Assembly (NCBI GenBank): GCA_016195025.1
Contig: JACQAL010000021.1
Span: forward strand, 1-64,000
DNA length: 64,000 nucleotides
Source of the DNA: Bacteroidota bacterium
GTDB taxonomy: Bacteria > Bacteroidota > Bacteroidia > Palsa-948
Reading direction: 5' to 3'
The notes beneath the pieces are model-generated. The model searched no databases, was not told the origin of the DNA, and saw only the letters and a list, made by a program, of their open reading frames with translations. Positions 1-64,000 of this stretch are shown here, one piece after another. The translations under genes and the position numbers were made by a program. Within the stretch, counting starts at the first letter, position 1. Every line of letters begins with the position of its first letter.

Positions 1-3000
1 AGTGCGCACGCCAATCATAATTGTTTTCACTGCGCTCAGGTTGGGATTGCCTTGTATATGAATGTAGCGGGGAACTGTTAAACTGCTATTATCAGGGTCG
101 GGTGTTGAAGTAATTTGTTTGGAATATCTTTTTGTAAGCGAAACGCCTTTCACCAGGTTCGCTATGTCTTCGTTGCGTTCCTGTTTTAATTGCTGAAGTT
201 CAGAAAAAATAATTTCCATGTTGTTATCGGGAATCCAAACTTTTTTACGGTCGTCCGTGCTGGTGTTGTCATACGTTCCCGCGGGAGTAACCTTGAGCGG
301 AATTTCATACTCGTAATAGTTTTGCGTGAAATCGCTTCCCATGCGGACAAAACAAGTAATGTCGTTATCGTTAAGAGCAGTGCCGGTTGCCTGCGCTTCG
401 GCATGAACATACATGTCCAGTTTTTTGTACGAGCGCATATCCATGTCCACATTTTTATAGGTGGCGCGCGCATCTCCGTCTTCAAGGTTGCAAACTTTCA
501 GCGCCATGGACTGTTCGTTCAAATGAATGGGTGTTGTGGCTCCATAAGATAACTGCCTTTCAATATTTGGCGGAAGAACATAGTTCACCGGTTTTTTTGT
601 TCCGTTCTCTTCGTAATTAACTGCCGCCACATCAAAGGTGGTTCCCACGTCATCGGTTCCGAGGTATTCTCCCAAACTTGCCAAATCATACTGGTATTTT
701 CTCCATTCCCCGCGAATGAGTTCCACTTTTGCAAAGCGCACCACCACCGGCTTGTCAAACCCGCGCAATATCATTCGCATGAAGCGGATGGATTTGAAGT
801 CCTCTATGTTTCCGTACTTGGCTTCAAATGCAGTAACAGGAATTTTTATTTGATACCATTTTACATTTTGTGCATTGCCGTTGGGCTTGGTTCCGTTTGC
901 GTCTTCCGCATCGTTGATGAAATTATTTCCAACATTGGTGGGAGAAATATCGCTCGGAGAAATTTTCACGCGGTACTGAAAATATCCCTCATTCTCGCTC
1001 AGGTTATTGTCGCGGTTAATGTCTTCGGTGTTGGGCAGCGTGGTGGAAGAATGCGGAAAGGGGTCGGAGTTTGCCGGGGAATTGCCTTCCGTGCCGTTGT
1101 AATATTTATACCGCTCCAGGGTGCCCAATTGCGCGTTGTCATAATCATCTGCGCGGTAATAATGATAATAATCGGAAGAAGGATCTGTTAATGAGTTCGG
1201 CTGGTTGGTAAATACAGGAGAGGGAGGAGCAACCGAAGACATTGCACTCATGTATTTGATAAAGAATTTTTTTTCATCATCATCGTTTAATCCATCGTAT
1301 CCTACATCCTGCGCTGTGCGCGTGCTGAGGTCGTTGTCGAATGCATTTACGATTGCCTGCACTTTCGGAATGTGCCCCCACACAGTAGTATCAACCGGGT
1401 GTGTCTGGTCGGAGGAAGAAGTGGGCAGCCCGTTCTCAAAACTTTTTTTTCCATCGCGCAGAACATCTTCCGAAATATTTCCGAGTTGAACAATCAGTTC
1501 GCCCGATGTCGCCTGGAGATTATTGTACGGGGGACCCATGTCTGCATTAAACGGATCCATCATCCAGAGTTGTACAAACTGCACGTTTGCCGCTTCAAAA
1601 TCATTCGTTTCAATTTTGCGCATGATTCCTCCCCAGCGCGATGAAGGATTTTTCAATGTGCCATCCGGATTTGAACCTGAAGAAATTTTAGTAGTGCCCG
1701 CAATTGTATCATAGTTGTACATTCCGCGTTCGGAGGGATACAGCGCAAGGTCGAGCGTAGGCAAAGGAACGGGCTGGCCGGTTTGTGATTCTTTCTTGGG
1801 AAAAATTTCTTTCTCATAAATTTCGCGCCCATAGTTATCAGACATTCTGTTTTTATCGTAGTAAGAAGGCGTAAGATTATTTGTCTGCCGCATAAACATG
1901 GGGTCAATAGTGTACCAGCAAAGTTTCGCGCAGTTGAAGCGGTTCGATAACTCGTTTATTTTTCCTCCTTCGGGCCACAAGCCGTTGGGTCCGTTCTGAT
2001 ATTGCGGAGTGCTGGCGAGAAACCACGCGCCCACCGTTTTAATATCAATCGGGCTTTGGCTTCCTTCGAAATCATCTATGTAGGCGTTTCCTTCTTTGCC
2101 GATGGCACGCGAGTGCCCGGGAATAAGCGCTGCGGCTTCGCCCGTTGCGGTGATGGTGGACATTTCCTTGGTGGAAAGCAGCGGAAGTTTATCAATCATG
2201 CGCGTGAGAAACGGAACTTCGTTGCGGTAATTTCCATCGAGCCCCAGCATGGTGTTTTTGATGGGCTCTTCGCCCACATTTACTTTTTGCATGAGCGGGC
2301 GCTCGTTCAGGCGGATGGCGGTGGCTCCCCAGTGAAAATTCCGGTTCGAGCGGTAATCGAGATGCGCGCCCATCAATGTTTTTTGCTGAATGCCGAAGAG
2401 CACATTACTTTCGAATGAAACTTTTATGGGAATTCCGGAACTTAAAATTCCCTGGTTAATGATTTTCACTTTTCCGAGTGCATAGTCCACCGTGTAATCC
2501 ACATTTTCGGTAAGAGGCGCGCCTCCGGCAGTAACTTTCACCGAGCCCTCGGGAATGTTCGGAGCGTTCAGGTTAATTTCCGAGCCCGCAGCCGATTTAA
2601 AACTTCCTTTCATCTTGAAGCGGTTTTTATTCGGCAACTGCTGCGCGGAAGATTTGGTGGAATCATAAAGTTCATTGAATGCATATTTGTTTTCTATGGA
2701 AAGCAGCGAGGGGTCGTGCGCGGGATTTATTTTTTCGCGCAAATGATTTCCGAACGGCTCGCGCACGGGAAAATAAATTCTTCCGGTGGCGGCATTGATG
2801 GTAACTCCGTCAATGAAATCAAAAACTCCATCGGGCGTTGCATCGCCTGCGGGATTAATGCGGTCGAGGTTCATCACCTGCAGCAGCGGCTTTCCGGTAA
2901 TGGCAATTCCTTTTTCGGGAATAACAGGAATGAAAGTTCCCGTGCCGGGATTGTTATATAAAATATCGAGTTTGAAACTTTCCGGCTTCACCTGGTAAGC

Positions 3001-4635
3001 GCCTACCGTATAAACATTTTTCATCATCAAATCCCAGAGAAGCGTGTCTTTGCGCGGGCTCACGTTGGTGCTCTTCAGCATTTTTACGAGCAGGCATTTG
3101 GGGTCGGCAATTCCATCGGTGGAAAGTTCGCCCACCTGAAATGTATTTCCGTTGTATGTGTACTGGTATGCCACCGCCACCACCTGGTCAGGATTGATGG
3201 TGCTGTTCAGCGAAACAAAACCAAGCTTGGAGTTGAACGTGAATTCGCTGGTTGCTAATCTTCGCGCGGCAAGAACTTTCTCAAAATCCTTAACGGGTAT
3301 TAATCCCACTCCTGCCGGAGGCAGCGTGGAAAGTATGGTAACTGCGCTGTCGCGGTTTCGGATGTGCGGGCATTGGGCGCAGGAAGAAAAAAGCGTTGGG
3401 GGATTTAATGTATTTGCCGTGTTGTCGGGCACAGATGCATTGCTGGCAGTTACTGCGGTTGGGTTGGTCAGGTATTTTGTTTTGTTCTCGCCCAAATCGG
3501 TAAGCGCAATAATGTTTCTTGTATCGTTGGTGTTGGAGCTCGTATTGGTAATCCACACTTCCACTTTTGTAACATTGATTTGCGAGCGGATAACCGGCAA
3601 ACTTTTCAGCGCAGAATCGTATTGCTCTTTGAAAAACTGCGAAAGGAAAAAATGCTTGTTCGATTCATACGCATCGCCATTAATGTCGAAGGTGCTGGTC
3701 TGCGCTCCGTTTTCAATATTGATTTCTTTCTTTTGCCCTTTCTCCTGTGAAATGAGCGCGGTAACGGTGGCTTTCCCGAACTGCAGTTGCGTTTTTAATC
3801 CGAACAAACTCTGGCTTCCGCTGATGAGCGTGCTGTTCAGCGGCAAACTCACGTTGCCGGCTTCTATTTTTTTTATGATGTCGTCTTCTCCTCCCGAATA
3901 TTCCAGTTTCATTTTGTTTTCGAAATCAAAGGTTGCCTGCGTGTTGTAGTTGGTAGTGATTTTAAGGCGGTCGCCAATTTTCCCAATCAAACTCAATTGA
4001 ATTTTTTCATCGAAGTCGAACGTGGTGATGCGCCTGTTCTTCACCGGCACTGCCGGGTTTTCGGTGAACGAAGAGTTGACTCCGAAAATTAATTCGGCAG
4101 AGCCCTGCGGGCGAATGTCCACCACGTTGCTTCCGAAGATGCGGTCGAAAACCTGGTTGTTGATTTTGATGGGCGGAATTAAATTTTTGCTTTTGTTTCC
4201 CTGCGTCATGGCTTCCGCAGTGCTGCGCGATTTCCAATAGTCCTTCGTGGATTTCCGGAACACGTAATCCACATATTCGTCCTGCGTCATGTAAATGGGC
4301 GGGCGGTAATCGAGGTTGCCCATTTTCTGCGTTACGTTGTAGCGGTTGGAATCGGTATCGTAGGTAATATCTGTCTTCACATTCGAAGGCGTGTTCAGGT
4401 ACATTCCTCCGTTGTAATCGTTCATCTGCGGAAGCCCGTGCGATTCATCGTGCATGGGATATTTGAGATGAAGCGTGTCGGAATCCCTGGCGGAAGAAAA
4501 AAAAGCCGGAGGCGCGGAATTTTTCTCCGGAAAATTTTCCACAGGCAGTTCGCGGTGCGTTCCGCTGCTTGCCCAAATCAGCGCGGCAAACACCGAAGGC
4601 AGGCCCACAAAAAAAGAATTAACTGAACCTTTCAC
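1..4635 (-). CDS. sprA: SprA, T9SS outer-membrane translocon and gliding protein (N-terminal part; runs off the left edge)
   Basis: The frame stays open for 1545 codons from a GTG at 4635 to the window edge, so only the N-terminal two thirds or so of the usual roughly 2400-residue protein is present. A TAA lies two codons upstream of this GTG in frame, so it is the first possible start; a hydrophobic stretch (FFVGLPSVFAALIWA) follows and suits a signal peptide. SprA-like stretches include RITTFDFDEKIQLSLIGKIG, LISGSQSLFGLKTQLQFGK and SDNYGREIYEKEIFPKK. In the family SprA forms the very large beta-barrel through which T9SS cargo crosses the outer membrane, and it is needed for gliding. The gene lies 18 bp downstream of ruvA; the maeB-ruvA-sprA neighbourhood is recurrent in Bacteroidota. 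It is the export route for the T9SS-tailed proteins elsewhere in the window. Confidence 0.93.
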   Translation of the reverse strand, partial: MKGSVNSFFVGLPSVFAALIWASSGTHRELPVENFPEKNSAPPAFFSSARDSDTLHLKYPMHDESHGLPQMNDYNGGMYLNTPSNVKTDITYDTDSNRYNVTQKMGNLDYRPPIYMTQDEYVDYVFRKSTKDYWKSRSTAEAMTQGNKSKNLIPPIKINNQVFDRIFGSNVVDIRPQGSAELIFGVNSSFTENPAVPVKNRRITTFDFDEKIQLSLIGKIGDRLKITTNYNTQATFDFENKMKLEYSGGEDDIIKKIEAGNVSLPLNSTLISGSQSLFGLKTQLQFGKATVTALISQEKGQKKEINIENGAQTSTFDINGDAYESNKHFFLSQFFKEQYDSALKSLPVIRSQINVTKVEVWITNTSSNTNDTRNIIALTDLGENKTKYLTNPTAVTASNASVPDNTANTLNPPTLFSSCAQCPHIRNRDSAVTILSTLPPAGVGLIPVKDFEKVLAARRLATSEFTFNSKLGFVSLNSTINPDQVVAVAYQYTYNGNTFQVGELSTDGIADPKCLLVKMLKSTNVSPRKDTLLWDLMMKNVYTVGAYQVKPESFKLDILYNNPGTGTFIPVIPEKGIAITGKPLLQVMNLDRINPAGDATPDGVFDFIDGVTINAATGRIYFPVREPFGNHLREKINPAHDPSLLSIENKYAFNELYDSTKSSAQQLPNKNRFKMKGSFKSAAGSEINLNAPNIPEGSVKVTAGGAPLTENVDYTVDYALGKVKIINQGILSSGIPIKVSFESNVLFGIQQKTLMGAHLDYRSNRNFHWGATAIRLNERPLMQKVNVGEEPIKNTMLGLDGNYRNEVPFLTRMIDKLPLLSTKEMSTITATGEAAALIPGHSRAIGKEGNAYIDDFEGSQSPIDIKTVGAWFLASTPQYQNGPNGLWPEGGKINELSNRFNCAKLCWYTIDPMFMRQTNNLTPSYYDKNRMSDNYGREIYEKEIFPKKESQTGQPVPLPTLDLALYPSERGMYNYDTIAGTTKISSGSNPDGTLKNPSSRWGGIMRKIETNDFEAANVQFVQLWMMDPFNADMGPPYNNLQATSGELIVQLGNISEDVLRDGKKSFENGLPTSSSDQTHPVDTTVWGHIPKVQAIVNAFDNDLSTRTAQDVGYDGLNDDDEKKFFIKYMSAMSSVAPPSPVFTNQPNSLTDPSSDYYHYYRADDYDNAQLGTLERYKYYNGTEGNSPANSDPFPHSSTTLPNTEDINRDNNLSENEGYFQYRVKISPSDISPTNVGNNFINDAEDANGTKPNGNAQNVKWYQIKIPVTAFEAKYGNIEDFKSIRFMRMILRGFDKPVVVRFAKVELIRGEWRKYQYDLASLGEYLGTDDVGTTFDVAAVNYEENGTKKPVNYVLPPNIERQLSYGATTPIHLNEQSMALKVCNLEDGDARATYKNVDMDMRSYKKLDMYVHAEAQATGTALNDNDITCFVRMGSDFTQNYYEYEIPLKVTPAGTYDNTSTDDRKKVWIPDNNMEIIFSELQQLKQERNEDIANLVKGVSLTKRYSKQITSTPDPDNSSLTVPRYIHIQGNPNLSAVKTIMIGVRT

Positions 4636-4653
4636 GGGTTATGTACTGATTGA

Positions 4654-5226
4654 CTATAAATTTTTCAACGCTTCTTTTACCAACTGCTCGACCGATGAAT
4701 CGGTTTTTGCTGCCAGCGCTTTATCCACCGCCTTTTCCGAACTGGCTTTGGCAAAGCCGAGCGTAAGCAGCGCCTTCAACGCTTCACTGCGGGTTTTATT
4801 GTGCGGGTCATCCGCTTTTACTTTTTCCATTTTACCACCCAGGTCCACAATAATCCGCTGCGCGGTTTTTTCCCCGATGCCTTTGATGCTTCTGAAAATT
4901 CCTGCCTCTCCTTTTGCAATGGCTGCCTGCACTTCGTCAGGAGAAAGCGCTGACAAAACCATGCGCGCGGTGGAAGCGCCTACGCCCGAAACGGAAAGGA
5001 GATGGCGGAAAACGGTTCGCTCGCGCTCGTCAAAAAATCCGTACATGTTTTGCGAAAAATCCTGCTGGTTAGTGATGACGTGCGTGAGCAGTTTGCATTT
5101 TTCAGACGAGCCGATTTTCGAATACGTGTTTACGGTAATGTGAATGTAATAGCCGGTTCCGCTGCAATCAATAACGGCATAGGTGGGATTTTTTTCCAGC
5201 AGTTTTCCTTCGATGTGGTTTATCAT
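4654..5226 (-). CDS. ruvA: Holliday junction branch migration protein RuvA
   Basis: This 190-residue protein begins MINHIEGKLLEKNPTYAVID, the OB-fold opening of RuvA. The helix-hairpin-helix core is visible as FRHLLSVSGVGASTARMVL and GIFRSIKGIGEKTAQRIIVDL, and a C-terminal helical domain III follows (ALLTLGFAKASSEKAVDKAL). RuvA binds four-way DNA junctions as a tetramer and loads the RuvB motor. Length is normal for the family. The reading frame is open further upstream, but ATG 5226 gives the family N-terminus. sprA follows after 18 bp; 104 bp separate ruvA from the phosphatase gene upstream. Confidence 0.97.
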   Translation of the reverse strand: MINHIEGKLLEKNPTYAVIDCSGTGYYIHITVNTYSKIGSSEKCKLLTHVITNQQDFSQNMYGFFDERERTVFRHLLSVSGVGASTARMVLSALSPDEVQAAIAKGEAGIFRSIKGIGEKTAQRIIVDLGGKMEKVKADDPHNKTRSEALKALLTLGFAKASSEKAVDKALAAKTDSSVEQLVKEALKNL

Positions 5227-5330
5227 TGGGTTTCGAAAAAAGGGTAGCAAATGTAACAAAAAGCAGGCGCAGATAATTGCACAAAGAGAAAGATGCCTTC
5301 TTGAAAAAGTGTGGAAAAATTTTAGCGGCT

Positions 5331-8300
5331 TCAGGAATTTATCCTCATCCCAATCACCAGCACATCGTCTAACTGGCTGTTGCTGCCTTTCCATGCGGCT
5401 AATTTTTCATCCAGGATTTTTTCCTGCTCCCGCATGGGCTTGTGCCGGATGGATAACAGCAGTTCTTCCAACTGCGTTTGCATGAATTTTTCGTCCTGCG
5501 GTCCGCCAAACTGGTCGCAGTAGCCGTCTGTGAAAATATAAACGGCATCGCCCTTGCTTAACTGAATGGTTTCTTTCCGGAACGATGCTTCTTTTTTTGT
5601 TACTAATCCCACGGGGTGATTTCCCTTTTTTACATTTTTTATTCCGGTTTCGCCTGCGAGCAGCAGCGGGCGCCCCGAAGAAGCGAATTCCAGTTTTTGA
5701 TTTTTATGGTCAATGGCGCAGAGGGCAATGTCCATGCCGTCCACGGTTCCGGTTTCGTGCTCTTGTTTTTTCAGCGCGCTCACCACGCCTTCGTGAAGTT
5801 GATGCAGGATAATTTCAGGGTCGGTGATTTTTTTGTTGTTCACAATGTCATTTAAAAGATTATTCCCGATGAGCGACATGAATGCGCCCGGCACCCCGTG
5901 CCCCGTGCAATCCACTGCCGCCACCAGCGAAGTTCCGTTCATGCGCGCGAACCAGTAAAAGTCACCGCTCACAATATCTTTGGGCTTGAAAAGAATGAAT
6001 GATTCGGGAATCACTTCCTGAATTTTTTCTTTCAGCGGAAGAATGGATTCCTGGATGCGTTTGGCATACCGGATGGAGGCGGTAATGTTCTGATTTTTTT
6101 TCTCAATCACTTTGTTCTGCACTTCCACCAGTTCTTTTTCCGCGCGGAGTTCTTTCGTTTTCAAATCCACCTGCTCTTCTAAATATTTTTTCATGGCGCG
6201 CAGCCGGCTCAGCCGCCATTTAAACACCGCGTAAATGCCAAGAAGTATTGTGCACAGCACCGAAATGCGGAACCACCACGTTGCCCAGAAGGGCGGTGTG
6301 ATTTGAAAACTGAATGTTGCAGGCGCGCTCCAGATGCCATCGTTGTTGCACGACATCACGTTGAAAGTAAATTTTCCCGGGGGAAGATTGGAGTAGGTGG
6401 CGAAATTTTCTTTCATCGGCTCCGTCCAGTCCTTATCGAACCCTTCGAGTTTATATTTATACTGAACTTTTTTCGGAATGGAAAAACTCAGCCCCGCAAA
6501 ATCAAACGTGAGATGGTTTTTGTTGTACGGAAAAACCATGCGCGCGGGAAGAAACAAGCGCGGGGAAAGAGAGTCGGAATAAGTTGCGAAATCAAAATTC
6601 TCGAAGGAAAGACGCACGTTTGTAATTTCGGTTTGCGGCTCAACCGGATTTGTTTTGTCTTCCGAAGGATGATAGCAGAATGCCCCGCGAATGGTGCCGA
6701 ACCAGGTATTTCCGTTTTCTTCTTTCAAAACAGAACCGGTGTTGCACTCCGTTCCGAAAAATCCTTCCTCGCTTCCGAAATGCTTGGTTGCAATTTTTCC
6801 GGTGCGGTAATACTCTGCCAAATCAAGTTTGTCAATTCCGCTGTTCGTGCCAATCAGTAAATGATTGTCGTCTGTGGCGGCAATGGCATACACCGTGTTG
6901 GACGCGAGCCCGTCTTTTTTGGTAATGGTTTTTATTTCTCTGGTAACAGGATTTATGCGGCTGATGCCGTCAAAATTTGCCGACCATATATTCCCCGCGC
7001 TGTCTTCTGCAATGCAAAGCGAGCCGTTGCCCGCCAGCCCGTCTGCTTCGGTAAAATTTCGGAAAGAAAATTTTCCGTTCTCTTCTTTCACAAGAGAAAT
7101 TCCTCCTCCCGAAGTTCCAAACCATAAATTATTTTTTTTATCCTCGTAGGCGCAGAGAAACCGCGCATTCGCCAAGCCGTCCTTCGTGGAAAAAATCCGG
7201 AATGTCTTTCCGTCAAAAAGATTCAGCCCGTTGCCGGTTCCCACCCAGATTCTTCCTTTGTAATCGGAAAAGAGGACGCGCACATAATTATTGCTCAACC
7301 CGTTTTTCTCGTTGTAGTTGGTAAATTTTCCATTGGCGTATTTAAAAATTCCGCTGCCGGTAGTGGTCAGCCAGATGTTCCCGTCCTTGTCTTCTATAAT
7401 GCGCCAGACCTTCTCATCGGCAAAGCCATTTTTGGAATTAAAGAAAGAGAACTTTTTACCGTCAAAGAACGTTGCTCCGTTGTCGTGCCCGAACCATCGT
7501 TCGCCTTTTTTTGTTTTGCATAGGGAAAGAATCATTTCGCTTGGCAAACCGTTTTGCGCGCGAAGGGAAGTAAATGTTTGCTCGCCCAGTTTTGCCGCGC
7601 CCGCGCCATCGGTGCCGAACCAGATATTTCCCTCGCGGTCTTCAAAAGAAGAATACGCGCCATCCACGGAAAGCCCTTCGCGGCTTCCGAATTTAACAAC
7701 CGTGTCTTTTGAAATTTTATACACGCCCGCATCGAGCGTACACACCCAGATGTTTTTCCGGCTGTCCGTTTTTATGGATTGAATGATTTGCTTTGCGAGG
7801 GGCGGTGCCGGAAGGGCAAGAAAAGAAATTTTTTCTCCTTCAATCACATTAATTCCCGCTGACGTGCCTGCAAAAGTTTTGTTTTCGTCCTGTAAAAAAC
7901 AATTTACTGCGTTGCTCCTGAGCCCGTTTGCGGTTGAATATTTTTTTACGATTATGTTGTTCTTCTCCATAAAAATTCCATCCCCGCTTGTTCCCATCCA
8001 GATATTTCCTTGTTTGTCTTTATACACGCTTAAAATTGTTTTTCCTTTCAGCCCGGGAATTTCGTGCAGCACATTTCCGTCATACACAAATGCACCCTGG
8101 TTTGTTCCGAAATAAATCTCACTCGAAGAAACCACCAGCATGCTTCGGATAAATAAACCGGAGAGCGGTTTTAACTCCGGTGGAAGGGGAAGAAATTTTT
8201 TTGTCTGATAAATGCTGATGCCTTTGGGCGTTCCTGCCCAAAGCCGCTCTTGTTCATCTTCGCCCAGGCAATACACGCCATCGTAGCAAAGCCCTTCGGA

Positions 8301-8531
8301 AATGGTGAACACGGAAAATTTTTTCCCGTCATAGCGCACCAGCCCTCCCCCATCGGTGCCGAACCAGAGAAATCCTTTTTTATCCTGCAGCACGCAATGC
8401 ACCTGCGACTGGGGAATTCCTTCTTCGATGGAATATAAATGAATATTGGCGGTTTGCGCGCGGCAAAAAAACGGAAGCGCCAGAAAAAAAACGGGGGCAA
8501 GAATTTTCTTCGTTGCCATCTTTGCTATCAC
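5331..8531 (-). CDS. Periplasmic two-component-type propeller sensor fused to a SpoIIE/PP2C serine phosphatase
   Basis: This 1066-residue protein has a signal peptide (ILAPVFFLALPFFCRA), then roughly residues 25-610 of repeated propeller blades (WFGTDGGGLVRYDGKKF and variants, Reg_prop type), a Y_Y_Y domain at about 650-745 (GFDKDWTEPMKENFATYSNL), one membrane helix near 755-770, a coiled coil, and a SpoIIE/PP2C domain. The phosphatase motifs are GDFYWF, AVDCTGHGVPGAFMSLIG, DGMDIALCAID, IFTDGYCDQFGG and QLDDVLVIG, with the metal-binding aspartates kept. It should sense a periplasmic ligand and dephosphorylate a cytoplasmic protein. The GTG start overlaps the upstream SiaC-family stop (GTGA); an ATG at 8519 is an alternative. 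Translational coupling to siaC makes SiaC the obvious substrate, by analogy with SiaA of Pseudomonas. That partnership is inference. Confidence 0.88.
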   Translation of the reverse strand: MIAKMATKKILAPVFFLALPFFCRAQTANIHLYSIEEGIPQSQVHCVLQDKKGFLWFGTDGGGLVRYDGKKFSVFTISEGLCYDGVYCLGEDEQERLWAGTPKGISIYQTKKFLPLPPELKPLSGLFIRSMLVVSSSEIYFGTNQGAFVYDGNVLHEIPGLKGKTILSVYKDKQGNIWMGTSGDGIFMEKNNIIVKKYSTANGLRSNAVNCFLQDENKTFAGTSAGINVIEGEKISFLALPAPPLAKQIIQSIKTDSRKNIWVCTLDAGVYKISKDTVVKFGSREGLSVDGAYSSFEDREGNIWFGTDGAGAAKLGEQTFTSLRAQNGLPSEMILSLCKTKKGERWFGHDNGATFFDGKKFSFFNSKNGFADEKVWRIIEDKDGNIWLTTTGSGIFKYANGKFTNYNEKNGLSNNYVRVLFSDYKGRIWVGTGNGLNLFDGKTFRIFSTKDGLANARFLCAYEDKKNNLWFGTSGGGISLVKEENGKFSFRNFTEADGLAGNGSLCIAEDSAGNIWSANFDGISRINPVTREIKTITKKDGLASNTVYAIAATDDNHLLIGTNSGIDKLDLAEYYRTGKIATKHFGSEEGFFGTECNTGSVLKEENGNTWFGTIRGAFCYHPSEDKTNPVEPQTEITNVRLSFENFDFATYSDSLSPRLFLPARMVFPYNKNHLTFDFAGLSFSIPKKVQYKYKLEGFDKDWTEPMKENFATYSNLPPGKFTFNVMSCNNDGIWSAPATFSFQITPPFWATWWFRISVLCTILLGIYAVFKWRLSRLRAMKKYLEEQVDLKTKELRAEKELVEVQNKVIEKKNQNITASIRYAKRIQESILPLKEKIQEVIPESFILFKPKDIVSGDFYWFARMNGTSLVAAVDCTGHGVPGAFMSLIGNNLLNDIVNNKKITDPEIILHQLHEGVVSALKKQEHETGTVDGMDIALCAIDHKNQKLEFASSGRPLLLAGETGIKNVKKGNHPVGLVTKKEASFRKETIQLSKGDAVYIFTDGYCDQFGGPQDEKFMQTQLEELLLSIRHKPMREQEKILDEKLAAWKGSNSQLDDVLVIGMRINS

Positions 8532-8905
8532 AGTTCGTTGAATAAAAATTCAATGCTCGGACAAAGTTCGGCAAACTCTTCTCCCGCTTCACGCATGTCA
8601 CGGTCGCCCTTTTTGTACTGCCAGTTTATTTTTGCCGCCTTTCCTTTTTCTTTCACCGATTCCAGTTTGGTGAGGATGTCGAATATGGGTTTGTAGGAAG
8701 ACGAATTAAAATACTGAAGTTGGAAAACAAAAAGCGTTTCATGGTTGGGCGATTGCACGTAGCGGTCAATCCAGTTGAGAACGGGCGTAAAAAATTCGCG
8801 CGTGTCTTCGGGATACGAGCGCCCGCTGACAGAAAATAAATTATTCTGCGCATCAAGAATGATTTCGGGCGTGTCGGTTCCTTTTGCAATTTTTAACGGC
8901 TCCAT
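8528..8905 (-). CDS. SiaC-family regulatory phosphoprotein (DUF1987)
   Basis: This is a 125-residue soluble protein. The segments IAKGTDTPEIILDAQNNLF, GRSYPEDTREFFTPVLNWID and FQLQYFNSSSYKPIFDIL are characteristic of the SiaC/DUF1987 family. In Pseudomonas SiaC is phosphorylated on a threonine in the corresponding loop by SiaB and dephosphorylated by SiaA; here the loop reads FNSSS, so serine would be the likely target. It lies 7 bp after the SiaB-family gene and overlaps the phosphatase start by 4 bp. No SiaD-type diguanylate cyclase is nearby, so the partner released or bound by SiaC is unknown. Family assignment is strong; the site assignment is inferred. Confidence 0.88.
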   Translation of the reverse strand: MEPLKIAKGTDTPEIILDAQNNLFSVSGRSYPEDTREFFTPVLNWIDRYVQSPNHETLFVFQLQYFNSSSYKPIFDILTKLESVKEKGKAAKINWQYKKGDRDMREAGEEFAELCPSIEFLFNEL

Positions 8906-8912
8906 TCATTTT

Positions 8913-9473
8913 TCAATTTGATGCCACAATGCTTTCGAGCGAAAAAAAAGTAGCGCGCTCATCCAATTTTCTGAATTCATACGAAAATTTTTCCGCCTTG
9001 CGCGCGATGCTTACCAATCCAAGCCCTGCTCCGGATTTTTCGCTCAGGATGGTTTCGGAAAGCGTTTTCTTGTGAAGCGCTTTCAATTCTTCCCTGCTTA
9101 AGCCGGAAAGTTGTTTCAGCCGCGCTTCCAGTTTTTCCACTTCGGAATTCTTTATCAGGTTTCCGGTTTTAATGAAAAAACTATTTTCTTTTCTTCCCAC
9201 CAGGATAATTCCCGGCTTGAGGTCACCGTTTTCTTCGGGCGCTGTTCCGTATTTGCAAATGTTCTGCATGCATTCCACCATAATGGAAAACACGCGGCTC
9301 TTCACCTGCGTTTTGTTGTCGTGGTATTCATTTTTTGTTTCGGCAAGAAGAAGAATGGCGTTTACCAAATCCTGGTTAAAGTCGCCTTTGAAACAAAGCA
9401 TCAGGTTGGCTTTTTCAAAATCGGAGAACCAATTATAAATGAGCGAGGGCTTATCGGAAGTGATGTTGAGCAT
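8913..9473 (-). CDS. SiaB-family protein kinase (GHKL-like fold, DUF6272)
   Basis: This is a 186-residue protein without a signal peptide or membrane helix. Its middle region VFSIMVECMQNICKYG resembles the N-box helix of GHKL ATPases, and SEKSGAGLGLVSIARKAEKF supplies a G-box-like loop. This is the SiaB architecture, a small serine/threonine kinase related to anti-sigma-factor kinases. It starts the three-gene unit siaB-siaC-phosphatase and is separated from maeB by 60 bp. The expected reaction is phosphorylation of the SiaC-like protein encoded next to it, opposed by the phosphatase. The fold call is from motifs and context. Confidence 0.85.
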   Translation of the reverse strand: MLNITSDKPSLIYNWFSDFEKANLMLCFKGDFNQDLVNAILLLAETKNEYHDNKTQVKSRVFSIMVECMQNICKYGTAPEENGDLKPGIILVGRKENSFFIKTGNLIKNSEVEKLEARLKQLSGLSREELKALHKKTLSETILSEKSGAGLGLVSIARKAEKFSYEFRKLDERATFFSLESIVASN

Positions 9474-9533
9474 GTTCGTTAGAAATAACTTACTAAAGTA
9501 AAAAATTATTCATCATTGGCGAATCGCGCAGGA

Positions 9534-11798
9534 TTATTTCCTCTGCGCATCCACCACGGCAATGGTAACCATGTTCACGATTTCGCGAACCGAACTTCCG
9601 AGTTGTAAAATATGAACCGGTTTTTTTGTTCCGAGAAGAATGGGGCCGATGGCTTCCGCGCCTCCGATTTCCTGCATCATTTTATAGGCAATGTTTCCTG
9701 CCGCAAGATTCGGAAAGATGAGCGTGTTTACTTTTTTATTCACCAAATCACTAAACGGAAAATGGTCTTTTAATAAAGTATTGTTGAGCGCTACGTTTGC
9801 CTGCATTTCTCCATCTACCACCATGCCCGGAAAATTTTTGTGAAGCGCCTCAACGGCTTTTCTTGTCTTGTCCGGAATTTCTCCTGTAACCGAACCGAAA
9901 TTGGAATAAGAAAGAATTGCAATTCGCGGAACAATATTGAATTGTTTCACTGCCGTTGCGGTGAGAATGGTTATGTCCACCAAATCCTGCGCGGTGGGCT
10001 CAACGGTTACAGTTGTGTCGGCAAAAAAGAAGGGCCCGTGCTTGGTAATAATAATGTACATGCCTGCCACTTTGCTCACTCCCTCCTGCACGCCAATCAC
10101 CTGAAGCGCTGCGCGCACAGGGTCAGCATATTTTCGGGTGAGTCCGGAAACCATTGCATCGGCAGCGCCCGTTTCCACCATCATGGCTCCGAAATAATTC
10201 CGCTCGCGCATCATCTGGCGCGCTTCAAACAACGTAAATCCTCTTCTCTTGCGCTTGTCAAAAAATAAATCTCCGAAATGTTTTCTGCGCTCGTCCTCTT
10301 CTGCGCTGCGCGGGTCAATGATGGGAACGTCTTCGAGGTCAAGATTGTTTTCAGAAATAGTTTTCAGAATTTTCTTTTTATCTCCGAGCAAAATCGGCTT
10401 TGCAATTCCTTCGTCTTTGATTACCTGCGCGGCTTTAAGAATTTTATAATGGTCTGCTTCGGTAAAAATAACGCGCTTGGGATTTTGTTTTGCCTTGGTG
10501 GTAATGGTGCGGATGAGTTTGTTGTCAATTCCAAGCCGGTTGATGAGTTCCTGTTTGTATGCTTCCCAGTCGGTAATTTTTTTCTGCGCAACCCCTGAAT
10601 CCATTGCGGCTTTGGCAACTGCTGGCGCCACAGTATAAATCAATCGGGAGTCAATTGGCTTGGGAATAATATATTCTTTTCCAAAAGTGATGTTGCGGAG
10701 ATTGTATGCCAGATTCACTTCTTCCGGAACATTTTCTCTGGCAAGATTGGCGATGGCTTTCACCGCAGCAAGTTTCATCTCTTCGTTGATTCGTGTTGCG
10801 CGCACATCGAGCGCTCCGCGGAAGATGAACGGAAATCCCAAAACATTGTTTACCTGGTTCGGATTATCGCTTCTTCCGGTTGCAATTATTATATCTTCTC
10901 TTGCGCCTGCCGCTTCTTCATAGGGAATTTCGGGGTCGGGATTTGCCAGCGCAAACACAATCGCGTTCTTCGCCATACTCTTCACCATTTCTTTCGTAAC
11001 AATATTTCCTTTCGATAATCCCACAAAAACATCTGCGCCCTTCATCGCTTCCGCCAAATCTTTCACTTTTGTTTTTACTGCGAAGAATTTTTTGTTTTCA
11101 TCCAAATCATTTCTGTCTGTGGAAAGCGCACCTTTCGAGTCAAGCATTAAAATATTTTCCTTCTTCGCTCCGAGCGAAATATAAAGTTTGGCGCACGAAA
11201 TTGCCGCAGCACCCGCACCGTTCACCACAATTTTTACTTTGGAAATTTCTTTTCCTGAAAGTTCCACGGCATTCAGCAAAGCGGCCGCGGAAATAATTGC
11301 GGTGCCGTGCTGGTCATCGTGCATGATGGGAATTTTTAATTCCTCTTTCAGCCGTTTTTCAATTTCAAAACACTCGGGCGATTTTATGTCTTCAAGATTT
11401 ATTCCGCCAAACGTGGGCGCGATGGCTTTCACTGTCTGCACAAATTTATCCACGTCTTCTGTGTCAACCTCAATATCGAATACATCTATGTCAGCATAAA
11501 TTTTAAAAAGCATTCCTTTTCCTTCCATCACGGGTTTGCCTGCTGCAGCGCCAATATTCCCCAAACCTAAAACTGCAGTGCCGTTAGAAATAACCGCCAC
11601 CAGATTTCCCTTGGCAGTGTATTTGTAAACATTTTCGGGATTTGCTGCAATGTCGAGACAGGGCTCGGCAACTCCGGGAGAATATGCCAGCGATAAATCC
11701 CGCTGCGTGCTATGCGGCTTGGTGGGAATGACTTCGATTTTCCCCGGTCTTCCGCTGGAATGGTAATCGAGCGCATCTTCTTTTCTTAAATTCGCCAT
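9534..11798 (-). CDS. maeB: NADP-dependent malic enzyme with C-terminal phosphotransacetylase-like domain
   Basis: At 754 residues it has the usual length of MaeB-type enzymes. The N-terminal half contains the malic enzyme signatures [35 protein letters not shown] and the NAD(P)-binding [18 protein letters not shown]. The C-terminal half from about residue 430 is a phosphotransacetylase-like domain ([37 protein letters not shown]). It oxidatively decarboxylates malate to pyruvate with NADP; the C-terminal domain is regulatory in studied homologues. It lies upstream of the siaBC unit and ruvA-sprA on the same strand. A run of TACGAAT-type repeats lies just upstream of its ATG. Confidence 0.97.
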
Positions 11799-11800
11799 TG

Positions 11801-11836
11801 TACGAATATCGAATAAAAAACGAATATACGAATTAC
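11801..11836. repeat. Short direct repeats of (T)ACGAAT in the maeB/sirtuin intergenic region
   Basis: Within 36 bp there are four copies of a CGAAT(A/T) core, three of them ACGAAT and two TACGAAT, between the divergent starts of maeB and the sirtuin. The same motif makes up the second half of the dispersed repeats found between 59 and 64 kb. Confidence 0.6.
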
Positions 11837-11895
11837 AAAAAAGATTGTGTCGCTTCGGTGTAATCGTGTATTTTCAATCTGTACAATCAACGGCA

Positions 11896-12582
11896 ATGGC
11901 AAAGAAAAAATTAGTTGTGTTCTCCGGAGCAGGCATCAGCGCGGAAAGCGGATTGAAAACTTTTCGCGACAGCGGTGGGTTGTGGGAAGAATACAATGTG
12001 GAAGATGTGGCGACTCCCGAAGCGTGGAATAAAAATCCGGCAGTGGTGCTGGAATTTTATAATATGAGAAGAAGGCAGGCGGTAAATGCAAAGCCGAATG
12101 CCGCGCATCATGCGCTGGTGAAACTGGAAAAAAAATTTGATGTGCAAATTATCACGCAGAATATTGACGACCTCCACGAAAAAGCCGGCTCGAAAAAAGT
12201 TTTGCATCTGCACGGAGAAATTTCCAAGTGCAGAAGTTCGGTGGATGAATCGCTGATTTATCCGATGAAAAAAGATTTGAAGATGGGGCAACTTTGCGAA
12301 AAGGGCTCGCAGCTGCGCCCGCACATTGTTTGGTTTGGCGAGTTTGTTCCGATGATGGAAATTGCAAATTCCATAGCGGCTACTGCAGAACTCTTCCTTA
12401 TTATAGGAACTTCGCTGAATGTTTATCCGGCTGCGGGGCTTATAAATTTCGTGCCTGAAAAAACTCCGAAGTACCTGGTGGACCCGAGTGCTTTTTCGAA
12501 AGATTACATTTCAAATCTCACAATTATAAAAGAAACTGCCGGCAAGGGCGTTCCTAAACTTGTTGAAAATCTTTTGAAATGA
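11896..12582 (+). CDS. cobB: NAD-dependent protein deacylase of the Sir2/CobB type lacking the zinc cysteines
   Basis: From ATG 11896 the 228-residue protein begins with the sirtuin NAD-binding motif VVFSGAGISAESGLKTFRD and keeps TQNIDDLHEKAGSKKVLHLHG, with the catalytic histidine in LHLHG. LRPHIVWFGEFVP and IIGTSLNVYPAAGL complete the Rossmann core. A YxxR pair (FYNMRRR) matches the acyl-pocket residues of SIRT5/CobB desuccinylases. The usual two CxxC zinc pairs are missing: only single cysteines occur in the module (SKCRSSVDE and QLCEKGS). The frame is open 17 codons further upstream, but only MAKKK gives the normal N-terminus. It is divergent from maeB. Desuccinylase activity is inferred. 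Confidence 0.93.
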   Translation: MAKKKLVVFSGAGISAESGLKTFRDSGGLWEEYNVEDVATPEAWNKNPAVVLEFYNMRRRQAVNAKPNAAHHALVKLEKKFDVQIITQNIDDLHEKAGSKKVLHLHGEISKCRSSVDESLIYPMKKDLKMGQLCEKGSQLRPHIVWFGEFVPMMEIANSIAATAELFLIIGTSLNVYPAAGLINFVPEKTPKYLVDPSAFSKDYISNLTIIKETAGKGVPKLVENLLK

Positions 12583-12933
12583 TGTTAGTATGTTTTGATT
12601 TCTTATTTTATCAACAGCGTGAATCTCATTTTCTATTTCTCAAGGTAATTATTACAAAACTTGAAACATTTTATTAACTTTAGGACAGAAATTTCTGGCG
12701 TATATTTTTCAACAATGATGAAAATTAACAACGTGTTAATAACAAAAAACAAATTTGCTAATCAGGCGATTATAAATTTTATCCTGTTGGAAGATTGTTA
12801 TGAAAATTTTATAAGAGTTGCTGTCAAGCTATGTGGAGTATTTTTCCCAACAGAGTTAACAGCATAATAGATACATTAAATATTAAATAAATAAAAAATT
12901 AAATACAATAGTGTTTGTTTGAAAGTTGATTTT
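12583..12933. other. AT-rich intergenic region upstream of nadA
   Basis: This stretch of 351 bp has no convincing gene; a 68-codon open frame at 12661-12867 has no recognisable features. An interrupted palindrome, TTAACA-ACG-TGTTAA, lies at 12725-12739 and could be an operator. The last 60 bp before nadA are almost entirely A and T. No canonical TAnnTTTG box was seen immediately upstream of the gene; a variant TAGTGTTTG occurs near 12909. Confidence 0.5.
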
Positions 12934-13884
12934 ATGCAAAGTAATATTTCCATAGATTTGTTTTCTGAAATTGAAAAACTCAAAAAAGAAAAAAATGCAG
13001 TTATCCTCGCGCATTATTACCAGGAGCCCGATATTCAGGATGTGGCGGATTTTATTGGCGACAGTTTGGGATTATCACAGCAGGCAGCAAAAACAAAAGC
13101 CGATATTATTGTTTTCGCAGGCGTGCATTTCATGGCGGAGACAGCAAAGATTTTATCTCCACAGAAAAAAGTTTTACTCCCGGATTTGAAAGCAGGATGT
13201 TCGCTTGCAGATGCCTGCCCTGCCGATAAATTTTCTGACTTCAAAAAAAAATATCCTGAACATATTGTGATTACATACGTGAATTGTTCTGCAGAAATAA
13301 AAGCGCTATCGGATATTATTTGCACTTCCACTAATGCGCAAAAAATAGTAGAGAGTTTACCGAAAGAACAAAAAATTATTTTCGCACCCGATAAAAATTT
13401 AGGAAAGTTCATAGAGAAGCAAACAGGAAGAGAAATGATTTTGTGGGATGGAAGTTGCATGGTGCATGAAATTTTTTCACTAAAGAAAATTTTACAGTTG
13501 AAAGAGCAACACCCGGACGCAAAATTCATTGCGCATCCGGAATGTGAAGAGTCAATTTTGAAAATTGCAGATTACATCGGTTCAACAACAGGACTTTTAA
13601 ATTTTACTAAAAAAGATTTTGCGAAAGAATTTATTGTAGCAACAGAAACCGGAATTATTTACCAGATGCAAAAATCATCTCCTGAAAAAACTTTTATTCC
13701 CGCGCCACCGAATAATTCCTGTGCCTGCAATGATTGCCCGCACATGAAATTAAACACACTCGAAAAGTTGTACACTTGCCTGAAATATGAAACGCCCGAA
13801 GTCGTTATGGAAAAAAGTTTAATTGAGCGTGCAGAAAAACCAATCAGGAGAATGTTGGAAATATCAGAAAGATTAGGATTGTGA
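12934..13884 (+). CDS. nadA: Quinolinate synthase NadA
   Basis: From ATG 12934 the protein has 316 residues. Family motifs are [20 protein letters not shown] near the N-terminus, [33 protein letters not shown] with the first cluster cysteine, a second cysteine in [12 protein letters not shown] and the C-terminal pair region [19 protein letters not shown]. NadA condenses iminoaspartate and dihydroxyacetone phosphate to quinolinate for NAD synthesis, using a [4Fe-4S] cluster. The frame is open from a TTG 15 bp upstream, but ATG 12934 gives the usual N-terminus. Its stop codon overlaps the GTG start of the MORN-repeat gene. nadB and nadC are not in the window. Confidence 0.96.
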
Positions 13885-15491
13885 AAAAGTTTCTGAAATA
13901 TATATTTATTCCATTTGTCATTTGTCATTTGTCATTTGTCATTTGTTTTGCACAGCCTCAGCAAAACGTAAATCCAAACGGCTACAATAAATTTTATTAC
14001 GAGAACGGAAAAATTTCCAGCGAGGGAATGATGAAAGATAGCCGCCCCGAAGGTTACTGGAAAACCTATTCACCGAATGGAAAAATAAAATCGCAAGGCA
14101 ACCGGAAAAATTTTGAATTAGATAGTTTATGGAAATTCTATAACGAAAATGGAAAACTTCTCACCGAAATAAATTACCGCAACGGAAAAAAAGATGGAAT
14201 GAAAAGAACGTGGGATGCGGATGGATTTATTCTTTCTGAGGAAAATTATTCGTCCGATGTGAAACAAGGCATGACCATTACGTACTATGCGCCCGATGAT
14301 ACCATTCAGACAAAAGGGAAAGTAAAAATGAAAATTCCTTTCGACAAAGGAAAAGAAAACGGAACAGCATTCGAGTATGATAAAAACGGAAACATTATTA
14401 CAATTCTCGAATACAGTTACGGAGTTTTGAAAAAACAGGAATTAGTTAACCGAACCGATAAGAGCGGACAAAAGCAAGGAACATGGAAAGAATTTTTTCC
14501 GAGCGGAAAAGTAAAATCAGAAACCGCCTATCAGAACGGAAAGAAAACGGGCTATGAGAAAAAATTCACCGAAACGGGGAGTTTGGCAAATGTCGAAAAA
14601 TTTATTGGCGATTCCGCAGTAAAAGAAGCGCCCGAACTCACTACCAAACTCGAAGTGCGCAACGAATACTATGAGGATGGCGCAATAAAAAAAACAGGAA
14701 CATATTTATATGGCGTTGCCGAGGGCACGCACAAAGAATATTCTCCGGAAGGAAAAATTACCGGAGCAAAAATTTTTCACGAAGGAAATTTAATCGGAGA
14801 AGGGTTGATTGATGAAGCCGGCAATCAGCAAGGAGCATGGACAGAATACCACGCGAACGGAAAAATAAAAGGAAAAGGAAGTTATGAGAATGGAATTAAA
14901 ACAGGCGAATGGGTTTTCTACCATCCCAACGGAAAAACGGAGCAGAAAGGAAAGTATGATAAGAAAGGGAAGCCGCAAGGATTATGGCAGTGGTATTATG
15001 ACTCCGGAAATTTATTGCGCGAAGAAACTTATCTCAACGGAAAACGTGAAGGCGCGTTAACAGAATGGAGCGATGCAAAAAAAGATTCTTCGGGCAACAA
15101 AACAGAAGCGCAGGTGATTACAAAAGGAGAATATATTGACGGCATGAAAGAAGGAAAATGGTTTTACCAGATTCAGGATTACCGTGAAGAAGGAATGTAT
15201 AAAAGCGACAACAAAGATGGCGCGTGGGAATCTTACTATGTGGATAACAACCAGGTTCGCTTCGCGGGAAAATTTGTGGAAGGGCTTCCCGATGGAAAGC
15301 ACACCTATTATTATCACGATGGCAAGAAAGAAGAAGAAGGAAAATATATCATGGGAAACAAAGACGGCAACTGGGAATATTTTAATCCGGATGGAACACT
15401 TCTGATAACAATCACATTCCACAAAGACCGTGAAATAAAATTTGACGGAGTAAAAGTAAAACCGCTTCTCCCGGGCGAAACGCTGAAATAA
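13881..15491 (+). CDS. Exported MORN-variant (YwqK-like) repeat protein
   Basis: This 536-residue protein starts at GTG 13881, overlapping the nadA stop (GTGA), with a signal peptide ending near FAQPQQ. The rest is built of about twenty repeats of the type [31 protein letters not shown] and [16 protein letters not shown], that is the MORN_2/YwqK antitoxin repeat that forms beta-hairpin solenoids. Such Bacteroidota proteins are probably surface or periplasmic; no enzymatic role is known to me. It precedes a histidine kinase by 5 bp and is probably co-transcribed with it. The signal peptide is encoded by a tandem heptanucleotide repeat, which could cause slippage. The start is uncertain because it depends on GTG. 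Confidence 0.82.
13912..13946 (+). repeat. Five perfect tandem copies of the heptamer CATTTGT inside a signal peptide
   Basis: The 35-bp tract encodes the hydrophobic core [11 protein letters not shown]. Because the unit is 7 bp, gain or loss of one copy shifts the reading frame of the MORN-repeat protein. The arrangement resembles contingency loci, but variability cannot be seen in one sequence. Confidence 0.9.
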
Positions 15492-15496
15492 AATTT

Positions 15497-18097
15497 ATGT
15501 CCGCGCAGCAAAATCAATTTATCTCCGAAGAAATTTTCCGCAATCTCTTCGACAAAAACCCGCTGCCCATGTGGGTGTTCGATACAAACACATTGCAGTT
15601 TTTGTTGGTGAACAAGGCGGCAATAAAAAAATACGGCTACTCGCACGAAGAATTTCTTTCAATGACCATAGCAGACATTCGTCCGAAAGAAGAAAGAAAA
15701 AAACTTCTTGAACACCACATTGCCATAACAGAGAGCAACCGCCTTTCAGCCAATCAGGGAATATGGAAACATAAAACCAAAGACGGTGAAATTATTTTTG
15801 TTGATATTACCTCGAGTGCGATTCTTTTCGAGGGAAAGCAAGCAGTTGCTGTTGCTGTTTCCGATGTAACCGAAAAAGAAAAAGCAAAGCAGGAATTAAT
15901 GGAAAGCGAAGAACGGTTTCGGCTTCTTGCAGAAAGTTCGCTCGAAGGAATTGTTCTAAGCGAAAACAAAATCATAATTGACTCCAACGAGCAATTTGTA
16001 AAAATGTTCGGCTATGAAACGCGCAGCGAACTCATAGGTAAAAATGTGGAAACGCTGGTCCATCCGAAAGATGTATCCGTGGTGATTGAAAAAATTCAGG
16101 AAACAAATACCGAACCGTATGAACTCGTCTGCATAAAAAAAGACGGAACAAATTTTATTGTAAAGTCAAAAGGAAGAATAATTCCCTTCGGAGAAAGAGC
16201 CATACGCATTTCGGTGGTGAGCGACATAACCGCACAAAAAGAAAATGAAAAAAACCTGAAGCAAAGCGAAGAACGGTTCCGCCATCTTTTCGAAAATAAT
16301 CTTGCGGGAGTTTTTCGTTCAGAAGTTGGAGGCGGGCTGATTGAAGTCAACCAGGCGCTGGCGGAAATTTTCGGATATAAATCAGCGGAAGAATTAAAAA
16401 AAATAAAAGCGCAGCAATTATATTATTCGATTCATGACAGGGAAAGATATTTAAACGAACTGCAGAAAAACAAATACGTGAAAAACTTCCAGATGCGGAT
16501 GAAGAAAAAAGACGGAAGCGAAATCTGGATTCTGGAAAACGTTCAACTGGCAAAAGATTTTAAAACAGGAAAAGAATTTATTGAAGGAACGCTGATTGAC
16601 ATAACGGAAACAAAACGCGTTCAGCAGGCGCTTCAGGAAAGCGAAGAAAATTATAAAAGTTTAATCGAGCACACCCCCGATGGAATTTTAATTCACGATG
16701 AAAAGGGCGAAACAATTTTTGCAAACCCCGCAGCGCTGAAGATGATAGGCATTTCCTCGCTGCAAGAAGTGGCGGAAAAAAATCTTTTCGGCTACGTGCT
16801 TCCCGAGTATCATGAAAAAATAAGAACAAGAAAAGAAGAACTGAGCCAGGGGAAAGAAGCGCCTTTCATGGAAATTAAAATTCGCAAAGTAGACGGGAAA
16901 ACAATAGAAGTGGAAACCAAAACAAGCCGCATAAACTATCACGGGGAAAAAGCAGTAGAAGTTGTGCTCCACGATATTTCGCTCCAGCGCCAGCTCGAAC
17001 GCGAACAAATGCGGCTGCAACTCGAAGAAGAATCCAACCGCGAACTGAAACGTGAAATTGCCGCGCACATCCGCACACGGCAGCGGTTAAATGCCAACCA
17101 AAAATATATTCGCCTGCTGATAGATTCTTCCCTCGATATGATTTTTGCATGCGATGAGAAAGGAAAATTCACCGAGTTTAACAGAGCCGCACAATTAACT
17201 TTCGGATATAAACCCGAGGAAATATTAGGCAAACAAATTTCGATTTTATATGCAGACAGAGGACATTCGGAACGAATCGGAGATTTAATTTTCCAGGATG
17301 GAAATTACATGGGCGAAGCCGACCACCTAAAAAAGAACGGGGAAACTTTTCCTGCGTATGTAAATGCTTCGCTCCTGAAAAATGACAAGGGAGAAATTAT
17401 AGGAACCATGAGCATTTCGCGCGACATTACCCGAATTAAAGAAGCGGAAGAGCAATTGAAAAAATCTGTTCATGAAAAAGAAATTCTTCTGAAAGAAATT
17501 CACCACCGCGTGAAAAATAATATGCAGGTGATTTCAAGCATTCTCAAATTGCAATCCGCCTACGTGAAAGACAAAAAGACCGTGGAGCTTCTCAACGAAT
17601 GCAGAAACCGGATTGCTTCCATGGCATTCATCCACGCTTCTTTGTATATGACAAAAGATTTTGCCAACATTAATTTTTCTGACTACGTGAGCAACATTGC
17701 GGGAAATCTTCAGCAGTCGTATGTAAGCGCGGATAAAAAAATTCTTCTTCAGATTGATGTGCCCAAGGTAAATCTTCACATTGACGATGCCATTCCCTGC
17801 GGGCTCATCATCAATGAACTTCTTTCCAATTCGTTCAAGTATGCCTTCGTGAAAAAGAAAAGAGGAACGGTAGGAATCTCTGTGAAAGTAAAGAAAGAAA
17901 ATATTATACTTGCAATCTGGGATAATGGAAGCGGCTTTCCGAAAAATATTAATTATAAAAACACCGAATCACTCGGATTGCAACTGGTAAATTCGCTCTC
18001 GGAACAAATTGGCGGCAAAATAAAAATGGAAAGTAAAAAAGAAGTAGGAACAAAATTCATTATCGCATTTGAAAAACAAAAAAAGCCCCATGAATAA
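15497..18097 (+). CDS. Multi-PAS sensor histidine kinase (HisKA_2 type), cytoplasmic
   Basis: This 866-residue protein lacks membrane helices. Five PAS domains can be followed at about 10-130, 135-250, 258-378, 382-500 and 545-665 (for example NPLPMWVFDTNTLQFLLVNK and GYSHEEFLSMTIADIRP), with a coiled coil before the last. The transmitter is of the HisKA_2 kind: LLKEIHHRVKNNMQVISSIL carries the phosphorylated histidine region, CGLIINELLSNSFKYAF is the N box and WDNGSGFP plus SLGLQLVNSLSEQIGG are the G boxes. The multiple PAS domains suggest sensing of cytoplasmic redox state or small ligands. It overlaps the LytTR regulator by 8 bp, which is almost certainly its partner. Confidence 0.95.
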   Translation: MSAQQNQFISEEIFRNLFDKNPLPMWVFDTNTLQFLLVNKAAIKKYGYSHEEFLSMTIADIRPKEERKKLLEHHIAITESNRLSANQGIWKHKTKDGEIIFVDITSSAILFEGKQAVAVAVSDVTEKEKAKQELMESEERFRLLAESSLEGIVLSENKIIIDSNEQFVKMFGYETRSELIGKNVETLVHPKDVSVVIEKIQETNTEPYELVCIKKDGTNFIVKSKGRIIPFGERAIRISVVSDITAQKENEKNLKQSEERFRHLFENNLAGVFRSEVGGGLIEVNQALAEIFGYKSAEELKKIKAQQLYYSIHDRERYLNELQKNKYVKNFQMRMKKKDGSEIWILENVQLAKDFKTGKEFIEGTLIDITETKRVQQALQESEENYKSLIEHTPDGILIHDEKGETIFANPAALKMIGISSLQEVAEKNLFGYVLPEYHEKIRTRKEELSQGKEAPFMEIKIRKVDGKTIEVETKTSRINYHGEKAVEVVLHDISLQRQLEREQMRLQLEEESNRELKREIAAHIRTRQRLNANQKYIRLLIDSSLDMIFACDEKGKFTEFNRAAQLTFGYKPEEILGKQISILYADRGHSERIGDLIFQDGNYMGEADHLKKNGETFPAYVNASLLKNDKGEIIGTMSISRDITRIKEAEEQLKKSVHEKEILLKEIHHRVKNNMQVISSILKLQSAYVKDKKTVELLNECRNRIASMAFIHASLYMTKDFANINFSDYVSNIAGNLQQSYVSADKKILLQIDVPKVNLHIDDAIPCGLIINELLSNSFKYAFVKKKRGTVGISVKVKKENIILAIWDNGSGFPKNINYKNTESLGLQLVNSLSEQIGGKIKMESKKEVGTKFIIAFEKQKKPHE

Positions 18098-18842
18098 AAC
18101 AGGAATCCTGGTTGTAGAAGATGAAAGCATTGTAGCGAAAGACATTCAGCAATCGCTGAAGAAACTCGGCTATGAAGTGCTGGGTGTTTGCGCTACGGGC
18201 GAAGATGCTATGGAAAAAGCCGACCGGCTGAAGCCGAACTTAGTATTGATGGATATTATGCTGAAAGGCGATGTGAGCGGAATTGATGCGGCAGAATATG
18301 TGCGTGATAAATTAAACATACCGGTAATTTTTCTCACCGCCTATGCCGACAGCAGCACGCTTTCCAAAGCAAAAGTAACCGAACCGTACGGATATATTAT
18401 AAAACCATTCAAAGAAATTGATTTGCAGACGAACATTGAAATTGCATTATACAAACACGAAAAAGCAAACGAAGCAAAACGCGAGCGCGATTTTTTATAT
18501 TCTTTAGTAGAGGCAAAAAGTTCCAAAGAAGTAATTTTTGCCAAGTCAAATCTTAAACTGGTAAAAATTCACACAAAGGATATTTATTTTCTCGAATCGC
18601 TGAAAGATTATGTTACCATTAACACAAAGAATAACCGCTTCATCATTCACTCCACCATGGGAGATATCGAAAAAAAATTTCCCACCACCGAATTTGTCCG
18701 CGTGCACCGCTCTTTTATAGTGCGCATCGATAAAATTGCTTCGATAGACCATAATTTTCTTGTTGTGGAAGACCTTCAAAAACAAATTCCCATCAGCGCA
18801 TCTTATTACGTAGAATTAAAAAAACGACTTAACATGCTTTAA
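18090..18842 (+). CDS. LytTR-family response regulator
   Basis: From ATG 18090 the protein has 250 residues. The receiver domain (1-120) has the acidic pocket VVEDES, the phosphoacceptor aspartate in LVLMDIMLKGDV, a threonine/alanine switch in VIFLTAYAD and the lysine in GYIIKPFKE. After a linker the C-terminal part (about 150-250) is a LytTR DNA-binding domain (IYFLESLKDYVTINTKNN, FVRVHRSFIVRIDKIASID). LytTR proteins bind direct repeats in promoters. The gene overlaps the kinase gene by 8 bp. A frame extension to TTG 18069 is possible but would add residues before the receiver domain. Confidence 0.96.
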   Translation: MNKTGILVVEDESIVAKDIQQSLKKLGYEVLGVCATGEDAMEKADRLKPNLVLMDIMLKGDVSGIDAAEYVRDKLNIPVIFLTAYADSSTLSKAKVTEPYGYIIKPFKEIDLQTNIEIALYKHEKANEAKRERDFLYSLVEAKSSKEVIFAKSNLKLVKIHTKDIYFLESLKDYVTINTKNNRFIIHSTMGDIEKKFPTTEFVRVHRSFIVRIDKIASIDHNFLVVEDLQKQIPISASYYVELKKRLNML

Positions 18843-18856
18843 TTTTTCTGGCGGGA

Positions 18857-20932
18857 ATGAGCAAGAAAAAACCAACGCCTAAAAATTTTTCAGCAAAGCA
18901 GGCGGAGAGCAAAAAAACACAGCCAAAAATTTTCTCGAAGAAAAATTCTTCTGACCGGCAGAAGAAATGGATAATAATTGCGGCTCTTGCCGCTGTAACT
19001 TTTATTATTTTTTATCCTTCGCTAAAATGCGAATTCACCAACTGGGATGACGGAACCTATGTAACCGAAAACCCGATGATTTGGAAACTGGACGGCAAGG
19101 CATTGAAAGAAATTTTCACAACGCCCGTTTCGCTGAACTATCATCCGCTCACAATGCTTTCGCTGGCGATTGATTATAAATTCGACAAACTCAATCCCTA
19201 TCATTATCATTTAAACAATGTGCTCATTCATATTCTGAATGTGATTTTGCTTTTCGTCTTCACGGAAAAATTTATCAGCGGATATAATTTCAGGCATACT
19301 TCTGGAAATGAATTAAGCCCATTCAATATTGCGTTAATTGTTTCTGCACTATGGGCAATTCATCCCATGCGTGTTGAAAGCGTTACGTGGGTGGCAGAAA
19401 GAAAAGATGTGCTCTATGTTTTCTTTTTCTTCCTCTCGTTGATTTTTTATTTACGCTGGCTCGACAGCAAAAAAATTTCTGCAGCGGTTTTCTGTTTTTT
19501 ATTTTTTATTTGTTCCTGTCTTTCGAAGGGAATGGGCGTTGTGCTTCCTGTGGTTTTGGTTTTGATAGATTGGTTTTATGGAGAAACAAAAACCATAAAA
19601 GAGTTTTCGCGAAGCGTAATTACCAAAGCGCATTTTTTTGTTGCGGCAATCGTGTTCGGATTTGTTGCGTTTAAAATCCAAAGCCAGGGAGCGATTGCCG
19701 CCATGGAAACTTTCACCTTGTTTCAGCGGCTCACATTTGCCTGCTACGGATTTATCATGTACATATGGAAATTTTTTCTGCCGCTGAATCTTTCCGCGTT
19801 TTATCCGTATCCCTTTACAGACGCGCAGGGGAATATTCCGGCAATTTATTACGCTTCCCCTTTTATAGTTTTAGTAATTGCGGCTGCGATAATTTTTCTT
19901 CTCTGGAAGGAAAAAAATGCCGCGACTCCGCTCGGCATAGCAGCGAGAGTTCTTGCTTTCGGGTTTTCTTTTTACTTCATCGCAGTTGCGCTTGTGCTTC
20001 AGTTTATTTCGGTGGGTTCTGTAATTATGGCGGACAGATATTCTTATCTATCGTATGTTGGATTGCTTTTTATGGTTGGATATTTTTTCGAAGTTGTCAG
20101 AAATAAATTTTCGAAAAACATTTCAATGGCGGCTACTGCTTTTCTGATTGCAGCTGCTGCATGGTTTTCTTTTCTCGCGCACGAGCGCACAAAAGTTTGG
20201 ACCAATGCAAAAACACTTTGGGCAGATGCAATGCACCAATTTCCATTCATTGAAATCGCCTACGAGAACCGCGGAATTTATTTCAAAGACCACAACCAAC
20301 TTGACAGCATGCGGATTGATTATGAATTTGTGACGCAAAAACTTCACAGCAAGAATGAAAAAATCTGGAGCAACCTGGGAAATCTTTACGGGCTGCTCGG
20401 GCAGCAAAAAGGAAAAGAATTTTTTGACAAATCGCTCGATGCATATTCGCACGCCATTGAAATCAATCCGAAAAATTCAAGCACCTATCTTAATCGCGCA
20501 ATCACGCTTTCCATGATGGGAAAATATGCCGAGGCGCTTCCCGATTATGATAAATCCATTCAGCTTGCCGACAACGTTGCGCTCACGTACAAGAACCGAG
20601 CATACACGCTCATGCAACTCGGGCAGTTTGAAAAATCAATTTCGGATTATGACAAGGCACTGGAATTATATTCTTACGACACGCTTTCTTATCTCAACCG
20701 CGGCATTTCAAAATTCAACGCGAAAAAATTTCCCGATGCGCTCGGTGATTTCAGAAAATATCTTTCCCTATCGCCAAACAATCCGCAGGCATATTACAAT
20801 GCTTCGGTTGCGCACGAAAACTTAAATCAGTTTTCCGAAGCATTGCAAAGTGCGCAGATGGCGCAAAAACTCGGACAAAAAATTTCCCCGGTATATTTAC
20901 AAGAACTGGAAAAGAAAGCAAAACAGAAATGA
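18857..20932 (+). CDS. Polytopic TMTC-like membrane protein with C-terminal TPR repeats
   Basis: This 691-residue protein has a basic N-terminus, then about ten hydrophobic segments from residue 36 to 430, then TPR repeats (AYSHAIEINPKNSSTYLNRA, YDKSIQLADNVALTYKNRAY, NPQAYYNASVAHENLNQ). Directly after the first helix it has FTNWDDGTYVTENP, an acidic loop like the DD motif of GT-C fold mannosyltransferases and TMTC proteins. The layout of GT-C membrane domain plus TPR tail is frequent in Bacteroidota and suggests protein glycosylation at the cytoplasmic membrane; no substrate can be named. Its stop overlaps the start of the next gene by 4 bp (ATGA), so the two are probably translationally coupled. 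Confidence 0.85.
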   Translation: MSKKKPTPKNFSAKQAESKKTQPKIFSKKNSSDRQKKWIIIAALAAVTFIIFYPSLKCEFTNWDDGTYVTENPMIWKLDGKALKEIFTTPVSLNYHPLTMLSLAIDYKFDKLNPYHYHLNNVLIHILNVILLFVFTEKFISGYNFRHTSGNELSPFNIALIVSALWAIHPMRVESVTWVAERKDVLYVFFFFLSLIFYLRWLDSKKISAAVFCFLFFICSCLSKGMGVVLPVVLVLIDWFYGETKTIKEFSRSVITKAHFFVAAIVFGFVAFKIQSQGAIAAMETFTLFQRLTFACYGFIMYIWKFFLPLNLSAFYPYPFTDAQGNIPAIYYASPFIVLVIAAAIIFLLWKEKNAATPLGIAARVLAFGFSFYFIAVALVLQFISVGSVIMADRYSYLSYVGLLFMVGYFFEVVRNKFSKNISMAATAFLIAAAAWFSFLAHERTKVWTNAKTLWADAMHQFPFIEIAYENRGIYFKDHNQLDSMRIDYEFVTQKLHSKNEKIWSNLGNLYGLLGQQKGKEFFDKSLDAYSHAIEINPKNSSTYLNRAITLSMMGKYAEALPDYDKSIQLADNVALTYKNRAYTLMQLGQFEKSISDYDKALELYSYDTLSYLNRGISKFNAKKFPDALGDFRKYLSLSPNNPQAYYNASVAHENLNQFSEALQSAQMAQKLGQKISPVYLQELEKKAKQK

Positions 20933-21579
20933 AAAAGATTTTTTTCTTTACTCTCTGCTTTTTATTTCCCGTTTTAATTTTTGCTCAACAGTTTAAAGTT
21001 GGTTTGCTCGGAGGAATTTCAACTTCACAAGTGGACGGAGATACTTACGCGGGCTATAACAAAGCGGGAATTTATGCCGGAGGATTTGTTTCAAAAAACA
21101 TTTCCTCAGAAAGCAAATGGAGCGCAGTGTTTGAAATTACCTATATACAAAAAGGAAGCAGAAAACTTCCGCATCCGGATAAAGGAGATTTTACTTTATA
21201 TAAACTCAATCTTAATTATGCAGAAGTTCCGGTGCTGCTGAAATATTCTTTCACTACACACGATTCGCTTGGAGAAGAAAAAATAAAATTTCAGTTTGAA
21301 GGCGGGATTGCTGTAGCAACGCTTGTGCAATCAAGAGAAGAAGACAATGTTGGATTGGTCATCGGAGGAATTCCTTTTGAGAAAAAAGATATTTCCTATT
21401 TGCTCGGATTGAATTATCCGCTCGGAGAAAATTTCAGCGCAGATGTTCGCTTTGAATATTCCATGCTTCCCGTGCGAAAAAGCGCCACCGGCCAATATTA
21501 TCAGAACTGGACATATAGATTTCTAAAGCCGGGCTATTATAACAATCTTATTCTTTTTTCCCTGCGCTATCAGTTTTAA
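20929..21579 (+). CDS. PorT-like outer-membrane beta-barrel protein
   Basis: This 216-residue protein has a signal peptide (IFFFTLCFLFPVLIFAQQ) and alternating strands typical of small barrels: KVGLLGGISTSQVDGD, AVFEITYIQKGSRKL, LNYAEVPVLLKYSF, and a C-terminal LILFSLRYQF ending in phenylalanine, as expected for BAM substrates. It matches the PorT/OMP_b-brl_2 type common in Bacteroidota. It overlaps the preceding TPR gene by 4 bp and is the last gene of the nadA-led run. Function is unknown; it is one of three unrelated small barrels of this type in the window. Confidence 0.85.
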   Translation: MKKIFFFTLCFLFPVLIFAQQFKVGLLGGISTSQVDGDTYAGYNKAGIYAGGFVSKNISSESKWSAVFEITYIQKGSRKLPHPDKGDFTLYKLNLNYAEVPVLLKYSFTTHDSLGEEKIKFQFEGGIAVATLVQSREEDNVGLVIGGIPFEKKDISYLLGLNYPLGENFSADVRFEYSMLPVRKSATGQYYQNWTYRFLKPGYYNNLILFSLRYQF

Positions 21580-21636
21580 TCTTAATAAATCGCCTTTCTT
21601 CCTGAAAACTTTATGTCGGGCATATGAGAATATGTT

Positions 21637-21644
21637 TATCTTTG
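21637..21644 (+). promoter_or_regulatory. Promoter -7 box TATCTTTG for the RRM protein gene
   Basis: The box exactly matches the Bacteroidota consensus TAnnTTTG and lies 37 bp before the ATG. No clear TTG -33 element was found at the expected distance. Confidence 0.7.
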
Positions 21645-21681
21645 CATCCCTTTCACAAGAAAGGATTAAAATCAAAGTTAC

Positions 21682-22011
21682 ATGAACATTTACGTTTCAA
21701 ATCTCAATTTCAAACTTCAGGACGAAGACCTGAAGAACGTTTTCACCCCTTATGGTGAAGTATCTTCGGCAAAAGTTATCAGAGACAATCAGTCAGGACG
21801 TTCCCGCGGGTTCGGTTTTGTTGAAATGCCTAGCGATGACGATGCTCGCGCAGCCATTGAAAAACTCAACGGCACGGAAGTAGACGGCAGAACCATTGTT
21901 GTAAACGAAGCGCGCCCTCGCAAAGAAGGCGAAAACCGCGGTGGCGGTGGCGGCTTCAAAAGACGCGGTGGCTTCGACAACAGAAGAGAGCGCGATTTCA
22001 ACAGGGACTAA
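21682..22011 (+). CDS. Glycine/arginine-rich RRM-domain RNA-binding protein
   Basis: This 109-residue protein has one RRM: RNP2 is IYVSNLNF at the N-terminus and RNP1 is RGFGFVEM at about residues 42-49. The tail from residue 84 is rich in glycine and arginine (RGGGGGFKRRGGFDNRR). Such Rbp-type proteins are widespread in Bacteroidota and bind RNA, often with cold- or growth-related expression; here that is family knowledge, not seen. It is monocistronic, with its own TATCTTTG promoter and a probable terminator hairpin downstream. Confidence 0.95.
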   Translation: MNIYVSNLNFKLQDEDLKNVFTPYGEVSSAKVIRDNQSGRSRGFGFVEMPSDDDARAAIEKLNGTEVDGRTIVVNEARPRKEGENRGGGGGFKRRGGFDNRRERDFNRD

Positions 22012-22055
22012 CCTTCCCTAAAAAGTTTCCCCTATTTTTTCAGGCGGAAGATTTT

Positions 22056-22093
22056 AACGATCGTATGAATACACGGTCGTGTAATTATTTTTT
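22056..22093 (+). terminator. Probable Rho-independent terminator after the RRM gene
   Basis: An 8-bp stem (ACGATCGT pairing with ACGGTCGT, one G-U pair) with an 8-base loop is followed, after six bases, by a T-rich tract. It sits between two convergent genes. Confidence 0.5.
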
Positions 22094-22094
22094 T

Positions 22095-24023
22095 TTATTG
22101 CCTGCCTAACTTTTTATTCTCGAGAAGCCACTCCGCAGTTTCGAGCATGGAGTAAGTATAAACTTTCATGCTGTCGGCAAGCGCGCGATGCTGCTTTAAA
22201 ATATTTTCGGGGCTACCGCTCGTATAATCGTGCAGCGACTCCCCTCCGAATTTTCTGACGATGTAAAAATATTTTTCGTTGAGGCAGCCCACCAAATAAT
22301 CTTTGCAGAAGAAAGCATACGGACGGCTCTCAGAAAATAAATTTATACCGAGCGTATTGTTGATGTAATTCAGTTTCAAAAAATTCATCAATGTTGGAAA
22401 AACATCTTCCTGTAATGCGAGCTTGTCAATCTGTTTTGGTTCTTTTATAAGCGAGGGGGAGAAAATAATAAATGGCGAATGATGATAAGGCAGCGGAATT
22501 TCATAAGGGCTTGGCAAATCGCAGCCATGGTCGGCAACAAAAATAAAAATTGTATTGTCAAACCATTTTTCTTTCGCGCAGTTCTTCATAAAATTTCCCA
22601 GCGCCCAATCCGCGTATTCATACACCTGTTCGAATGGAATTTTACTTTTCGGCTTGAAAAAAGTTTTTGCCGGAAGCGTTGGCGGCTCGTGCGTGCTGAT
22701 GGTGAGCATTGCCGCGAAGAAAGGTTTTTCTGATTTTGAAAACGCATTAAGTTTGCCGAGCGCAAAATTATATTGGACTTCATCCGAAACGCCAAACATT
22801 CCTTCGCTTAAATCGGATGTATATTCTTTCGCGCTGAAAAAATTTTCAAACCCGTTATTGCGAAGGAAAAATCCCATATTGTCAAACTCTTCAAAGTGTG
22901 TGCAGAAAAAATTTGTAGAGTAGCCGTTCTCTTTTAAAATAGTTGCCATTCCGTAAAATTTCTGATTCGCAGTGTAAACATTTGAAAGCGGATGCATGCC
23001 GGGAACCGAAGGCAAGGAATGCAGCACGCCATATAAGCCGTTGCAGGTATGCATTCCGCAGGTAAAAAATTTTGAAAACGAAATTCCATTTTTGGAAATG
23101 CTGTCGAGATTTGGCGTGAAAGATTTTTTAGCAGAGGACAATCCGGTCATTTCCACACTCATGCTTTCCATAATTACAAGAACAATGTTCGGCTTACGCG
23201 AAGAATCGGAAAAAGAAATTTTTCTGGCAATCGGAGAATCAAAACCATCTTTCACATTCAAAAACCCCCGCACATTTTTAATTGCCTCCTGAGTTTCCAC
23301 ATAATCCAAATTTATTTTTGTCATGCTGTCGAAAAAAGAAAACAGCGGATTTAAGGGCAGCATATTTACAAACGGATAATTTGTAACAAACGCATCGCGC
23401 ACGGCAATCGGGCGAACGCGCCACCCTCCGCGAATTCCAATGAGCAGAAGCACAGCAACAATAAGAGCAGAGAAAACTTTTTTTGTCGGGGAATATTTTT
23501 CTTCAAACAACCGTTTTAAAAATTTCTTCTGAAGAAAAATTAAAAACCAGATAGAAAAAATAATTCCCAGAAAAAAAAGCAGGATGTAAGGATGAAAAAC
23601 CGAATTGCCGAAAACAAAACCGAGCATTGTGCCCGGAGTATCTGTCCACATCAGCAATGAATTATTCAGTCGCGCGCCCGTGAATGTGTAGCAGGGAATA
23701 TCCGAGCAGCAGGCAAGAAAAGCGATTATGAAGACAATCGAAAAATAAATTGTAATTCCTCTTCTTAGCCAGAGAGAATTAAAATTAAAAAATAGTGCTA
23801 TGAAAAAGGCAAGCGCGGGGATTGCAATTAAATAAGAAGCAACCATCAAATCATAACTTATCCCGAGCGAAAGCGCAGCGCTGTAAAAGGTTTCGGAAAT
23901 TTCAGAAGAAACATTTTGTTTAAGCAGCGCATTGCGAAACCCCGAAAACAAAAGCATCAGCAAGGTAAATACAATGAGAAGGTAGAAAGTCCACGAAGGA
24001 ATTCTTGATAAAAAAGTGCGCAT
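22095..24023 (-). CDS. LTA-synthase-like membrane sulfatase (alkaline phosphatase superfamily)
   Basis: From ATG 24023 the protein has 642 residues. The first 240 or so contain five hydrophobic helices. The extracytoplasmic catalytic domain begins with NIVLVIMESMSVEMTGL, where the E and the later T are metal and nucleophile region residues, and continues with FFTCGMHTCNGLYGVLHSLP, DNTIFIFVADHGCDLPSP and PYHHSPFIIFSPSLI. This is the sulfatase fold of LtaS/OpgB/EptA-like phosphotransferases. In a Gram-negative cell it probably transfers a phospho-alcohol group onto an envelope glycan or lipid. A longer frame upstream would add a polar N-terminus that overlaps the next gene, so ATG 24023 is preferred. 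It lies 34 bp after a small membrane protein gene. Confidence 0.85.
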   Translation of the reverse strand: MRTFLSRIPSWTFYLLIVFTLLMLLFSGFRNALLKQNVSSEISETFYSAALSLGISYDLMVASYLIAIPALAFFIALFFNFNSLWLRRGITIYFSIVFIIAFLACCSDIPCYTFTGARLNNSLLMWTDTPGTMLGFVFGNSVFHPYILLFFLGIIFSIWFLIFLQKKFLKRLFEEKYSPTKKVFSALIVAVLLLIGIRGGWRVRPIAVRDAFVTNYPFVNMLPLNPLFSFFDSMTKINLDYVETQEAIKNVRGFLNVKDGFDSPIARKISFSDSSRKPNIVLVIMESMSVEMTGLSSAKKSFTPNLDSISKNGISFSKFFTCGMHTCNGLYGVLHSLPSVPGMHPLSNVYTANQKFYGMATILKENGYSTNFFCTHFEEFDNMGFFLRNNGFENFFSAKEYTSDLSEGMFGVSDEVQYNFALGKLNAFSKSEKPFFAAMLTISTHEPPTLPAKTFFKPKSKIPFEQVYEYADWALGNFMKNCAKEKWFDNTIFIFVADHGCDLPSPYEIPLPYHHSPFIIFSPSLIKEPKQIDKLALQEDVFPTLMNFLKLNYINNTLGINLFSESRPYAFFCKDYLVGCLNEKYFYIVRKFGGESLHDYTSGSPENILKQHRALADSMKVYTYSMLETAEWLLENKKLGRQ

Positions 24024-24057
24024 AAAAAAATTTTTCTGCCAAAAATTCAAGCAGCCA

Positions 24058-24333
24058 TTAATCAGTATCCTTCCAGTCGGCAATGGAGAAATTTTTGAAT
24101 TTCCAACCGGAAGCATTGTACTCAATCCAATATGCTTTTCCGTTCACCACTCCGAATGGCCAAATGTCCACATCGGTGAGGCGGGGCGAAGCTGATTTTA
24201 CAATTGGAGCACTTGCTTTTGCCTGCGGAATCGCATTCAGCGAAAGCACAAACAAACTTGCGCAAAGCAAAATCATGGAGAGAGAAATTGCCGACACAAG
24301 AATTTTTTTTGAAAGCGCATCTAAATTTTTCAT
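24058..24333 (-). CDS. Small exported or membrane-anchored protein of unknown function
   Basis: This 91-residue protein has one hydrophobic segment at about residues 12-35 (ILVSAISLSMILLCASLFVL) preceded by lysines. The remainder, ending in WPFGVVNGKAYWIEYNASGW and FSIADWKDTD, is presumably outside the cytoplasmic membrane. I do not recognise a family. It is upstream of and co-directional with the sulfatase (34 bp gap) and may be co-transcribed. Confidence 0.6.
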   Translation of the reverse strand: MKNLDALSKKILVSAISLSMILLCASLFVLSLNAIPQAKASAPIVKSASPRLTDVDIWPFGVVNGKAYWIEYNASGWKFKNFSIADWKDTD

Positions 24334-24425
24334 CTTAAAATGTTTTTAATTAATGTTAAACAAGTATACAAAATAAAAAACTCCGAAGTTCATCCGGGGC
24401 TTTTGTTTTTTCCGACATTTGCTTC

Positions 24426-25028
24426 ATGCCCGGGCAAAAAATATTTCGACCCAACCGCTCAAAGAAAAATATTCGTATCATATATTTTGCCTGCGGATTT
24501 TTTATTTTGCTTGGATTGTTCATTGGCTCTCCTCAAAAAATGGCGGGATATTATATGGCAATTTTTGCTTTCGTGCTTTTTTTCGTAGCATATTTTCTAA
24601 CAACGCCCCCAAATGTTTTTTATGCAATAGGAGCGGAAGGAATTACTCTTCGCGCATGGACAAAGACGCTGCTGATTCCGTTTAAAGAAATAGAATCGAT
24701 TTATGAATTAAAAGAAAACCAGGCGGAAGAATTAATGCTTAAGCGCAAGCGAAGCGAAGAACAGGAAGAAGCAACTATTTTTCATTCGGAACAAAATCCC
24801 TTGGCAAAAACAGGAGCAGCATTCAGCGCGCAGGCAAAAGCATTTTCACCTTATAAATTTCTCAGCGCGCCCATTGTCTTCCGGAGTTCGGGAAACAGAA
24901 ACCATATGTCGGGCGTAAATCTTCCCTGCGATTGCGTGTTCATTCTTCTGAAAAACGGCAACGGACATTTAATTTCCCCGCTCGATACAGAGGGGTTTGT
25001 GAACGAAGCGAAAAAATATATTTTATAA
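24426..25028 (+). CDS. Two-helix membrane protein with a PH-like cytoplasmic domain, unknown function
   Basis: This 200-residue protein has two adjacent hydrophobic segments at about 22-62 (IIYFACGFFILLGLFIG and MAIFAFVLFFVAYFL). Then comes a domain with VFYAIGAEGITLRAWTKTLL and IPFKEIESIYEL, the arrangement of a bacterial PH-like (bPH2/YdbT) domain, ending LISPLDTEGFVNEAKKYIL. Proteins of this plan occur widely with no defined role. It is 12 bp upstream of a barrel protein gene on the same strand. Confidence 0.65.
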   Translation: MPGQKIFRPNRSKKNIRIIYFACGFFILLGLFIGSPQKMAGYYMAIFAFVLFFVAYFLTTPPNVFYAIGAEGITLRAWTKTLLIPFKEIESIYELKENQAEELMLKRKRSEEQEEATIFHSEQNPLAKTGAAFSAQAKAFSPYKFLSAPIVFRSSGNRNHMSGVNLPCDCVFILLKNGNGHLISPLDTEGFVNEAKKYIL

Positions 25029-25040
25029 TTTTGATTCCCG

Positions 25041-25814
25041 ATGAAATTTTTTTTTCTTTCTTGTTTGATTTTTATTTCCATTGCCGTGCTGAGCGCAGCA
25101 GAAGCTTTTTCCCAATCGCACCAAATCAATCAATGGGTGGTGGTTGGCGCGCGCGGAAGTTTTAATTCCACCTGGCTGCTGAATCAAAACGAACTTCACG
25201 ATAAAGGAATAAAATATCAGGCATCGTGGGGATGGTCGGGAGGAATTATGGTGGGCGCACATTACTCGCAGTGGGGAGCAGTATATATTGAAGGGCTTTA
25301 TTCTGCGCTCAGCCAAAAACTTTCGAGCAACATTGACAGCGTGAAATGGAACAGCCGAACTGATTTGGCTTACTATGAATTTCCTGTTCTGCTTCACTTT
25401 ATCCCGAAAGATTTTAAATACATTGAAGCGGGCGTAAAAATTTCTGCACTTGCAAACGCAAAAAGTTCTTATTCGTCTGACGCATTTAATTTTTCCGGCA
25501 GTTCGAGAGATAATTTTGAGAAAACAAATTTCGCGCTCGTGCTTGGCTGGGGCGGCTCGCTTTGGGGAGATGGCGGTGGCTTGCTTGATTTGGGAATTCG
25601 TTTGACATACGGACTCTCAGATATTACCAGCAATGCCGGAGGAAGAGGAAAAGATTATTATCCGCTTGCCGATGGAATTTCTGCGAAACCAAAATCATAT
25701 TTGCCTACCAACACCGCCACCATTGGTTTTCATCTCACCTATGATTTTGATATGGGCTGGTGGTTTCACGATACCTGCAAGAGGAAATACAAGTTCTTTA
25801 TGTTCGAGCATTAA
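25041..25814 (+). CDS. Outer-membrane beta-barrel protein
   Basis: This 257-residue protein has a signal peptide (FFLSCLIFISIAVLSAAEAFS). Amphipathic strands follow: WVVVGARGSFNSTWLL, GIMVGAHYSQWGAVYIEGLY, AYYEFPVLLHFIPKDFKYIE and FALVLGWGGSLWGDGGGLLD. The alternation and the LPVLLxF-like strand place it among PorT-like barrels. It is followed directly by a bidirectional terminator. Role unknown. Confidence 0.75.
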   Translation: MKFFFLSCLIFISIAVLSAAEAFSQSHQINQWVVVGARGSFNSTWLLNQNELHDKGIKYQASWGWSGGIMVGAHYSQWGAVYIEGLYSALSQKLSSNIDSVKWNSRTDLAYYEFPVLLHFIPKDFKYIEAGVKISALANAKSSYSSDAFNFSGSSRDNFEKTNFALVLGWGGSLWGDGGGLLDLGIRLTYGLSDITSNAGGRGKDYYPLADGISAKPKSYLPTNTATIGFHLTYDFDMGWWFHDTCKRKYKFFMFEH

Positions 25815-25846
25815 AAAGCCCTGAATTTTTTTCAGGGATTTTTTTA
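25815..25846. terminator. Bidirectional Rho-independent terminator
   Basis: The stem is CCCTGAA / TTCAGGG around a T-rich loop, flanked by A5 on the left and T7 on the right, so it can serve the convergent barrel gene and the DUF4199 gene. Confidence 0.85.
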
Positions 25847-26359
25847 TTCGGCAGCTACCTTTTTCTTTCGAAGGATTATTGCGGAAAGCAATGAAACAAG
25901 AAGTCCTACCGGAAGCGGCTCGGCAAACGTCATTGCCATATTGAAAAAAATATTTTCCTTATAAAGTTTCATCATTTGAATCTGCGAATCAATATTGGCT
26001 TGCGGTGCGCCCGAGGCTTTCATTTGCTCAACCATTTTTGCGCTGTAGGTGTCGGCAAAGTTGGGAAGAAAAAAATGATTGATGACTTCCCAGGAAACCA
26101 CATAGCCGATGCAGCCAATCAGCATAATCAATAATGCAACGGAGAGAGCGCGTCCGAAAGAAATAAATCCTTCGCCCGTGTTTTGCCGGTAAGAGCGCAC
26201 GCCAAAATAAATGGTAAGGAAGGAAAGCAGCATGGTGCTGTAGCCGAAAATCATTCCCTGTATGCCGCCCATACATCCTTCGAATGGAATCATGGCAGAA
26301 ATAAACACAGCGAAAACGCCTGCTGAGATTGCTCCGAATTTTAAAATTGTTTTTCTCAT
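25844..26359 (-). CDS. DUF4199-family membrane protein
   Basis: This 171-residue protein has four hydrophobic segments (LKFGAISAGVFAVFISAMI, MLLSFLTIYFGVRSYR, ALSVALLIMLIGCIGYVVSW and LPVGLLVSLLSAIIL). GIQGMIFGYSTMLLSFLTIY and NTGEGFISFGRALSVAL are characteristic of DUF4199, a Bacteroidota membrane family of unknown function. The predicted order of segments is the family norm. It has its own promoter box 44 bp upstream and ends in a bidirectional terminator. Confidence 0.8.
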   Translation of the reverse strand: MRKTILKFGAISAGVFAVFISAMIPFEGCMGGIQGMIFGYSTMLLSFLTIYFGVRSYRQNTGEGFISFGRALSVALLIMLIGCIGYVVSWEVINHFFLPNFADTYSAKMVEQMKASGAPQANIDSQIQMMKLYKENIFFNMAMTFAEPLPVGLLVSLLSAIILRKKKVAAE

Positions 26360-26402
26360 GTAAAATAATTTTTAGTTAAAGGTTGTTGTTAAAAATTCGG
26401 TG

Positions 26403-26410
26403 CAAACATA
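26403..26410 (-). promoter_or_regulatory. Promoter -7 box TATGTTTG for the DUF4199 gene
   Basis: Reads TATGTTTG on the minus strand, 43 bp before the ATG at 26359, matching TAnnTTTG. Confidence 0.6.
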
Positions 26411-26465
26411 CGCTGCCGCACAGGTTCTTGTCGTCATACTTTCGGGTGATTTTAGCAAAATCATA

Positions 26466-26918
26466 CTAAAGTTTACTTAACAATCCCAAATCTCTTCCGA
26501 TTTTTACAGCTTCCATTCTTCTCTTTGCATTTAATTTATCGAACAACCGGGAAGAATGTGTCTTCACCGTATTCTCGCCAATGAAAAGCGTTTCACCTAT
26601 TTCTTTATTACTTAACCCTTGTGCAATTAACTCCAGGATTTCATGTTCGCGTTCGGTTATTCCAAGGTCTTCTAACTTTTTTCTGTTGAGAATAAATGGT
26701 TCGCCCGAATTTATTCTCACTTCTTTTACAACCACCACCTCTTTTTTCTTCGTAAGTTTTAATCCAAAATAAATTCCAAGTGCGGTAAAAGCGGCCGCGA
26801 TAATCCCTCCGTAAATTTCCCAACGGTGCTCAATAATAATAAACCGGTATTTCGAAAACTCAAGTAAGGCAATCAACAAGCCGCCAATTAAGCCATAAAG
26901 GAGAATTTCTTTTTTCAT
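26466..26918 (-). CDS. Membrane-anchored LuxR-type transcription regulator
   Basis: This 150-residue protein has two hydrophobic segments in the first 58 residues (LLYGLIGGLLIALLEF and YGGIIAAAFTALGIYFGL). A LuxR/GerE helix-turn-helix follows at about 85-145: LGITEREHEILELIAQGLSN and IGENTVKTHSSRLFDKLNAK. There is no receiver domain, so regulation must come from the membrane part or expression level. Short membrane-linked LuxR proteins paired with DUF4199 proteins recur in Bacteroidota, and the DUF4199 gene is next downstream. The ATG abuts the stop of the DUF2461 gene, implying co-transcription with it. Confidence 0.88.
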   Translation of the reverse strand: MKKEILLYGLIGGLLIALLEFSKYRFIIIEHRWEIYGGIIAAAFTALGIYFGLKLTKKKEVVVVKEVRINSGEPFILNRKKLEDLGITEREHEILELIAQGLSNKEIGETLFIGENTVKTHSSRLFDKLNAKRRMEAVKIGRDLGLLSKL

Positions 26919-27581
26919 TTAATCCATCGACTGATTCAAAAATTTATCAAACGGCTGCATCGCTTTGAAAACTTTTGCAGCGTGAGAAAGAAAATCTTTT
27001 GAAGTGACTTGCGATTCTTTCATGTTGTGAACGGCAAGAAAACTTTTATGTTTCAGCAATTCAATTTCAGGATGCGTTTTATCGTATCCGCGTGGAACGC
27101 TTGATAATTTTTCTCCGGTGATTTTTCCGAAATACTTTTTGAAATCTTTATGATTGATGATTTTCTTCAGTTCTTTTGCGTTATAATGAATTTCTTTCCG
27201 GATGGCGTTTATCCATTCAGAAGGAGGCATGTGCGCACCGCCTGCAAGAAAACATTCCCCCGGAGAAAGGTGCATGTAATATCCCGCGCGATTCATTTCC
27301 ATTTTCTTTCCGCCTGCAATAATGTGCGCACCAAAATGATTCTTATAGGGAGATTTATCTTTTGAGAAACGCACATCGCGGTAAATGCGGAACGCGCAAT
27401 CCTTCGGTTCGAGATTCGCAACGCCTTTTTCGAATTTTGCTACTTCACGGATAAGTTTACCGACAAATTCTTTGAACTCGTTATTTGCTTCTTCATAGCG
27501 CGCTTTGTTTTTATTGAACCAGTCGCGGCTGTTATTTTTCTTCAGGTCTTTCAGGAAAGACATTGTTTTGTTTGAGAGCAT
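26919..27581 (-). CDS. DUF2461-family protein
   Basis: This 220-residue soluble protein has the family segments LKDLKKNNSRDWFNKNKARY, FRIYRDVRFSKDKSPYKNHF and GYYMHLSPGECFLAGGAHMP. DUF2461 proteins are widespread in bacteria and fungi; no activity is known to me. The ATG at 27563 (MSFLKD) is a plausible alternative start. It is directly followed by the LuxR-type regulator gene. Confidence 0.9.
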   Translation of the reverse strand: MLSNKTMSFLKDLKKNNSRDWFNKNKARYEEANNEFKEFVGKLIREVAKFEKGVANLEPKDCAFRIYRDVRFSKDKSPYKNHFGAHIIAGGKKMEMNRAGYYMHLSPGECFLAGGAHMPPSEWINAIRKEIHYNAKELKKIINHKDFKKYFGKITGEKLSSVPRGYDKTHPEIELLKHKSFLAVHNMKESQVTSKDFLSHAAKVFKAMQPFDKFLNQSMD

Positions 27582-27674
27582 GAAATTTAATTTCTAAGAA
27601 GGCGAATATACCCCTTTCTGTAAAAAACTGTTCTTTTGAGAGCCAAAGAAATCTAAGTTAACGGGAAATAAAAA

Positions 27675-27704
27675 TTGTTTTTCAGAAATTATACCTTACC
27701 TTTG
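27675..27704 (+). promoter_or_regulatory. Promoter of the GH25 lysozyme gene
   Basis: TTG at 27675-27677 and TACCTTTG at 27697-27704 are 19 bp apart, fitting the Bacteroidota -33/-7 consensus. The ATG follows about 50 bp later. Confidence 0.7.
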
Positions 27705-27753
27705 ATTTGCTCGTAAAGGTTCAATGTGATATTAATTTTAAAATAATATTCTG

Positions 27754-29145
27754 ATGAAAAAATTTCTACTCTTTTCCTTAGCAACTATCCTTTGCGGCAC
27801 GTCAAAAAATGCAACTGCGCAGCAATGCCTTACTTCGGGATTTTGTTCCAACGTTCCGAATGAGCATAAATATCCGAGCGCAACTTTTTCAACCACCTCT
27901 TCTACCTGGTCAACGGTAAGCGCATACATGAATGGCGATAACTACACGCTGTTTAATGTTACTTCCGGAAATATTTATGAATGGACTTACTGCGAAGCGT
28001 ATGGCGGAGTTTCTACCGGATGGGATGCGCAGCTGACTTTATCAGACACGGCACAACAAAATTTTTATTGCTTCAGCGATAATGGTTGTGGCGCCAGCGG
28101 CAACGCGCCTTACATAAGTTGGACTGCAACATTTACCGGAATAGTAAAACTTTTAACTACGCAGGCAAATTGTCTGAACAACACCGGCTCGCCTTATAAT
28201 ACGCTGGTATGGCGAATGGCAAACGGAAGTCCAAGCACGCAAATACTTGGCGTGGATGTTTACAGTGGCGATGGAAACATTACCTGGTCGCAGGTAAAAA
28301 CAGCGCCTAAAGTATTTGCATGGGCGAAAGCAACGGAAGGAGCAACATATACTGACGGAAATTTTACAACCAACATTACGAATGGCGTTGCTGCAGGAAT
28401 TGCAATGGGCGCTTATCATTTTGCGCGGCCGGAAAATAACACTGCCGCTACCGAAGCAACTCATTTTTTAAATGTGGCGGGTTCCTATATAAAAACCTGC
28501 GAACTTCCTCCTTCACTGGATGTGGAAGACCCGCCAAGCGGACCCTCACTGCAATCTTATTTCACCAGCGCGCAATTAACACAATGGGTTTCGGATTGGT
28601 GCACAGCGGTGAAAAATCAAACAGGCATCACTCCCGTAATTTACATTGGTGGCTCCAACGCATCCTATCTTCAATCTTCCGTAAAAACATATCCTCTCTG
28701 GATGGCAGACCCGGACAATAATTCCAACACTCCTCCTGCCACTCTTGGCGGATGGAGCACCTGGGATTTCAAGCAATACTCATGGACGGGAACCGTTGCG
28801 GGAATCGGAAGCCAGTGCGATTTGAATGTTTATAATGGAAACACCATGGCAGCGTTTAATAGTTTTATTGGCTGCGTTACCGGCACTGCGGAAAATAGTT
28901 CCTCAACTGATTTTATTATTTATCCGAATCCGGTCAATGATAATATTACCATTGAAAATCTTTCTCCGAATAATAATGTTGGCGAAATGTTTTCCATTTA
29001 CACCGTACAAGGGCAATTGCTTTTGCAGCAACGCTTACAGCAGCAACAAACAGAAATTAATGTTGCGGACTATGCTCCGGGAATTTATGTTGTTAAATTA
29101 AAAACAGAAAATGGAATTGAAATAAAAAAGTTTGTAAAGGAATAG
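27754..29145 (+). CDS. Secreted GH25 lysozyme with T9SS sorting domain
   Basis: This 463-residue protein has a signal peptide ending near ATAQQ. Residues 25-160 form a cysteine-containing N-terminal module (TSGFCSNVPNEHKYPSATF, GNIYEWTYCEAYGGVSTGWD). The GH25 muramidase domain at about 165-370 starts LGVDVYSGDGNITWSQVK and has the conserved WAKATEGATYTDGNF, MGAYHFARPE and PPSLDVEDPPSG, the last carrying the catalytic D-x-E. The final 80 residues are a type A sorting domain (DFIIYPNPVNDNITIENLS, YAPGIYVVKLKTENG). It should cleave peptidoglycan of other bacteria at the cell surface or outside. DUF1801 gene follows after 1 bp. Confidence 0.93.
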   Translation: MKKFLLFSLATILCGTSKNATAQQCLTSGFCSNVPNEHKYPSATFSTTSSTWSTVSAYMNGDNYTLFNVTSGNIYEWTYCEAYGGVSTGWDAQLTLSDTAQQNFYCFSDNGCGASGNAPYISWTATFTGIVKLLTTQANCLNNTGSPYNTLVWRMANGSPSTQILGVDVYSGDGNITWSQVKTAPKVFAWAKATEGATYTDGNFTTNITNGVAAGIAMGAYHFARPENNTAATEATHFLNVAGSYIKTCELPPSLDVEDPPSGPSLQSYFTSAQLTQWVSDWCTAVKNQTGITPVIYIGGSNASYLQSSVKTYPLWMADPDNNSNTPPATLGGWSTWDFKQYSWTGTVAGIGSQCDLNVYNGNTMAAFNSFIGCVTGTAENSSSTDFIIYPNPVNDNITIENLSPNNNVGEMFSIYTVQGQLLLQQRLQQQQTEINVADYAPGIYVVKLKTENGIEIKKFVKE

Positions 29146-29146
29146 A

Positions 29147-29551
29147 ATGACCGTAGAACCCAAAACAAAAAAGACAAATGTAAAACCGAAAGATTTCATC
29201 AGCACGGTGAAAGATGAACAAAAGCGCAAGGATAGTTTAGAAGTGCTTAAGATGATGGAGGCGATTACAGGAGAGAAAGGCGCCATGTGGGGAACGAGCA
29301 TTGTGGGTTTCGGAACTACTAAAATAAAATATGCCAGCGGTGAAGAACTCGACTGGCCCACCACCGGTTTTTCTCCCCGCGCGCAGGCGCTTACGCTGTA
29401 TGTTGTGAAGCGTTCATCCAAAGAACAGGCAGCGCTTCTGAAAAAACTCGGCAAACATAAAACAGGAGGTGGCTGCCTTCACATTAAAAAACTTTCGGAT
29501 GTGGATGCAGATGTGTTGAAGAAAGTGATTGAGGAGAAGTGTAAAAAGTAA
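29147..29551 (+). CDS. DUF1801-domain protein
   Basis: This 134-residue protein has the DUF1801 (YdhG-like) core: DSLEVLKMMEAITGEKGAMW, GTSIVGFGTTKIKYASGEE and GKHKTGGGCLHIKKLSDVD. There is no signal peptide. Some family members help ferric or stress-related processes, but the biochemical role is undefined. It starts one base after the lysozyme stop, so it is probably translated from the same mRNA. Confidence 0.9.
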   Translation: MTVEPKTKKTNVKPKDFISTVKDEQKRKDSLEVLKMMEAITGEKGAMWGTSIVGFGTTKIKYASGEELDWPTTGFSPRAQALTLYVVKRSSKEQAALLKKLGKHKTGGGCLHIKKLSDVDADVLKKVIEEKCKK

Positions 29552-29848
29552 AACCTCTCCTCTCCTGCCCTGTTTTTATTTTATTTCCCGCGCTCATAAA
29601 ATACCATTAACACATTTTAACACTGCTTCAATTTTATTCTCAAAACAAATTCTCTCCCCGTAAATTTTCTTTTTTCTTCTTCTGAAATTTTTTGAAGCGC
29701 AGTTGCTTTTTCTGTTTTGGCACATAAATTGTTTTCTGTTACTCTTTTTATAAACCCAAAAATGACATGATGAAATTCTACTCGATGCTGTAAAAATAAA
29801 ACACAAACCAAAAAAGTCCTGTGAGTAAAGTAGCAGGCATCGAGTAAC
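29552..29848. other. Intergenic region with a long-range inverted repeat before the next start codon
   Basis: These 297 bp contain no convincing gene. TACTCGATGCTG at 29779-29790 and CAGGCATCGAGTA at 29834-29846 are inverted copies (one extra base) separated by 43 bp; the second arm ends two bases before the ATG of the following gene. No canonical promoter box was identified. Confidence 0.6.
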
Positions 29849-30475
29849 ATGTCAAACAAAATCATCACCATCATCAGGCACATCATCGCTGTGCTCAAGT
29901 TCCCGAAGAAGATCAATGACTTCATCGAGTATGCAAAAACAATTTACAAAGCGATGAACGGAAATGCAAACTTTCCGGCTTCAGCAGCGAAACTCGCCAC
30001 GCTGAATACGGACATCCTCGCGCTGGATGCTTCTGAAACTGCGCTCCACACCAAGCCGCCAACTTCCACCACCGCTGCAAGAAACGCGCTCATTGAAAAA
30101 GTAAAAAATGATTTGCGCGCGCTTCGCAGCGATGTGCAAACTGCAGCCGACAACAACACATTGCAGGCGGAGGTAATTGTAAAAAGCGCAGCAATGAGCG
30201 TGAAAGCAATCGCTATTCACCAGAAACAAAAAAATGCCGCCAAAGACGGAAAAGTATCAGGAACTATTATTCTCACTGCTGAAGGCGGAGGCATGCACGA
30301 ATGGCAAATGAGTAAAGACCAGACCAACATTATAACCCTGCGCGCCACCAGCAAAGCAAAAACCATAGTTCCCAATTTAACCATTGGCGACATTTGGTAT
30401 GTGCGCAACCGACCCGTTCTCACAAACGCACAGGAAGGCGACTGGAGTCAGTGGATTAAAGTGGTGGTAAGATAA
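29849..30475 (+). CDS. Conserved-looking Bacteroidota protein of unknown function
   Basis: This 208-residue protein has no signal peptide. The N-terminal 110 residues look helical (IDDFIEYAK-type segments, TEVKAxx repeats such as AALHTKPPTSTTAARNAL), and the C-terminal part ending GDIWYVRNRPVLTNAQEGDW has the look of a small beta-sandwich (fibronectin III-like). Similar proteins appear in Bacteroidota, but I know no function. It is preceded by the long inverted repeat described separately and followed by a strong terminator, so it is probably monocistronic. Confidence 0.65.
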   Translation: MSNKIITIIRHIIAVLKFPKKINDFIEYAKTIYKAMNGNANFPASAAKLATLNTDILALDASETALHTKPPTSTTAARNALIEKVKNDLRALRSDVQTAADNNTLQAEVIVKSAAMSVKAIAIHQKQKNAAKDGKVSGTIILTAEGGGMHEWQMSKDQTNIITLRATSKAKTIVPNLTIGDIWYVRNRPVLTNAQEGDWSQWIKVVVR

Positions 30476-30524
30476 TTCCGATTCAGGAATAAGCTGCCTG
30501 CCTGTCAGGCAGAAAATGAAGATT

Positions 30525-30567
30525 AAGGATTCCGGAAATTAATTTCCCGAATCCTTTTTCTTTTTTA
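30525..30567 (+). terminator. Rho-independent terminator
   Basis: AGGATTCCGGAAATT at 30526-30540 pairs with AATTTCCCGAATCCT at 30541-30555 with one mismatch, followed by TTTTTC and TTTTTT tracts. A second palindromic run, CTGCCTGcCTGTCAGGCAG, lies at 30493-30511. Confidence 0.85.
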
Positions 30568-30874
30568 TTCGCACTAAGCAAGCGCCTGTCCGTTCAATCC
30601 ACTCGGCAGCGCGTTCTATCCATCCCGCCTTTGGAACGTTGCACTCATGGGCGCGGTGGAATCACTCCGCTGTGCGGATGAATGAAACAAGAACCGATTC
30701 TAAAGAACTACTCGCAGAGTGAATAAACCGCGCGGCAGGTTCTTTGGAACGCAAGGCAGAGTGAATAGAAACAACCGAAGAGTGGAACCACTCTTCCGAA
30801 GTTTGAACTTGCCGAGAGGAATTTGAAGAAAATGCAGTGGTTTTGAGAGAAAAATGTGAACGGGAATTTTTTAT
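30568..30874. other. GC-richer structured non-coding block
   Basis: No open frame fits this stretch. It contains several complementary segments: GAAGAGTGG / CCACTCTTC around two bases at 30777-30796, AAAGAAC at 30702-30708 with GTTCTTT at 30739-30745, and a near-palindrome at 30653-30670. The motif AGAGTGAATA occurs twice (near 30717 and 30759) and TTTGGAACG twice (near 30631 and 30743). It may be an RNA, a miniature element or decayed DNA. Confidence 0.45.
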
Positions 30875-31630
30875 TTAAATCTTGAAAGGTCTAAGTTCTA
30901 CGCCAACGCGTTCAAAGCAATCAAGCAATTCCGGGTAAGTGCCTTTTCCTCCGAGGAAATCCCAAAATTCATCTCCTACTTTAAGTTCATTATCTAAATC
31001 TAACATTCCGCGCATGGTCCAGCGGGAATACGGTTTTGGCTCATACGGATTATATGGAATCGCAATGAGCGTATTGATTTTTGCTTTCGGATTTTCTGCA
31101 AGCACAACTGCAACCCATTCCAATAATGTTCTTTTAAATTCTTTGAAGCCGCCTGCATTCGGCTTTGCAGTTTTAATATCGAAAAGAAATAATTCTTTTG
31201 ATTTGCTTTCTACCCATACATCAACCACAGTAGGTTTTACTTTTTTCATCTTTCCTTTCTGACAAACCTTTCTGATGGCTTCAATCTCTTTATGTTTATT
31301 CGGAGAAACATCTGCTGTAGATAAGCCATCCATTATTTCCTGAATCACTTTATGTGCGCTTTCGCTTATTTGGTTTCCAACTTTGTTATGGATTTGCACC
31401 GCCAAGAAATTCTTTTTTGCTATTTCTACCGCAACGGGTTCAAATACGCTTGTTCCAAAATTAGTATTGAGGGAATGAATAAATGAAAATAATGCCAGTC
31501 TATCTGTACCAAGCAAACGCGTGTGAAAAGGCATTGCGGCTGGCTCAGGATTGTAGTTCTTGAATTTATTGCGCAAGCAATTTTTCAGAACTTCTTCGAT
31601 GGATTGGATTTCAGGTTTAGAGAGGGACAT
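30875..31630 (-). CDS. TdeIII-family type II restriction endonuclease
   Basis: This 251-residue protein resembles the TdeIII family of type II enzymes (family recognition GGNCC, from prior knowledge). The putative PD-(D/E)xK core is TVVDVWVESKSKELFLFDIK, with an aspartate, a beta-turn and D-I-K, followed by TAKPNAGGFKEFKRTLLEW. Other family-like parts are FHTRLLGTDRLALFSFIHSL and IAIPYNPYEPKPYSRWTMRG. It is the last gene of the methyltransferase-AIPR-endonuclease operon and overlaps the AIPR gene by 14 bp. Base composition is close to that of the methyltransferase gene and unlike the AIPR gene. Specificity cannot be read from the sequence. Confidence 0.85.
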   Translation of the reverse strand: MSLSKPEIQSIEEVLKNCLRNKFKNYNPEPAAMPFHTRLLGTDRLALFSFIHSLNTNFGTSVFEPVAVEIAKKNFLAVQIHNKVGNQISESAHKVIQEIMDGLSTADVSPNKHKEIEAIRKVCQKGKMKKVKPTVVDVWVESKSKELFLFDIKTAKPNAGGFKEFKRTLLEWVAVVLAENPKAKINTLIAIPYNPYEPKPYSRWTMRGMLDLDNELKVGDEFWDFLGGKGTYPELLDCFERVGVELRPFKI

Positions 31631-33506
31631 TATCAGAAATTATTGTTTTATAGTCATCAGTAAAAACCGAAGAGAAATTTTCAAATACAGGAGTTGCTCG
31701 TGTTCTTTTAAGTTTTTCTACAGGTTTGTAAAGTATTTTTTCTTTCTCTTTATCCGATAAATCTAATAATCCAGAATAATTTTCTTTTATTTTGGTAGTA
31801 ACATAAACTAATACTTTATCAAAAGATGTTTTATTTTTCAGAACTAAATAGATATTTGAATATACTTTATTAATTAATTGATTTTGCTTTATAATCTCTT
31901 CTTCTTCTATGTCCTCAGTGCCTTCTCTAAAATATTCTTCAAAGGACTTTATATCAATTTCTTTATTTGATAATTTATAAATAAGATATATTAAATGATA
32001 TTTAAGCCGACTAAATTCAGGATATTTTTCATCGACCTCATCTTCTACAAGTTTTAATAATGAAGTCATAATGAGATATAGTTTTGCAAATCGCTCATCA
32101 AAGATTTTATCTACATATTTTAATGTTGTTTGATCAAAATATCCTGATACTTTATTAGGTATTAACATTAGAGTAGACAATGTTGCTCTCAAGATGTCAT
32201 CAATTTGAACAATATAATCTATTTCTAAATTGGCATTTTCATCAGCTGATTTTTGCCTTTTATAATGAAATGATTTCCCAAGGAATTTAACTTTTTCAAA
32301 CTCTTCTTGCAATTCTATTTGTGTATTTGTTATCGATATTAAATCTTTAGTTTCAAGGCCATTTTGTGTATTAGTTCTAATAGTAATGTTTTCATATTCT
32401 TTATCCTGTGCTACTATTATTTTAACAGGAATTTTTACATCTTTCTCATTAAAGTCTTCTGATTTGGAAACATTATAAATACTATTTGCTGTTTGGCAAC
32501 CGTTGACAATATTTACTGGGCAAATAATAAAGTTTTTTGAATTGTCATTAATTTCTTTTGTCGTAATAGTTATTCCATTGTTATAAAAGTGAAACCTTTT
32601 TGAATCTTTCATTAATGTTTCTTCTATTTTTTCATTAACCTTATTTCTGCCTAAATAAAGTCTAATATTATTTTTAAAAACATCTGGATATAATGTTCTT
32701 TTCCCATTTACAACAGGTGCAATTGAATCTAATAATTCTTTTGCAGTAATATATCCTATTAAATATTTTTTTTCTTCCGCTTCAATAACCTCTTCTTTGT
32801 TTACTAATAAGGAATAATCGTTAGAATTAATTTTTTCAAATATTTCATTTAGAAATCCAGAGCCTCTGAAAAGAATTTCAATATTTTTTAAAGGAAAATA
32901 ATTTGCTAACTCATTTTTTTTATTTTCAATATCTGTTTTCCAATTGTCTTCTAACTTGACAATATTATCATTGTCTTTATTGGTATAAAAAGATATTTCG
33001 ATTTTATGTTCTATCTTTCCTAGTACAGAATCGTCATCATCGGTAATTTTATCTATAAACTCTTGTAGATTGATTAGTATGGGTTGGCTTTTACTAAACT
33101 CTTGTCCTTTCCATATTTTTAATGGAACATCTATTAAATTCAAAAAATCTGGCCAATTTGCATTTTCAGATTTTTTAGTTTGTATAAAATGAAATGTTAT
33201 TGATTTGCCATGTTTTTTTAAATAATCTATTACTTCTTCAATATTGTCATACAGGAAAAATATTTGTTCAAAATTATTTACAGATACATAAAATGCGTCA
33301 CCTCCCTGAGAAGTACCTAGTGAAATGTCCTTGCCGATCTTTGTGTTGGAATTATAAAATTGACTAGAGGACTGCCATATATGCATTGAATTAACAAACC
33401 ATTCAAATTTGACAGAATCAGATTTTCTTCTATCCTTTTTGTCAAAATTATCATTTATAAATTTTGATAAATTCTTTTCTATTATCGGTTTTTTAGCTTT
33501 TGCCAT
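31617..33506 (-). CDS. AIPR-family abortive-infection protein within the restriction operon
   Basis: This 629-residue protein has the AIPR signature: FHFYNNGITITTKEI, IICPVNIVNGCQTANSIYNV, RTNTQNGLETKDLISITNTQ and SYHYKRQKS-like FLGKSFHYKRQKSADENA. AIPR proteins include phage abortive-infection factors of Lactococcus and occur next to restriction-modification genes; the mechanism is unsettled. It overlaps the methyltransferase and endonuclease genes by 14 bp each, so the three form one operon. In a 60-base sample (32401-32460) GC is 16/60, against 22/60 and 26/60 in samples of the flanking genes, so it appears to have come from another source. Length is normal and no frame damage was seen. 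Confidence 0.87.
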   Translation of the reverse strand: MAKAKKPIIEKNLSKFINDNFDKKDRRKSDSVKFEWFVNSMHIWQSSSQFYNSNTKIGKDISLGTSQGGDAFYVSVNNFEQIFFLYDNIEEVIDYLKKHGKSITFHFIQTKKSENANWPDFLNLIDVPLKIWKGQEFSKSQPILINLQEFIDKITDDDDSVLGKIEHKIEISFYTNKDNDNIVKLEDNWKTDIENKKNELANYFPLKNIEILFRGSGFLNEIFEKINSNDYSLLVNKEEVIEAEEKKYLIGYITAKELLDSIAPVVNGKRTLYPDVFKNNIRLYLGRNKVNEKIEETLMKDSKRFHFYNNGITITTKEINDNSKNFIICPVNIVNGCQTANSIYNVSKSEDFNEKDVKIPVKIIVAQDKEYENITIRTNTQNGLETKDLISITNTQIELQEEFEKVKFLGKSFHYKRQKSADENANLEIDYIVQIDDILRATLSTLMLIPNKVSGYFDQTTLKYVDKIFDERFAKLYLIMTSLLKLVEDEVDEKYPEFSRLKYHLIYLIYKLSNKEIDIKSFEEYFREGTEDIEEEEIIKQNQLINKVYSNIYLVLKNKTSFDKVLVYVTTKIKENYSGLLDLSDKEKEKILYKPVEKLKRTRATPVFENFSSVFTDDYKTIISDNVPL

Positions 33507-35199
33507 AACTCTTTTTTTTCAAATGAAAAATTATTTCTGAATAAGCCCCTTTATCTTTTTCTGTGCGATTTAATACTGGGCGTTTGAATTGATTAATGAT
33601 TTTCATTCCGGCATTTTCTGCAATGGCAGGATACATATTGTATTTATCATTGGCTACAAGGAAGACATTGTAATCCTCCACAAAATATTTTTTGCAGTTA
33701 TTCAATACCTCTGCAATTCCTTTTGCGTAAGATTCTTTTGCTTCGCGCCCCTGCCCTTTAGAGAGCGGACCAATTTCAAGATTATCTTTTCTTGCAAAGC
33801 CGAATAAATCATACGCGTAAGCGTGCTGTTCATGGTAATCAATCACACCAACATAAGGCGGAGAAGAAAAGATGCCTTTTATTTTTTTCTTTTTTATAAG
33901 ACGAGAAAAATAAGGGTCTTGTTCTTTTAATTCTTTAAAGATGTCAATGCTCCGTGAATCTCCTGTTAAACATCGCTGGCAATTATTTTTTCTTTTCTCT
34001 TTATATTCTTTGAAGCGAGTAACTGTATCCTTGCTGTATGAATCCCACCATTTGAAAATCGAAAAAAGTGGTTTGCAAACTTTTCCGTGCTTGGAACAAT
34101 AGTAAGTTCCGTTAACCGGCTCAAGCAAAGTAGCCAAATCTGCATGTGTAGTTGCTCTGCATGAGCGGATTGTTCTGCTAAGAATAACACTTATTACATT
34201 CCGGACATCTTTATCCTTTATTTTGCGCACCTTCTTGTAAACGAAATCAATTTCTTGCCGAACATTTTCAAAATACCATTTATCTAAAAATGTTTTGGAT
34301 TGCTTTTGCTTTAATTTAATCCTGTATTTCTTAACGAGTTTTTCAAATACCGGAAAAAACATTTTTTCTTTTTCTGTTCCGTATTTGTTTTCATCGATTT
34401 TACCGCGCTGGAGGTTGTATTTGTATTCGGGAACAGGGAAATATTTATTGTTGAACTTATTTAATTCTTCCAACAAGGCATTTTCAAATTCGTCAATCTT
34501 TGATTTTGCTATGAACTTTTTTAATTCTTCTGAAATCTTATCAATTTCTTTTTGAATCAGAACAAAATCATATCTGCCTACTTTGACATTACTTATCATG
34601 GCATTGAAAGCAGAAACATCTATTCCGATGGCGTGCATTCCTAATTCACTCGCCTGAACTAATGTTGTCCCGCTTCCGCAAAAAGGGTCAAGAACAATAT
34701 CTTCTTCTTTGAAATAAACTTCTTTCTTGAATTTATCCTTTTTGCTGTCTAAAAAATATTCTACCAACTGAGGAATAAATTTTCCTTTGTATGGATGAAG
34801 GCGGTGAACGTGCTTGGTGGTTTCTGATTCTTTGTATTGATCAAATGAAAGTGTCCAATTTAAATCATTGCCTAATTTTTCTTTCCAATTTAATTCTCTA
34901 CTTCCATTTAATGATTCATAATATTTAAGTAATTCATTTTTTTCAACGAGTATAGAGCCATTGTCTCCAACTTTTTTTACCCTACCGTATTGAATGAGGT
35001 AGGAAATGTTTGAAGTAGTAACTTCTTTCTTCAAATAATTGCTTGCCCATTCGCTCGCTTGTTTTATTGAAAGAAAAATTTCTTGTCTGTTTGCGCTTAA
35101 TTCTTTTGGAGGGTGCAAAAAATATTTTTCATCAGGTTCTTTTACAACAGATGGCTTGCTCTTGTTGTAATATTTTTTTCTATTCTTTTCCTTTAACAT
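33493..35199 (-). CDS. Site-specific DNA methyltransferase (N4/N6 amino type) of the TdeIII-like system
   Basis: From ATG 35199 the protein has 568 residues. The SAM-binding motif DPFCGSGTTLVQASELG is near residue 170, and the catalytic motif SSPPYVGVIDYHEQHAYAYD is near 455; the order with a long insert between suggests that the target recognition part lies between them. That insert has paired cysteines (YYCSKHGKVC and NCQRC), a possible zinc site. The N-terminus has a helix-turn-helix-like SIKQASEWASNYLKKEVTTS. It should methylate amino groups of adenine or cytosine in the same site that the endonuclease cuts. A TATCTTTG box ends just 6 bp before the ATG, so the mRNA may be leaderless. Confidence 0.9.
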   Translation of the reverse strand: MLKEKNRKKYYNKSKPSVVKEPDEKYFLHPPKELSANRQEIFLSIKQASEWASNYLKKEVTTSNISYLIQYGRVKKVGDNGSILVEKNELLKYYESLNGSRELNWKEKLGNDLNWTLSFDQYKESETTKHVHRLHPYKGKFIPQLVEYFLDSKKDKFKKEVYFKEEDIVLDPFCGSGTTLVQASELGMHAIGIDVSAFNAMISNVKVGRYDFVLIQKEIDKISEELKKFIAKSKIDEFENALLEELNKFNNKYFPVPEYKYNLQRGKIDENKYGTEKEKMFFPVFEKLVKKYRIKLKQKQSKTFLDKWYFENVRQEIDFVYKKVRKIKDKDVRNVISVILSRTIRSCRATTHADLATLLEPVNGTYYCSKHGKVCKPLFSIFKWWDSYSKDTVTRFKEYKEKRKNNCQRCLTGDSRSIDIFKELKEQDPYFSRLIKKKKIKGIFSSPPYVGVIDYHEQHAYAYDLFGFARKDNLEIGPLSKGQGREAKESYAKGIAEVLNNCKKYFVEDYNVFLVANDKYNMYPAIAENAGMKIINQFKRPVLNRTEKDKGAYSEIIFHLKKKSYGKS

Positions 35200-35205
35200 A
35201 AAGAG

Positions 35206-35213
35206 CAAAGATA
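35206..35213 (-). promoter_or_regulatory. Promoter -7 box TATCTTTG of the restriction operon
   Basis: The exact consensus box ends 6 bp before the ATG at 35199, so transcription would start at or next to the start codon. Confidence 0.7.
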
Positions 35214-35242
35214 AGATTTCATTTTCTTCTGCTTCTTTTATT

Positions 35243-35250
35243 TATCTTCG
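35243..35250 (+). promoter_or_regulatory. Probable -7 box TATCTTCG of mnmG
   Basis: One mismatch to TAnnTTTG, 15 bp before the mnmG ATG and divergent from the restriction operon promoter. Confidence 0.45.
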
Positions 35251-35265
35251 CTCCCCTTTTAAGAA

Positions 35266-37191
35266 ATGAATTTATCCTACGACATAGTAGTTGTTGGTGC
35301 AGGCCACGCAGGTTGTGAAGCTGCGGCTTCCGCGGCTAATATGGGCTCTAAGGTTTTGCTCATCACAATGGACATGACCAAAATTGCCCAGATGAGCTGC
35401 AATCCCGCTATGGGAGGAATTGCCAAAGGGCAAATCGTTCGCGAGATAGATGCGCTTGGCGGTTATTCAGGAATTGTTTCTGACCGCTCTGCTATACAAT
35501 TCCGCATGCTGAACAGAAGCAAGGGTCCCGCGATGTGGAGCCCGCGTTCGCAAAATGACCGCGCGCTGTTCACCACCGAGTGGAGAAAAATGCTGGAGCA
35601 ATCTCCCAATGTGGATTTCTGGCAGGACATGGTGAAAGAAATAATTGTTTCGCCCCCACCCCAACCCCTCCCCCAAGGGGGAGGGACAAAGGGAGGGGGC
35701 GTTGTTACGGGCGTCATCACCGGAATGGGAATGAAAATTTCTGCGAAGGCAGTTATACTTACGAACGGAACTTTTCTAAACGGCATTATTCACATAGGAG
35801 AAAAACAATTCGGTGGCGGGCGTGTGGGAGAAAAATCTTCTACCGGAATCACCGAGCAGTTGGTTTCTCTCGGCTTTCAGTCCGGCAGAATGAAAACCGG
35901 AACTCCTCCGCGCGTGGATGGAAGAAGTTTGGATTATTCGAAGATGGAAGTGCAGAGCGGAGATGAGAATCCGAATAAATTTTCTTTCCTCCCGACTGTA
36001 GAAGGAGAAGAAACTATTTACGGGCGCAGAGAGCAAATGCCTTGTCACATCACCTACACAAACTCCGAAGTGCATGATATATTAAAGACGGGTTTCGACA
36101 AATCTCCTATGTATTCTGGAAGGATTCAGGGAATCGGCCCGCGCTATTGCCCGAGCATTGAGGATAAAGTAACACGCTTTGCAGAAAGAGAACGACATCA
36201 AATTTTTGTGGAACCCGAAGGATGGGACACGGTGGAGATTTATGTGAACGGGTTTTCCACTTCGCTTCCCGAAGATGTGCAGATGAAAGCGCTGAAAAAA
36301 ATTCCGGGCTTTGAGAATGTGAAAATGTTCCGTCCCGGCTATGCCATTGAGTACGATTACTTCCCTCCTACTCAATTACATTTAACACTCGAGACAAAAC
36401 AAATTCAGAATTTATATTTCGCAGGACAGATAAACGGAACCACCGGCTATGAAGAAGCCGCTTGCCAGGGATTGATGGCGGGAATAAACGCGCACCTGAA
36501 AATAAAAGAACGCGAACCGTTTGTTCTCACGCGCTCCGAAGCATACATCGGAGTTCTCATAGATGATTTAGTCACGAAAGGAACGGATGAACCCTACCGC
36601 ATGTTCACTTCCCGCGCGGAGTACAGAGTTTTGCTGAGACAGGATAACGCGGATGTTCGCCTCACGCCAAAATCTTTTGAGTTAGGATTAGCAAGCAAAG
36701 AGCGTTACGAACGCGTGAAAGAAAAAAACTTACAAGCGGAACAGATTATGAAGTTCTTCCGCGAAGAAAGTATTTCACCTGAAGAAATAAATCCTTTCCT
36801 CGAAAGTATCGGTTCCTCTCCCCTGTCGCAGAAAGTAAAAATGTTTGGTGTGCTATTGCGCCCCGGAGTTTCTGTGAATGATTTTATCCGCTGTAGTTCA
36901 GCGGTAAAAACATTTGCAGAAAATTTTTATCCGGAATGTTTGGAGCAGGCGGAAATATTAATGAAGTACGAAGGATATATTTCCAAAGAATACGAAATGG
37001 CGGAAAAACTTCAGCGCCTCGAAGAAATAAAACTCCACGATGATTTTGATTACCACCGCCTCACTTCCCTTTCCACCGAAGCACGGGAAAAACTTTCGCG
37101 TGTGCGCCCCAACACCATCGGGCAGGCGTCACGCATTTCGGGTGTTAGCCCTTCGGATGTTTCTATTCTGCTGGTTTATTTGGGGAGGTAA
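35266..37191 (+). CDS. mnmG: tRNA uridine-34 carboxymethylaminomethyl modification enzyme MnmG
   Basis: This 641-residue protein begins with the FAD-binding VVVGAGHAGCEAAASAANMG and keeps MSCNPAMGGIAKGQIVREID, GTFLNGIIHIGEKQFGGGR, RIQGIGPRYCPSIEDKVTRF, FAGQINGTTGYEEAACQGL and TSRAEYRVLLRQDNADVRLT. With MnmE it modifies the wobble uridine of several tRNAs. Unusually, between the strands MVKEIIV and VVTGVITGMGMKI there is a proline/glycine-rich stretch (SPPPQPLPQGGGTKGGG) encoded by a GC-rich palindromic element; it lies in a surface loop region and keeps the frame. The C-terminus (IGQASRISGVSPSDVSILLV) is intact. mnmG is often near the replication origin, consistent with the parS sites close downstream. 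Confidence 0.97.
   Translation: MNLSYDIVVVGAGHAGCEAAASAANMGSKVLLITMDMTKIAQMSCNPAMGGIAKGQIVREIDALGGYSGIVSDRSAIQFRMLNRSKGPAMWSPRSQNDRALFTTEWRKMLEQSPNVDFWQDMVKEIIVSPPPQPLPQGGGTKGGGVVTGVITGMGMKISAKAVILTNGTFLNGIIHIGEKQFGGGRVGEKSSTGITEQLVSLGFQSGRMKTGTPPRVDGRSLDYSKMEVQSGDENPNKFSFLPTVEGEETIYGRREQMPCHITYTNSEVHDILKTGFDKSPMYSGRIQGIGPRYCPSIEDKVTRFAERERHQIFVEPEGWDTVEIYVNGFSTSLPEDVQMKALKKIPGFENVKMFRPGYAIEYDYFPPTQLHLTLETKQIQNLYFAGQINGTTGYEEAACQGLMAGINAHLKIKEREPFVLTRSEAYIGVLIDDLVTKGTDEPYRMFTSRAEYRVLLRQDNADVRLTPKSFELGLASKERYERVKEKNLQAEQIMKFFREESISPEEINPFLESIGSSPLSQKVKMFGVLLRPGVSVNDFIRCSSAVKTFAENFYPECLEQAEILMKYEGYISKEYEMAEKLQRLEEIKLHDDFDYHRLTSLSTEAREKLSRVRPNTIGQASRISGVSPSDVSILLVYLGR
35651..35701. repeat. 51-bp GC-rich palindromic element inserted in frame in mnmG
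   Basis: Around a two-base centre it has perfect arms CCCTCCCCC and GGGGGAGGG, with outer GCCCCC / GGGGGC. Its length is a multiple of three and it encodes a Pro/Gly loop. Its C/G-rich composition contrasts sharply with the gene around it. It is of the same general kind as the two elements in hemH. Confidence 0.85.
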
Positions 37192-37432
37192 TACATATTC
37201 CTTCTCCCCTACTCATTTCCAAAAATCCCTAAGCGGACTTTTTATGTAAAAAAGTTTGAGTTTGGTTGGGGTATGTTTTCTGCTTTCTGAAATCAATGTT
37301 TGCCTTTAAAATTATTCAGAAAATAAAATACTACAGTATATTATAAACAATCATTGTGAATCACATCACAGTTTATGTTATTAATATTAACAATAGTTGT
37401 TTTGAATGATATTGTTTGTATGTTTGCGCGCC
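37192..37432. other. AT-rich intergenic region with promoter and inverted repeats
   Basis: No gene was seen. AACAATAGTTGTT at 37389-37401 is a palindrome with 5-bp arms, and AAACAATCATT near 37346 is repeated inverted as AATGATATTGTTT near 37406. TATGTTTG at 37419-37426 with TTG at 37398-37400 forms a plausible promoter overlapping the palindrome, so the HTH protein downstream could autoregulate. Confidence 0.5.
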
Positions 37433-37433
37433 A

Positions 37434-37475
37434 TGTCCCCCTTTGAGGGGCGCACACGAAGTGGCGGAGGATGTT
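37434..37475 (+). repeat. Palindrome-bearing mobile-looking element that supplies a ribosome binding site
   Basis: The element opens with CCCCCTTTGAGGGG, a short hairpin like those common in Bacteroidota intergenic DNA, and continues GCACACGAAGTGGCGGAGG. The final GGAGG at 37466-37470 is a strong Shine-Dalgarno sequence 5 bp before the ATG at 37476. Confidence 0.6.
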
Positions 37476-37835
37476 ATGCCAGTACTGATAGGACCCATAA
37501 TTAAAAAAGTAATGGAAGAGAAAAAAGTTTCTTCCACTGAACTTGCTTCGCGCTTGGGCGTTCACCCGGGAAGCATAAGCAGGATCTTTAATTACCGTCA
37601 CATGCATTCTTCCCTGCTGCAGAAGTTATCCCAGGCATTAGGACATGATTTCTTTAAGTATTTTACACAAGATATACGCGTGGAGCGTCCTGAATCAGAA
37701 AAGCAATTGGATGAAATACGCAGGGAACTGGAGCAATTGCGCAAAGAGAATGGTTACTTAAAACAGATAAACGAACTATTAACAAACAAACAAAGCGGAA
37801 CCAAAGCGCCAGAGGATACTTCTCATGAGGGATAA
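37476..37835 (+). CDS. Small XRE-type helix-turn-helix protein with coiled-coil tail
   Basis: From ATG 37476 the protein has 119 residues. Residues 5-65 are a Cro/C1-type HTH (VSSTELASRLGVHPGSISRI) ending HDFFKYFTQ; residues 68-110 are a predicted coiled coil (EKQLDEIRRELEQLRKENGY). The composition suggests a dimeric DNA-binding regulator. An unusually good GGAGG ribosome binding site precedes it. The frame remains open to 37416, but that part is encoded by the palindromic element. It lies between mnmG and the first parS-like site. Its targets are unknown. Confidence 0.82.
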   Translation: MPVLIGPIIKKVMEEKKVSSTELASRLGVHPGSISRIFNYRHMHSSLLQKLSQALGHDFFKYFTQDIRVERPESEKQLDEIRRELEQLRKENGYLKQINELLTNKQSGTKAPEDTSHEG

Positions 37836-37843
37836 ACCATAAT

Positions 37844-37859
37844 AGTTCCACGTGAAACA
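37844..37859. promoter_or_regulatory. parS-like site 1 (ParB binding)
   Basis: AGTTCCACGTGAAACA matches the Bacillus-type parS TGTTCCACGTGAAACA at 15 of 16 positions. It lies 10 bp before the methyltransferase start. Confidence 0.8.
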
Positions 37860-37868
37860 AAAAAGAAT

Positions 37869-38765
37869 ATGGAGGAATTAAATAATTGCCCAATCTGTTC
37901 AGGAAATAAGTTCAAGCCCTTTCTTTCCTGCAAGGACTACACTGTTTCACGTGAAACGTTTCATATCGTTCAATGCGAGGCGTGCGGATTTCGCTTTACA
38001 AATCCCCGTCCTGATGAAAAGGAAATAGGGAAGTATTACGAGTCGGAAGAATATATTTCTCATTCTGGAACGAGCAGGGGAGTAATGAATAAAATTTACG
38101 GGATGGTTCGCAATTATACAATAAGAGAGAAAGTAAAGCTGATTAATAAACAACTCCGAACTCCGAACTTCCAACTCCGAACTGTGCTTGATATAGGCTG
38201 TGGCACAGGGGACTTTCTGAATGCCTGCAAACAAAATGGATGGAACGTAATAGGCATTGAGCCCTCAGGTGTTGCCAGGAAGCACGCAAAGGAAAATTTC
38301 GGAATAGAGCCGCTGGCTCCGGAAAAACTATTTGAGATAAGTGAAAAGAAGTTTAACGTAATTACTTTATGGCATGTCCTGGAGCATGTGCACCAACTCC
38401 ACAAAACAATTGAGCAGATAAATAAAATACTCATTGATAGCGGCACATTGATTATTGCGGTTCCGAATTGCAATTCTTTTGATGCAAAGAAATATGGCGA
38501 GCATTGGGCCGGGTATGATGTGCCCAGGCATATTTATCATTTCACAAAAAAAGATATTGAAAAGCTATTTTTACGATTTGGCTTTGGGTTAAAAGAAGTG
38601 CTTCCGATGAAATTTGATTCGTACTATGTTTCATTGCTGAGCGAGAAATATAAAACAGGAAGTTCAAATCTTGTTGCGGGGTTTTTCAGCGGCCTGAAAT
38701 CTAATTTAAATGCAGGAGGAGAGAATGGATATTCAAGCCAAATCTATATCCTAAGAAATAAATAA
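37869..38765 (+). CDS. Class I SAM-dependent methyltransferase with N-terminal zinc ribbon
   Basis: This 298-residue protein starts with a zinc-ribbon-like region (NCPICSG at 5-11 and VQCEACGFRFTNPRP at about 35-48), then a helical linker, then a Methyltransf_23-type domain: VLDIGCGTGDFLNACKQNG is motif I, FNVITLWHVLEHVHQLHKTI is the acidic/catalytic helix and GTLIIAVPNCNSFDAKKYG follows. Such proteins methylate sugars, lipids or other small molecules in cell-surface synthesis; the substrate is unknown. A parS-like sequence lies inside the gene at 37943-37958, encoding TVSRETF. Confidence 0.88.
   Translation: MEELNNCPICSGNKFKPFLSCKDYTVSRETFHIVQCEACGFRFTNPRPDEKEIGKYYESEEYISHSGTSRGVMNKIYGMVRNYTIREKVKLINKQLRTPNFQLRTVLDIGCGTGDFLNACKQNGWNVIGIEPSGVARKHAKENFGIEPLAPEKLFEISEKKFNVITLWHVLEHVHQLHKTIEQINKILIDSGTLIIAVPNCNSFDAKKYGEHWAGYDVPRHIYHFTKKDIEKLFLRFGFGLKEVLPMKFDSYYVSLLSEKYKTGSSNLVAGFFSGLKSNLNAGGENGYSSQIYILRNK
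37943..37958. promoter_or_regulatory. parS-like site 2 (ParB binding), inside a coding region
   Basis: TGTTTCACGTGAAACG matches the parS consensus TGTTTCACGTGAAACA at 15 of 16 positions. It is 99 bp from site 1. Confidence 0.85.
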
Positions 38766-38787
38766 ACTATTTGAATTCAATTATTTA

Positions 38788-39459
38788 ATGACACTATTGC
38801 AAAACATAATCCCGAGTAATTATCATTTCCAGCCGAGTTGGGTGATGGTAATTATTGTTTTGTCGGTGATGATAATCGGTTATTTGTTTTCTGCATTTAA
38901 TTCAAGATTTGTTGCAGTAGTAAAAGCATTTTTCACTGCGCGTTTTGCGGAACAACTTTCCCGAGAGGAACATTCTCTTTCACATCCTTCATCAGTTTTT
39001 TTATCGCTAAACTTTTTAATGACGAGTTCTCTTTTTATTCTTCTCGCAATTTATTCGTTCGATAATTCTTTTATTCCATTTTCTTTTCCATACTACCTCC
39101 TCGTTTTCGGCATCGTGCTTGCAATTTATTTTATCAAAATCATCACGCTGAAAATTTTGGGTTTCATCTTCGACAAAACGCATGTGGTGAACGAATATAT
39201 TTTCATCACATATCTCGTAAACCAGGTTGTGGGAATTGCATTTATTCCGGTAATAATTTTTGTGGCGTACGGACAACCTTCATTTGTAAATGTATTTGTT
39301 TACATAGGTATTTCGCTCTTCGCATTGGAATTTTTAATCAGAGTAGGGAAGGGGGCATTCGCGGTTTTGTCGAGCGGGGAAGTGACGCTGTTTTATTTAT
39401 TATTATATCTTTGCACCCTTGAAATTTTGCCCTTGCTTTTAGGGTGGAAGTTGATTTAA
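38788..39459 (+). CDS. DUF4271-family membrane protein
   Basis: This 223-residue protein has about six hydrophobic segments (WVMVIIVLSVMIIGYLF, SLFILLAIYSFDN, YYLLVFGIVLAIYFIKIITL, GIAFIPVIIFVAYG). Its size and topology fit DUF4271, a Bacteroidota membrane family that is repeatedly found directly upstream of hemD, as here. Function is unknown. hemD starts 33 bp after its stop. The preceding methyltransferase gene ends 22 bp upstream. Confidence 0.78.
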   Translation: MTLLQNIIPSNYHFQPSWVMVIIVLSVMIIGYLFSAFNSRFVAVVKAFFTARFAEQLSREEHSLSHPSSVFLSLNFLMTSSLFILLAIYSFDNSFIPFSFPYYLLVFGIVLAIYFIKIITLKILGFIFDKTHVVNEYIFITYLVNQVVGIAFIPVIIFVAYGQPSFVNVFVYIGISLFALEFLIRVGKGAFAVLSSGEVTLFYLLLYLCTLEILPLLLGWKLI

Positions 39460-39491
39460 CGGCTGACGTAGTTCAAACGAATAACATCGAA

Positions 39492-40241
39492 ATGAAAATT
39501 AAATCCCTCCTTGTTACTCAGCCCAAACCCGAAACCGAAAAATCTCCCTACCTCGAACTTGCCAAGCGCTATAATCTGAAGATTGATTTCGTTCCCTTCT
39601 TTCACATGGAAGGAGTTTCGGCAAAGCAATTCAGGCAAGAGCGAATCAATCTTGCAGAATTTACCGCGGTGATTTTTACCAGCCGTCACAGCATTGACCA
39701 TTATTTCCGCCTCTGTCAGGAAATGCGCTTTGAAGTTCCCGAAGACATGAAATATTTCTGCACTTCGGAAGCGGTGGCATTTTATATTCAGAAGCACACG
39801 CAGTTCCGCAAGCGAAAAGTTTTTTATGGACAGCACAGCATTCAGGATTTGTCGCCCATCCTCCGCAAACACAGAGATGAAAAATATCTTTTGCCTCATT
39901 CCAACACGCATAACAAGGAAATTGATGAACTCCTCGAAAAGGAAAAAATAAATTATACGAAAGCGCTTTTCTACCGCTCTGTTCCATCGGATTTATCTCA
40001 CATAAAAAAACTGGAATACGATGCGCTTGTGTTCTTCAGTCCTGCCGATGTGAAATCGCTTCGCAAGAACTTCCCGAAATTCCGCCAACGCGAAACTAAA
40101 ATAGCCGCTTTCGGTACGGCTACCGCAAAAGCAGTAGAAGGCGCAGGATTTCATCTCGATATTCAAGCCCCTACGCCACAGGCGCCATCTATGACGGGAG
40201 CATTGGAGAATTATATAACCGGCAAAAACGGAAAGAAATAA
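39492..40241 (+). CDS. hemD: Uroporphyrinogen-III synthase
   Basis: From ATG 39492 the protein has 249 residues. The two-domain HemD pattern is visible: LLVTQPKPETEKSPYLELAK, AEFTAVIFTSRHSIDHYFRL, KYFCTSEAVAFYIQKHTQF, YDALVFFSPADVKSLRKNFP and AAFGTATAKAVEGAGFHLD. It closes hydroxymethylbilane to uroporphyrinogen III in tetrapyrrole synthesis. The enzyme is poorly conserved, so the call also uses the DUF4271 neighbour, which is usual in the phylum. An upstream in-frame start at 39444 would overlap the DUF4271 gene. Ferrochelatase hemH is 11 kb away in this window. Confidence 0.88.
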   Translation: MKIKSLLVTQPKPETEKSPYLELAKRYNLKIDFVPFFHMEGVSAKQFRQERINLAEFTAVIFTSRHSIDHYFRLCQEMRFEVPEDMKYFCTSEAVAFYIQKHTQFRKRKVFYGQHSIQDLSPILRKHRDEKYLLPHSNTHNKEIDELLEKEKINYTKALFYRSVPSDLSHIKKLEYDALVFFSPADVKSLRKNFPKFRQRETKIAAFGTATAKAVEGAGFHLDIQAPTPQAPSMTGALENYITGKNGKK

Positions 40242-40303
40242 TCATTTCGCGCTGTAACTAATTCTCCGTAAATTCGTCCTACTCACAAAGGCAGAATCTC
40301 TAC

Positions 40304-40792
40304 ATGACCGTTAATGAATTTAACCAGTGCGTTGACCTGCATGCAGACAACCTTTACCGTTTTATTCTGAAGAACGTAAAGGACAAGGACAAAGCGAAAG
40401 ATGTGGTGCAGGATACGTACGAAAAACTCTGGCTGAAAGTATCGGATGTGCCGTCAACCAACGCCAAGTCATACATGTTCACTACGGCATACCGCACGAT
40501 GATAGATATGTTTCGCAGAGACAAGAAGCAAGCCAACATGGACGAAGCAGACATGCAAGAAATGAAATATCATACCAAGCAATACACGGATTTGAAAAAG
40601 GTGTTGAATGACGCGGTGGAACTTCTTCCGCCCATTCAGAAAATGGTGGTGATGCTGAGAGATTACGAAGGATATTCTTACGAAGAGATTGGAGAAATAG
40701 CAGGGCTTACCGAATCGCAGGTGAAGGTTTATATTTTCAGAGCGAGGGCATTTTTGAAAAATCATATCGGTAAAATAGAAAACGTACTGTGA
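40304..40792 (+). CDS. ECF RNA polymerase sigma factor
   Basis: This 162-residue protein has sigma region 2 (LYRFILKNVKDKDKAKDVVQ, AKSYMFTTAYRTMIDMFRRD) and region 4 (LLPPIQKMVVMLRDYEGYSY, EIGEIAGLTESQVKVYIFRA). It lacks regions 1 and 3, as in ECF sigma factors. The stop overlaps the GTG start of the anti-sigma-like gene (GTGA), so the two are co-translated. It is likely activated by release from that membrane protein on an envelope signal, and the small barrel gene downstream is a probable target. Confidence 0.95.
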   Translation: MTVNEFNQCVDLHADNLYRFILKNVKDKDKAKDVVQDTYEKLWLKVSDVPSTNAKSYMFTTAYRTMIDMFRRDKKQANMDEADMQEMKYHTKQYTDLKKVLNDAVELLPPIQKMVVMLRDYEGYSYEEIGEIAGLTESQVKVYIFRARAFLKNHIGKIENVL

Positions 40793-42147
40793 TTATCGAC
40801 AGACATAATTGTGAAGCATTCTTCCTCGATTACCACGAAGGAAATTTATCGCCTGTGCAGGCAGGGGAAGTGCTTTTGTTCCTCGAAGAGAACCCGGATT
40901 TGAAAAATCTGTTTGAAGAATACGAAAACATTTCTCTTGAGCAGGAAAAGATTTTCTTCCCCGGAAAAGATATGATGAAAAAAAAATACTCGGCTGAGGG
41001 AATAGAGTCTTTGCTTTCTTCAGAAATCAATTCCGATAACTGTGAGCAATTTTTCATTGCGTATGTGGAAGGACAACTATCCAGCGAAAGAATTTCAAAA
41101 TTAAATTCATTCCTTGCAAACAACCCAGGCCAGAAAAAAGAATTTGAATTATTCAAACTGTCAAAACTATCTGGAGATAAAGTTTCTTTTGAGGGGAAAG
41201 AATCGCTGAAGAAATCTCTTATCACAAAAGAGAATTGTGAAGAATATTTTATCCGTTCCGCAGAAAAAGATTTGAATAGAGTAGAGGAGGAGCAGTTGAA
41301 ATCATTCCTGCAGAAAAACCCTGAATACAAAAAAGAGTTTGAACTCTTTTCGAAAACAATTCTTCCTGCAGAAATAATTTCTTTCGAGAATAAATTTTCT
41401 TTGAAGAAAAAAGAAAGGAAACCAGTTTTTGTTTCCATTTTCTCGCAACGACAAACTTACTATGCTGCCGCAGCAGCAATATTATTGCTCATCGGATTAT
41501 TTTTCATCCTCAAAAATAACGGAACAGAAAAGCAGCTATTTGCGGATAAAAATAAACCGGTAAAAAAAACGGAGAATGTTATGCTTCCTGAAAAAGAATC
41601 AAATACCAACAAAGAAAATTCAGTTCAGAAAAATAAAATACGGAACGATAAACAACCGAACATTCAAACAACTGAACATTCGAATGTGAAATCCCCAAAA
41701 CCAGCAATCATTGAAGAGAAGAAACAACTTCAGCCTATAATTTTTGAGGACGAAGAAAAACTTATTGCGGAAAAAGAAAATGAAAAACCAAAAATGATGG
41801 AGCAGGAATTAATTGTTGAGAAGAAACAGGAAGAGAAAAAAGAAGATGCAATAAATCCAACACAGGAAACGGCTTCTGCAAATACAGGTAAAACAAATGA
41901 GGATTACCAAACTGTCGGTTCTTTCACAAGAAAAAAAGTAAGGCAGGTTCTTGGAATAAAAAAATCTGTTGAATGTGCCGATGATAAAATCACCGTATGG
42001 GATGTTGCCATGGCCGCAAAAGCAAAAGTGCAGGATATAATCGGAACAAAAGCAGTAGATGTAGAAAAAGTATGTGACGGCAAGGGAGATTCAGAATATG
42101 TTTTTACTGCCGGAAGCTTTTCCCTCAGCCGAAACTCAGGCAAATAA
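40789..42147 (+). CDS. Probable membrane anti-sigma factor with a triplicated N-terminal domain
   Basis: This 452-residue protein starts at GTG 40789. Three similar units of about 60-70 residues fill the first 205 positions: NCEAFFLDYHEGNLSPVQAG, NCEQFFIAYVEGQLSSERIS and NCEEYFIRSAEKDLNRVEEE, each followed by FLxxNPxxKxxFELF. A single membrane helix (YYAAAAAILLLIGLFFIL) lies near 225-245. The outer part is a lysine/glutamate-rich stalk and a short C-terminal domain ending SEYVFTAGSFSLSRN. The unit resembles the N-terminal helical domain of anti-sigma factors with a NC pair in place of a zinc motif. Role is inferred from co-translation with the sigma factor. The triplication is unusual. Confidence 0.72.
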   Translation: MIIDRHNCEAFFLDYHEGNLSPVQAGEVLLFLEENPDLKNLFEEYENISLEQEKIFFPGKDMMKKKYSAEGIESLLSSEINSDNCEQFFIAYVEGQLSSERISKLNSFLANNPGQKKEFELFKLSKLSGDKVSFEGKESLKKSLITKENCEEYFIRSAEKDLNRVEEEQLKSFLQKNPEYKKEFELFSKTILPAEIISFENKFSLKKKERKPVFVSIFSQRQTYYAAAAAILLLIGLFFILKNNGTEKQLFADKNKPVKKTENVMLPEKESNTNKENSVQKNKIRNDKQPNIQTTEHSNVKSPKPAIIEEKKQLQPIIFEDEEKLIAEKENEKPKMMEQELIVEKKQEEKKEDAINPTQETASANTGKTNEDYQTVGSFTRKKVRQVLGIKKSVECADDKITVWDVAMAAKAKVQDIIGTKAVDVEKVCDGKGDSEYVFTAGSFSLSRNSGK

Positions 42148-42223
42148 AAAATTTACTGTAACATTCTAAAACAAACAATCGTCATACTCTCAAACAAACA
42201 AACGAATAACAAATAAAAATAAA

Positions 42224-43060
42224 ATGAAAAAGATTTTTTTACTCGCAATCATCGTTTTGATATCCGCAAACCTCTTTGCACAAGAGAGCAAAAGCAAAGA
42301 CGATGATACTCTTAAAATAAAATGGAAAAATTCCCGCATCTGGATTTTTGATGCTGAAACCAAAAAAGATACAATAAAAAAAGAGAAAAAGAAAAAACAG
42401 GATTTCACCCATTGGGGCGGATTTGATTTTGGAGTTTGCATGCTCTCTACAGCAAAAAATCAATTCAACATCCCGGAAGAAAATGATACAACTAAAATGA
42501 ATTATTTTCTCAACCTTAATTACAGCAAGTCCTTTTTCTTTTCTTTGAATCTTCTTGAAAAAAACATCCGGCTTTACAAAAATTATGTGAATGTTGTAAC
42601 AGGGCTCGGCTTTGAATGGAACAGCTATAACTTCAAAAATAAAATTACGCTTCCGCCAAACGCTTCTTATATCAGCGCATCAAACGTAACTATTGCGCCC
42701 GACAGCATTACTTTTAAAAAGAACAAACTCAAAGTAGCTTATCTGAAAGCACCGCTGCTTCTGGAATTTAATACCAATACAAATCATGCTGAGAAATCTT
42801 TTCATATAGCCGGTGGAGTTGAACTTGCTTATAAAATCGGTTCGCGCACAAAACAAGTTTATGAAATGCACGACAATGAATATAAAATCAAACGCAAGGA
42901 GGATTTCAATCTTGCGCCTTTAAAATACAGCGCGGTAGTTCGCGCAGGATACGGAAATTATTTTACTTTGTTTGTCAATTATTCCATTTCGCAGTTGTTT
43001 GAAAAAGAAAAAGGACCGGAAGTGTTTCCAATTACCGCAGGAATTTCTTTCACACTTTAA
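42224..43060 (+). CDS. PorT-like outer-membrane beta-barrel protein of the sigma-factor operon
   Basis: This 278-residue protein has a signal peptide (IFLLAIIVLISANLFAQE), a charged lysine-rich linker (TIKKEKKKKQDF), then barrel strands: GGFDFGVCMLST, YFLNLNYSKSFFFSLNLLEK, VVTGLGFEWNSYNFKN, VAYLKAPLLLEFNTN and the C-terminal VFPITAGISFTL. The LKAPLLLEF strand is diagnostic of the PorT-like family. It follows the anti-sigma gene by 76 bp and ends at a strong terminator, so it is the last gene of the sigma operon. Confidence 0.8.
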   Translation: MKKIFLLAIIVLISANLFAQESKSKDDDTLKIKWKNSRIWIFDAETKKDTIKKEKKKKQDFTHWGGFDFGVCMLSTAKNQFNIPEENDTTKMNYFLNLNYSKSFFFSLNLLEKNIRLYKNYVNVVTGLGFEWNSYNFKNKITLPPNASYISASNVTIAPDSITFKKNKLKVAYLKAPLLLEFNTNTNHAEKSFHIAGGVELAYKIGSRTKQVYEMHDNEYKIKRKEDFNLAPLKYSAVVRAGYGNYFTLFVNYSISQLFEKEKGPEVFPITAGISFTL

Positions 43061-43077
43061 TCCTCCGCTATAACAGA

Positions 43078-43112
43078 ATCCCGCTTCCGGATTTTCGGAG
43101 CGGGATTTTTTC
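43078..43112 (+). terminator. Rho-independent terminator
   Basis: CCCGCTtCCGG pairs with CCGaAGCGGG (read as CGGAGCGGG on the strand) around ATTTT, followed by a T-rich tract. The promoter of the next gene starts four bases later. Confidence 0.9.
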
Positions 43113-43115
43113 TTG

Positions 43116-43123
43116 TACTTTTG
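43116..43123 (+). promoter_or_regulatory. Promoter -7 box TACTTTTG of the first protease gene
   Basis: Exact TAnnTTTG match, 15 bp before the ATG at 43139, packed against the preceding terminator. Confidence 0.7.
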
Positions 43124-43138
43124 CGGAGCAAAATTTTT

Positions 43139-44815
43139 ATGAAGAAATTTTTATCTGCCTTTTTCTTTTTTCTGTATTTATCTTTCGCTGCATTTTCCCA
43201 ATCTTCGCTCGATGCTACTTATATTGCCGATAAATATTTCAACGGCATTGTAAAAATTCTTCTCTTCGATTCGCTTGCTGAAAAAAAGCAGCCCAATTCA
43301 GGATACATAGGAAGAGGTTCCGGGTTTGTTGTAACCGATGACGGTCTCATTTTCACCAACCGCCACGTGGTGGAGTATTGCGTATATGGCTATATGGATT
43401 ATTTGTATATCGACCCGGCAACGTACGAAGAGATTCACTCTGTTTCCATTTATTCCGAAGATAAAATAAATGAACCGACAACAAAAAAAGTTTACCGCAC
43501 CGGGTACACAACCCCCATCGTGCAGATTTATTTCGGCAAGGGAGAGGATGATTATAAACTTTACTATGCAAAAGTTATTGCCATGGACGTGGGTTCATTC
43601 GATGGCGCCATTCTGAAAATTATTTCTGAACTCAACGGAAATCCCGTTACGGAAAAATTTCATCCCATTCCCATAGGAAATTCCGATTCCACCAAACAAG
43701 GAGAAGATTTATGCATCTATGGATTTCCCGCGCAGTTTGATGCCGGCTTTAACCTCATGCTGAAAGACATGAGCACGCTCACTTTTGGCAAGCACAGCGG
43801 ATTTGATTTTGTGTTCAACAAAGAATATGGCTACATAAAAACAGATGCATCCATTAATAGCGGAAACAGTGGCGGACCGGTATTTAATCGGTTTAATAAA
43901 GTAATAGGAATTGCAACTGCTACAGGAAATAAAACAAATATTGGTTTGATTGGCGGAATTAATGGAATGCACGCTATAGCAAAATCAGATGAAACTCTTT
44001 TACGCGCGCTGGAGAAAGCAGGATTGAATTCTGCTTCTGCCAAAGCCGAAGTGGGAAGCGCCATCATTACCGGTGCGCAGCGCCCGCTCATTGCTCAGAA
44101 AAAAATGAAAAGAATTATTTCAGGAAAAAAACAGGAGAGAAAATTTCAGAACGGAACTTTTTATATGAAACCGCTCGCAACATCTTTTTTTATTGATGAT
44201 AAATTTACACTCGATAGCGCAGGAAAACTTCCGGTTGCAAATCCAAACGAACCCGTGCGCCTGGTTTCTTCGGCAGCATCCGGATTTGAATTGGGCTATC
44301 AGTTTCCGCTATGGAGAATTTCCTCGCACGCAAAACTATCGCTTGATTATGCTTTCCTTGGCGCCTACTTTTACGCTACCGACTGGACAAGAGTGCAATT
44401 GAATGATTCTATTCCCAAAGAAAAAATTTCTTCCCCCGCACACAGAATAATCGGAAACTTTTATACTAAATTGGGTCCGGCATTTTCAGTTTTGCTTTTC
44501 AAACGAATTATTTTTGAAGCGCACCTGCAGGCAGCCCCGACAATAATCAGCCCTTTCAATCATGTTATCATATCTTATCAGGCGGGCAGCACAGAAAACG
44601 ATTGGAACCTTTCAAACGCATTTGGCTTTAGTATGAATTCAGGAGGAAGCATGCGCTATCGTTTTCTCAGCGTAGGAGTTGAATATTTTTTTATTCGTAT
44701 GCCCAATCTCGAAATTCAAAATCTCAGAAACGGAACTTTCGTTTCTGCCTCTGCAGGAAAAATGACACTAAGTACTTTGATGCTCTCGCTTGGGTTTAAT
44801 TTTTCAAAAGAATAA
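43139..44815 (+). CDS. Trypsin-like serine protease with C-terminal barrel-like domain
   Basis: From ATG 43139 the protein has 558 residues with a signal peptide (LSAFFFFLYLSFAAFSQ). The protease part has GRGSGFVVTDDGLIFTNRHV with the catalytic histidine, DVGSFDGAILKI for the aspartate region and DASINSGNSGGPVFNRFNKV with the nucleophile serine in GNSGGP. After residue 320 the sequence changes to strands of outer-membrane type (VSSAASGFELGYQFPLWRIS, AKLSLDYAFLGAYFYATDW, VGVEYFFIRMPNLEIQ). A protease fused to a barrel is unusual and would be anchored in the outer membrane. It is a clear paralogue of the next gene in the protease part only. Confidence 0.82.
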   Translation: MKKFLSAFFFFLYLSFAAFSQSSLDATYIADKYFNGIVKILLFDSLAEKKQPNSGYIGRGSGFVVTDDGLIFTNRHVVEYCVYGYMDYLYIDPATYEEIHSVSIYSEDKINEPTTKKVYRTGYTTPIVQIYFGKGEDDYKLYYAKVIAMDVGSFDGAILKIISELNGNPVTEKFHPIPIGNSDSTKQGEDLCIYGFPAQFDAGFNLMLKDMSTLTFGKHSGFDFVFNKEYGYIKTDASINSGNSGGPVFNRFNKVIGIATATGNKTNIGLIGGINGMHAIAKSDETLLRALEKAGLNSASAKAEVGSAIITGAQRPLIAQKKMKRIISGKKQERKFQNGTFYMKPLATSFFIDDKFTLDSAGKLPVANPNEPVRLVSSAASGFELGYQFPLWRISSHAKLSLDYAFLGAYFYATDWTRVQLNDSIPKEKISSPAHRIIGNFYTKLGPAFSVLLFKRIIFEAHLQAAPTIISPFNHVIISYQAGSTENDWNLSNAFGFSMNSGGSMRYRFLSVGVEYFFIRMPNLEIQNLRNGTFVSASAGKMTLSTLMLSLGFNFSKE

Positions 44816-44834
44816 ATTCTTCTTTTTAACTTTT

Positions 44835-44842
44835 TATATTTG
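44835..44842 (+). promoter_or_regulatory. Promoter -7 box TATATTTG of the second protease gene
   Basis: The box ends 5 bp before ATG 44848, so the transcript would start at this ATG or 12 bases upstream of ATG 44860. Confidence 0.6.
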
Positions 44843-44847
44843 CTATA

Positions 44848-46620
44848 ATGAACAACAGAATGAAAAAATTATTCTTCTCACTTTTTTTTCTGATTTTTTC
44901 TTTGCATCCGGCTTTCACGCAGCAAAAAGGATTGAATGCTAAATTTATTGCAGCCAATTATTACAAGGGCATTGTAAAAATTCTTTTATACGATTCGGCA
45001 GCGGCAAAACAGGACCCATCACGCGGCTATGTGGGAAGAGGTTCCGGCTTTGTTGTTACGGATGACGGAATTGTTTTTACCAACCGCCACGTAGTTGAAC
45101 TCTGCGTGAACGGCTATATGGATTACGATTATAACGATGCTGCAACCAATTCTTCATGGAGAACTACTGCCGCCTATTCCGAAGAAAAAATAAAAGACGC
45201 GTCCATTACAAAAATTCATTACACGGGCTATGCCACTCCGATTGTACAGGTATATTTCGGCAAAGGCGAGCACGATTATAAATTATATGCGGCAAAAGTT
45301 TTAACTATTGGAATTGGTTCATTTGACGGAGCCATGTTGAAAATTATTTCCGACCTGAATGGAAATCCTGTCAGTACAAAATTTTTCACACTTCCCGTTG
45401 GAAATTCTGATAATGCCGTGCAGGGCGAAGATTTATGCGTGTTCGGGTTTCCTGCGCAGTACGATGGAGGATTTGATTTAATGCTGAACGATATGAGCAC
45501 GCTCACTTTTGGAAAACTCAGCGGCTATGATTATGTGTTCAACAAAGATTACGGCTACATAAAAACCGATGCATCCATCAACAGCGGAAACAGCGGAGGC
45601 CCGGTGTTCGATGAGAGCAATAGGGTAGTTGGAATAGCTACCGCAACAAGCGCCAAAACAAATATTGGCTTGGTAGGCGGAATAAACGGAATGTATTATG
45701 TGGTTGCGCCAAAGAGTGAAGTTCTTCAGCATCTCACCGCCAAAGGATTGACCATTCCGAAAAATGCCGGCTCCATCAATACCATTCTTGGCGAGCGGAA
45801 AGATATTCTTCCGGCAGAGGAATTAAATAAAACAAAATCTTCCTCGGGAAAAATTTCGGATGGCAGCAGTTCAAATGTTGTTTCGGAGTATTACAAAAAT
45901 TCCAAAATCACTTTTCACAATTCGCTGGGCGACAACGGAGTTCTCGGAAAAGCAGGTGACCTCTATGATATTCTTGGTGACGGATTGGATTTTGTTTATG
46001 TGCAGGTAAACAATTACGGTGAGCCGCTCAACTCGGATGGATTTGTTGTGGAGGCATACAAAAAATCAGGAGAGGCGTATGTTTTTGTAGAAACAAAAAA
46101 TTTTGATGTGCAATCTGATAAATCAGCAGCGTACTTTAAATATTTTCCGCCCAGCACAGGGGATTATCGTCTGAGCGTGTACACAAAAAATTCTTCCTTT
46201 ATCAATGATGGTTACGTTACTTTTAAATTGAAAGACAGCGGCTCTTCTGAAAATACTTCCGGGTCCGGCTATTATGCAAAATCAAAAATTAATTTTACAA
46301 ACGATGAGGCGAATGTGCTGAAGCCGGATTTTTATTACAAAGATTTTTCAATCGGCAAAGAGGGAGGATTTGTTTATTTGGTGCTGGATAATTATCCCGA
46401 TGCGCTTAACACAGGAGAAATAATTGTGGATATATGGAAAAAGAAAGGAAGCAAATACGATTCATTTGTGGAAACCAAACGCTATAGCATTACCAATACA
46501 TCGCTGGATTACACGTATTTCAAATATACTTTTTATGAAACGGGGGAATATAAATTCAGTGTGTTCACCAAGGATCAGACATGGATTAACACCGGCTATG
46601 TCATTATCAAGAAAAAATAA
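44848..46620 (+). CDS. Trypsin-like serine protease with two C-terminal beta-sandwich repeats
   Basis: This 590-residue protein (or 586 from ATG 44860) has a signal peptide (LFFSLFFLIFSLHPAFTQQ). The protease part is closely related to the upstream gene: GRGSGFVVTDDGIVFTNRHV and KTDASINSGNSGGPVFDESN. After about 330 residues there are two related domains of about 110 residues (YYKNSKITFHNSLGD to YVTFKL, and YYAKSKINFTND to YVIIKKK), each ending ISVFTK-like G(D/E)Y(R/K)xSV(Y/F)TK. These look like PPC-type or CBM-like sandwiches and may bind polymers. The two proteases thus share an engine and differ in the attachment domain. No T9SS tail was recognised. Confidence 0.82.
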   Translation: MNNRMKKLFFSLFFLIFSLHPAFTQQKGLNAKFIAANYYKGIVKILLYDSAAAKQDPSRGYVGRGSGFVVTDDGIVFTNRHVVELCVNGYMDYDYNDAATNSSWRTTAAYSEEKIKDASITKIHYTGYATPIVQVYFGKGEHDYKLYAAKVLTIGIGSFDGAMLKIISDLNGNPVSTKFFTLPVGNSDNAVQGEDLCVFGFPAQYDGGFDLMLNDMSTLTFGKLSGYDYVFNKDYGYIKTDASINSGNSGGPVFDESNRVVGIATATSAKTNIGLVGGINGMYYVVAPKSEVLQHLTAKGLTIPKNAGSINTILGERKDILPAEELNKTKSSSGKISDGSSSNVVSEYYKNSKITFHNSLGDNGVLGKAGDLYDILGDGLDFVYVQVNNYGEPLNSDGFVVEAYKKSGEAYVFVETKNFDVQSDKSAAYFKYFPPSTGDYRLSVYTKNSSFINDGYVTFKLKDSGSSENTSGSGYYAKSKINFTNDEANVLKPDFYYKDFSIGKEGGFVYLVLDNYPDALNTGEIIVDIWKKKGSKYDSFVETKRYSITNTSLDYTYFKYTFYETGEYKFSVFTKDQTWINTGYVIIKKK

Positions 46621-46622
46621 AA

Positions 46623-47660
46623 TCAGGGATAAAATTCGTATTCATACTTCACAATTTTAATACTCTCTTTCTGAATCTGGCGGTCGGCTTGTGAAGTCAA
46701 CAATTTTTTGTCGCTTTCGTAGAGATAAATTATCTCATCGGTTTGCATTCCGTTTTTATATTTTTTCTCCTTTGTGACATTTCCGTTTGAATCGTATTCA
46801 TAAGAAAATTTTTCAGTGTTGTTTCCGCTGGAGTTATCGGTGGAAATTTTTTCAATCAATCTTCCACTTGCATCGTATTTATAATTTGCTCCCGAACGAA
46901 TGAATCCGACAATAAATTCATACGACTCATCTATGATTTTTCCGTTGGAAAAATTTATTATTCCCTGCTTATACGGCTTTCCTTCATCATTCAGGAATTT
47001 TTTCTTCACTTGTGCGGGAGTCAATTGCTCGTATTCAAATTTTTCTTCCGAGAGAATTGTCTGCACGCCAAGTTTGAACGGTTCGCCTTTTTTCGCAATG
47101 TTGGTTTCCTTGCAAAGCGTTTTCCTGCTCACCAATCCTTCTCCGAAATATTCAAAGTAAGTTGTGTGAAAGAAATCTCCAATGCACACACGCTGCATCC
47201 GCAAATATCCGTTTGAAGTGTAAACATATTCTGTTCCGAGTGTGTCGTATTGATATTCATAATTAGTTTTTGTAAAACTTTTTTTGATTACTCTTCCTTT
47301 CTTGCTATACACGGCAGGCATTTCAATTTCTGTTTTCTGAAGAGAAGTGATTTCATTGTAAAAGTGCCGCACGAGATTTCCATTCTCATCGAACTGATAA
47401 TTTTCCGCCAACCCTTTGTCGCGAATAATTTCTCCATCGGGCTTGTCCACAATGCTCTTGCGGATAATTTTAATTTTATTCTGCTTGATAAAAGTTTTAT
47501 TGAAAACTGGCTCAGGAAGAGCAACATCGGAAGGAGAAGTATTTATTACTTGTGAATGACAAATATAAGAGGGCAGATGGCAAATGAAGAATACAAAAAG
47601 AAAAAGTATTATTCGATTTGTTTTAATGCTTCGGAAATATTTTCTGCCGGAAGTTTGCAC
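46623..47660 (-). CDS. Exported protein with YD/RHS-like repeats, unknown function
   Basis: This 345-residue protein has a hydrophobic export signal at about 17-38 ([20 protein letters not shown]). The body contains repeats of RHS/YD style: [39 protein letters not shown] and [20 protein letters not shown]. Such repeats form beta-shells or solenoids. The only available ATG makes it overlap the DUF255 gene by 52 bp, so the start is doubtful. It ends 3 bp from the convergent protease gene. The signal-peptide DNA contains degenerate forms of the CATTTGT heptamer seen at 13912-13946. Confidence 0.6.
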
Positions 47661-49759
47661 GTTTTGTTTTTACAAATATAAATTAAAGTTTTGCCTTCCA
47701 CAAATTTGTTTTGCAGAAGCGGCAAATTACTTTCTGTTTTACTTCCAACAAAGATTGCATTAGGAATAAAGTGTTCCGAAAGCTCTTTTCTTTTTTCATC
47801 AACAGAGTTGCCAACAATCGCGATTTCGTAAAAGGGTTCGATAAAATTCTGCGCCAGCATTGCCCAGTTGGAATAAGCCGAGCCGTATTTCGGAATTTCA
47901 TCCTGAACTTGCTTCAGCATTTTTTCAGAAACCGCCAGATAATTTTTTTCATCAAAATAATTTCCCAGACAAAAAAGTGATTTTGCCATAGAGGAGTTGG
48001 AAGATGGAATTACATTATCCTGGATTTCCATTTTCCGGGAGATGAGTTGAGTATCCAGATCAGAAGTAAAATAAAACATCACCGACTTTGAATCGTGAAA
48101 ATGGTTGAGCGCATAACCGGCAAGTTGTTTTGCTTCGTGCAGCCATTTCTCGTCAAACGTATTTTGGTAAAGAGCGATGAATGCTTCAATGGTGAAAGAA
48201 TAATCTTCGAGGAACCCGTTTATCTCTTTTGGAATTCCGGTGCGCATGGAAGGAAAAGGAGAAAATGCATGTAACCATCTTCCCTCTTCTTTTTTACTAT
48301 TTTTCAGAATGAAATCTGCATTCTTGAGTGCGGCATCCAGAAATTTTTTCTCGTGAAAAACCGAGTAAGCATCCGCATATCCTTTTATCATCATGGCATT
48401 CCATGAAGTAAGAATTTTATTATCAAGTCCGGGTTTAATTCTTTTTTCTCTTTCGCTAAGAACTTTTTTCTTCAACATAGAAATTTTATTCTGCAATTTT
48501 TCTGTGCTGATTGAAAACTTCTTCGCAATTTCTTCGTCCGATTTTTTTCGAAGCAGAATATAATTGTCGTGTTCCCATAATCCGATTTCGTTTACATTAA
48601 AATATTCTGCAAACAAATCAAAATCATTATCAAGAATATTTTTTAATTCTTCTTTCTTCCACACATAATATTTTCCTTCTTCGCCCTCGGAATCGGCATC
48701 CATTGCAGAATAAAAACCGCCTTCTTTGTTTGTCATTTCCCGCTGGATAAATTCCAAGGTTTCATAGACAATTTGTTTGTACAAATTGTTTTTTGTGAGC
48801 TGATATGCTTCGGAATAAAGCGAAACTAACTGCGCGTTATCGTAAAGCATTTTTTCAAAATGCGGAGCTTTCCATTCACCATCCGTAGAATAGCGCGCAA
48901 ATCCTCCGCCAACCTGATCATAGATTCCTCCGAATGCCATTTTTCCCAGCGTGAGATTAATATGTTTCAGCAGCGATTCGTCTTTTGTAAAATAATATTG
49001 TCGCAAAAGAAACTGGTAATTATTCGGCAGCGGAAACTTTGGCGCTTTTTTCGGCCCGCCTTCTTCGTTGTCAAATCTTTTTTTCCAGTTCTCCACGCAT
49101 TCGCTCAAAATATTTTTTGTGATGGCCGGCTTCTCCGAAAAATCCGGAAGCAATTCCGTTTTCTTCACTGCATTTGTAAGTTCATCGGCATACGAAAAAA
49201 CTTTTTGCGGTTCTTTCGTATATAAATCTGCGAGCGTGTGAAGAACCTTGAGCCAGTTTTGTTTTGGAAAATAAGTTCCGCCATAAACCGGCCTGCCATC
49301 GGGAAGCGTAAAACAATTTAACGGCCAGCCACCGCTGCCGGCCATGATTTGCACTGCGCTCATGTAAACGCCATCCACATCAGGTCTTTGTTCCCTGTCA
49401 ACTTTTATGCAGATAAAATTTTCGTTCATCACTTTCGCCACTGAATCATCTTCAAAACTTTCGTGTTCCATAACATGACACCAGTGGCAAGCCGAATAAC
49501 CAATGCTGACGAGCACTAATTTATTTTCCTTCTTAGCTTTCTCCCATGCCTCATCGCTCCATGGAAACCAATCCACCGGATTATGCGCGTGCTGCAAAAG
49601 ATACGGGCTTGTTTCGTGAATGAGCGCGTTGGTATGTTGCTTGGTTGTATCTGTCATTAAATTTTTTTTTGCCTGCTGAACATTACTATTTATTTCGCAT
49701 GAAAAAAATCCGATAATAATTAAAAATAGAAAGAATGTCTTTTGAAAATTTATTTTCAT
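47609..49759 (-). CDS. DUF255 thioredoxin-domain protein (YyaL/SSP411 type), lipoprotein
   Basis: This 716-residue protein starts with a lipoprotein signal peptide whose cysteine is in GFFSCEIN. The family signature follows: [40 protein letters not shown] with the CxxC, and [20 protein letters not shown]. The C-terminal two thirds is the alpha/alpha barrel typical of the family ([36 protein letters not shown]). The family is found in most phyla and its role is unsettled; the CxxC and barrel suggest thiol or sugar chemistry. The lipoprotein start indicates location at the envelope. The stop overlaps the next gene. Confidence 0.92.
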
Positions 49760-49797
49760 TCAGAATAAAACACACAAAAAAATTTATGCCAGTGAAA

Positions 49798-50253
49798 TTA
49801 CTGCTTGAGATTAATCGCCTTCGAATACTCAACCGGAAATTTTTTCTTGTAATACCATTTTCCTGCGCGGAGAGTTCCTTTCAGTGTAAGCGTGGCATTT
49901 CCGGAAGAAATGATTGGCAGCACATTCGCAATATCTCCGAAGCCCATTTTTGAAAAATCGGACTTAACATTAAAGATTTCTGTTTCATCCGAGTTGCCTT
50001 TGATTCTTACTTTCCTGTAGAGTTTTATTTTTCCAATGCTGATTCCATTCAGCGTTCCGTCAAACTCAGAGGGATAAACTACTACATTCATCCGGTTTGG
50101 ATTTTTTATTTTCATTCCAAACTCGGCATCTATTCCCTCGCGCGAAAGTTTATGGAGTTTTGGTTTTTCAATTCCGCCAATGGAAAGTTCTTTGAATTCT
50201 CCGCAGGAAGAAAAAATAACCGGCAGGCAAAAAAGAAAAAAACATTTTTTCAT
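49798..50253 (-). CDS. LEA type 2-like (WHy) lipoprotein
   Basis: This 151-residue protein has a lipoprotein signal (FFLFCLPVIFSSCGEF, cysteine near residue 17). The body contains DAEFGMKIKNPNRMNVVVYP and FDGTLNGISIGKIKLYRK, the LEA2/WHy domain with its NPN motif. WHy proteins are implicated in desiccation or stress protection; the bacterial role is uncertain. It overlaps the M20 dipeptidase gene by 4 bp and is presumably in its operon. Confidence 0.8.
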   Translation of the reverse strand: MKKCFFLFCLPVIFSSCGEFKELSIGGIEKPKLHKLSREGIDAEFGMKIKNPNRMNVVVYPSEFDGTLNGISIGKIKLYRKVRIKGNSDETEIFNVKSDFSKMGFGDIANVLPIISSGNATLTLKGTLRAGKWYYKKKFPVEYSKAINLKQ

Positions 50254-51623
50254 TTCCTGCTCATTTCCGAATAATATTTATAGAACAGCGGAATAGTTTC
50301 AATGCCTTTGAAGTAGTTGAACAAACCGTAGTGCTCATTCGGAGAATGAATATCGTCTGAATCCAAACCGAAACCAAGAAGCACGGATTTTATTTTTAAT
50401 TCCTTCTCGAACAGCGCGACAATCGGAATGCTTCCACCCGAACGAACCGGAATTGGTTTTTTCCCGAACGTATCCTGCATGGCTTTGCTTGCTGCCTGAT
50501 ATGCGATAGAATCGGTTGGCGTAACGCATCCTTCTCCTCCGTGAAGCGCTGTAACTTTCACCTTCACATATTTCGGTGCAATTTTTTTGAAATGCTTTTC
50601 AAAAAGCTTTCCGACTTTTTCCGAGTTCTGATGCGGAACAAGCCGCATGGAAATTTTAGCAAATGCTTTTGACGGCAAAACTGTTTTTGCTCCCTCGCCT
50701 GTATATCCTCCCCAGATTCCGTTCAACTCAAGAGTGGGGCGAATGGAAGTTTGTTCAGTGGGAGAATATCCTTTTTCTCCTCTGAGTTCTGCAACGCCCA
50801 AATCTTTTTTATAAACATTTTTGCTGAAAGGCGCCTTTGCCATTTCGGCTCTTTCTTTTTTTCTTACGATTTCCACATCTTTATAAAATCCGGGAATAAT
50901 AATTTTTTGATTCTTGTCTTTCATGGAAGAAATCATTTCACACAAAACCTGAATTGGATTTGCAACTGCGCCACCGTAAACTCCCGAATGTAAATCGCGG
51001 TTCGGTCCGGTGACTTCCACTTCCATATACGCAAGCCCGCGCAAACCAACGGTGATGCTCGGAACATTATTCGCGAGAATACTCGTGTCAGAAATCAAAA
51101 CCACATCGGCTTTTAGTTTTTCCTTGTTCGCTTTTACAAATTTGTCGAGGTTGGCAGAGCCCACTTCTTCTTCGCCTTCAATCATGAATTTCACATTGCA
51201 CGGAAGCGAGTTGGTGCGAACCATGCTCTCGAATGCTTTCACGTGCATATACATTTGTCCTTTATCATCGCACGAACCGCGTGCATAAATTTTTTCATCC
51301 TTAATCACAGGTTCGAACGGAGGAGAAGTCCAGAGATTGAGCGGGTCTGCGGGCTGAACATCGTAATGCCCGTAAACCAAAACGGTGGGAAGGGAAGCAT
51401 CAATTATTTTTTCTCCATACACAACCGGGTAGCCGGCAGTAGGGCAGAGTTCCACTTTATCCGCTCCGGCAGCAATTAATTTTTCTTTCACCGCATCAGC
51501 AGTACGCAGCACATCGTTTTTATATTTCGGGTCAGCGCTGATACTCGGAATGCGGAGCAAATCCAGAAGTTCACTGAGGAAGCGGTCTTTGTTGGATTCG
51601 ATGTAGGAATTGATTTGTGGCAT
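50250..51623 (-). CDS. M20-family metallodipeptidase
   Basis: This 457-residue protein has the M20 signatures: TVLVYGHYDVQPADPLNLW with the first metal histidine and aspartate, ARGSCDDKGQMYMHVKAFES with the bridging aspartate, MIEGEEEVGSANLDKFVKA with the catalytic glutamates, and SGGSIPIVALFEKEL. It has no signal peptide, so it should act in the cytoplasm on dipeptides. Length is normal. The stop overlaps the lipoprotein start by 4 bp, implying translational coupling. Confidence 0.94.
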   Translation of the reverse strand: MPQINSYIESNKDRFLSELLDLLRIPSISADPKYKNDVLRTADAVKEKLIAAGADKVELCPTAGYPVVYGEKIIDASLPTVLVYGHYDVQPADPLNLWTSPPFEPVIKDEKIYARGSCDDKGQMYMHVKAFESMVRTNSLPCNVKFMIEGEEEVGSANLDKFVKANKEKLKADVVLISDTSILANNVPSITVGLRGLAYMEVEVTGPNRDLHSGVYGGAVANPIQVLCEMISSMKDKNQKIIIPGFYKDVEIVRKKERAEMAKAPFSKNVYKKDLGVAELRGEKGYSPTEQTSIRPTLELNGIWGGYTGEGAKTVLPSKAFAKISMRLVPHQNSEKVGKLFEKHFKKIAPKYVKVKVTALHGGEGCVTPTDSIAYQAASKAMQDTFGKKPIPVRSGGSIPIVALFEKELKIKSVLLGFGLDSDDIHSPNEHYGLFNYFKGIETIPLFYKYYSEMSRK

Positions 51624-51680
51624 GGGATACTATTTTAAAAAGGGAAGCAAACGTAAGAAAAAAATGTAAGATTAAACATG

Positions 51681-51706
51681 AGATTCTTCGCTTCGCTCAG
51701 AATGAC
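51681..51706. repeat. Short interspersed palindromic repeat
   Basis: AGATTCTTCGCTTCGCTCAG followed by AATGAC has short inverted arms ATTCT / AGAAT. Near-identical sequences are dispersed in many Bacteroidota genomes (prior knowledge). It lies in the promoter region of hemH; a possible -7 box TATTTTCG follows. Confidence 0.55.
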
Positions 51707-51726
51707 AATTTGTATTTTCGAACTTT

Positions 51727-52782
51727 ATGAAAAAAGGAATTCTTTTGGTAAATCTCGGCTCTCCTGATTCTCCTTCGGTGAAGGATGTAAAAAAATATCT
51801 TACGCAGTTTTTGAATGACCCGTTTGTGATAGATATAAATCCTATTGCGAGATATATTTTAGTGAATTGGATTATTGTTCCTTCCCGCTCAAAGAATTCC
51901 GCAAAGCTGTATGAGCAAATCTGGACGAAGGAAGGTTCGCCATTGATTATTCATAGCAAAAGGCAGAAAGAACTTTTGCAAAAAGCCCTCACCCCTCACC
52001 CCTCTCCCAAAATAGAAGAGGGGAATGAGTACGTAGTAGAGATGGGAATGCGCTATCAAAATCCCAGCATCGAATCGGCTTTCAAAAAATTGGCGGAGCA
52101 GAAAGTGGAAAGTATTACCGCCATTCCGCTGTATCCGCACTGGGCTTCTTCTTCTACCGAATCAAGCATTATGGAAATAAAAAGAGTTGCGAAGAAATTT
52201 GGATTTCAGAATTTGAAAATAGTGGAGAAGTTTTATGATGATGAAAATTATTTGCAGTCATTAGTTTCTGTTGCCGAAAAATACCTCACCCCCAACCCCT
52301 CTCCTAAAACAGGAGAGGGGAGGTGGGATTTTTTTGTTTTCAGCTATCATGGCTTGCCGGAACGGCAAATAAAAAAAATCTATCCGAACCATTGCGAGAT
52401 AAATGATACATGCTGTTCCGCCATTTCAGAAAAAAATAAATTCTGTTACCGCGCGGCATGTTATTTCACAACGAGAGAATTGGTAAAGCGGTTAAATATT
52501 CCCGAAGGGAAATACATTACCTCTTTTCAATCGCGGCTGGACGATAAATGGCTGAAGCCCTACAGCGATAAAGTGATTGAAGAAAAGGCAAAAGAAGGAA
52601 TGAAAAAAATTTTGGTCTTCTCTCCTGCTTTTGTTTCCGATTGCCTGGAAACTATTTATGAAATAGGAATTGAATATGGGCACACCTTCAAACAAAATGG
52701 CGGAGAAAAATTACAGTTGGTGGAGTCGCTGAATGAAAATCCGAAATGGATTGAAGCGCTGAAAAAAATAATTACCGGCTGA
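51727..52782 (+). CDS. hemH: Ferrochelatase with two in-frame repeat-derived inserts
   Basis: This 351-residue protein inserts ferrous iron into protoporphyrin. Family motifs are GILLVNLGSPDSPSVKDVKK, ESITAIPLYPHWASSSTESS, the catalytic histidine in FFVFSYHGLPERQIKKIYP and the glutamate in SPAFVSDCLETIYEIGIEYG. Two short stretches do not belong to the family: LTPHPSPKIEEG after KALQ-type KELLQKA, and LTPNPSPKTGEG before RWDFFVFSYHG. Both are encoded by C/T-rich palindromic elements that keep the frame. The remaining enzyme looks intact. It overlaps the convergent spermidine-synthase-like gene by 11 bp. Confidence 0.95.
   Translation: MKKGILLVNLGSPDSPSVKDVKKYLTQFLNDPFVIDINPIARYILVNWIIVPSRSKNSAKLYEQIWTKEGSPLIIHSKRQKELLQKALTPHPSPKIEEGNEYVVEMGMRYQNPSIESAFKKLAEQKVESITAIPLYPHWASSSTESSIMEIKRVAKKFGFQNLKIVEKFYDDENYLQSLVSVAEKYLTPNPSPKTGEGRWDFFVFSYHGLPERQIKKIYPNHCEINDTCCSAISEKNKFCYRAACYFTTRELVKRLNIPEGKYITSFQSRLDDKWLKPYSDKVIEEKAKEGMKKILVFSPAFVSDCLETIYEIGIEYGHTFKQNGGEKLQLVESLNENPKWIEALKKIITG
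51988..52026. repeat. Palindromic element inserted in frame in hemH (copy 1)
   Basis: CCCCTCACCCCTCTCC is followed by a short spacer and GAAGAGGGG, giving an imperfect hairpin; it encodes TPHPSPKIEEG. It is the more decayed of the two hemH copies. Confidence 0.7.
52284..52327. repeat. Palindromic element inserted in frame in hemH (copy 2)
   Basis: CCCCTCTCCT and AGGAGAGGGG are perfect 10-bp arms around AAAAC; outer bases CCTCACC and GGTGGG also pair partly. It encodes LTPNPSPKTGEG. Confidence 0.85.
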
Positions 52783-54337
52783 ATATTTTTTCCCGCAGAA
52801 AATTTTTTGTGAAGTATTCCGTATATGCTTTTCTCCATTCAACGGAGGGAGCGATATCCAGATATTCAAGCATGGGTTTTTCGTCTGTGAAAACTCCTGC
52901 ATCGCCCAGGTTTAATTTTTCAGGCGGCAGAAAGCAATCATTGCTATTATTCCCCTGCATTTCTGTCCCTGCAAAAGAGATTTTTGAAAAATCAATTTCG
53001 TTATCGCCCGCAACAAAAATCAGGTTGCTGAATTTTTCATCCTGCAGATTTGTTCTCAGCATTTTTATTTTATAGCCCGCCTTCCGAAATGTTTTATAGA
53101 GCCATGCAGAAGATTTTCCCAATGCACCGGAATAAAATCCATAAAAGTTCACCATAATGATTCCATCTTCTGAAAGATTCTTTTTCATTTCTTTCAAGCT
53201 TTCCAGCGTAATTACATAACCTGGAGGAGTTTCCCCATGAAAAGTATCAAAGAAAATAATATCGTATTTTTTATTGCAGGTTCTGAGAAAATGCCGGGCA
53301 TCATCAATGGTAATATTGGCAGCAGAATCAACCGAAAAATATTTTTTGGAAACTTCTTCCATGCGAGGGTCTAACTCTACCGCATCTACGTTAAAACCTG
53401 ATTTGCGAAACCGGTTGTAAATAACTCCTCCGCCTAAGCCGCATAAAAGAACGCGGCTTCCTTTCGGAAAATTACTTGCAATGCAGGAAGCATAGTTTGT
53501 ATAATCCAGCAAACTATGTTCAGGGTTTTCTGCATCCACAATAGTTTGCCCGATATTATTTACAAGAAGCGCTCTTGCTTTTTTCCATTCTTTCTGAGGA
53601 GAAAAATAAGTATAGTCCACCACTTTTATTTCCCCCGGAATCCCCTCGCTTTCATAGAGCAAAGAAAGGTTTTTGTCTTGTGGAAAATAATTTTTCGGGA
53701 AAAGAAAAAAGACAGGAAGGAAAATAAACAGTGCGGAATATTTTTTTTCAAGAATAAAATAAACAAGCGCAACGCATAGTATGATTCCTCCAAAAACCAT
53801 AGAGGGCTTTACAATTCCGTACTGAGGCAGAATATAAAACCCGCAGAGCAGGGTAAAAAAAATTCCTCCCACCGTGGACACAGAGTAAATTATGCCTGCG
53901 CTTTTTCCCGAACTGTCGGCATCATCATTAATCAGGTTAATGATAACAGGCGAAGCCATTCCGAAGAAAAGCAGGGGAGGAAATAAAAAAGTCAGCAGTG
54001 AAACCAAGCTTCCCCATTGCACACTCATGTAAATGGTAATGCCGAGCACATAATTTCCAATAGTTGTCATTCCGAAAAAGGAAAGCCCCGCCAGCAGGAG
54101 AGCATAAAATAAAAGAGAGCGGTTGTTATATTTCTTAGATAACATTCCACCCAGAAAATATCCTGCAGCCAAACCGCTCAGCGTAACCGCCAGCACCGAT
54201 GCCCACACATATAATGAGCCGCCAAAATAAGGCGCGATAAGTTTTGCGCCTATGAGTTCGCATGCCATTACCGAGCCGCCTTCCATAAATGAAATAACGA
54301 GCAAAAGTTTTTTGAAGGAGGATTTGACGGCAGGCAT
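52772..54337 (-). CDS. Spermidine-synthase-like protein fused to an N-terminal membrane domain
   Basis: This 521-residue protein has about seven hydrophobic helices in the first 220 residues (AYFGGSLYVWASVLAVTLSG, LLAGLSFFGMTTIGNYVLGI). A spermidine-synthase-like Rossmann domain follows from about 235: VLLCGLGGGVIYNRFRKSGF, DAVELDPRMEEVSKKYFSVD and YDIIFFDTFHGETPPGYVIT. Such fused proteins are common; whether they make polyamines or use another acceptor is not settled. It ends 11 bp inside the convergent hemH. Several parts near the C-terminus (EKPMLEYLDIAPSVEWRKAY) are typical of the fused group. Confidence 0.85.
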   Translation of the reverse strand: MPAVKSSFKKLLLVISFMEGGSVMACELIGAKLIAPYFGGSLYVWASVLAVTLSGLAAGYFLGGMLSKKYNNRSLLFYALLLAGLSFFGMTTIGNYVLGITIYMSVQWGSLVSLLTFLFPPLLFFGMASPVIINLINDDADSSGKSAGIIYSVSTVGGIFFTLLCGFYILPQYGIVKPSMVFGGIILCVALVYFILEKKYSALFIFLPVFFLFPKNYFPQDKNLSLLYESEGIPGEIKVVDYTYFSPQKEWKKARALLVNNIGQTIVDAENPEHSLLDYTNYASCIASNFPKGSRVLLCGLGGGVIYNRFRKSGFNVDAVELDPRMEEVSKKYFSVDSAANITIDDARHFLRTCNKKYDIIFFDTFHGETPPGYVITLESLKEMKKNLSEDGIIMVNFYGFYSGALGKSSAWLYKTFRKAGYKIKMLRTNLQDEKFSNLIFVAGDNEIDFSKISFAGTEMQGNNSNDCFLPPEKLNLGDAGVFTDEKPMLEYLDIAPSVEWRKAYTEYFTKNFLREKIFSR

Positions 54338-54446
54338 GGAAAGAATAAAAACTGCACCGTTTATTTAAACAGAGCGGCTCCTTATTTTCTGAGTTGTTAC
54401 TGTTGTAAACTTATTTCGAAATTTTTCCGCACCCGATTTTAATAAT

Positions 54447-54710
54447 TCAGATATGGTTTTTATCTTGTTCTGATTCAGAAAAATGATAGCGTAATAAAAT
54501 AATGCTTATGCTTTTTGTCTTATGAGCGAAAACCCATTCTCCGAAATCTTTATCTTCTGTAAGAATAATTCTGTCCGTATTTTTTGCAAGTTCAATGATG
54601 TTTTCATCCTGCAACCCAGGATTTGTTTCTTTAATCGAAAGGAGATCAATGTGAATTTGGCGAAGAGAGCGGATAATTCCTCCATGAATATTTTCGTCTG
54701 CAAGCAGCAT
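54447..54710 (-). CDS. DUF5615 PIN-like toxin
   Basis: This 87-residue protein has the PIN-like acidic residues of DUF5615: MLLADENIHGGIIRSLRQIH and RIILTEDKDFGEWVFAHKT. The family acts as putative ribonuclease toxins paired with DUF433 antitoxins. Its ATG follows directly on the DUF433 stop, so the two are co-translated. Function is inferred from the pairing. Confidence 0.88.
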   Translation of the reverse strand: MLLADENIHGGIIRSLRQIHIDLLSIKETNPGLQDENIIELAKNTDRIILTEDKDFGEWVFAHKTKSISIILLRYHFSESEQDKNHI

Positions 54711-54935
54711 TCAGGCAGCGGCAACCATTTCTTCTCCGGCAATGGTATCGGCAGTATAGGCAAGCGCTGCCTGCACATCTTCGCGGGTAAGATGACTATA
54801 CATTTTCAGAATATCATCTATGCTCGCGCCCTCCGCCATCTTGCGAATGATTATTTCTACGGTAATCCGTGTGCCTTTAATTACCGGCTTGCCCAGCATA
54901 ATGCGGTGGTCAGATATAATCCGGTCGTGATTCAT
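54711..54935 (-). CDS. DUF433 antitoxin
   Basis: This 74-residue protein has the DUF433 pattern: ISDHRIMLGKPVIKGTRITV and SIDDILKMYSHLTREDVQAA. It contains a helix-turn-helix-like region and is the usual partner of DUF5615 proteins. From ATG 54935 a TATATTTA box lies about 4 bp upstream, so the message may be leaderless. The stop abuts the toxin start. Confidence 0.88.
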   Translation of the reverse strand: MNHDRIISDHRIMLGKPVIKGTRITVEIIIRKMAEGASIDDILKMYSHLTREDVQAALAYTADTIAGEEMVAAA

Positions 54936-54950
54936 ACTGTAAATATACAA

Positions 54951-54983
54951 AAATAAAAAACGGCAACCTGTTTTTGATTGCCG
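54951..54983 (-). terminator. Terminator-like hairpin, copy 1 of 3
   Basis: On the minus strand CGGCAA and TTGCCG pair around TCAAAAACAGG, followed by a T-rich run. It is almost identical to hairpins at 55582-55604 and 55987-56009, and lies downstream of HicA and of a T9SS tail remnant. Confidence 0.75.
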
Positions 54984-55007
54984 TTTCTGTTTTTCTGTTA
55001 TACTTTT

Positions 55008-55080
55008 TTACTTCTGAATAGAAACCTTCTGGTTTTTTTATGTTCTGCGAGTTAAAAACCTTCAGGAAATAAATTCTACT
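55008..55080 (-). pseudogene. Remnant of a T9SS sorting-domain 3' end (copy 1)
   Basis: Read on the minus strand the sequence gives IYFLKVFNSQNIK followed, after removing one A from a run of seven, by NQKVSIQK and a stop. This is the end of a type A sorting domain. The rest of the gene is missing: HicA ends two bases to the right. Confidence 0.7.
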
Positions 55081-55081
55081 G

Positions 55082-55321
55082 TCAAAACAAATCAGTCATC
55101 AGTTTTTCTTTTGTCATGCCGAAATGATTGGCAACATCAGATAAAATAGAAGAAAGAGTGCCGATTCTAAGAGAATCATGGTTGGGAATAGTAATATGAT
55201 GTTCTCCGTTTTGAATCGTGGTGAGTCGAATATGGCTCCCGGTTTGCCGCGTAACAATATATCCGAACTTTTTTAACCGCTTAACCAATTCTTGTCCGGA
55301 TAAATCGCGGGGAATTTTCAT
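55082..55321 (-). CDS. hicA: HicA toxin, mRNA interferase
   Basis: This 79-residue protein has the HicA double-stranded RNA-binding-like fold motif with the catalytic histidine: SGQELVKRLKKFGYIVTRQT, GSHIRLTTIQNGEHHITIP and IGTLSSILSDVANHFGM. It cleaves mRNA unless bound by HicB. It overlaps the hicB gene by 4 bp. The order antitoxin then toxin is less usual than toxin then antitoxin but known. Confidence 0.92.
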   Translation of the reverse strand: MKIPRDLSGQELVKRLKKFGYIVTRQTGSHIRLTTIQNGEHHITIPNHDSLRIGTLSSILSDVANHFGMTKEKLMTDLF

Positions 55322-55524
55322 AGGGGAAGTAGTTCCTCCTTAACAAAATGCAGACGGATTATTTTCGGCATGTTGTTTTTTTCGAAATGGCAGTTTACCG
55401 CATCGCGAATCATTTTCTTTAATTCTTCCATAGTGCCGGCTTCGGTAAATATACTTTCTCCCAGCGCCTTTGCCGTATATCCGCCTTCAACGGCTTCCTC
55501 TATCATAAAAATCAGTTCCTGCAT
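55318..55524 (-). CDS. HicB-like antitoxin
   Basis: This 68-residue protein has the partially degraded RNase-H-like fold of short HicB proteins: FMIEEAVEGGYTAKALGESI and TMEELKKMIRDAVNCHFEKN. Such short forms are commonly found just upstream of hicA and lack the DNA-binding tail. A TATCTTTG box lies 18 bp before the ATG. The stop overlaps hicA by 4 bp. Confidence 0.85.
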   Translation of the reverse strand: MQELIFMIEEAVEGGYTAKALGESIFTEAGTMEELKKMIRDAVNCHFEKNNMPKIIRLHFVKEELLPL

Positions 55525-55541
55525 TAGAATAATATTTTACT

Positions 55542-55549
55542 CAAAGATA
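55542..55549 (-). promoter_or_regulatory. Promoter -7 box TATCTTTG of hicBA
   Basis: Exact consensus on the minus strand, 17 bp upstream of the hicB ATG. Confidence 0.7.
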
Positions 55550-55570
55550 CTGGTTTTTTCTCTTTTCATA

Positions 55571-55604
55571 AAAATAAAAAACAGCAACCTGTTTTTGATT
55601 GCCG
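55571..55604 (-). terminator. Terminator-like hairpin, copy 2 of 3
   Basis: Same sequence as copy 1 with one stem mismatch (CAGCAA), followed on the minus strand by a T-rich run; located after the second T9SS tail remnant. Confidence 0.7.
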
Positions 55605-55628
55605 TTTCTGTTTTTTAGTTCTGTTATT

Positions 55629-55698
55629 TTATTGCTGAATGGAAATCTTCTGGTTTTTTATGTTCTGCGAGTTGAACATATTCAGGAAAAATGAAAAA
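55629..55698 (-). pseudogene. Remnant of a T9SS sorting-domain 3' end (copy 2)
   Basis: The minus strand encodes FLNMFNSQNIKNQKISIQQ and a stop in one uninterrupted frame, very similar to copy 1. Upstream sequence is replaced by the gene ending at 55699. It looks like a broken duplicate of a gene end plus its terminator. Confidence 0.7.
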
Positions 55699-55923
55699 TT
55701 AATGACGAAGGTATAGTCCCACAATTGCAGCCATTTGCGCAATCCAAAAGCCAACCATCCATTTAATTAAATCAACCTTGTCATCCTTGGTAAGAAAAAC
55801 ATCCTTCTTTTGATTTATTTTTTCTTCCGCTTTTGCGTCAAAATACTCTATAACCTTTGTCGCCTCGCTTTCTCCGAGTTTTGTTTTCAGAATTTCATAA
55901 ACCTGTAATTCCAGTGCAGACAT
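55699..55923 (-). CDS. Small coiled-coil membrane protein (CCDC90/DUF1640-like)
   Basis: This 74-residue protein has an N-terminal helical part (ILKTKLGESEATKVIEYFDA) with a charged middle (KINQKKDVFLTKDDKVDLIK) and one membrane helix at the end (WMVGFWIAQMAAIVGLYLRH). Size and pattern match small Bacteroidota proteins like DUF1640. Function is unknown. It has its own TATCTTTG box 27 bp upstream of the ATG. Confidence 0.7.
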   Translation of the reverse strand: MSALELQVYEILKTKLGESEATKVIEYFDAKAEEKINQKKDVFLTKDDKVDLIKWMVGFWIAQMAAIVGLYLRH

Positions 55924-55950
55924 TTCAGATATGATTTTTATTTCTTTCTA

Positions 55951-55958
55951 CAAAGATA
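55951..55958 (-). promoter_or_regulatory. Promoter -7 box TATCTTTG of the coiled-coil membrane protein gene
   Basis: Exact consensus on the minus strand, 27 bp before the ATG at 55923. Confidence 0.65.
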
Positions 55959-55977
55959 AGATTTTTTCCGCTTGAAA

Positions 55978-56009
55978 AATAAAAAACGGCAACCTGTTTT
56001 TGATTGCCG
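55978..56009 (-). terminator. Terminator-like hairpin, copy 3 of 3, of the large T9SS gene
   Basis: CGGCAATC and GGTTGCCG pair around AAAAACA on the minus strand, then a T tract. It follows the 56035 stop by 25 bp and is the intact functional version. Confidence 0.85.
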
Positions 56010-56034
56010 TTTCTGTTATCAGCAGGGAAAAGAG

Positions 56035-58698
56035 TTACTTAATCACCAACTTCTTCTTGTAAACAGCATCGTTGGAAGTAGCCACTACAAAATAAACTCC
56101 GGCAGCAAGTTTGCCCGAAGGGTCAATGGCAATTGTTTCTTTATCATTTGCCAGTAAAATCACTTCTGAATAAAATTCCCTGTCAAGCAAATCACGTACT
56201 ACAATGAGCACTTTATCTCCCTGCCTGCCTGCTATGCTTACATTAAACGCACCACTGGAAGGGTTGGGATAAACCGCAAACCCGCCCTTGCCGCAGCCCT
56301 GCACAGGAATCATATTAAATATTTGCGTTGCTCCGTTAAGGTCTGTTTCAGATAAGCGGTAATAGGATGCTGCGCTCAAAGGGTCGGTATCTTCTGCAGA
56401 ATATTTTTGAATGGAAGAACTGTTGCCTGCCGCCTTCACTTTAGTTACAGGAATAAACAAACTTCCATCGGTGCTTTTTTCCAGCGTAAAATAATCGCTG
56501 CTTTGCTCGGTGGCGGTTTCCCAGGTTGCTACAACCTTATTGCCATTATTACATTCCGCATTGAAGGAGAGAAGTTCTATGGGAAGGGGAGCAGTAATTC
56601 TTGATAATACATAAGGAGAAAAGTAGGTGAACCCAGAAGCTGTTACAGCATGTGCGCCAGCAGCAGCAGACCCAGCAGAGCCGGAAGAAGTATATGTTCC
56701 GTTAATGCCGCCTTTTCCATCATTCCAATAAGTTCCTGCCCAATGCTGAAATCCTACTACATCTGTTGGTACTGCCATAGTATTTTCGCTGCCATCGTAA
56801 TTAAAAGTTAAACTAACCGAAGGAATAGGAGAAGCAAGCGAAGATGTTATATCCCACCACCTGTCAATTACCGCAGAACAAGAGCCATCTATACCAAGCG
56901 TTTGGTCAAACATGGTGTTTACTGCCGCCACATTGCTTGCTCCTGCCCAAGGCAAGTTACAAACACCAGCACTTACACAGGGGGTTGCGCAGGCATTGGT
57001 AGTTTTTCTTGTGGAAAAGGAAATATTTCCTACAGCGCCTGTGTTGTTAAAAGTAACAGGCAGATAAGTGCCGGAAGCAGTTCCGAACGGGACAATATGC
57101 GCGCCTGTATTTGACCCTATGTTCCATTGCAGTATGCTTGGATTTACTCCTGAGTTGGTTTCACTTACTATGCGACCGCTAGTACGAACAATTGCGGCAG
57201 TAGGACCATATTGTACATTAAATTTATATCCATTTAAATAAAAAGGACCGCTTTTCAATGTTAATATTCCGGTTGAAGTAGTATTGGTGTTGGCATTTAA
57301 CTGTAAATAAACACCGGGACCAGAATTTTTTATACTTAACCCGTTAAATGTTGTTATTGTGCCATTAGTAGACGTTATATTTTGTGTCTGTGCAACATTA
57401 AAATCCCACATTTCAATGGTTGAAGTAGCGGGAGTTATCTGATCATCATTAATGAAATCATGACCTATCTCTATATTATTTGACCCGGAAGTTGAAAGGT
57501 CTACATTACATGGGAGTTTAATCCACATATCCTGTTTGATATAAACATTTTTTGCAGCAGAACCAAACTTAGTAGCGCCCGCACTATTATTAAACCATAC
57601 AGTATAATAATCATCCTCCAGATTAAAACCAAAATTATTAACCGAGGAATTAATATAAAGAATGCCCGTTCCGTAATCGGTTTTATTTGTATCAACACTG
57701 CCGCCTCCCTGTAAATTAAGCATTCCACTATTAAAATTATTATAAAACACAGCCCCCCAGGTTCCTGTAGTTGTAATAGTATAAGTACTGAAATTAAGTG
57801 CTCCGTTTGTCTGTGGCGTTGCCGCAAGCCCGCTCCAATTAATATCCCGAATAGTTGGACTGCCTGTTAAGGTGTAGTTTGCGCCATCCTGCATACGGAA
57901 TTCTCCGTTCACAGAACCGGCACCTGTTGCGAATGTTCCTGTTCCTCCCCAAGTCCCCTGACCATAAAGATCAACAAAATATAGCGAAGGATTATCCATT
58001 CTTCCGTTATTGTTAATGCTGCCATGTATATCCAATGGATTGCTTACCGTTAAAACAGCGCTGGCATTAATTGTAAGATTATGACAAACTGCTGCAGCAG
58101 AAATTGTGGGCTGGGTTCCTCCTGAAGGAATGACTACATCATCACAGGAGCCGGGAACTCCTGAAGGGCTCCAGTTTGTTGCAGTTCCCCAAGCTGTTGT
58201 TCCGGTAGTAAGCCAGGTTTTGGCACTCCCACCGCAGGTTACTACCTGAATATCCCAAGTCCAGTTAGACCCGCATGCCCCACCATTATTATAAGGGAGA
58301 TGAATGTAATAAGTATTGCCCACTGTTAAGTTGCCTAAATCAATTGTGTTGGGGTTTGTGCCACCTGAAATATTACAATTAGTGCCTATTTGTGTAAAAG
58401 TGAAACAAGTGCCGCTATAAACAACACCATCGGCTGTGCACCCTCCGGAAAGTTTATTTATTTTAACCTCGTGAGTGGTTGCGGTTGCGACAAATTTATA
58501 CCAAACGGTTTGTTTTAAAGTGCCACAGGAAGGAGTCGGCTCTCCTGCTTCTATGGTAGCCGATGCGCTTGTTCCTGATACAGCCGCTGCATTAACTGTA
58601 AGCACAGTAGCACTTGCGCAATTGTCATTTGCCGGTTGGGCGTAAGCGCTTGTGCAAAGCAACCATGCAAAAAAAGTATATGTAAACTTTTTAATCAT
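56035..58698 (-). CDS. Large secreted surface protein with PPC-like N-terminus and T9SS tail
   Basis: This 887-residue protein has a signal peptide (FTYTFFAWLLCTSAYAQ). The N-terminal 130 residues resemble a PPC-type domain (NDNCASATVLTVNAAAVSGT, TVWYKFVATATTHEVKIN). The central region has low-complexity beta-helix-like sequence (DVVIPSGGTQPTISAAAVCH, NNIEIGHDFINDDQIT). Near 735 LPIELLSFNAECNNGNKVVA is the usual linker, and the last 80 residues form a type A sorting domain (FAVYPNPSSGAFNVSIAGRQ, LAAGVYFVVATSNDAVYKKK). It should be exported through SprA and attached to the surface. No catalytic motif was found; it is probably an adhesin-like or structural protein. It is 8 bp after a small exported protein gene. 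Confidence 0.88.
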   Translation of the reverse strand: MIKKFTYTFFAWLLCTSAYAQPANDNCASATVLTVNAAAVSGTSASATIEAGEPTPSCGTLKQTVWYKFVATATTHEVKINKLSGGCTADGVVYSGTCFTFTQIGTNCNISGGTNPNTIDLGNLTVGNTYYIHLPYNNGGACGSNWTWDIQVVTCGGSAKTWLTTGTTAWGTATNWSPSGVPGSCDDVVIPSGGTQPTISAAAVCHNLTINASAVLTVSNPLDIHGSINNNGRMDNPSLYFVDLYGQGTWGGTGTFATGAGSVNGEFRMQDGANYTLTGSPTIRDINWSGLAATPQTNGALNFSTYTITTTGTWGAVFYNNFNSGMLNLQGGGSVDTNKTDYGTGILYINSSVNNFGFNLEDDYYTVWFNNSAGATKFGSAAKNVYIKQDMWIKLPCNVDLSTSGSNNIEIGHDFINDDQITPATSTIEMWDFNVAQTQNITSTNGTITTFNGLSIKNSGPGVYLQLNANTNTTSTGILTLKSGPFYLNGYKFNVQYGPTAAIVRTSGRIVSETNSGVNPSILQWNIGSNTGAHIVPFGTASGTYLPVTFNNTGAVGNISFSTRKTTNACATPCVSAGVCNLPWAGASNVAAVNTMFDQTLGIDGSCSAVIDRWWDITSSLASPIPSVSLTFNYDGSENTMAVPTDVVGFQHWAGTYWNDGKGGINGTYTSSGSAGSAAAGAHAVTASGFTYFSPYVLSRITAPLPIELLSFNAECNNGNKVVATWETATEQSSDYFTLEKSTDGSLFIPVTKVKAAGNSSSIQKYSAEDTDPLSAASYYRLSETDLNGATQIFNMIPVQGCGKGGFAVYPNPSSGAFNVSIAGRQGDKVLIVVRDLLDREFYSEVILLANDKETIAIDPSGKLAAGVYFVVATSNDAVYKKKLVIK

Positions 58699-58706
58699 AT
58701 TGCAAA

Positions 58707-58985
58707 TTATTTTTTAGGTTTTGCAATTTCTTTAGTATCGTTTTGCTTTTTTTCTTGTTCTTTTTTCTTTTGTTCCCAATATTTATTTTCATCAGCCACA
58801 TTTATTACAGCGTCATTTAATGATGGCGAACTCGTTTTTGCTTTGCCATCGTCATTAATGTCGAGGGTAACATTTCTTTGTTCATTCGGTGCGCTGTTAG
58901 ATTTTTGCTGCATTGTTTTTTGCGATTGCCCGAATGCCGCGAAAGAAAATGGAAGAAAGAAAACCAATAAGTATATTTTTTTCAT
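58707..58985 (-). CDS. Small exported charged protein
   Basis: This 92-residue protein has a signal peptide (KIYLLVFFLPFSFAAFGQ). The mature part is rich in lysine, glutamate and asparagine (KYWEQKKKEQEKKQNDTKE) and is probably disordered. It is 8 bp upstream of the large T9SS protein and shares its TATCTTTG promoter. Family unknown. Confidence 0.65.
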   Translation of the reverse strand: MKKIYLLVFFLPFSFAAFGQSQKTMQQKSNSAPNEQRNVTLDINDDGKAKTSSPSLNDAVINVADENKYWEQKKKEQEKKQNDTKEIAKPKK

Positions 58986-59011
58986 AGCAGAAAAATTATT
59001 CTTTGCTAATA

Positions 59012-59019
59012 CAAAGATA
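59012..59019 (-). promoter_or_regulatory. Promoter -7 box TATCTTTG of the small exported protein and T9SS gene
   Basis: Exact consensus on the minus strand, 26 bp before the ATG at 58985. Confidence 0.65.
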
Positions 59020-59100
59020 CATAATTGAAAGGCAATAATACAATGATAATCGTTAGAATTACTAACTTAAAGGGTAATTTAGCCCAGTGAGGTGTTTTCT

Positions 59101-59186
59101 TAGACGAATGAGGTGATTTTGTAGACGAAAAAATGTTACGAATTACGAATCTGATGCGAATATTACGGATAAACAGCCAAAAGCAG
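59101..59186. repeat. Array repeat R1
   Basis: First of seven dispersed repeats: TAGACGAATGAGGTGATTTT then GTAGACGAAAAAA, then TTACGAATTACGAATCTG, then CGAATATTACGGATAAACAG. A partial second copy of the first part (GTGAGGTGTTTTCTTAGACG) precedes it at about 59087. Confidence 0.85.
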
Positions 59187-59224
59187 TAAGACAAATATTA
59201 TTTGTAAAATATTTTTTTGTCAGT

Positions 59225-60427
59225 TTAATGAGCAACAATTATTTTTTGAATATGATTTTCTTTTTCTGACTTCAAACAAACAAAATAAATTCCTGCGCTC
59301 ACATCCGAGAAATCAAAACTGAAAGATTTCTGATGAGCAACAGCGGACGAATAAATTTTTTCTCCTTCAAGAGTATAAATTTCAAACCTGTAATTTTTGC
59401 TTTCGTCCAAATTATATATTTCTGCTTTGCCGTTTGCGGGATTGGGATAAACAAAAATGTTTTTTGAAGTGGAGGGCTCGGCTATTGAAGTGGGAGTTGG
59501 AGTGTATTGCCAGAAATCATTCTTGTAAACGCTTAAACTATCTCCTGTGCCAATATATCCATAACCATTGATGGAAAATCCAATAGCCAATCTTCGTATA
59601 CTGCCGCCAAAATTTGTTTTTGCAGCCCATGTGTTGCCCGAAGAATTATATTCCCAGAAATCTTTTAAGTTGCTGCCGCCATTTCCTGTTCCTATGTATC
59701 CGTAATTACCTATGGAAAAGCCAACAGCCCATTCTCTGCCCGCGCCTCCGAAATTTGTTTTCGCTGTCCACATATCAGTTGCCGGATTGTACTGATAAAA
59801 ATCTTTATGATAGGCGGTGCCGTCATATCCTGTTCCAAGATATCCGAAACTGCCGATTGAAAAACCTGCTGCGCCCACTCGTGCAACGCCCGGGAAATTT
59901 GCTTTTTGCAACCAACTATCGCTGGTGGTATCGTATTGCCAGAAATCATTATCGTAATTAATGGTTGCATCAAAGCCGGTTCCGATATATCCTTTTCCAT
60001 TGATTGAAAAACCTACCGCCTGGTATCTGGCAGTTCCCGGAAAAGAGGATTTTTGTGTCCACAGGTCGTTTACAGGGTCATATCTCCAAAAATCATTCAG
60101 ATGCCCGTTAGCGGCATCGTAACCCGTTCCAATATATCCGTAATTGCCAATAGAAAAACCCACCGCCCACCTTCGCGCTGTGCCGGCAAAATTTGCTTTC
60201 TGTGTCCATACATCATTTGTTGCATCGTATTGCCAGAAATCATTTGTATAAGAAGCGGACGCAGTTCGTCCCGTTCCGATATATCCGAAATTCCCTATGG
60301 AAAAACCGGCAGCGCCCGACCGTGCTGTTCCTGCAAAATCGGTTTTCTTTGCCCAGGTGTTTTGTGCAGATAATTGAAAAGAAAAAATAAACACTACAAT
60401 AAAAGAGAAGGAATAAATTTTTTTCAT
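59225..60427 (-). CDS. Secreted Kelch/galactose-oxidase-like beta-propeller with T9SS tail
   Basis: From ATG 60427 the protein has 400 residues, with a signal peptide (FSFIVVFIFSFQLSAQN). Six repeats of about 50 residues contain GFSIGNFGYIGTGR, DFWQYDATNDVWTQKANFAG and similar, that is Kelch blades. The end (IFVYPNPANGKAEIYNLDES, VSAGIYFVCLKSEKENHIQK) is a type A sorting domain. The six near-identical blades suggest a single beta-propeller that binds polymer or protein. It is the first gene of the repeat-separated array. The six DNA blocks are also similar. Confidence 0.9.
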   Translation of the reverse strand: MKKIYSFSFIVVFIFSFQLSAQNTWAKKTDFAGTARSGAAGFSIGNFGYIGTGRTASASYTNDFWQYDATNDVWTQKANFAGTARRWAVGFSIGNYGYIGTGYDAANGHLNDFWRYDPVNDLWTQKSSFPGTARYQAVGFSINGKGYIGTGFDATINYDNDFWQYDTTSDSWLQKANFPGVARVGAAGFSIGSFGYLGTGYDGTAYHKDFYQYNPATDMWTAKTNFGGAGREWAVGFSIGNYGYIGTGNGGSNLKDFWEYNSSGNTWAAKTNFGGSIRRLAIGFSINGYGYIGTGDSLSVYKNDFWQYTPTPTSIAEPSTSKNIFVYPNPANGKAEIYNLDESKNYRFEIYTLEGEKIYSSAVAHQKSFSFDFSDVSAGIYFVCLKSEKENHIQKIIVAH

Positions 60428-60440
60428 AAACAATTTTTTT

Positions 60441-60448
60441 CAAATGTA
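60441..60448 (-). promoter_or_regulatory. Promoter -7 box TACATTTG of the Kelch gene
   Basis: Matches TAnnTTTG on the minus strand, 13 bp before the ATG at 60427. Confidence 0.6.
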
Positions 60449-60487
60449 CAATTAATTGATTGCCTCAATAAATAATGTGAAAGTTTT

Positions 60488-60573
60488 AGACGAATGAGGT
60501 GATTTTGCAGACGAAAAAAGGTTACGAATTACGAATCTGTACGAATATTACGAATAAACAGCCGGGAGCAGGG
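60488..60573. repeat. Array repeat R2
   Basis: Same order of blocks as R1: AGACGAATGAGGTGATTTTG, CAGACGAAAAAAGG, TTACGAATTACGAATCTG, TACGAATATTACGAATAAAC, ending AGCCGGGAGCAG, 9 bp before the toxin stop. Confidence 0.9.
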
Positions 60574-60581
60574 AATTTTTT

Positions 60582-60869
60582 TTATTTGAATCGTTTGTAA
60601 AATCTTTTTTTGTCTTTGTCAATACAGGTAAACCAAACAGTGTTTTTAAGAACAATTATTCCTATCCTGTAAACTTCATCTTGTGAAAGTTTGATTTTAA
60701 TTCTGTAACGGGAAGTTTTCTTGCGAAGCACAACGGTTTCGTGCATTTCATCAATGGAATCAATTCGTGTAATGTGGAGGACTTTCTTTGCAATGATGTG
60801 AATTAACTCTTCATTATCCGTATACCTAAGCAAGTCGCGCTCATACCTGTTAGTGTATTCGTATTCCAT
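60582..60869 (-). CDS. RelE/ParE-superfamily toxin (copy A)
   Basis: From ATG 60869 the protein has 95 residues. It has the small RelE/ParE-like pattern YTNRYERDLLRYTDN, ETVVLRKKTSRYRIKIKL and EVYRIGIIVLKNTVWFTCID, ending DKDKKRFYKRFK. The start chosen gives the same 20-bp overlap with the antitoxin gene as in the paralogous pair at 62.7-63.2 kb. It probably acts as a ribosome-dependent or gyrase-directed toxin; which one cannot be told. Confidence 0.83.
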   Translation of the reverse strand: MEYEYTNRYERDLLRYTDNEELIHIIAKKVLHITRIDSIDEMHETVVLRKKTSRYRIKIKLSQDEVYRIGIIVLKNTVWFTCIDKDKKRFYKRFK

Positions 60870-61065
60870 GCTTGGCAAAGAATTTATTTACACTTGCCTT
60901 TGACGCTTTGCCTGATTTCATTCCTTCTTCTATAGAGTCGAGCAACAAGGTATCATAAAACTCATCTTCAGAAATAATTTTCGCTTCTGATTTTGAAGAA
61001 TTAATCAACTGGATTAATTTTGAATAGATACTTTTATCGCTGGGTTTTATTAAAATCGCATTCAT
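60850..61065 (-). CDS. Antitoxin of the RelE/ParE-type pair (copy A)
   Basis: This 71-residue protein begins MNAILIKPSDKSIYSKLIQ and ends DSIEEGMKSGKASKASVNKF, FAKHGIRIH. This is the pattern of small antitoxins encoded upstream of RelE/ParE-type toxins. The paralogue at 62968-63195 has the same start, the same SIEEGMKSGKASK block and the same HGIRI end. It has a TATCTTTG promoter. Confidence 0.85.
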   Translation of the reverse strand: MNAILIKPSDKSIYSKLIQLINSSKSEAKIISEDEFYDTLLLDSIEEGMKSGKASKASVNKFFAKHGIRIH

Positions 61066-61081
61066 GGTATTTGCTTTTTCT

Positions 61082-61089
61082 CAAAGATA
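61082..61089 (-). promoter_or_regulatory. Promoter -7 box TATCTTTG of toxin-antitoxin pair A
   Basis: Exact consensus on the minus strand, 16 bp before the antitoxin ATG. Confidence 0.7.
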
Positions 61090-61142
61090 ACAATTTTTTC
61101 TCCTTTCTCTGTGAAATAAAAATTCAACACCTATTCCACTTA

Positions 61143-61224
61143 AGGCGAATGAGGGGATTTTTGCAGACGAAAAAAGGTTACGAATTACGAATCTGTACGA
61201 ATATTACGAATGGCAGGCAGGAAA
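61143..61224. repeat. Array repeat R3
   Basis: GGCGAATGAGGGGATTTTTG, CAGACGAAAAAAGG, TTACGAATTACGAATCTG, TACGAATATTACGAATGG. It shares the R2 sequence almost throughout the first 75 bp. Confidence 0.88.
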
Positions 61225-61280
61225 TGATAAAGAAAAACCTTCTTCGAAAAATAATTTTTATGTAAAAATATTTTCATCGT

Positions 61281-61661
61281 TCAATTTTTTTCACACCAAT
61301 GAATAATGCTTTCGGCAAGTTCCATTCCGGTTTGGGTGGTTTTTTTATTCAGGTCGCCATCATATCCTCCTAACAGGTGCAAATAATTATAGGCGGAAAC
61401 AAAATCGTTCAATGCTTTTCTGTTTCTTGCCGCCAAATATTTTTTATAGTCCTCCACCGATTTTCGCTTTCCTTTTGCAGCATGTACTTTTTCGTTCAGC
61501 GCAACCAATACTCCGCTCCATGCAGTGTGGCAAGCCATCTTCACATATTTAGCATCTGAATAATAACCGGGCACTCCATTGCCGCCTTTATGTTTGAGAA
61601 TATCGCGGGCATTGGCTAAATATCTTTTTGCATCGGGAATATGTTTGCGTAATGTCTTCAT
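61281..61661 (-). CDS. DUF5618-family protein
   Basis: This 126-residue protein has the family pattern RKHIPDAKRYLANARDILKH, AKYVKMACHTAWSGVLVALN, KGKRKSVEDYKKYLAARNRK and YNYLHLLGGYDGDLNKKTTQ. It is predicted to be all-helical and soluble. DUF5618 is a small Bacteroidota family of unknown role, often seen in accessory gene blocks. Its HEPN-like helical plan makes an RNA-related function conceivable, but that is speculation. Promoter box TATATTTG upstream. Confidence 0.85.
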   Translation of the reverse strand: MKTLRKHIPDAKRYLANARDILKHKGGNGVPGYYSDAKYVKMACHTAWSGVLVALNEKVHAAKGKRKSVEDYKKYLAARNRKALNDFVSAYNYLHLLGGYDGDLNKKTTQTGMELAESIIHWCEKN

Positions 61662-61675
61662 TGCTTTCTATTAAA

Positions 61676-61683
61676 CAAATATA
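61676..61683 (-). promoter_or_regulatory. Promoter -7 box TATATTTG of the DUF5618 gene
   Basis: Exact TAnnTTTG on the minus strand, 14 bp before the ATG at 61661. Confidence 0.65.
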
Positions 61684-61718
61684 CGAACCTTATTTCAATA
61701 ATCCGGCAAACGTTTTCT

Positions 61719-61808
61719 TAAACGAATGAGGGGATTTTTGCAGACGAAAAAAAGAGAATAATAATGCAAAAGATGCGAACATATGCGAATACCGCGAATA
61801 GCAGCCCA
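61719..61808. repeat. Array repeat R4 (second subtype)
   Basis: AACGAATGAGGGGATTTTTG and CAGACGAAAAAA match R1-R3, but the second half is AGAGAATAATAATGCAAAAG, ATGCGAACATATGCGAATAC, CGCGAATAGCAGCC, a form shared only with R5. Confidence 0.88.
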
Positions 61809-61810
61809 CC

Positions 61811-62032
61811 CTACAATACTTCAAACTCTTTTTTCACCTTCACATATTTTTTATGCGGAGGAGATTTCTTTTTTTCTTTTACTGATTTTTTATCGTCAAG
61901 AAAAGTAATGCCGGAATTGTTTGAGATTTTATTCAGGTCTTTGGGATTGGCAATAAGATGCTCTAAAAAATCAAATGCCAGCGAAATGTCTTTCTTGATT
62001 TTTTAATTCTCTTTTGGTTTCATATTTTTCAT
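61811..62032 (-). pseudogene. Small gene interrupted by an in-frame stop
   Basis: Read from ATG 62032, MKNMKPKEN is followed by TAA, then the frame stays open: KIKKDISLAFDFLEHLIANP, KDLNKISNNSGITFLDD and KKSPPHKKYVKVKKEFEVL before TAG at 61811. The nonsense codon at residue 10 makes it probably non-functional unless translation starts elsewhere. It is the third gene of its unit. Confidence 0.55.
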
Positions 62033-62038
62033 CCGGCA

Positions 62039-62299
62039 CTAAGCAACTTTTAAAAAATCCACTTTTACAGAATAGCCGAGTTGTTTCATAATATCATCGC
62101 AATCTTCCCAAAGAAGCCCAAAGTCCTTTACATCGGCAGCGGCAATTCTGCCCAGCGCCTGCATGATGACTTTCTCATAATTTTCTTCAGCACCTCCCTT
62201 CATAATTGAGTTTTCAGCCCAATCCACCAATTCTGCCAGAGAAGTGTGGTGATTAAGATAATCGGTTAAATGCCGGGCTATTTCTTGTCGTGTAATCAT
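62039..62299 (-). CDS. Small soluble protein, second gene of an unknown pair
   Basis: This 86-residue, mostly helical protein starts MITRQEIARHLTDYLNHHTS and ends DIMKQLGYSVKVDFLKVA. I do not recognise the family. Because it follows the preceding gene by 2 bp and both are small, a toxin-antitoxin or similar two-component arrangement is plausible. Confidence 0.6.
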   Translation of the reverse strand: MITRQEIARHLTDYLNHHTSLAELVDWAENSIMKGGAEENYEKVIMQALGRIAAADVKDFGLLWEDCDDIMKQLGYSVKVDFLKVA

Positions 62300-62301
62300 G
62301 T

Positions 62302-62544
62302 TTATATTTTTTTATGCCCTTTATCTAGGGGATATTTTTCGTGTATCGAAACAAATTTTGCATTCTTATCATAAATTTCCTGAACAAAACTTACGGTTTG
62401 TTCTTCCGCATCGGTAATTTTAATATACCGCGCAAAACCTCCCAACTTTCCTTTTACATCAAACCAGTATTTTCTTCCTCCGCCAGGCAACTCTTCCCAA
62501 GTATCAAATTCTTTTTCGTTTTTTATTCGTCTTTTTTTATCCAC
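62302..62544 (-). CDS. Small protein, first gene of an unknown pair
   Basis: This 80-residue protein has EEFDTWEELPGG-like KEFDTWEELPGGGRKYWFDV and GFARYIKITDAEEQTVSFVQ, a small beta-rich pattern. It has its own TATATTTG box and is followed by the 62039-62299 gene after 2 bp. No family or function is known to me; the pairing suggests an accessory stress or toxin-type module. Confidence 0.6.
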   Translation of the reverse strand: MDKKRRIKNEKEFDTWEELPGGGRKYWFDVKGKLGGFARYIKITDAEEQTVSFVQEIYDKNAKFVSIHEKYPLDKGHKKI

Positions 62545-62566
62545 TGCCGGAAGAAAATTCCTTTTA

Positions 62567-62574
62567 CAAATATA
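62567..62574 (-). promoter_or_regulatory. Promoter -7 box TATATTTG of the unknown gene pair
   Basis: Exact consensus on the minus strand, 22 bp before the ATG at 62544. Confidence 0.65.
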
Positions 62575-62610
62575 CGAACCTTATAGCAATGGTATAGAAA
62601 AGTTTTTTTA

Positions 62611-62698
62611 AGACAAATGAGGTGATTTTGTAGACGAAAAAAAGAGAATAATAATGCAAAAGATGCGAACGTATGCGAATACCGCGAATAGCAGCCGG
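62611..62698. repeat. Array repeat R5 (second subtype)
   Basis: AGACAAATGAGGTGATTTTG, TAGACGAAAAAA, then AGAGAATAATAATGCAAAAG, ATGCGAACGTATGCGAATAC, CGCGAATAGCAGCC. The second half is the same as R4 apart from single changes. Confidence 0.88.
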
Positions 62699-62702
62699 AA
62701 CT

Positions 62703-62987
62703 TTATTTGAATCGTTTGTAAAATCTTCTTTTGTCTTTGTCAAGGCGGGCGAACCAAATGATATTACTCAATAGTTTTATTCCTATGCGATAAGTTGCAT
62801 TCCGTGTTTTAAGTTTAAATCTATAATGTGTATCTCTGCCGCGAATGGGAACTATTCCGGAAAGATTTTCTAATGTTGCTGCTTTTGCGGTCTCCTTAAT
62901 TCTCGCTTCGAGCAATGCGGATAATTCATGGTCGTGCTTATACTTGCGGGCATCTTTAATGAAGCCCTTAGTCAATTCGTATTCCAT
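62703..62987 (-). CDS. RelE/ParE-superfamily toxin (copy B)
   Basis: This 94-residue protein (YELTKGFIKDARKYKHDHEL, HYRFKLKTRNATYRIGIKLL, IIWFARLDKDKRRFYKRFK) is a paralogue of copy A, sharing especially the YRIGI and DKDK(K/R)RFYKRFK segments. It overlaps the antitoxin gene by 20 bp. Function inferred from superfamily. Confidence 0.85.
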   Translation of the reverse strand: MEYELTKGFIKDARKYKHDHELSALLEARIKETAKAATLENLSGIVPIRGRDTHYRFKLKTRNATYRIGIKLLSNIIWFARLDKDKRRFYKRFK

Positions 62988-63195
62988 GTTCCTTGAAAAA
63001 TCTTTTCACTTCTTCTTTAGAAGCTTTTCCACTTTTCATTCCTTCTTCTATGCTATCTGAAAGCAGCAAGTCAAATTCATCATCATTATCCTCTTTGTCG
63101 CTTAAAATTTTTGCAGGAACTTTCAGCAATTTAATCGCCTCAAGTATTCTTGAATACATTTTTTTGCTGGTGGGTTTTATTAAAATCGCATTCAT
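62968..63195 (-). CDS. Antitoxin of the RelE/ParE-type pair (copy B)
   Basis: This 75-residue protein begins MNAILIKPTSKKMYSRILEA and ends LLSDSIEEGMKSGKASKEEV, KRFFKEHGIRID. It is clearly related to copy A but has a longer acidic middle (KEDNDDEFD). The strong divergence of the middle with conserved ends suggests selection for a different partner. Promoter TATCTTTG upstream. Confidence 0.86.
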   Translation of the reverse strand: MNAILIKPTSKKMYSRILEAIKLLKVPAKILSDKEDNDDEFDLLLSDSIEEGMKSGKASKEEVKRFFKEHGIRID

Positions 63196-63211
63196 AAATT
63201 TTCTTTTTATT

Positions 63212-63219
63212 CAAAGATA
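63212..63219 (-). promoter_or_regulatory. Promoter -7 box TATCTTTG of toxin-antitoxin pair B
   Basis: Exact consensus on the minus strand, 16 bp before the antitoxin ATG, the same spacing as in pair A. Confidence 0.7.
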
Positions 63220-63241
63220 ATTATTTTTCATAAATGTTTCT

Positions 63242-63320
63242 TAAATGCATGAGGTGATTTTGTAGACGAAAAAGAGTGCGGATTACGAATCTTCTGCGGA
63301 TTTACGAAATCACGAATGGA
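63242..63320. repeat. Array repeat R6
   Basis: ATGAGGTGATTTTG, TAGACGAAAAAG, GATTACGAATCT and CACGAAT blocks are present but more diverged than in R1-R3. The next 145 bp to the protease stop show no gene. Confidence 0.7.
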
Positions 63321-63465
63321 TGCAAATAATCCGAAACAACCAAGAAATAGTTTTACCAAAGGGAATAGTTTTTTTGTTTAATTCAAAAAATATTGCTGAA
63401 CAAAACAAAAAAGAGAAAAGAAAAATCTTTTCAGCATTCAATTTTTCATCTCTTTGTTTTAGGAC

Positions 63466-63843
63466 TTAACATTTTCGCTTATACTTTAAAGGGATTGCCG
63501 GCATTTTTTTCAATGTCATTGAAACCGGGTCCACTCCGATTCCTACATTTTCCAACGCCACCACACCTAAAATCGGTTCCACTTTTTCCGGTCCGAAAAT
63601 CACCTGCACCACCGTTTCTGCGCCCATGAATAAAATTCTTGCAAAGCCATATTCCACTTCATGCGGCTGACCGTTTGCTAATTCATAAGTTGCTTTGCCT
63701 TCGGGCTGAACTCCTGCTTTTGCAAGTTCGTCCTTTGGCGCCATACAGTGAATTGCCCCGGTGTCAACTAAAAACAATGCCTCATACCCTGGTTTTGATT
63801 TCGCCAGATTTGATATTTTGGCTGTTACTTTGGTTATTCCCAT
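63466..63843 (-). CDS. Single-domain retropepsin-like (clan AA) aspartic protease
   Basis: This 125-residue protein has a catalytic-type triad in ALFLVDTGAIHCMAPKDELA, a flap-like YELANGQPHEVEYGFARI and a hydrophobic-glycine end EPILGVVALENVGIGVDP. One such domain must dimerise to be active. Bacterial members are common in toxin-antitoxin-rich or accessory regions; substrates are unknown. It has a TATCTTTG promoter and lies between R6 and R7. Confidence 0.85.
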   Translation of the reverse strand: MGITKVTAKISNLAKSKPGYEALFLVDTGAIHCMAPKDELAKAGVQPEGKATYELANGQPHEVEYGFARILFMGAETVVQVIFGPEKVEPILGVVALENVGIGVDPVSMTLKKMPAIPLKYKRKC

Positions 63844-63859
63844 TTTTATTCTTTTTATT

Positions 63860-63867
63860 CAAAGATA
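63860..63867 (-). promoter_or_regulatory. Promoter -7 box TATCTTTG of the aspartic protease gene
   Basis: Exact consensus on the minus strand, 16 bp before the ATG at 63843. Confidence 0.7.
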
Positions 63868-63887
63868 ATTATTTTTCACGAGCGCAA

Positions 63888-63972
63888 ACGAATGAGGTGA
63901 TTTTGTCCCATAGGGACTCCTTGCGGAGCAGACGAAGAAAAGCGTTACGAATTACACGAATTAAAAGCCCCT
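63888..63972. repeat. Array repeat R7, interrupted by a 23-bp insertion
   Basis: AACGAATGAGGTGATTTTG and CAGACGAAGAAAAGCGTTAC are separated by 23 bp (63906-63928) absent from the other copies. The insertion has two small hairpins: TCCCATAGGGA and CTCCTTGCGGAG. Confidence 0.85.
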
Positions 63973-64000
63973 GATGGAAATTATACCGAGGGTTCAAAAA

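Follow-up and report, generated by a model that had tools for sequence, protein, structure and literature searches.

Two in-frame segments of a Bacteroidota ferrochelatase gene are copies of a dispersed REP-like palindromic element

The two palindromic segments within the ferrochelatase gene hemH of the window (the whole stretch of 64,000 nucleotides analysed here) are very probably copies of a non-autonomous, REP-like mobile element that has spread with the loss of a few target bases. The element, a dispersed palindrome with the consensus CCTCACCCCCAACCCCTCTCCCAAAGGAGAGGGGAG, was found in all seven genomes (G000 to G006) of an uncultured Bacteroidota genus, with 31 to at least 146 copies in each. 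These environmental genomes measure 2.7-3.7 Mb, and the named public relatives are the MAGs palsa_971, FW215_bin.19, NC_groundwater_1592 and nzgw125. The window comes from G000, a Bacteroidota genome of 3.5 Mb in 79 contigs.

The hemH gene (Table 1) is an intact open reading frame of 351 codons and is matched by the TIGR00109 ferrochelatase model at 255.8 bits (cutoff 124.6). Insert 1, CCTCACCCCTCACCCCTCTCCCAAAATAGAAGAGGGGAA, encodes LTPHPSPKIEEG (neighbouring bases included) and has 9-bp arms with one mismatch; the perfect 10-bp arms that the initial annotation had read in insert 2, CCTCACCCCCAACCCCTCTCCTAAAACAGGAGAGGGGAG (peptide LTPNPSPKTGEG), were confirmed. In the search of the window the two hemH copies were recovered by the covariance model with E-values of 3e-11 and 7e-7. 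The window contains three occurrences of the word CCCCTCTCC, where 0.16 would be expected in shuffled sequence, and CTCACCCCNNNCCCCTCTCC occurs twice free of mismatches against 0.03 expected even when up to three mismatches are allowed. Both places are unoccupied in orthologues within the genus; both segments are therefore insertions, and the original proposal of two in-frame palindromic insertions in hemH stands.

Table 1. Positions in the window of hemH, its two inserts and a related palindrome
Feature	Position	Strand	Basis
hemH, ferrochelatase, 351 aa, containing both inserts	51727..52782	+	ORF and TIGR00109
Insert 1, 39-nt palindromic element, 13 codons	51987..52025	+	covariance model, empty orthologues
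Insert 2, 39-nt palindromic element, perfect 10-bp arms	52284..52322	+	covariance model, empty orthologues
Diverged relative of the element in mnmG (35266..37191), encoding about SPPPQPLPQGGGTKGGGV	35652..35702	+	covariance model

The window hemH was modelled with AlphaFold from a 14-sequence alignment (mean pLDDT 89.5, pTM 0.88). In the model, insert 1 follows helix 72-88 and precedes strand 102-110, and insert 2 connects helix 173-187 to strand 202-207. The lowest-confidence ten-residue blocks (pLDDT 55 and 54) coincide with the inserts, which here resemble flexible loops borne by an intact fold. The inserts had been described as lying outside the catalytic motifs; this was borne out, both being located in loops.

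The unit consists of an unpaired tag CCTCACCCC, NNN, an arm CCCCTCTCC, a loop, an arm GGAGAGGGG and a terminal AG (sometimes AA), with a stem of 9 bp. Units with a 4-nt loop measure 36 nt (12 codons) and those with a 7-nt loop 39 nt (13 codons), although the covariance model was built on 38-nt copies and the uniform length is partly built in. A logo of 80 copies extends over 36 positions with sharp ends and near-random sequence beyond them, and a purine precedes the unit in 79 of the 80. The covariance model found 57, 31, 143, 100, 146, 103 and 38 copies in G000 to G006 respectively; at most 150 candidates were scored per genome, so that the high counts are lower bounds. Some copies are longer, nested palindromes in which a further tag, inverted, stands at the far end and another small hairpin lies in between (L018, L026, L029, L030 and L032). 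Outside the genus, the exact pattern is present in 35 of 296 Bacteroidota genomes, representing 27 of 140 genera, against no match in the same 296 genomes for a reversed-pattern control. The majority of the copies read in other Bacteroidota genera (about 26) are intergenic or at gene ends. At one such locus (L220, in G166) the element lies near the 3' ends of two similar genes, probably a duplicated gene, and is followed in each by an identical RIDVSALPEGVYY. A literature search with the peptide LTPNPSP and its variants found no paper, and the DNA word returned unrelated papers only.

Comparison of filled and empty orthologues gives the clearest view of the insertions. At site 1 of hemH, G000 and G003 carry the element in one orientation and G004 in the other; the remaining genomes (G001, G002, G005 and G006) are empty there. 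At site 2, four different palindromes are found in G000, G002, G003 and G004, and the site is empty in G001, G005 and G006. The species of the genus have about 71-89% of residues in common over four proteins, and in a four-protein species tree G003 groups with G006, as does G004 with G001. The distribution of filled and empty sites on this tree indicates several gains, or gains together with losses, in the hemH loops. Homologues with both segments in place, which the initial annotation had set against an insertion, exist in so far as G003 and G004 are filled at both sites; their elements are of another kind or run the opposite way, and other species have none, suggesting recurrent use of the hemH loops and not an old native segment. 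At a third hemH site in G003 (L040) a different palindrome, TCCCGAAGGGACTCCTTCGGAG, lies in frame and encodes SRRDSFGAS; the family to which it belongs is missing from G001 and numbers 1-20 copies in each of the other six genomes.

Loops were likewise reused in an NAD-dependent sugar-nucleotide epimerase/dehydratase (apparently a UDP-glucuronate decarboxylase, UXS), in an amidohydrolase (two loops) and in riboflavin synthase. In the epimerase, the non-sister species G000 and G002 (L175/L178) agree in the element, its orientation, its boundaries and the native loss, and G001 and G005 are empty; such a match would result either from more than one insertion at exactly this site or from interspecies exchange. 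The insert in the G004 epimerase (L177), LIPSP-IPLSSGRGVRVEV-GLRS, is nested and resembles an element within an element. In the riboflavin synthase of G004 (L201), the loop that has a short element in G000 is occupied by a much longer insert, TSPLVPLSSDNRAKREGWERSSEVGSVPIGASGGEV, of about 36 residues.

At 12 clean sites compared with empty orthologues, the proteins had gained 5 to 10 codons (mean 8), that is, 15-30 nt, and the idea of an insertion adding exactly 36 nt was rejected on this basis. Because the unit itself has 12 or 13 codons, 2 to 7 native loop codons must have gone, and such loss was seen even in pairs with about 90% protein identity (L130/L228 and L137/L179). Both replacement at insertion and later trimming fit this loss. 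Net loss of target bases, and not the duplication looked for as a feature of MITEs, was found at the 12 sites, among relatives distant enough for later change.

Given the copy number, the sharp ends, the empty sites and the occurrence of both orientations, we infer that the element moves in trans or by copying, as far as sequence comparison can tell. A single-stranded or hairpin copy would be placed at many sites with a few target bases lost. Placement may be the work of a trans-acting enzyme, for which a RAYT-type Y1/HUH transposase is a possibility, or may come about through template switching aided by microhomology. Copies would be tolerated in surface turns, where the net length is divisible by three and no stop arises, and others would be purged, the encoded peptides most likely being carried along as passengers and serving as flexible loops.

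A version of this explanation that names the agent is that a Y1 (IS200/IS605, RAYT-like) transposase spreads the copies by recognising CCTCACCCC, the unpaired tag on the 5' side of the hairpin, in the way that GTAG REPs are recognised by RAYTs. This is possible, if rather doubtful. The layout of tag plus hairpin and the doublets with inverted tags resemble REP and REPIN units. Y1 transposase genes were found in six of the seven genomes, and G001, the sole genome lacking them, has the fewest and weakest copies of the element and no member of the second palindrome family described below. The numbers of Y1 genes and of elements are related with a rho of 0.71 (rank correlation, p = 0.07), a weak correlation drawn from seven genomes that is a lead and no more. 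Against this agent, the palindromes beside the Y1 genes of the genus are different ones, and IS200/IS605 insertion is not known to take away target bases. A search for the mobilising enzyme within the genus found none, and a Y1 transposase was rejected as the direct partner, the palindromes that flank the Y1 genes differing from the element. At the Y1 loci L056, L061, L063, L065, L072, L073 and L074, the short flanking palindromes vary from gene to gene (CCGTTGGCTTCAGCCAACGG and CCACGACCTTTAGGTCGTGG among them), as would be expected for RAYTs with their own REPs.

The coding context was classified for 100 copies, mostly the best-scoring ones and not a random draw, all from MAGs. The 150-nt flanks were scored with a dicodon model trained on the long ORFs of the genus, so that the classes reflect codon statistics and not annotation. 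Under a strict test (both flanks clearly coding, one frame, no stop inside), 57 of the 100 copies are in frame; a weaker test adds 17, one of which has an internal stop, to give 74, and a change of frame on the same strand was seen at three. Random positions in the window gave 60.5% strict, 8.9% weak and 3.0% with a frame change. Random positions on stretches of G001 gave lower coding values, perhaps reflecting a poorer fit of the codon model to that genome, and the window control was for this reason taken as the fairer one. Since the in-frame shares (57 and 74 of 100) are close to those of random positions (61% and 69%), the element neither shuns nor seeks genes and is placed like random positions. 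The earlier view that it survives in coding DNA therefore agrees with these counts; the companion claim that it favours coding DNA does not, its spread over genes and gaps equalling that of random positions. The second palindrome family, TCCCGAAGGGACTCCTTCGGA, also occurs once in the hemH of G003 and has a clear coding frame on both sides in one of the 12 loci read; sitting freely in genes is therefore not general to the palindromes of the genus.

Five of the six frames of the element are open (LTPNPSPxGEG, SPPTPLPxERG, PHPQPLSxRRGE, LPSPxGEGLGVR and PLSxGRGVGGEV). The sixth, which contains TGA, is used by none of the 57 strict copies (p = 3e-5). The open frames are used to differing extents (18, 18, 12, 5 and 4; p = 0.003 against equal use), a hint that the encoded peptide is under mild selection. 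This unevenness, the presence of about three quarters of the copies in genes and the filling of some sites in several species (L108/L126, L090/L123 and L088/L156) are what a preference for coding DNA, or retention there for a useful peptide, might produce, but such a preference is unlikely given the match to random positions, the copies of other Bacteroidota seen mostly outside genes or at gene ends, and the orthologous enzymes of sister species that do without the insert.

A role of the hairpins as regulatory mRNA structures inside genes is more improbable still. Perfect GC-rich hairpins would fold in the mRNA, but the genes that carry copies are unrelated, the copies face either way and sit at differing depths of the ORF, and orthologues are without them; an Rfam search of the window matched no family. 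Least credible of all, that the segments are lineage-specific native ferrochelatase loops made palindromic-looking by base composition agrees with the naturally variable length of both helix-to-strand loops and with the residues that human ferrochelatase has at both positions, but is refuted by the recurrence of the hemH unit, from dozens of times to over 100 times in each genome, in unrelated genes beside empty orthologues, by the two orientations at hemH site 1 and by a chance expectation near zero, with the reversed-pattern control empty.

The insertion of a dispersed element brings the Rickettsia palindromic elements (RPEs) and those of Wolbachia to mind, in which palindromic units likewise lie in frame in many conserved genes. 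With RPEs the element shares in-frame palindromic insertion in protein genes and absence from orthologues. An RPE in gmk leaves activity, according to a review (PMC2229807), and different RPE groups are found at or near one place in orthologues (PMC3767692), with hot spots likewise observed here. RPEs, of which the groups RPE-1 to RPE-7 are described, measure 105-146 bp (PMC2229807), an 84-nt RPE-4 is given (PMC3767692), and RPE-4 and RPE-6 have the tag CGTC (PMC3733652). With 36-39 nt and the tag CCTCACCCC, the element stands outside the RPE groups as far as their features are given in PMC3733652 and PMC2229807. The hosts differ as well, those of RPEs being obligate intracellular Alphaproteobacteria and that of the present element a member of the Bacteroidota with relatives among groundwater and other environmental MAGs.

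Similar behaviour is shared with the GTAG/CGTC REPs, including the intragenic REPs of Opitutus terrae and Thauera, described by Di Nocera et al. (2013; PMC3733652). Common features are a hairpin of 20-40 bp, an unpaired end tag, high copy number, doublets and copies in ORFs. CGTC repeats are described there as having no dedicated transposase, and no partner was found for the present element either. Unlike those REPs, in which the tag directly precedes the stem, the element has CCTCACCCC-N3, and its occupancy of coding DNA is about that of random positions. GTAG directly 5' of the hairpin was not seen in the logo of the 80 copies, and the association of a GTAG REP with its RAYT has no counterpart here, the palindromes that flank the Y1 genes not being copies of the element. 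CGTC REPs carry CGTC, TGTC or CCTC directly before a stem of 8-9 bp that starts with A-T pairs, and a CCA-like tail; in the element, CCTC is present but eight unpaired bases from the stem, the stem starts with C and the tail is AG. The element thus acts like RPEs and intragenic REPs yet appears, on sequence features, to lack what defines them, and fits none of the described groups.

A near-identical layout, CCCTCACCC-TAA-CCCTCTCCCC followed by a G-rich arm, is found in an E. coli repeat with a median of 19 places per genome, the resemblance being one of layout only. The E. coli repeat is presumably BoxC. BoxC is listed in PMC2267715, and the Cod-2 repeats of the same paper are, by description only, among the closest known systems. 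The best five E. coli matches have no annotated feature beneath them, and one that was inspected lies between fimH and a pseudogene. The recurrence of the encoded motif in several bacterial groups, as put forward at the outset, accordingly holds at the DNA level within Bacteroidota (the 27 genera above), the E. coli relative being an intergenic repeat.

In-frame palindromes are mainly known from Rickettsia and have often been viewed as an oddity of intracellular life. The present genus is environmental, has dozens to more than 100 copies per genome that do not avoid genes, and offers empty and filled orthologues side by side, so that the movement of the unit, the tolerance of loops and a possible supply of raw material for proteins become testable. 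A palindrome with a length in whole codons and stop-free frames, for which genes are a neutral landing place and which replaces a few target bases, would rewrite surface loops across the proteins of the genus time and again, and might tentatively be regarded as a natural system for in-frame loop swapping.

The further copy proposed in mnmG was upheld in part: a related palindrome is present, and it has diverged from the hemH element (model match 35652-35687, E = 0.006). Opposite this copy, the MnmG of the solved structure 3cp8 has a gap of 14 residues.
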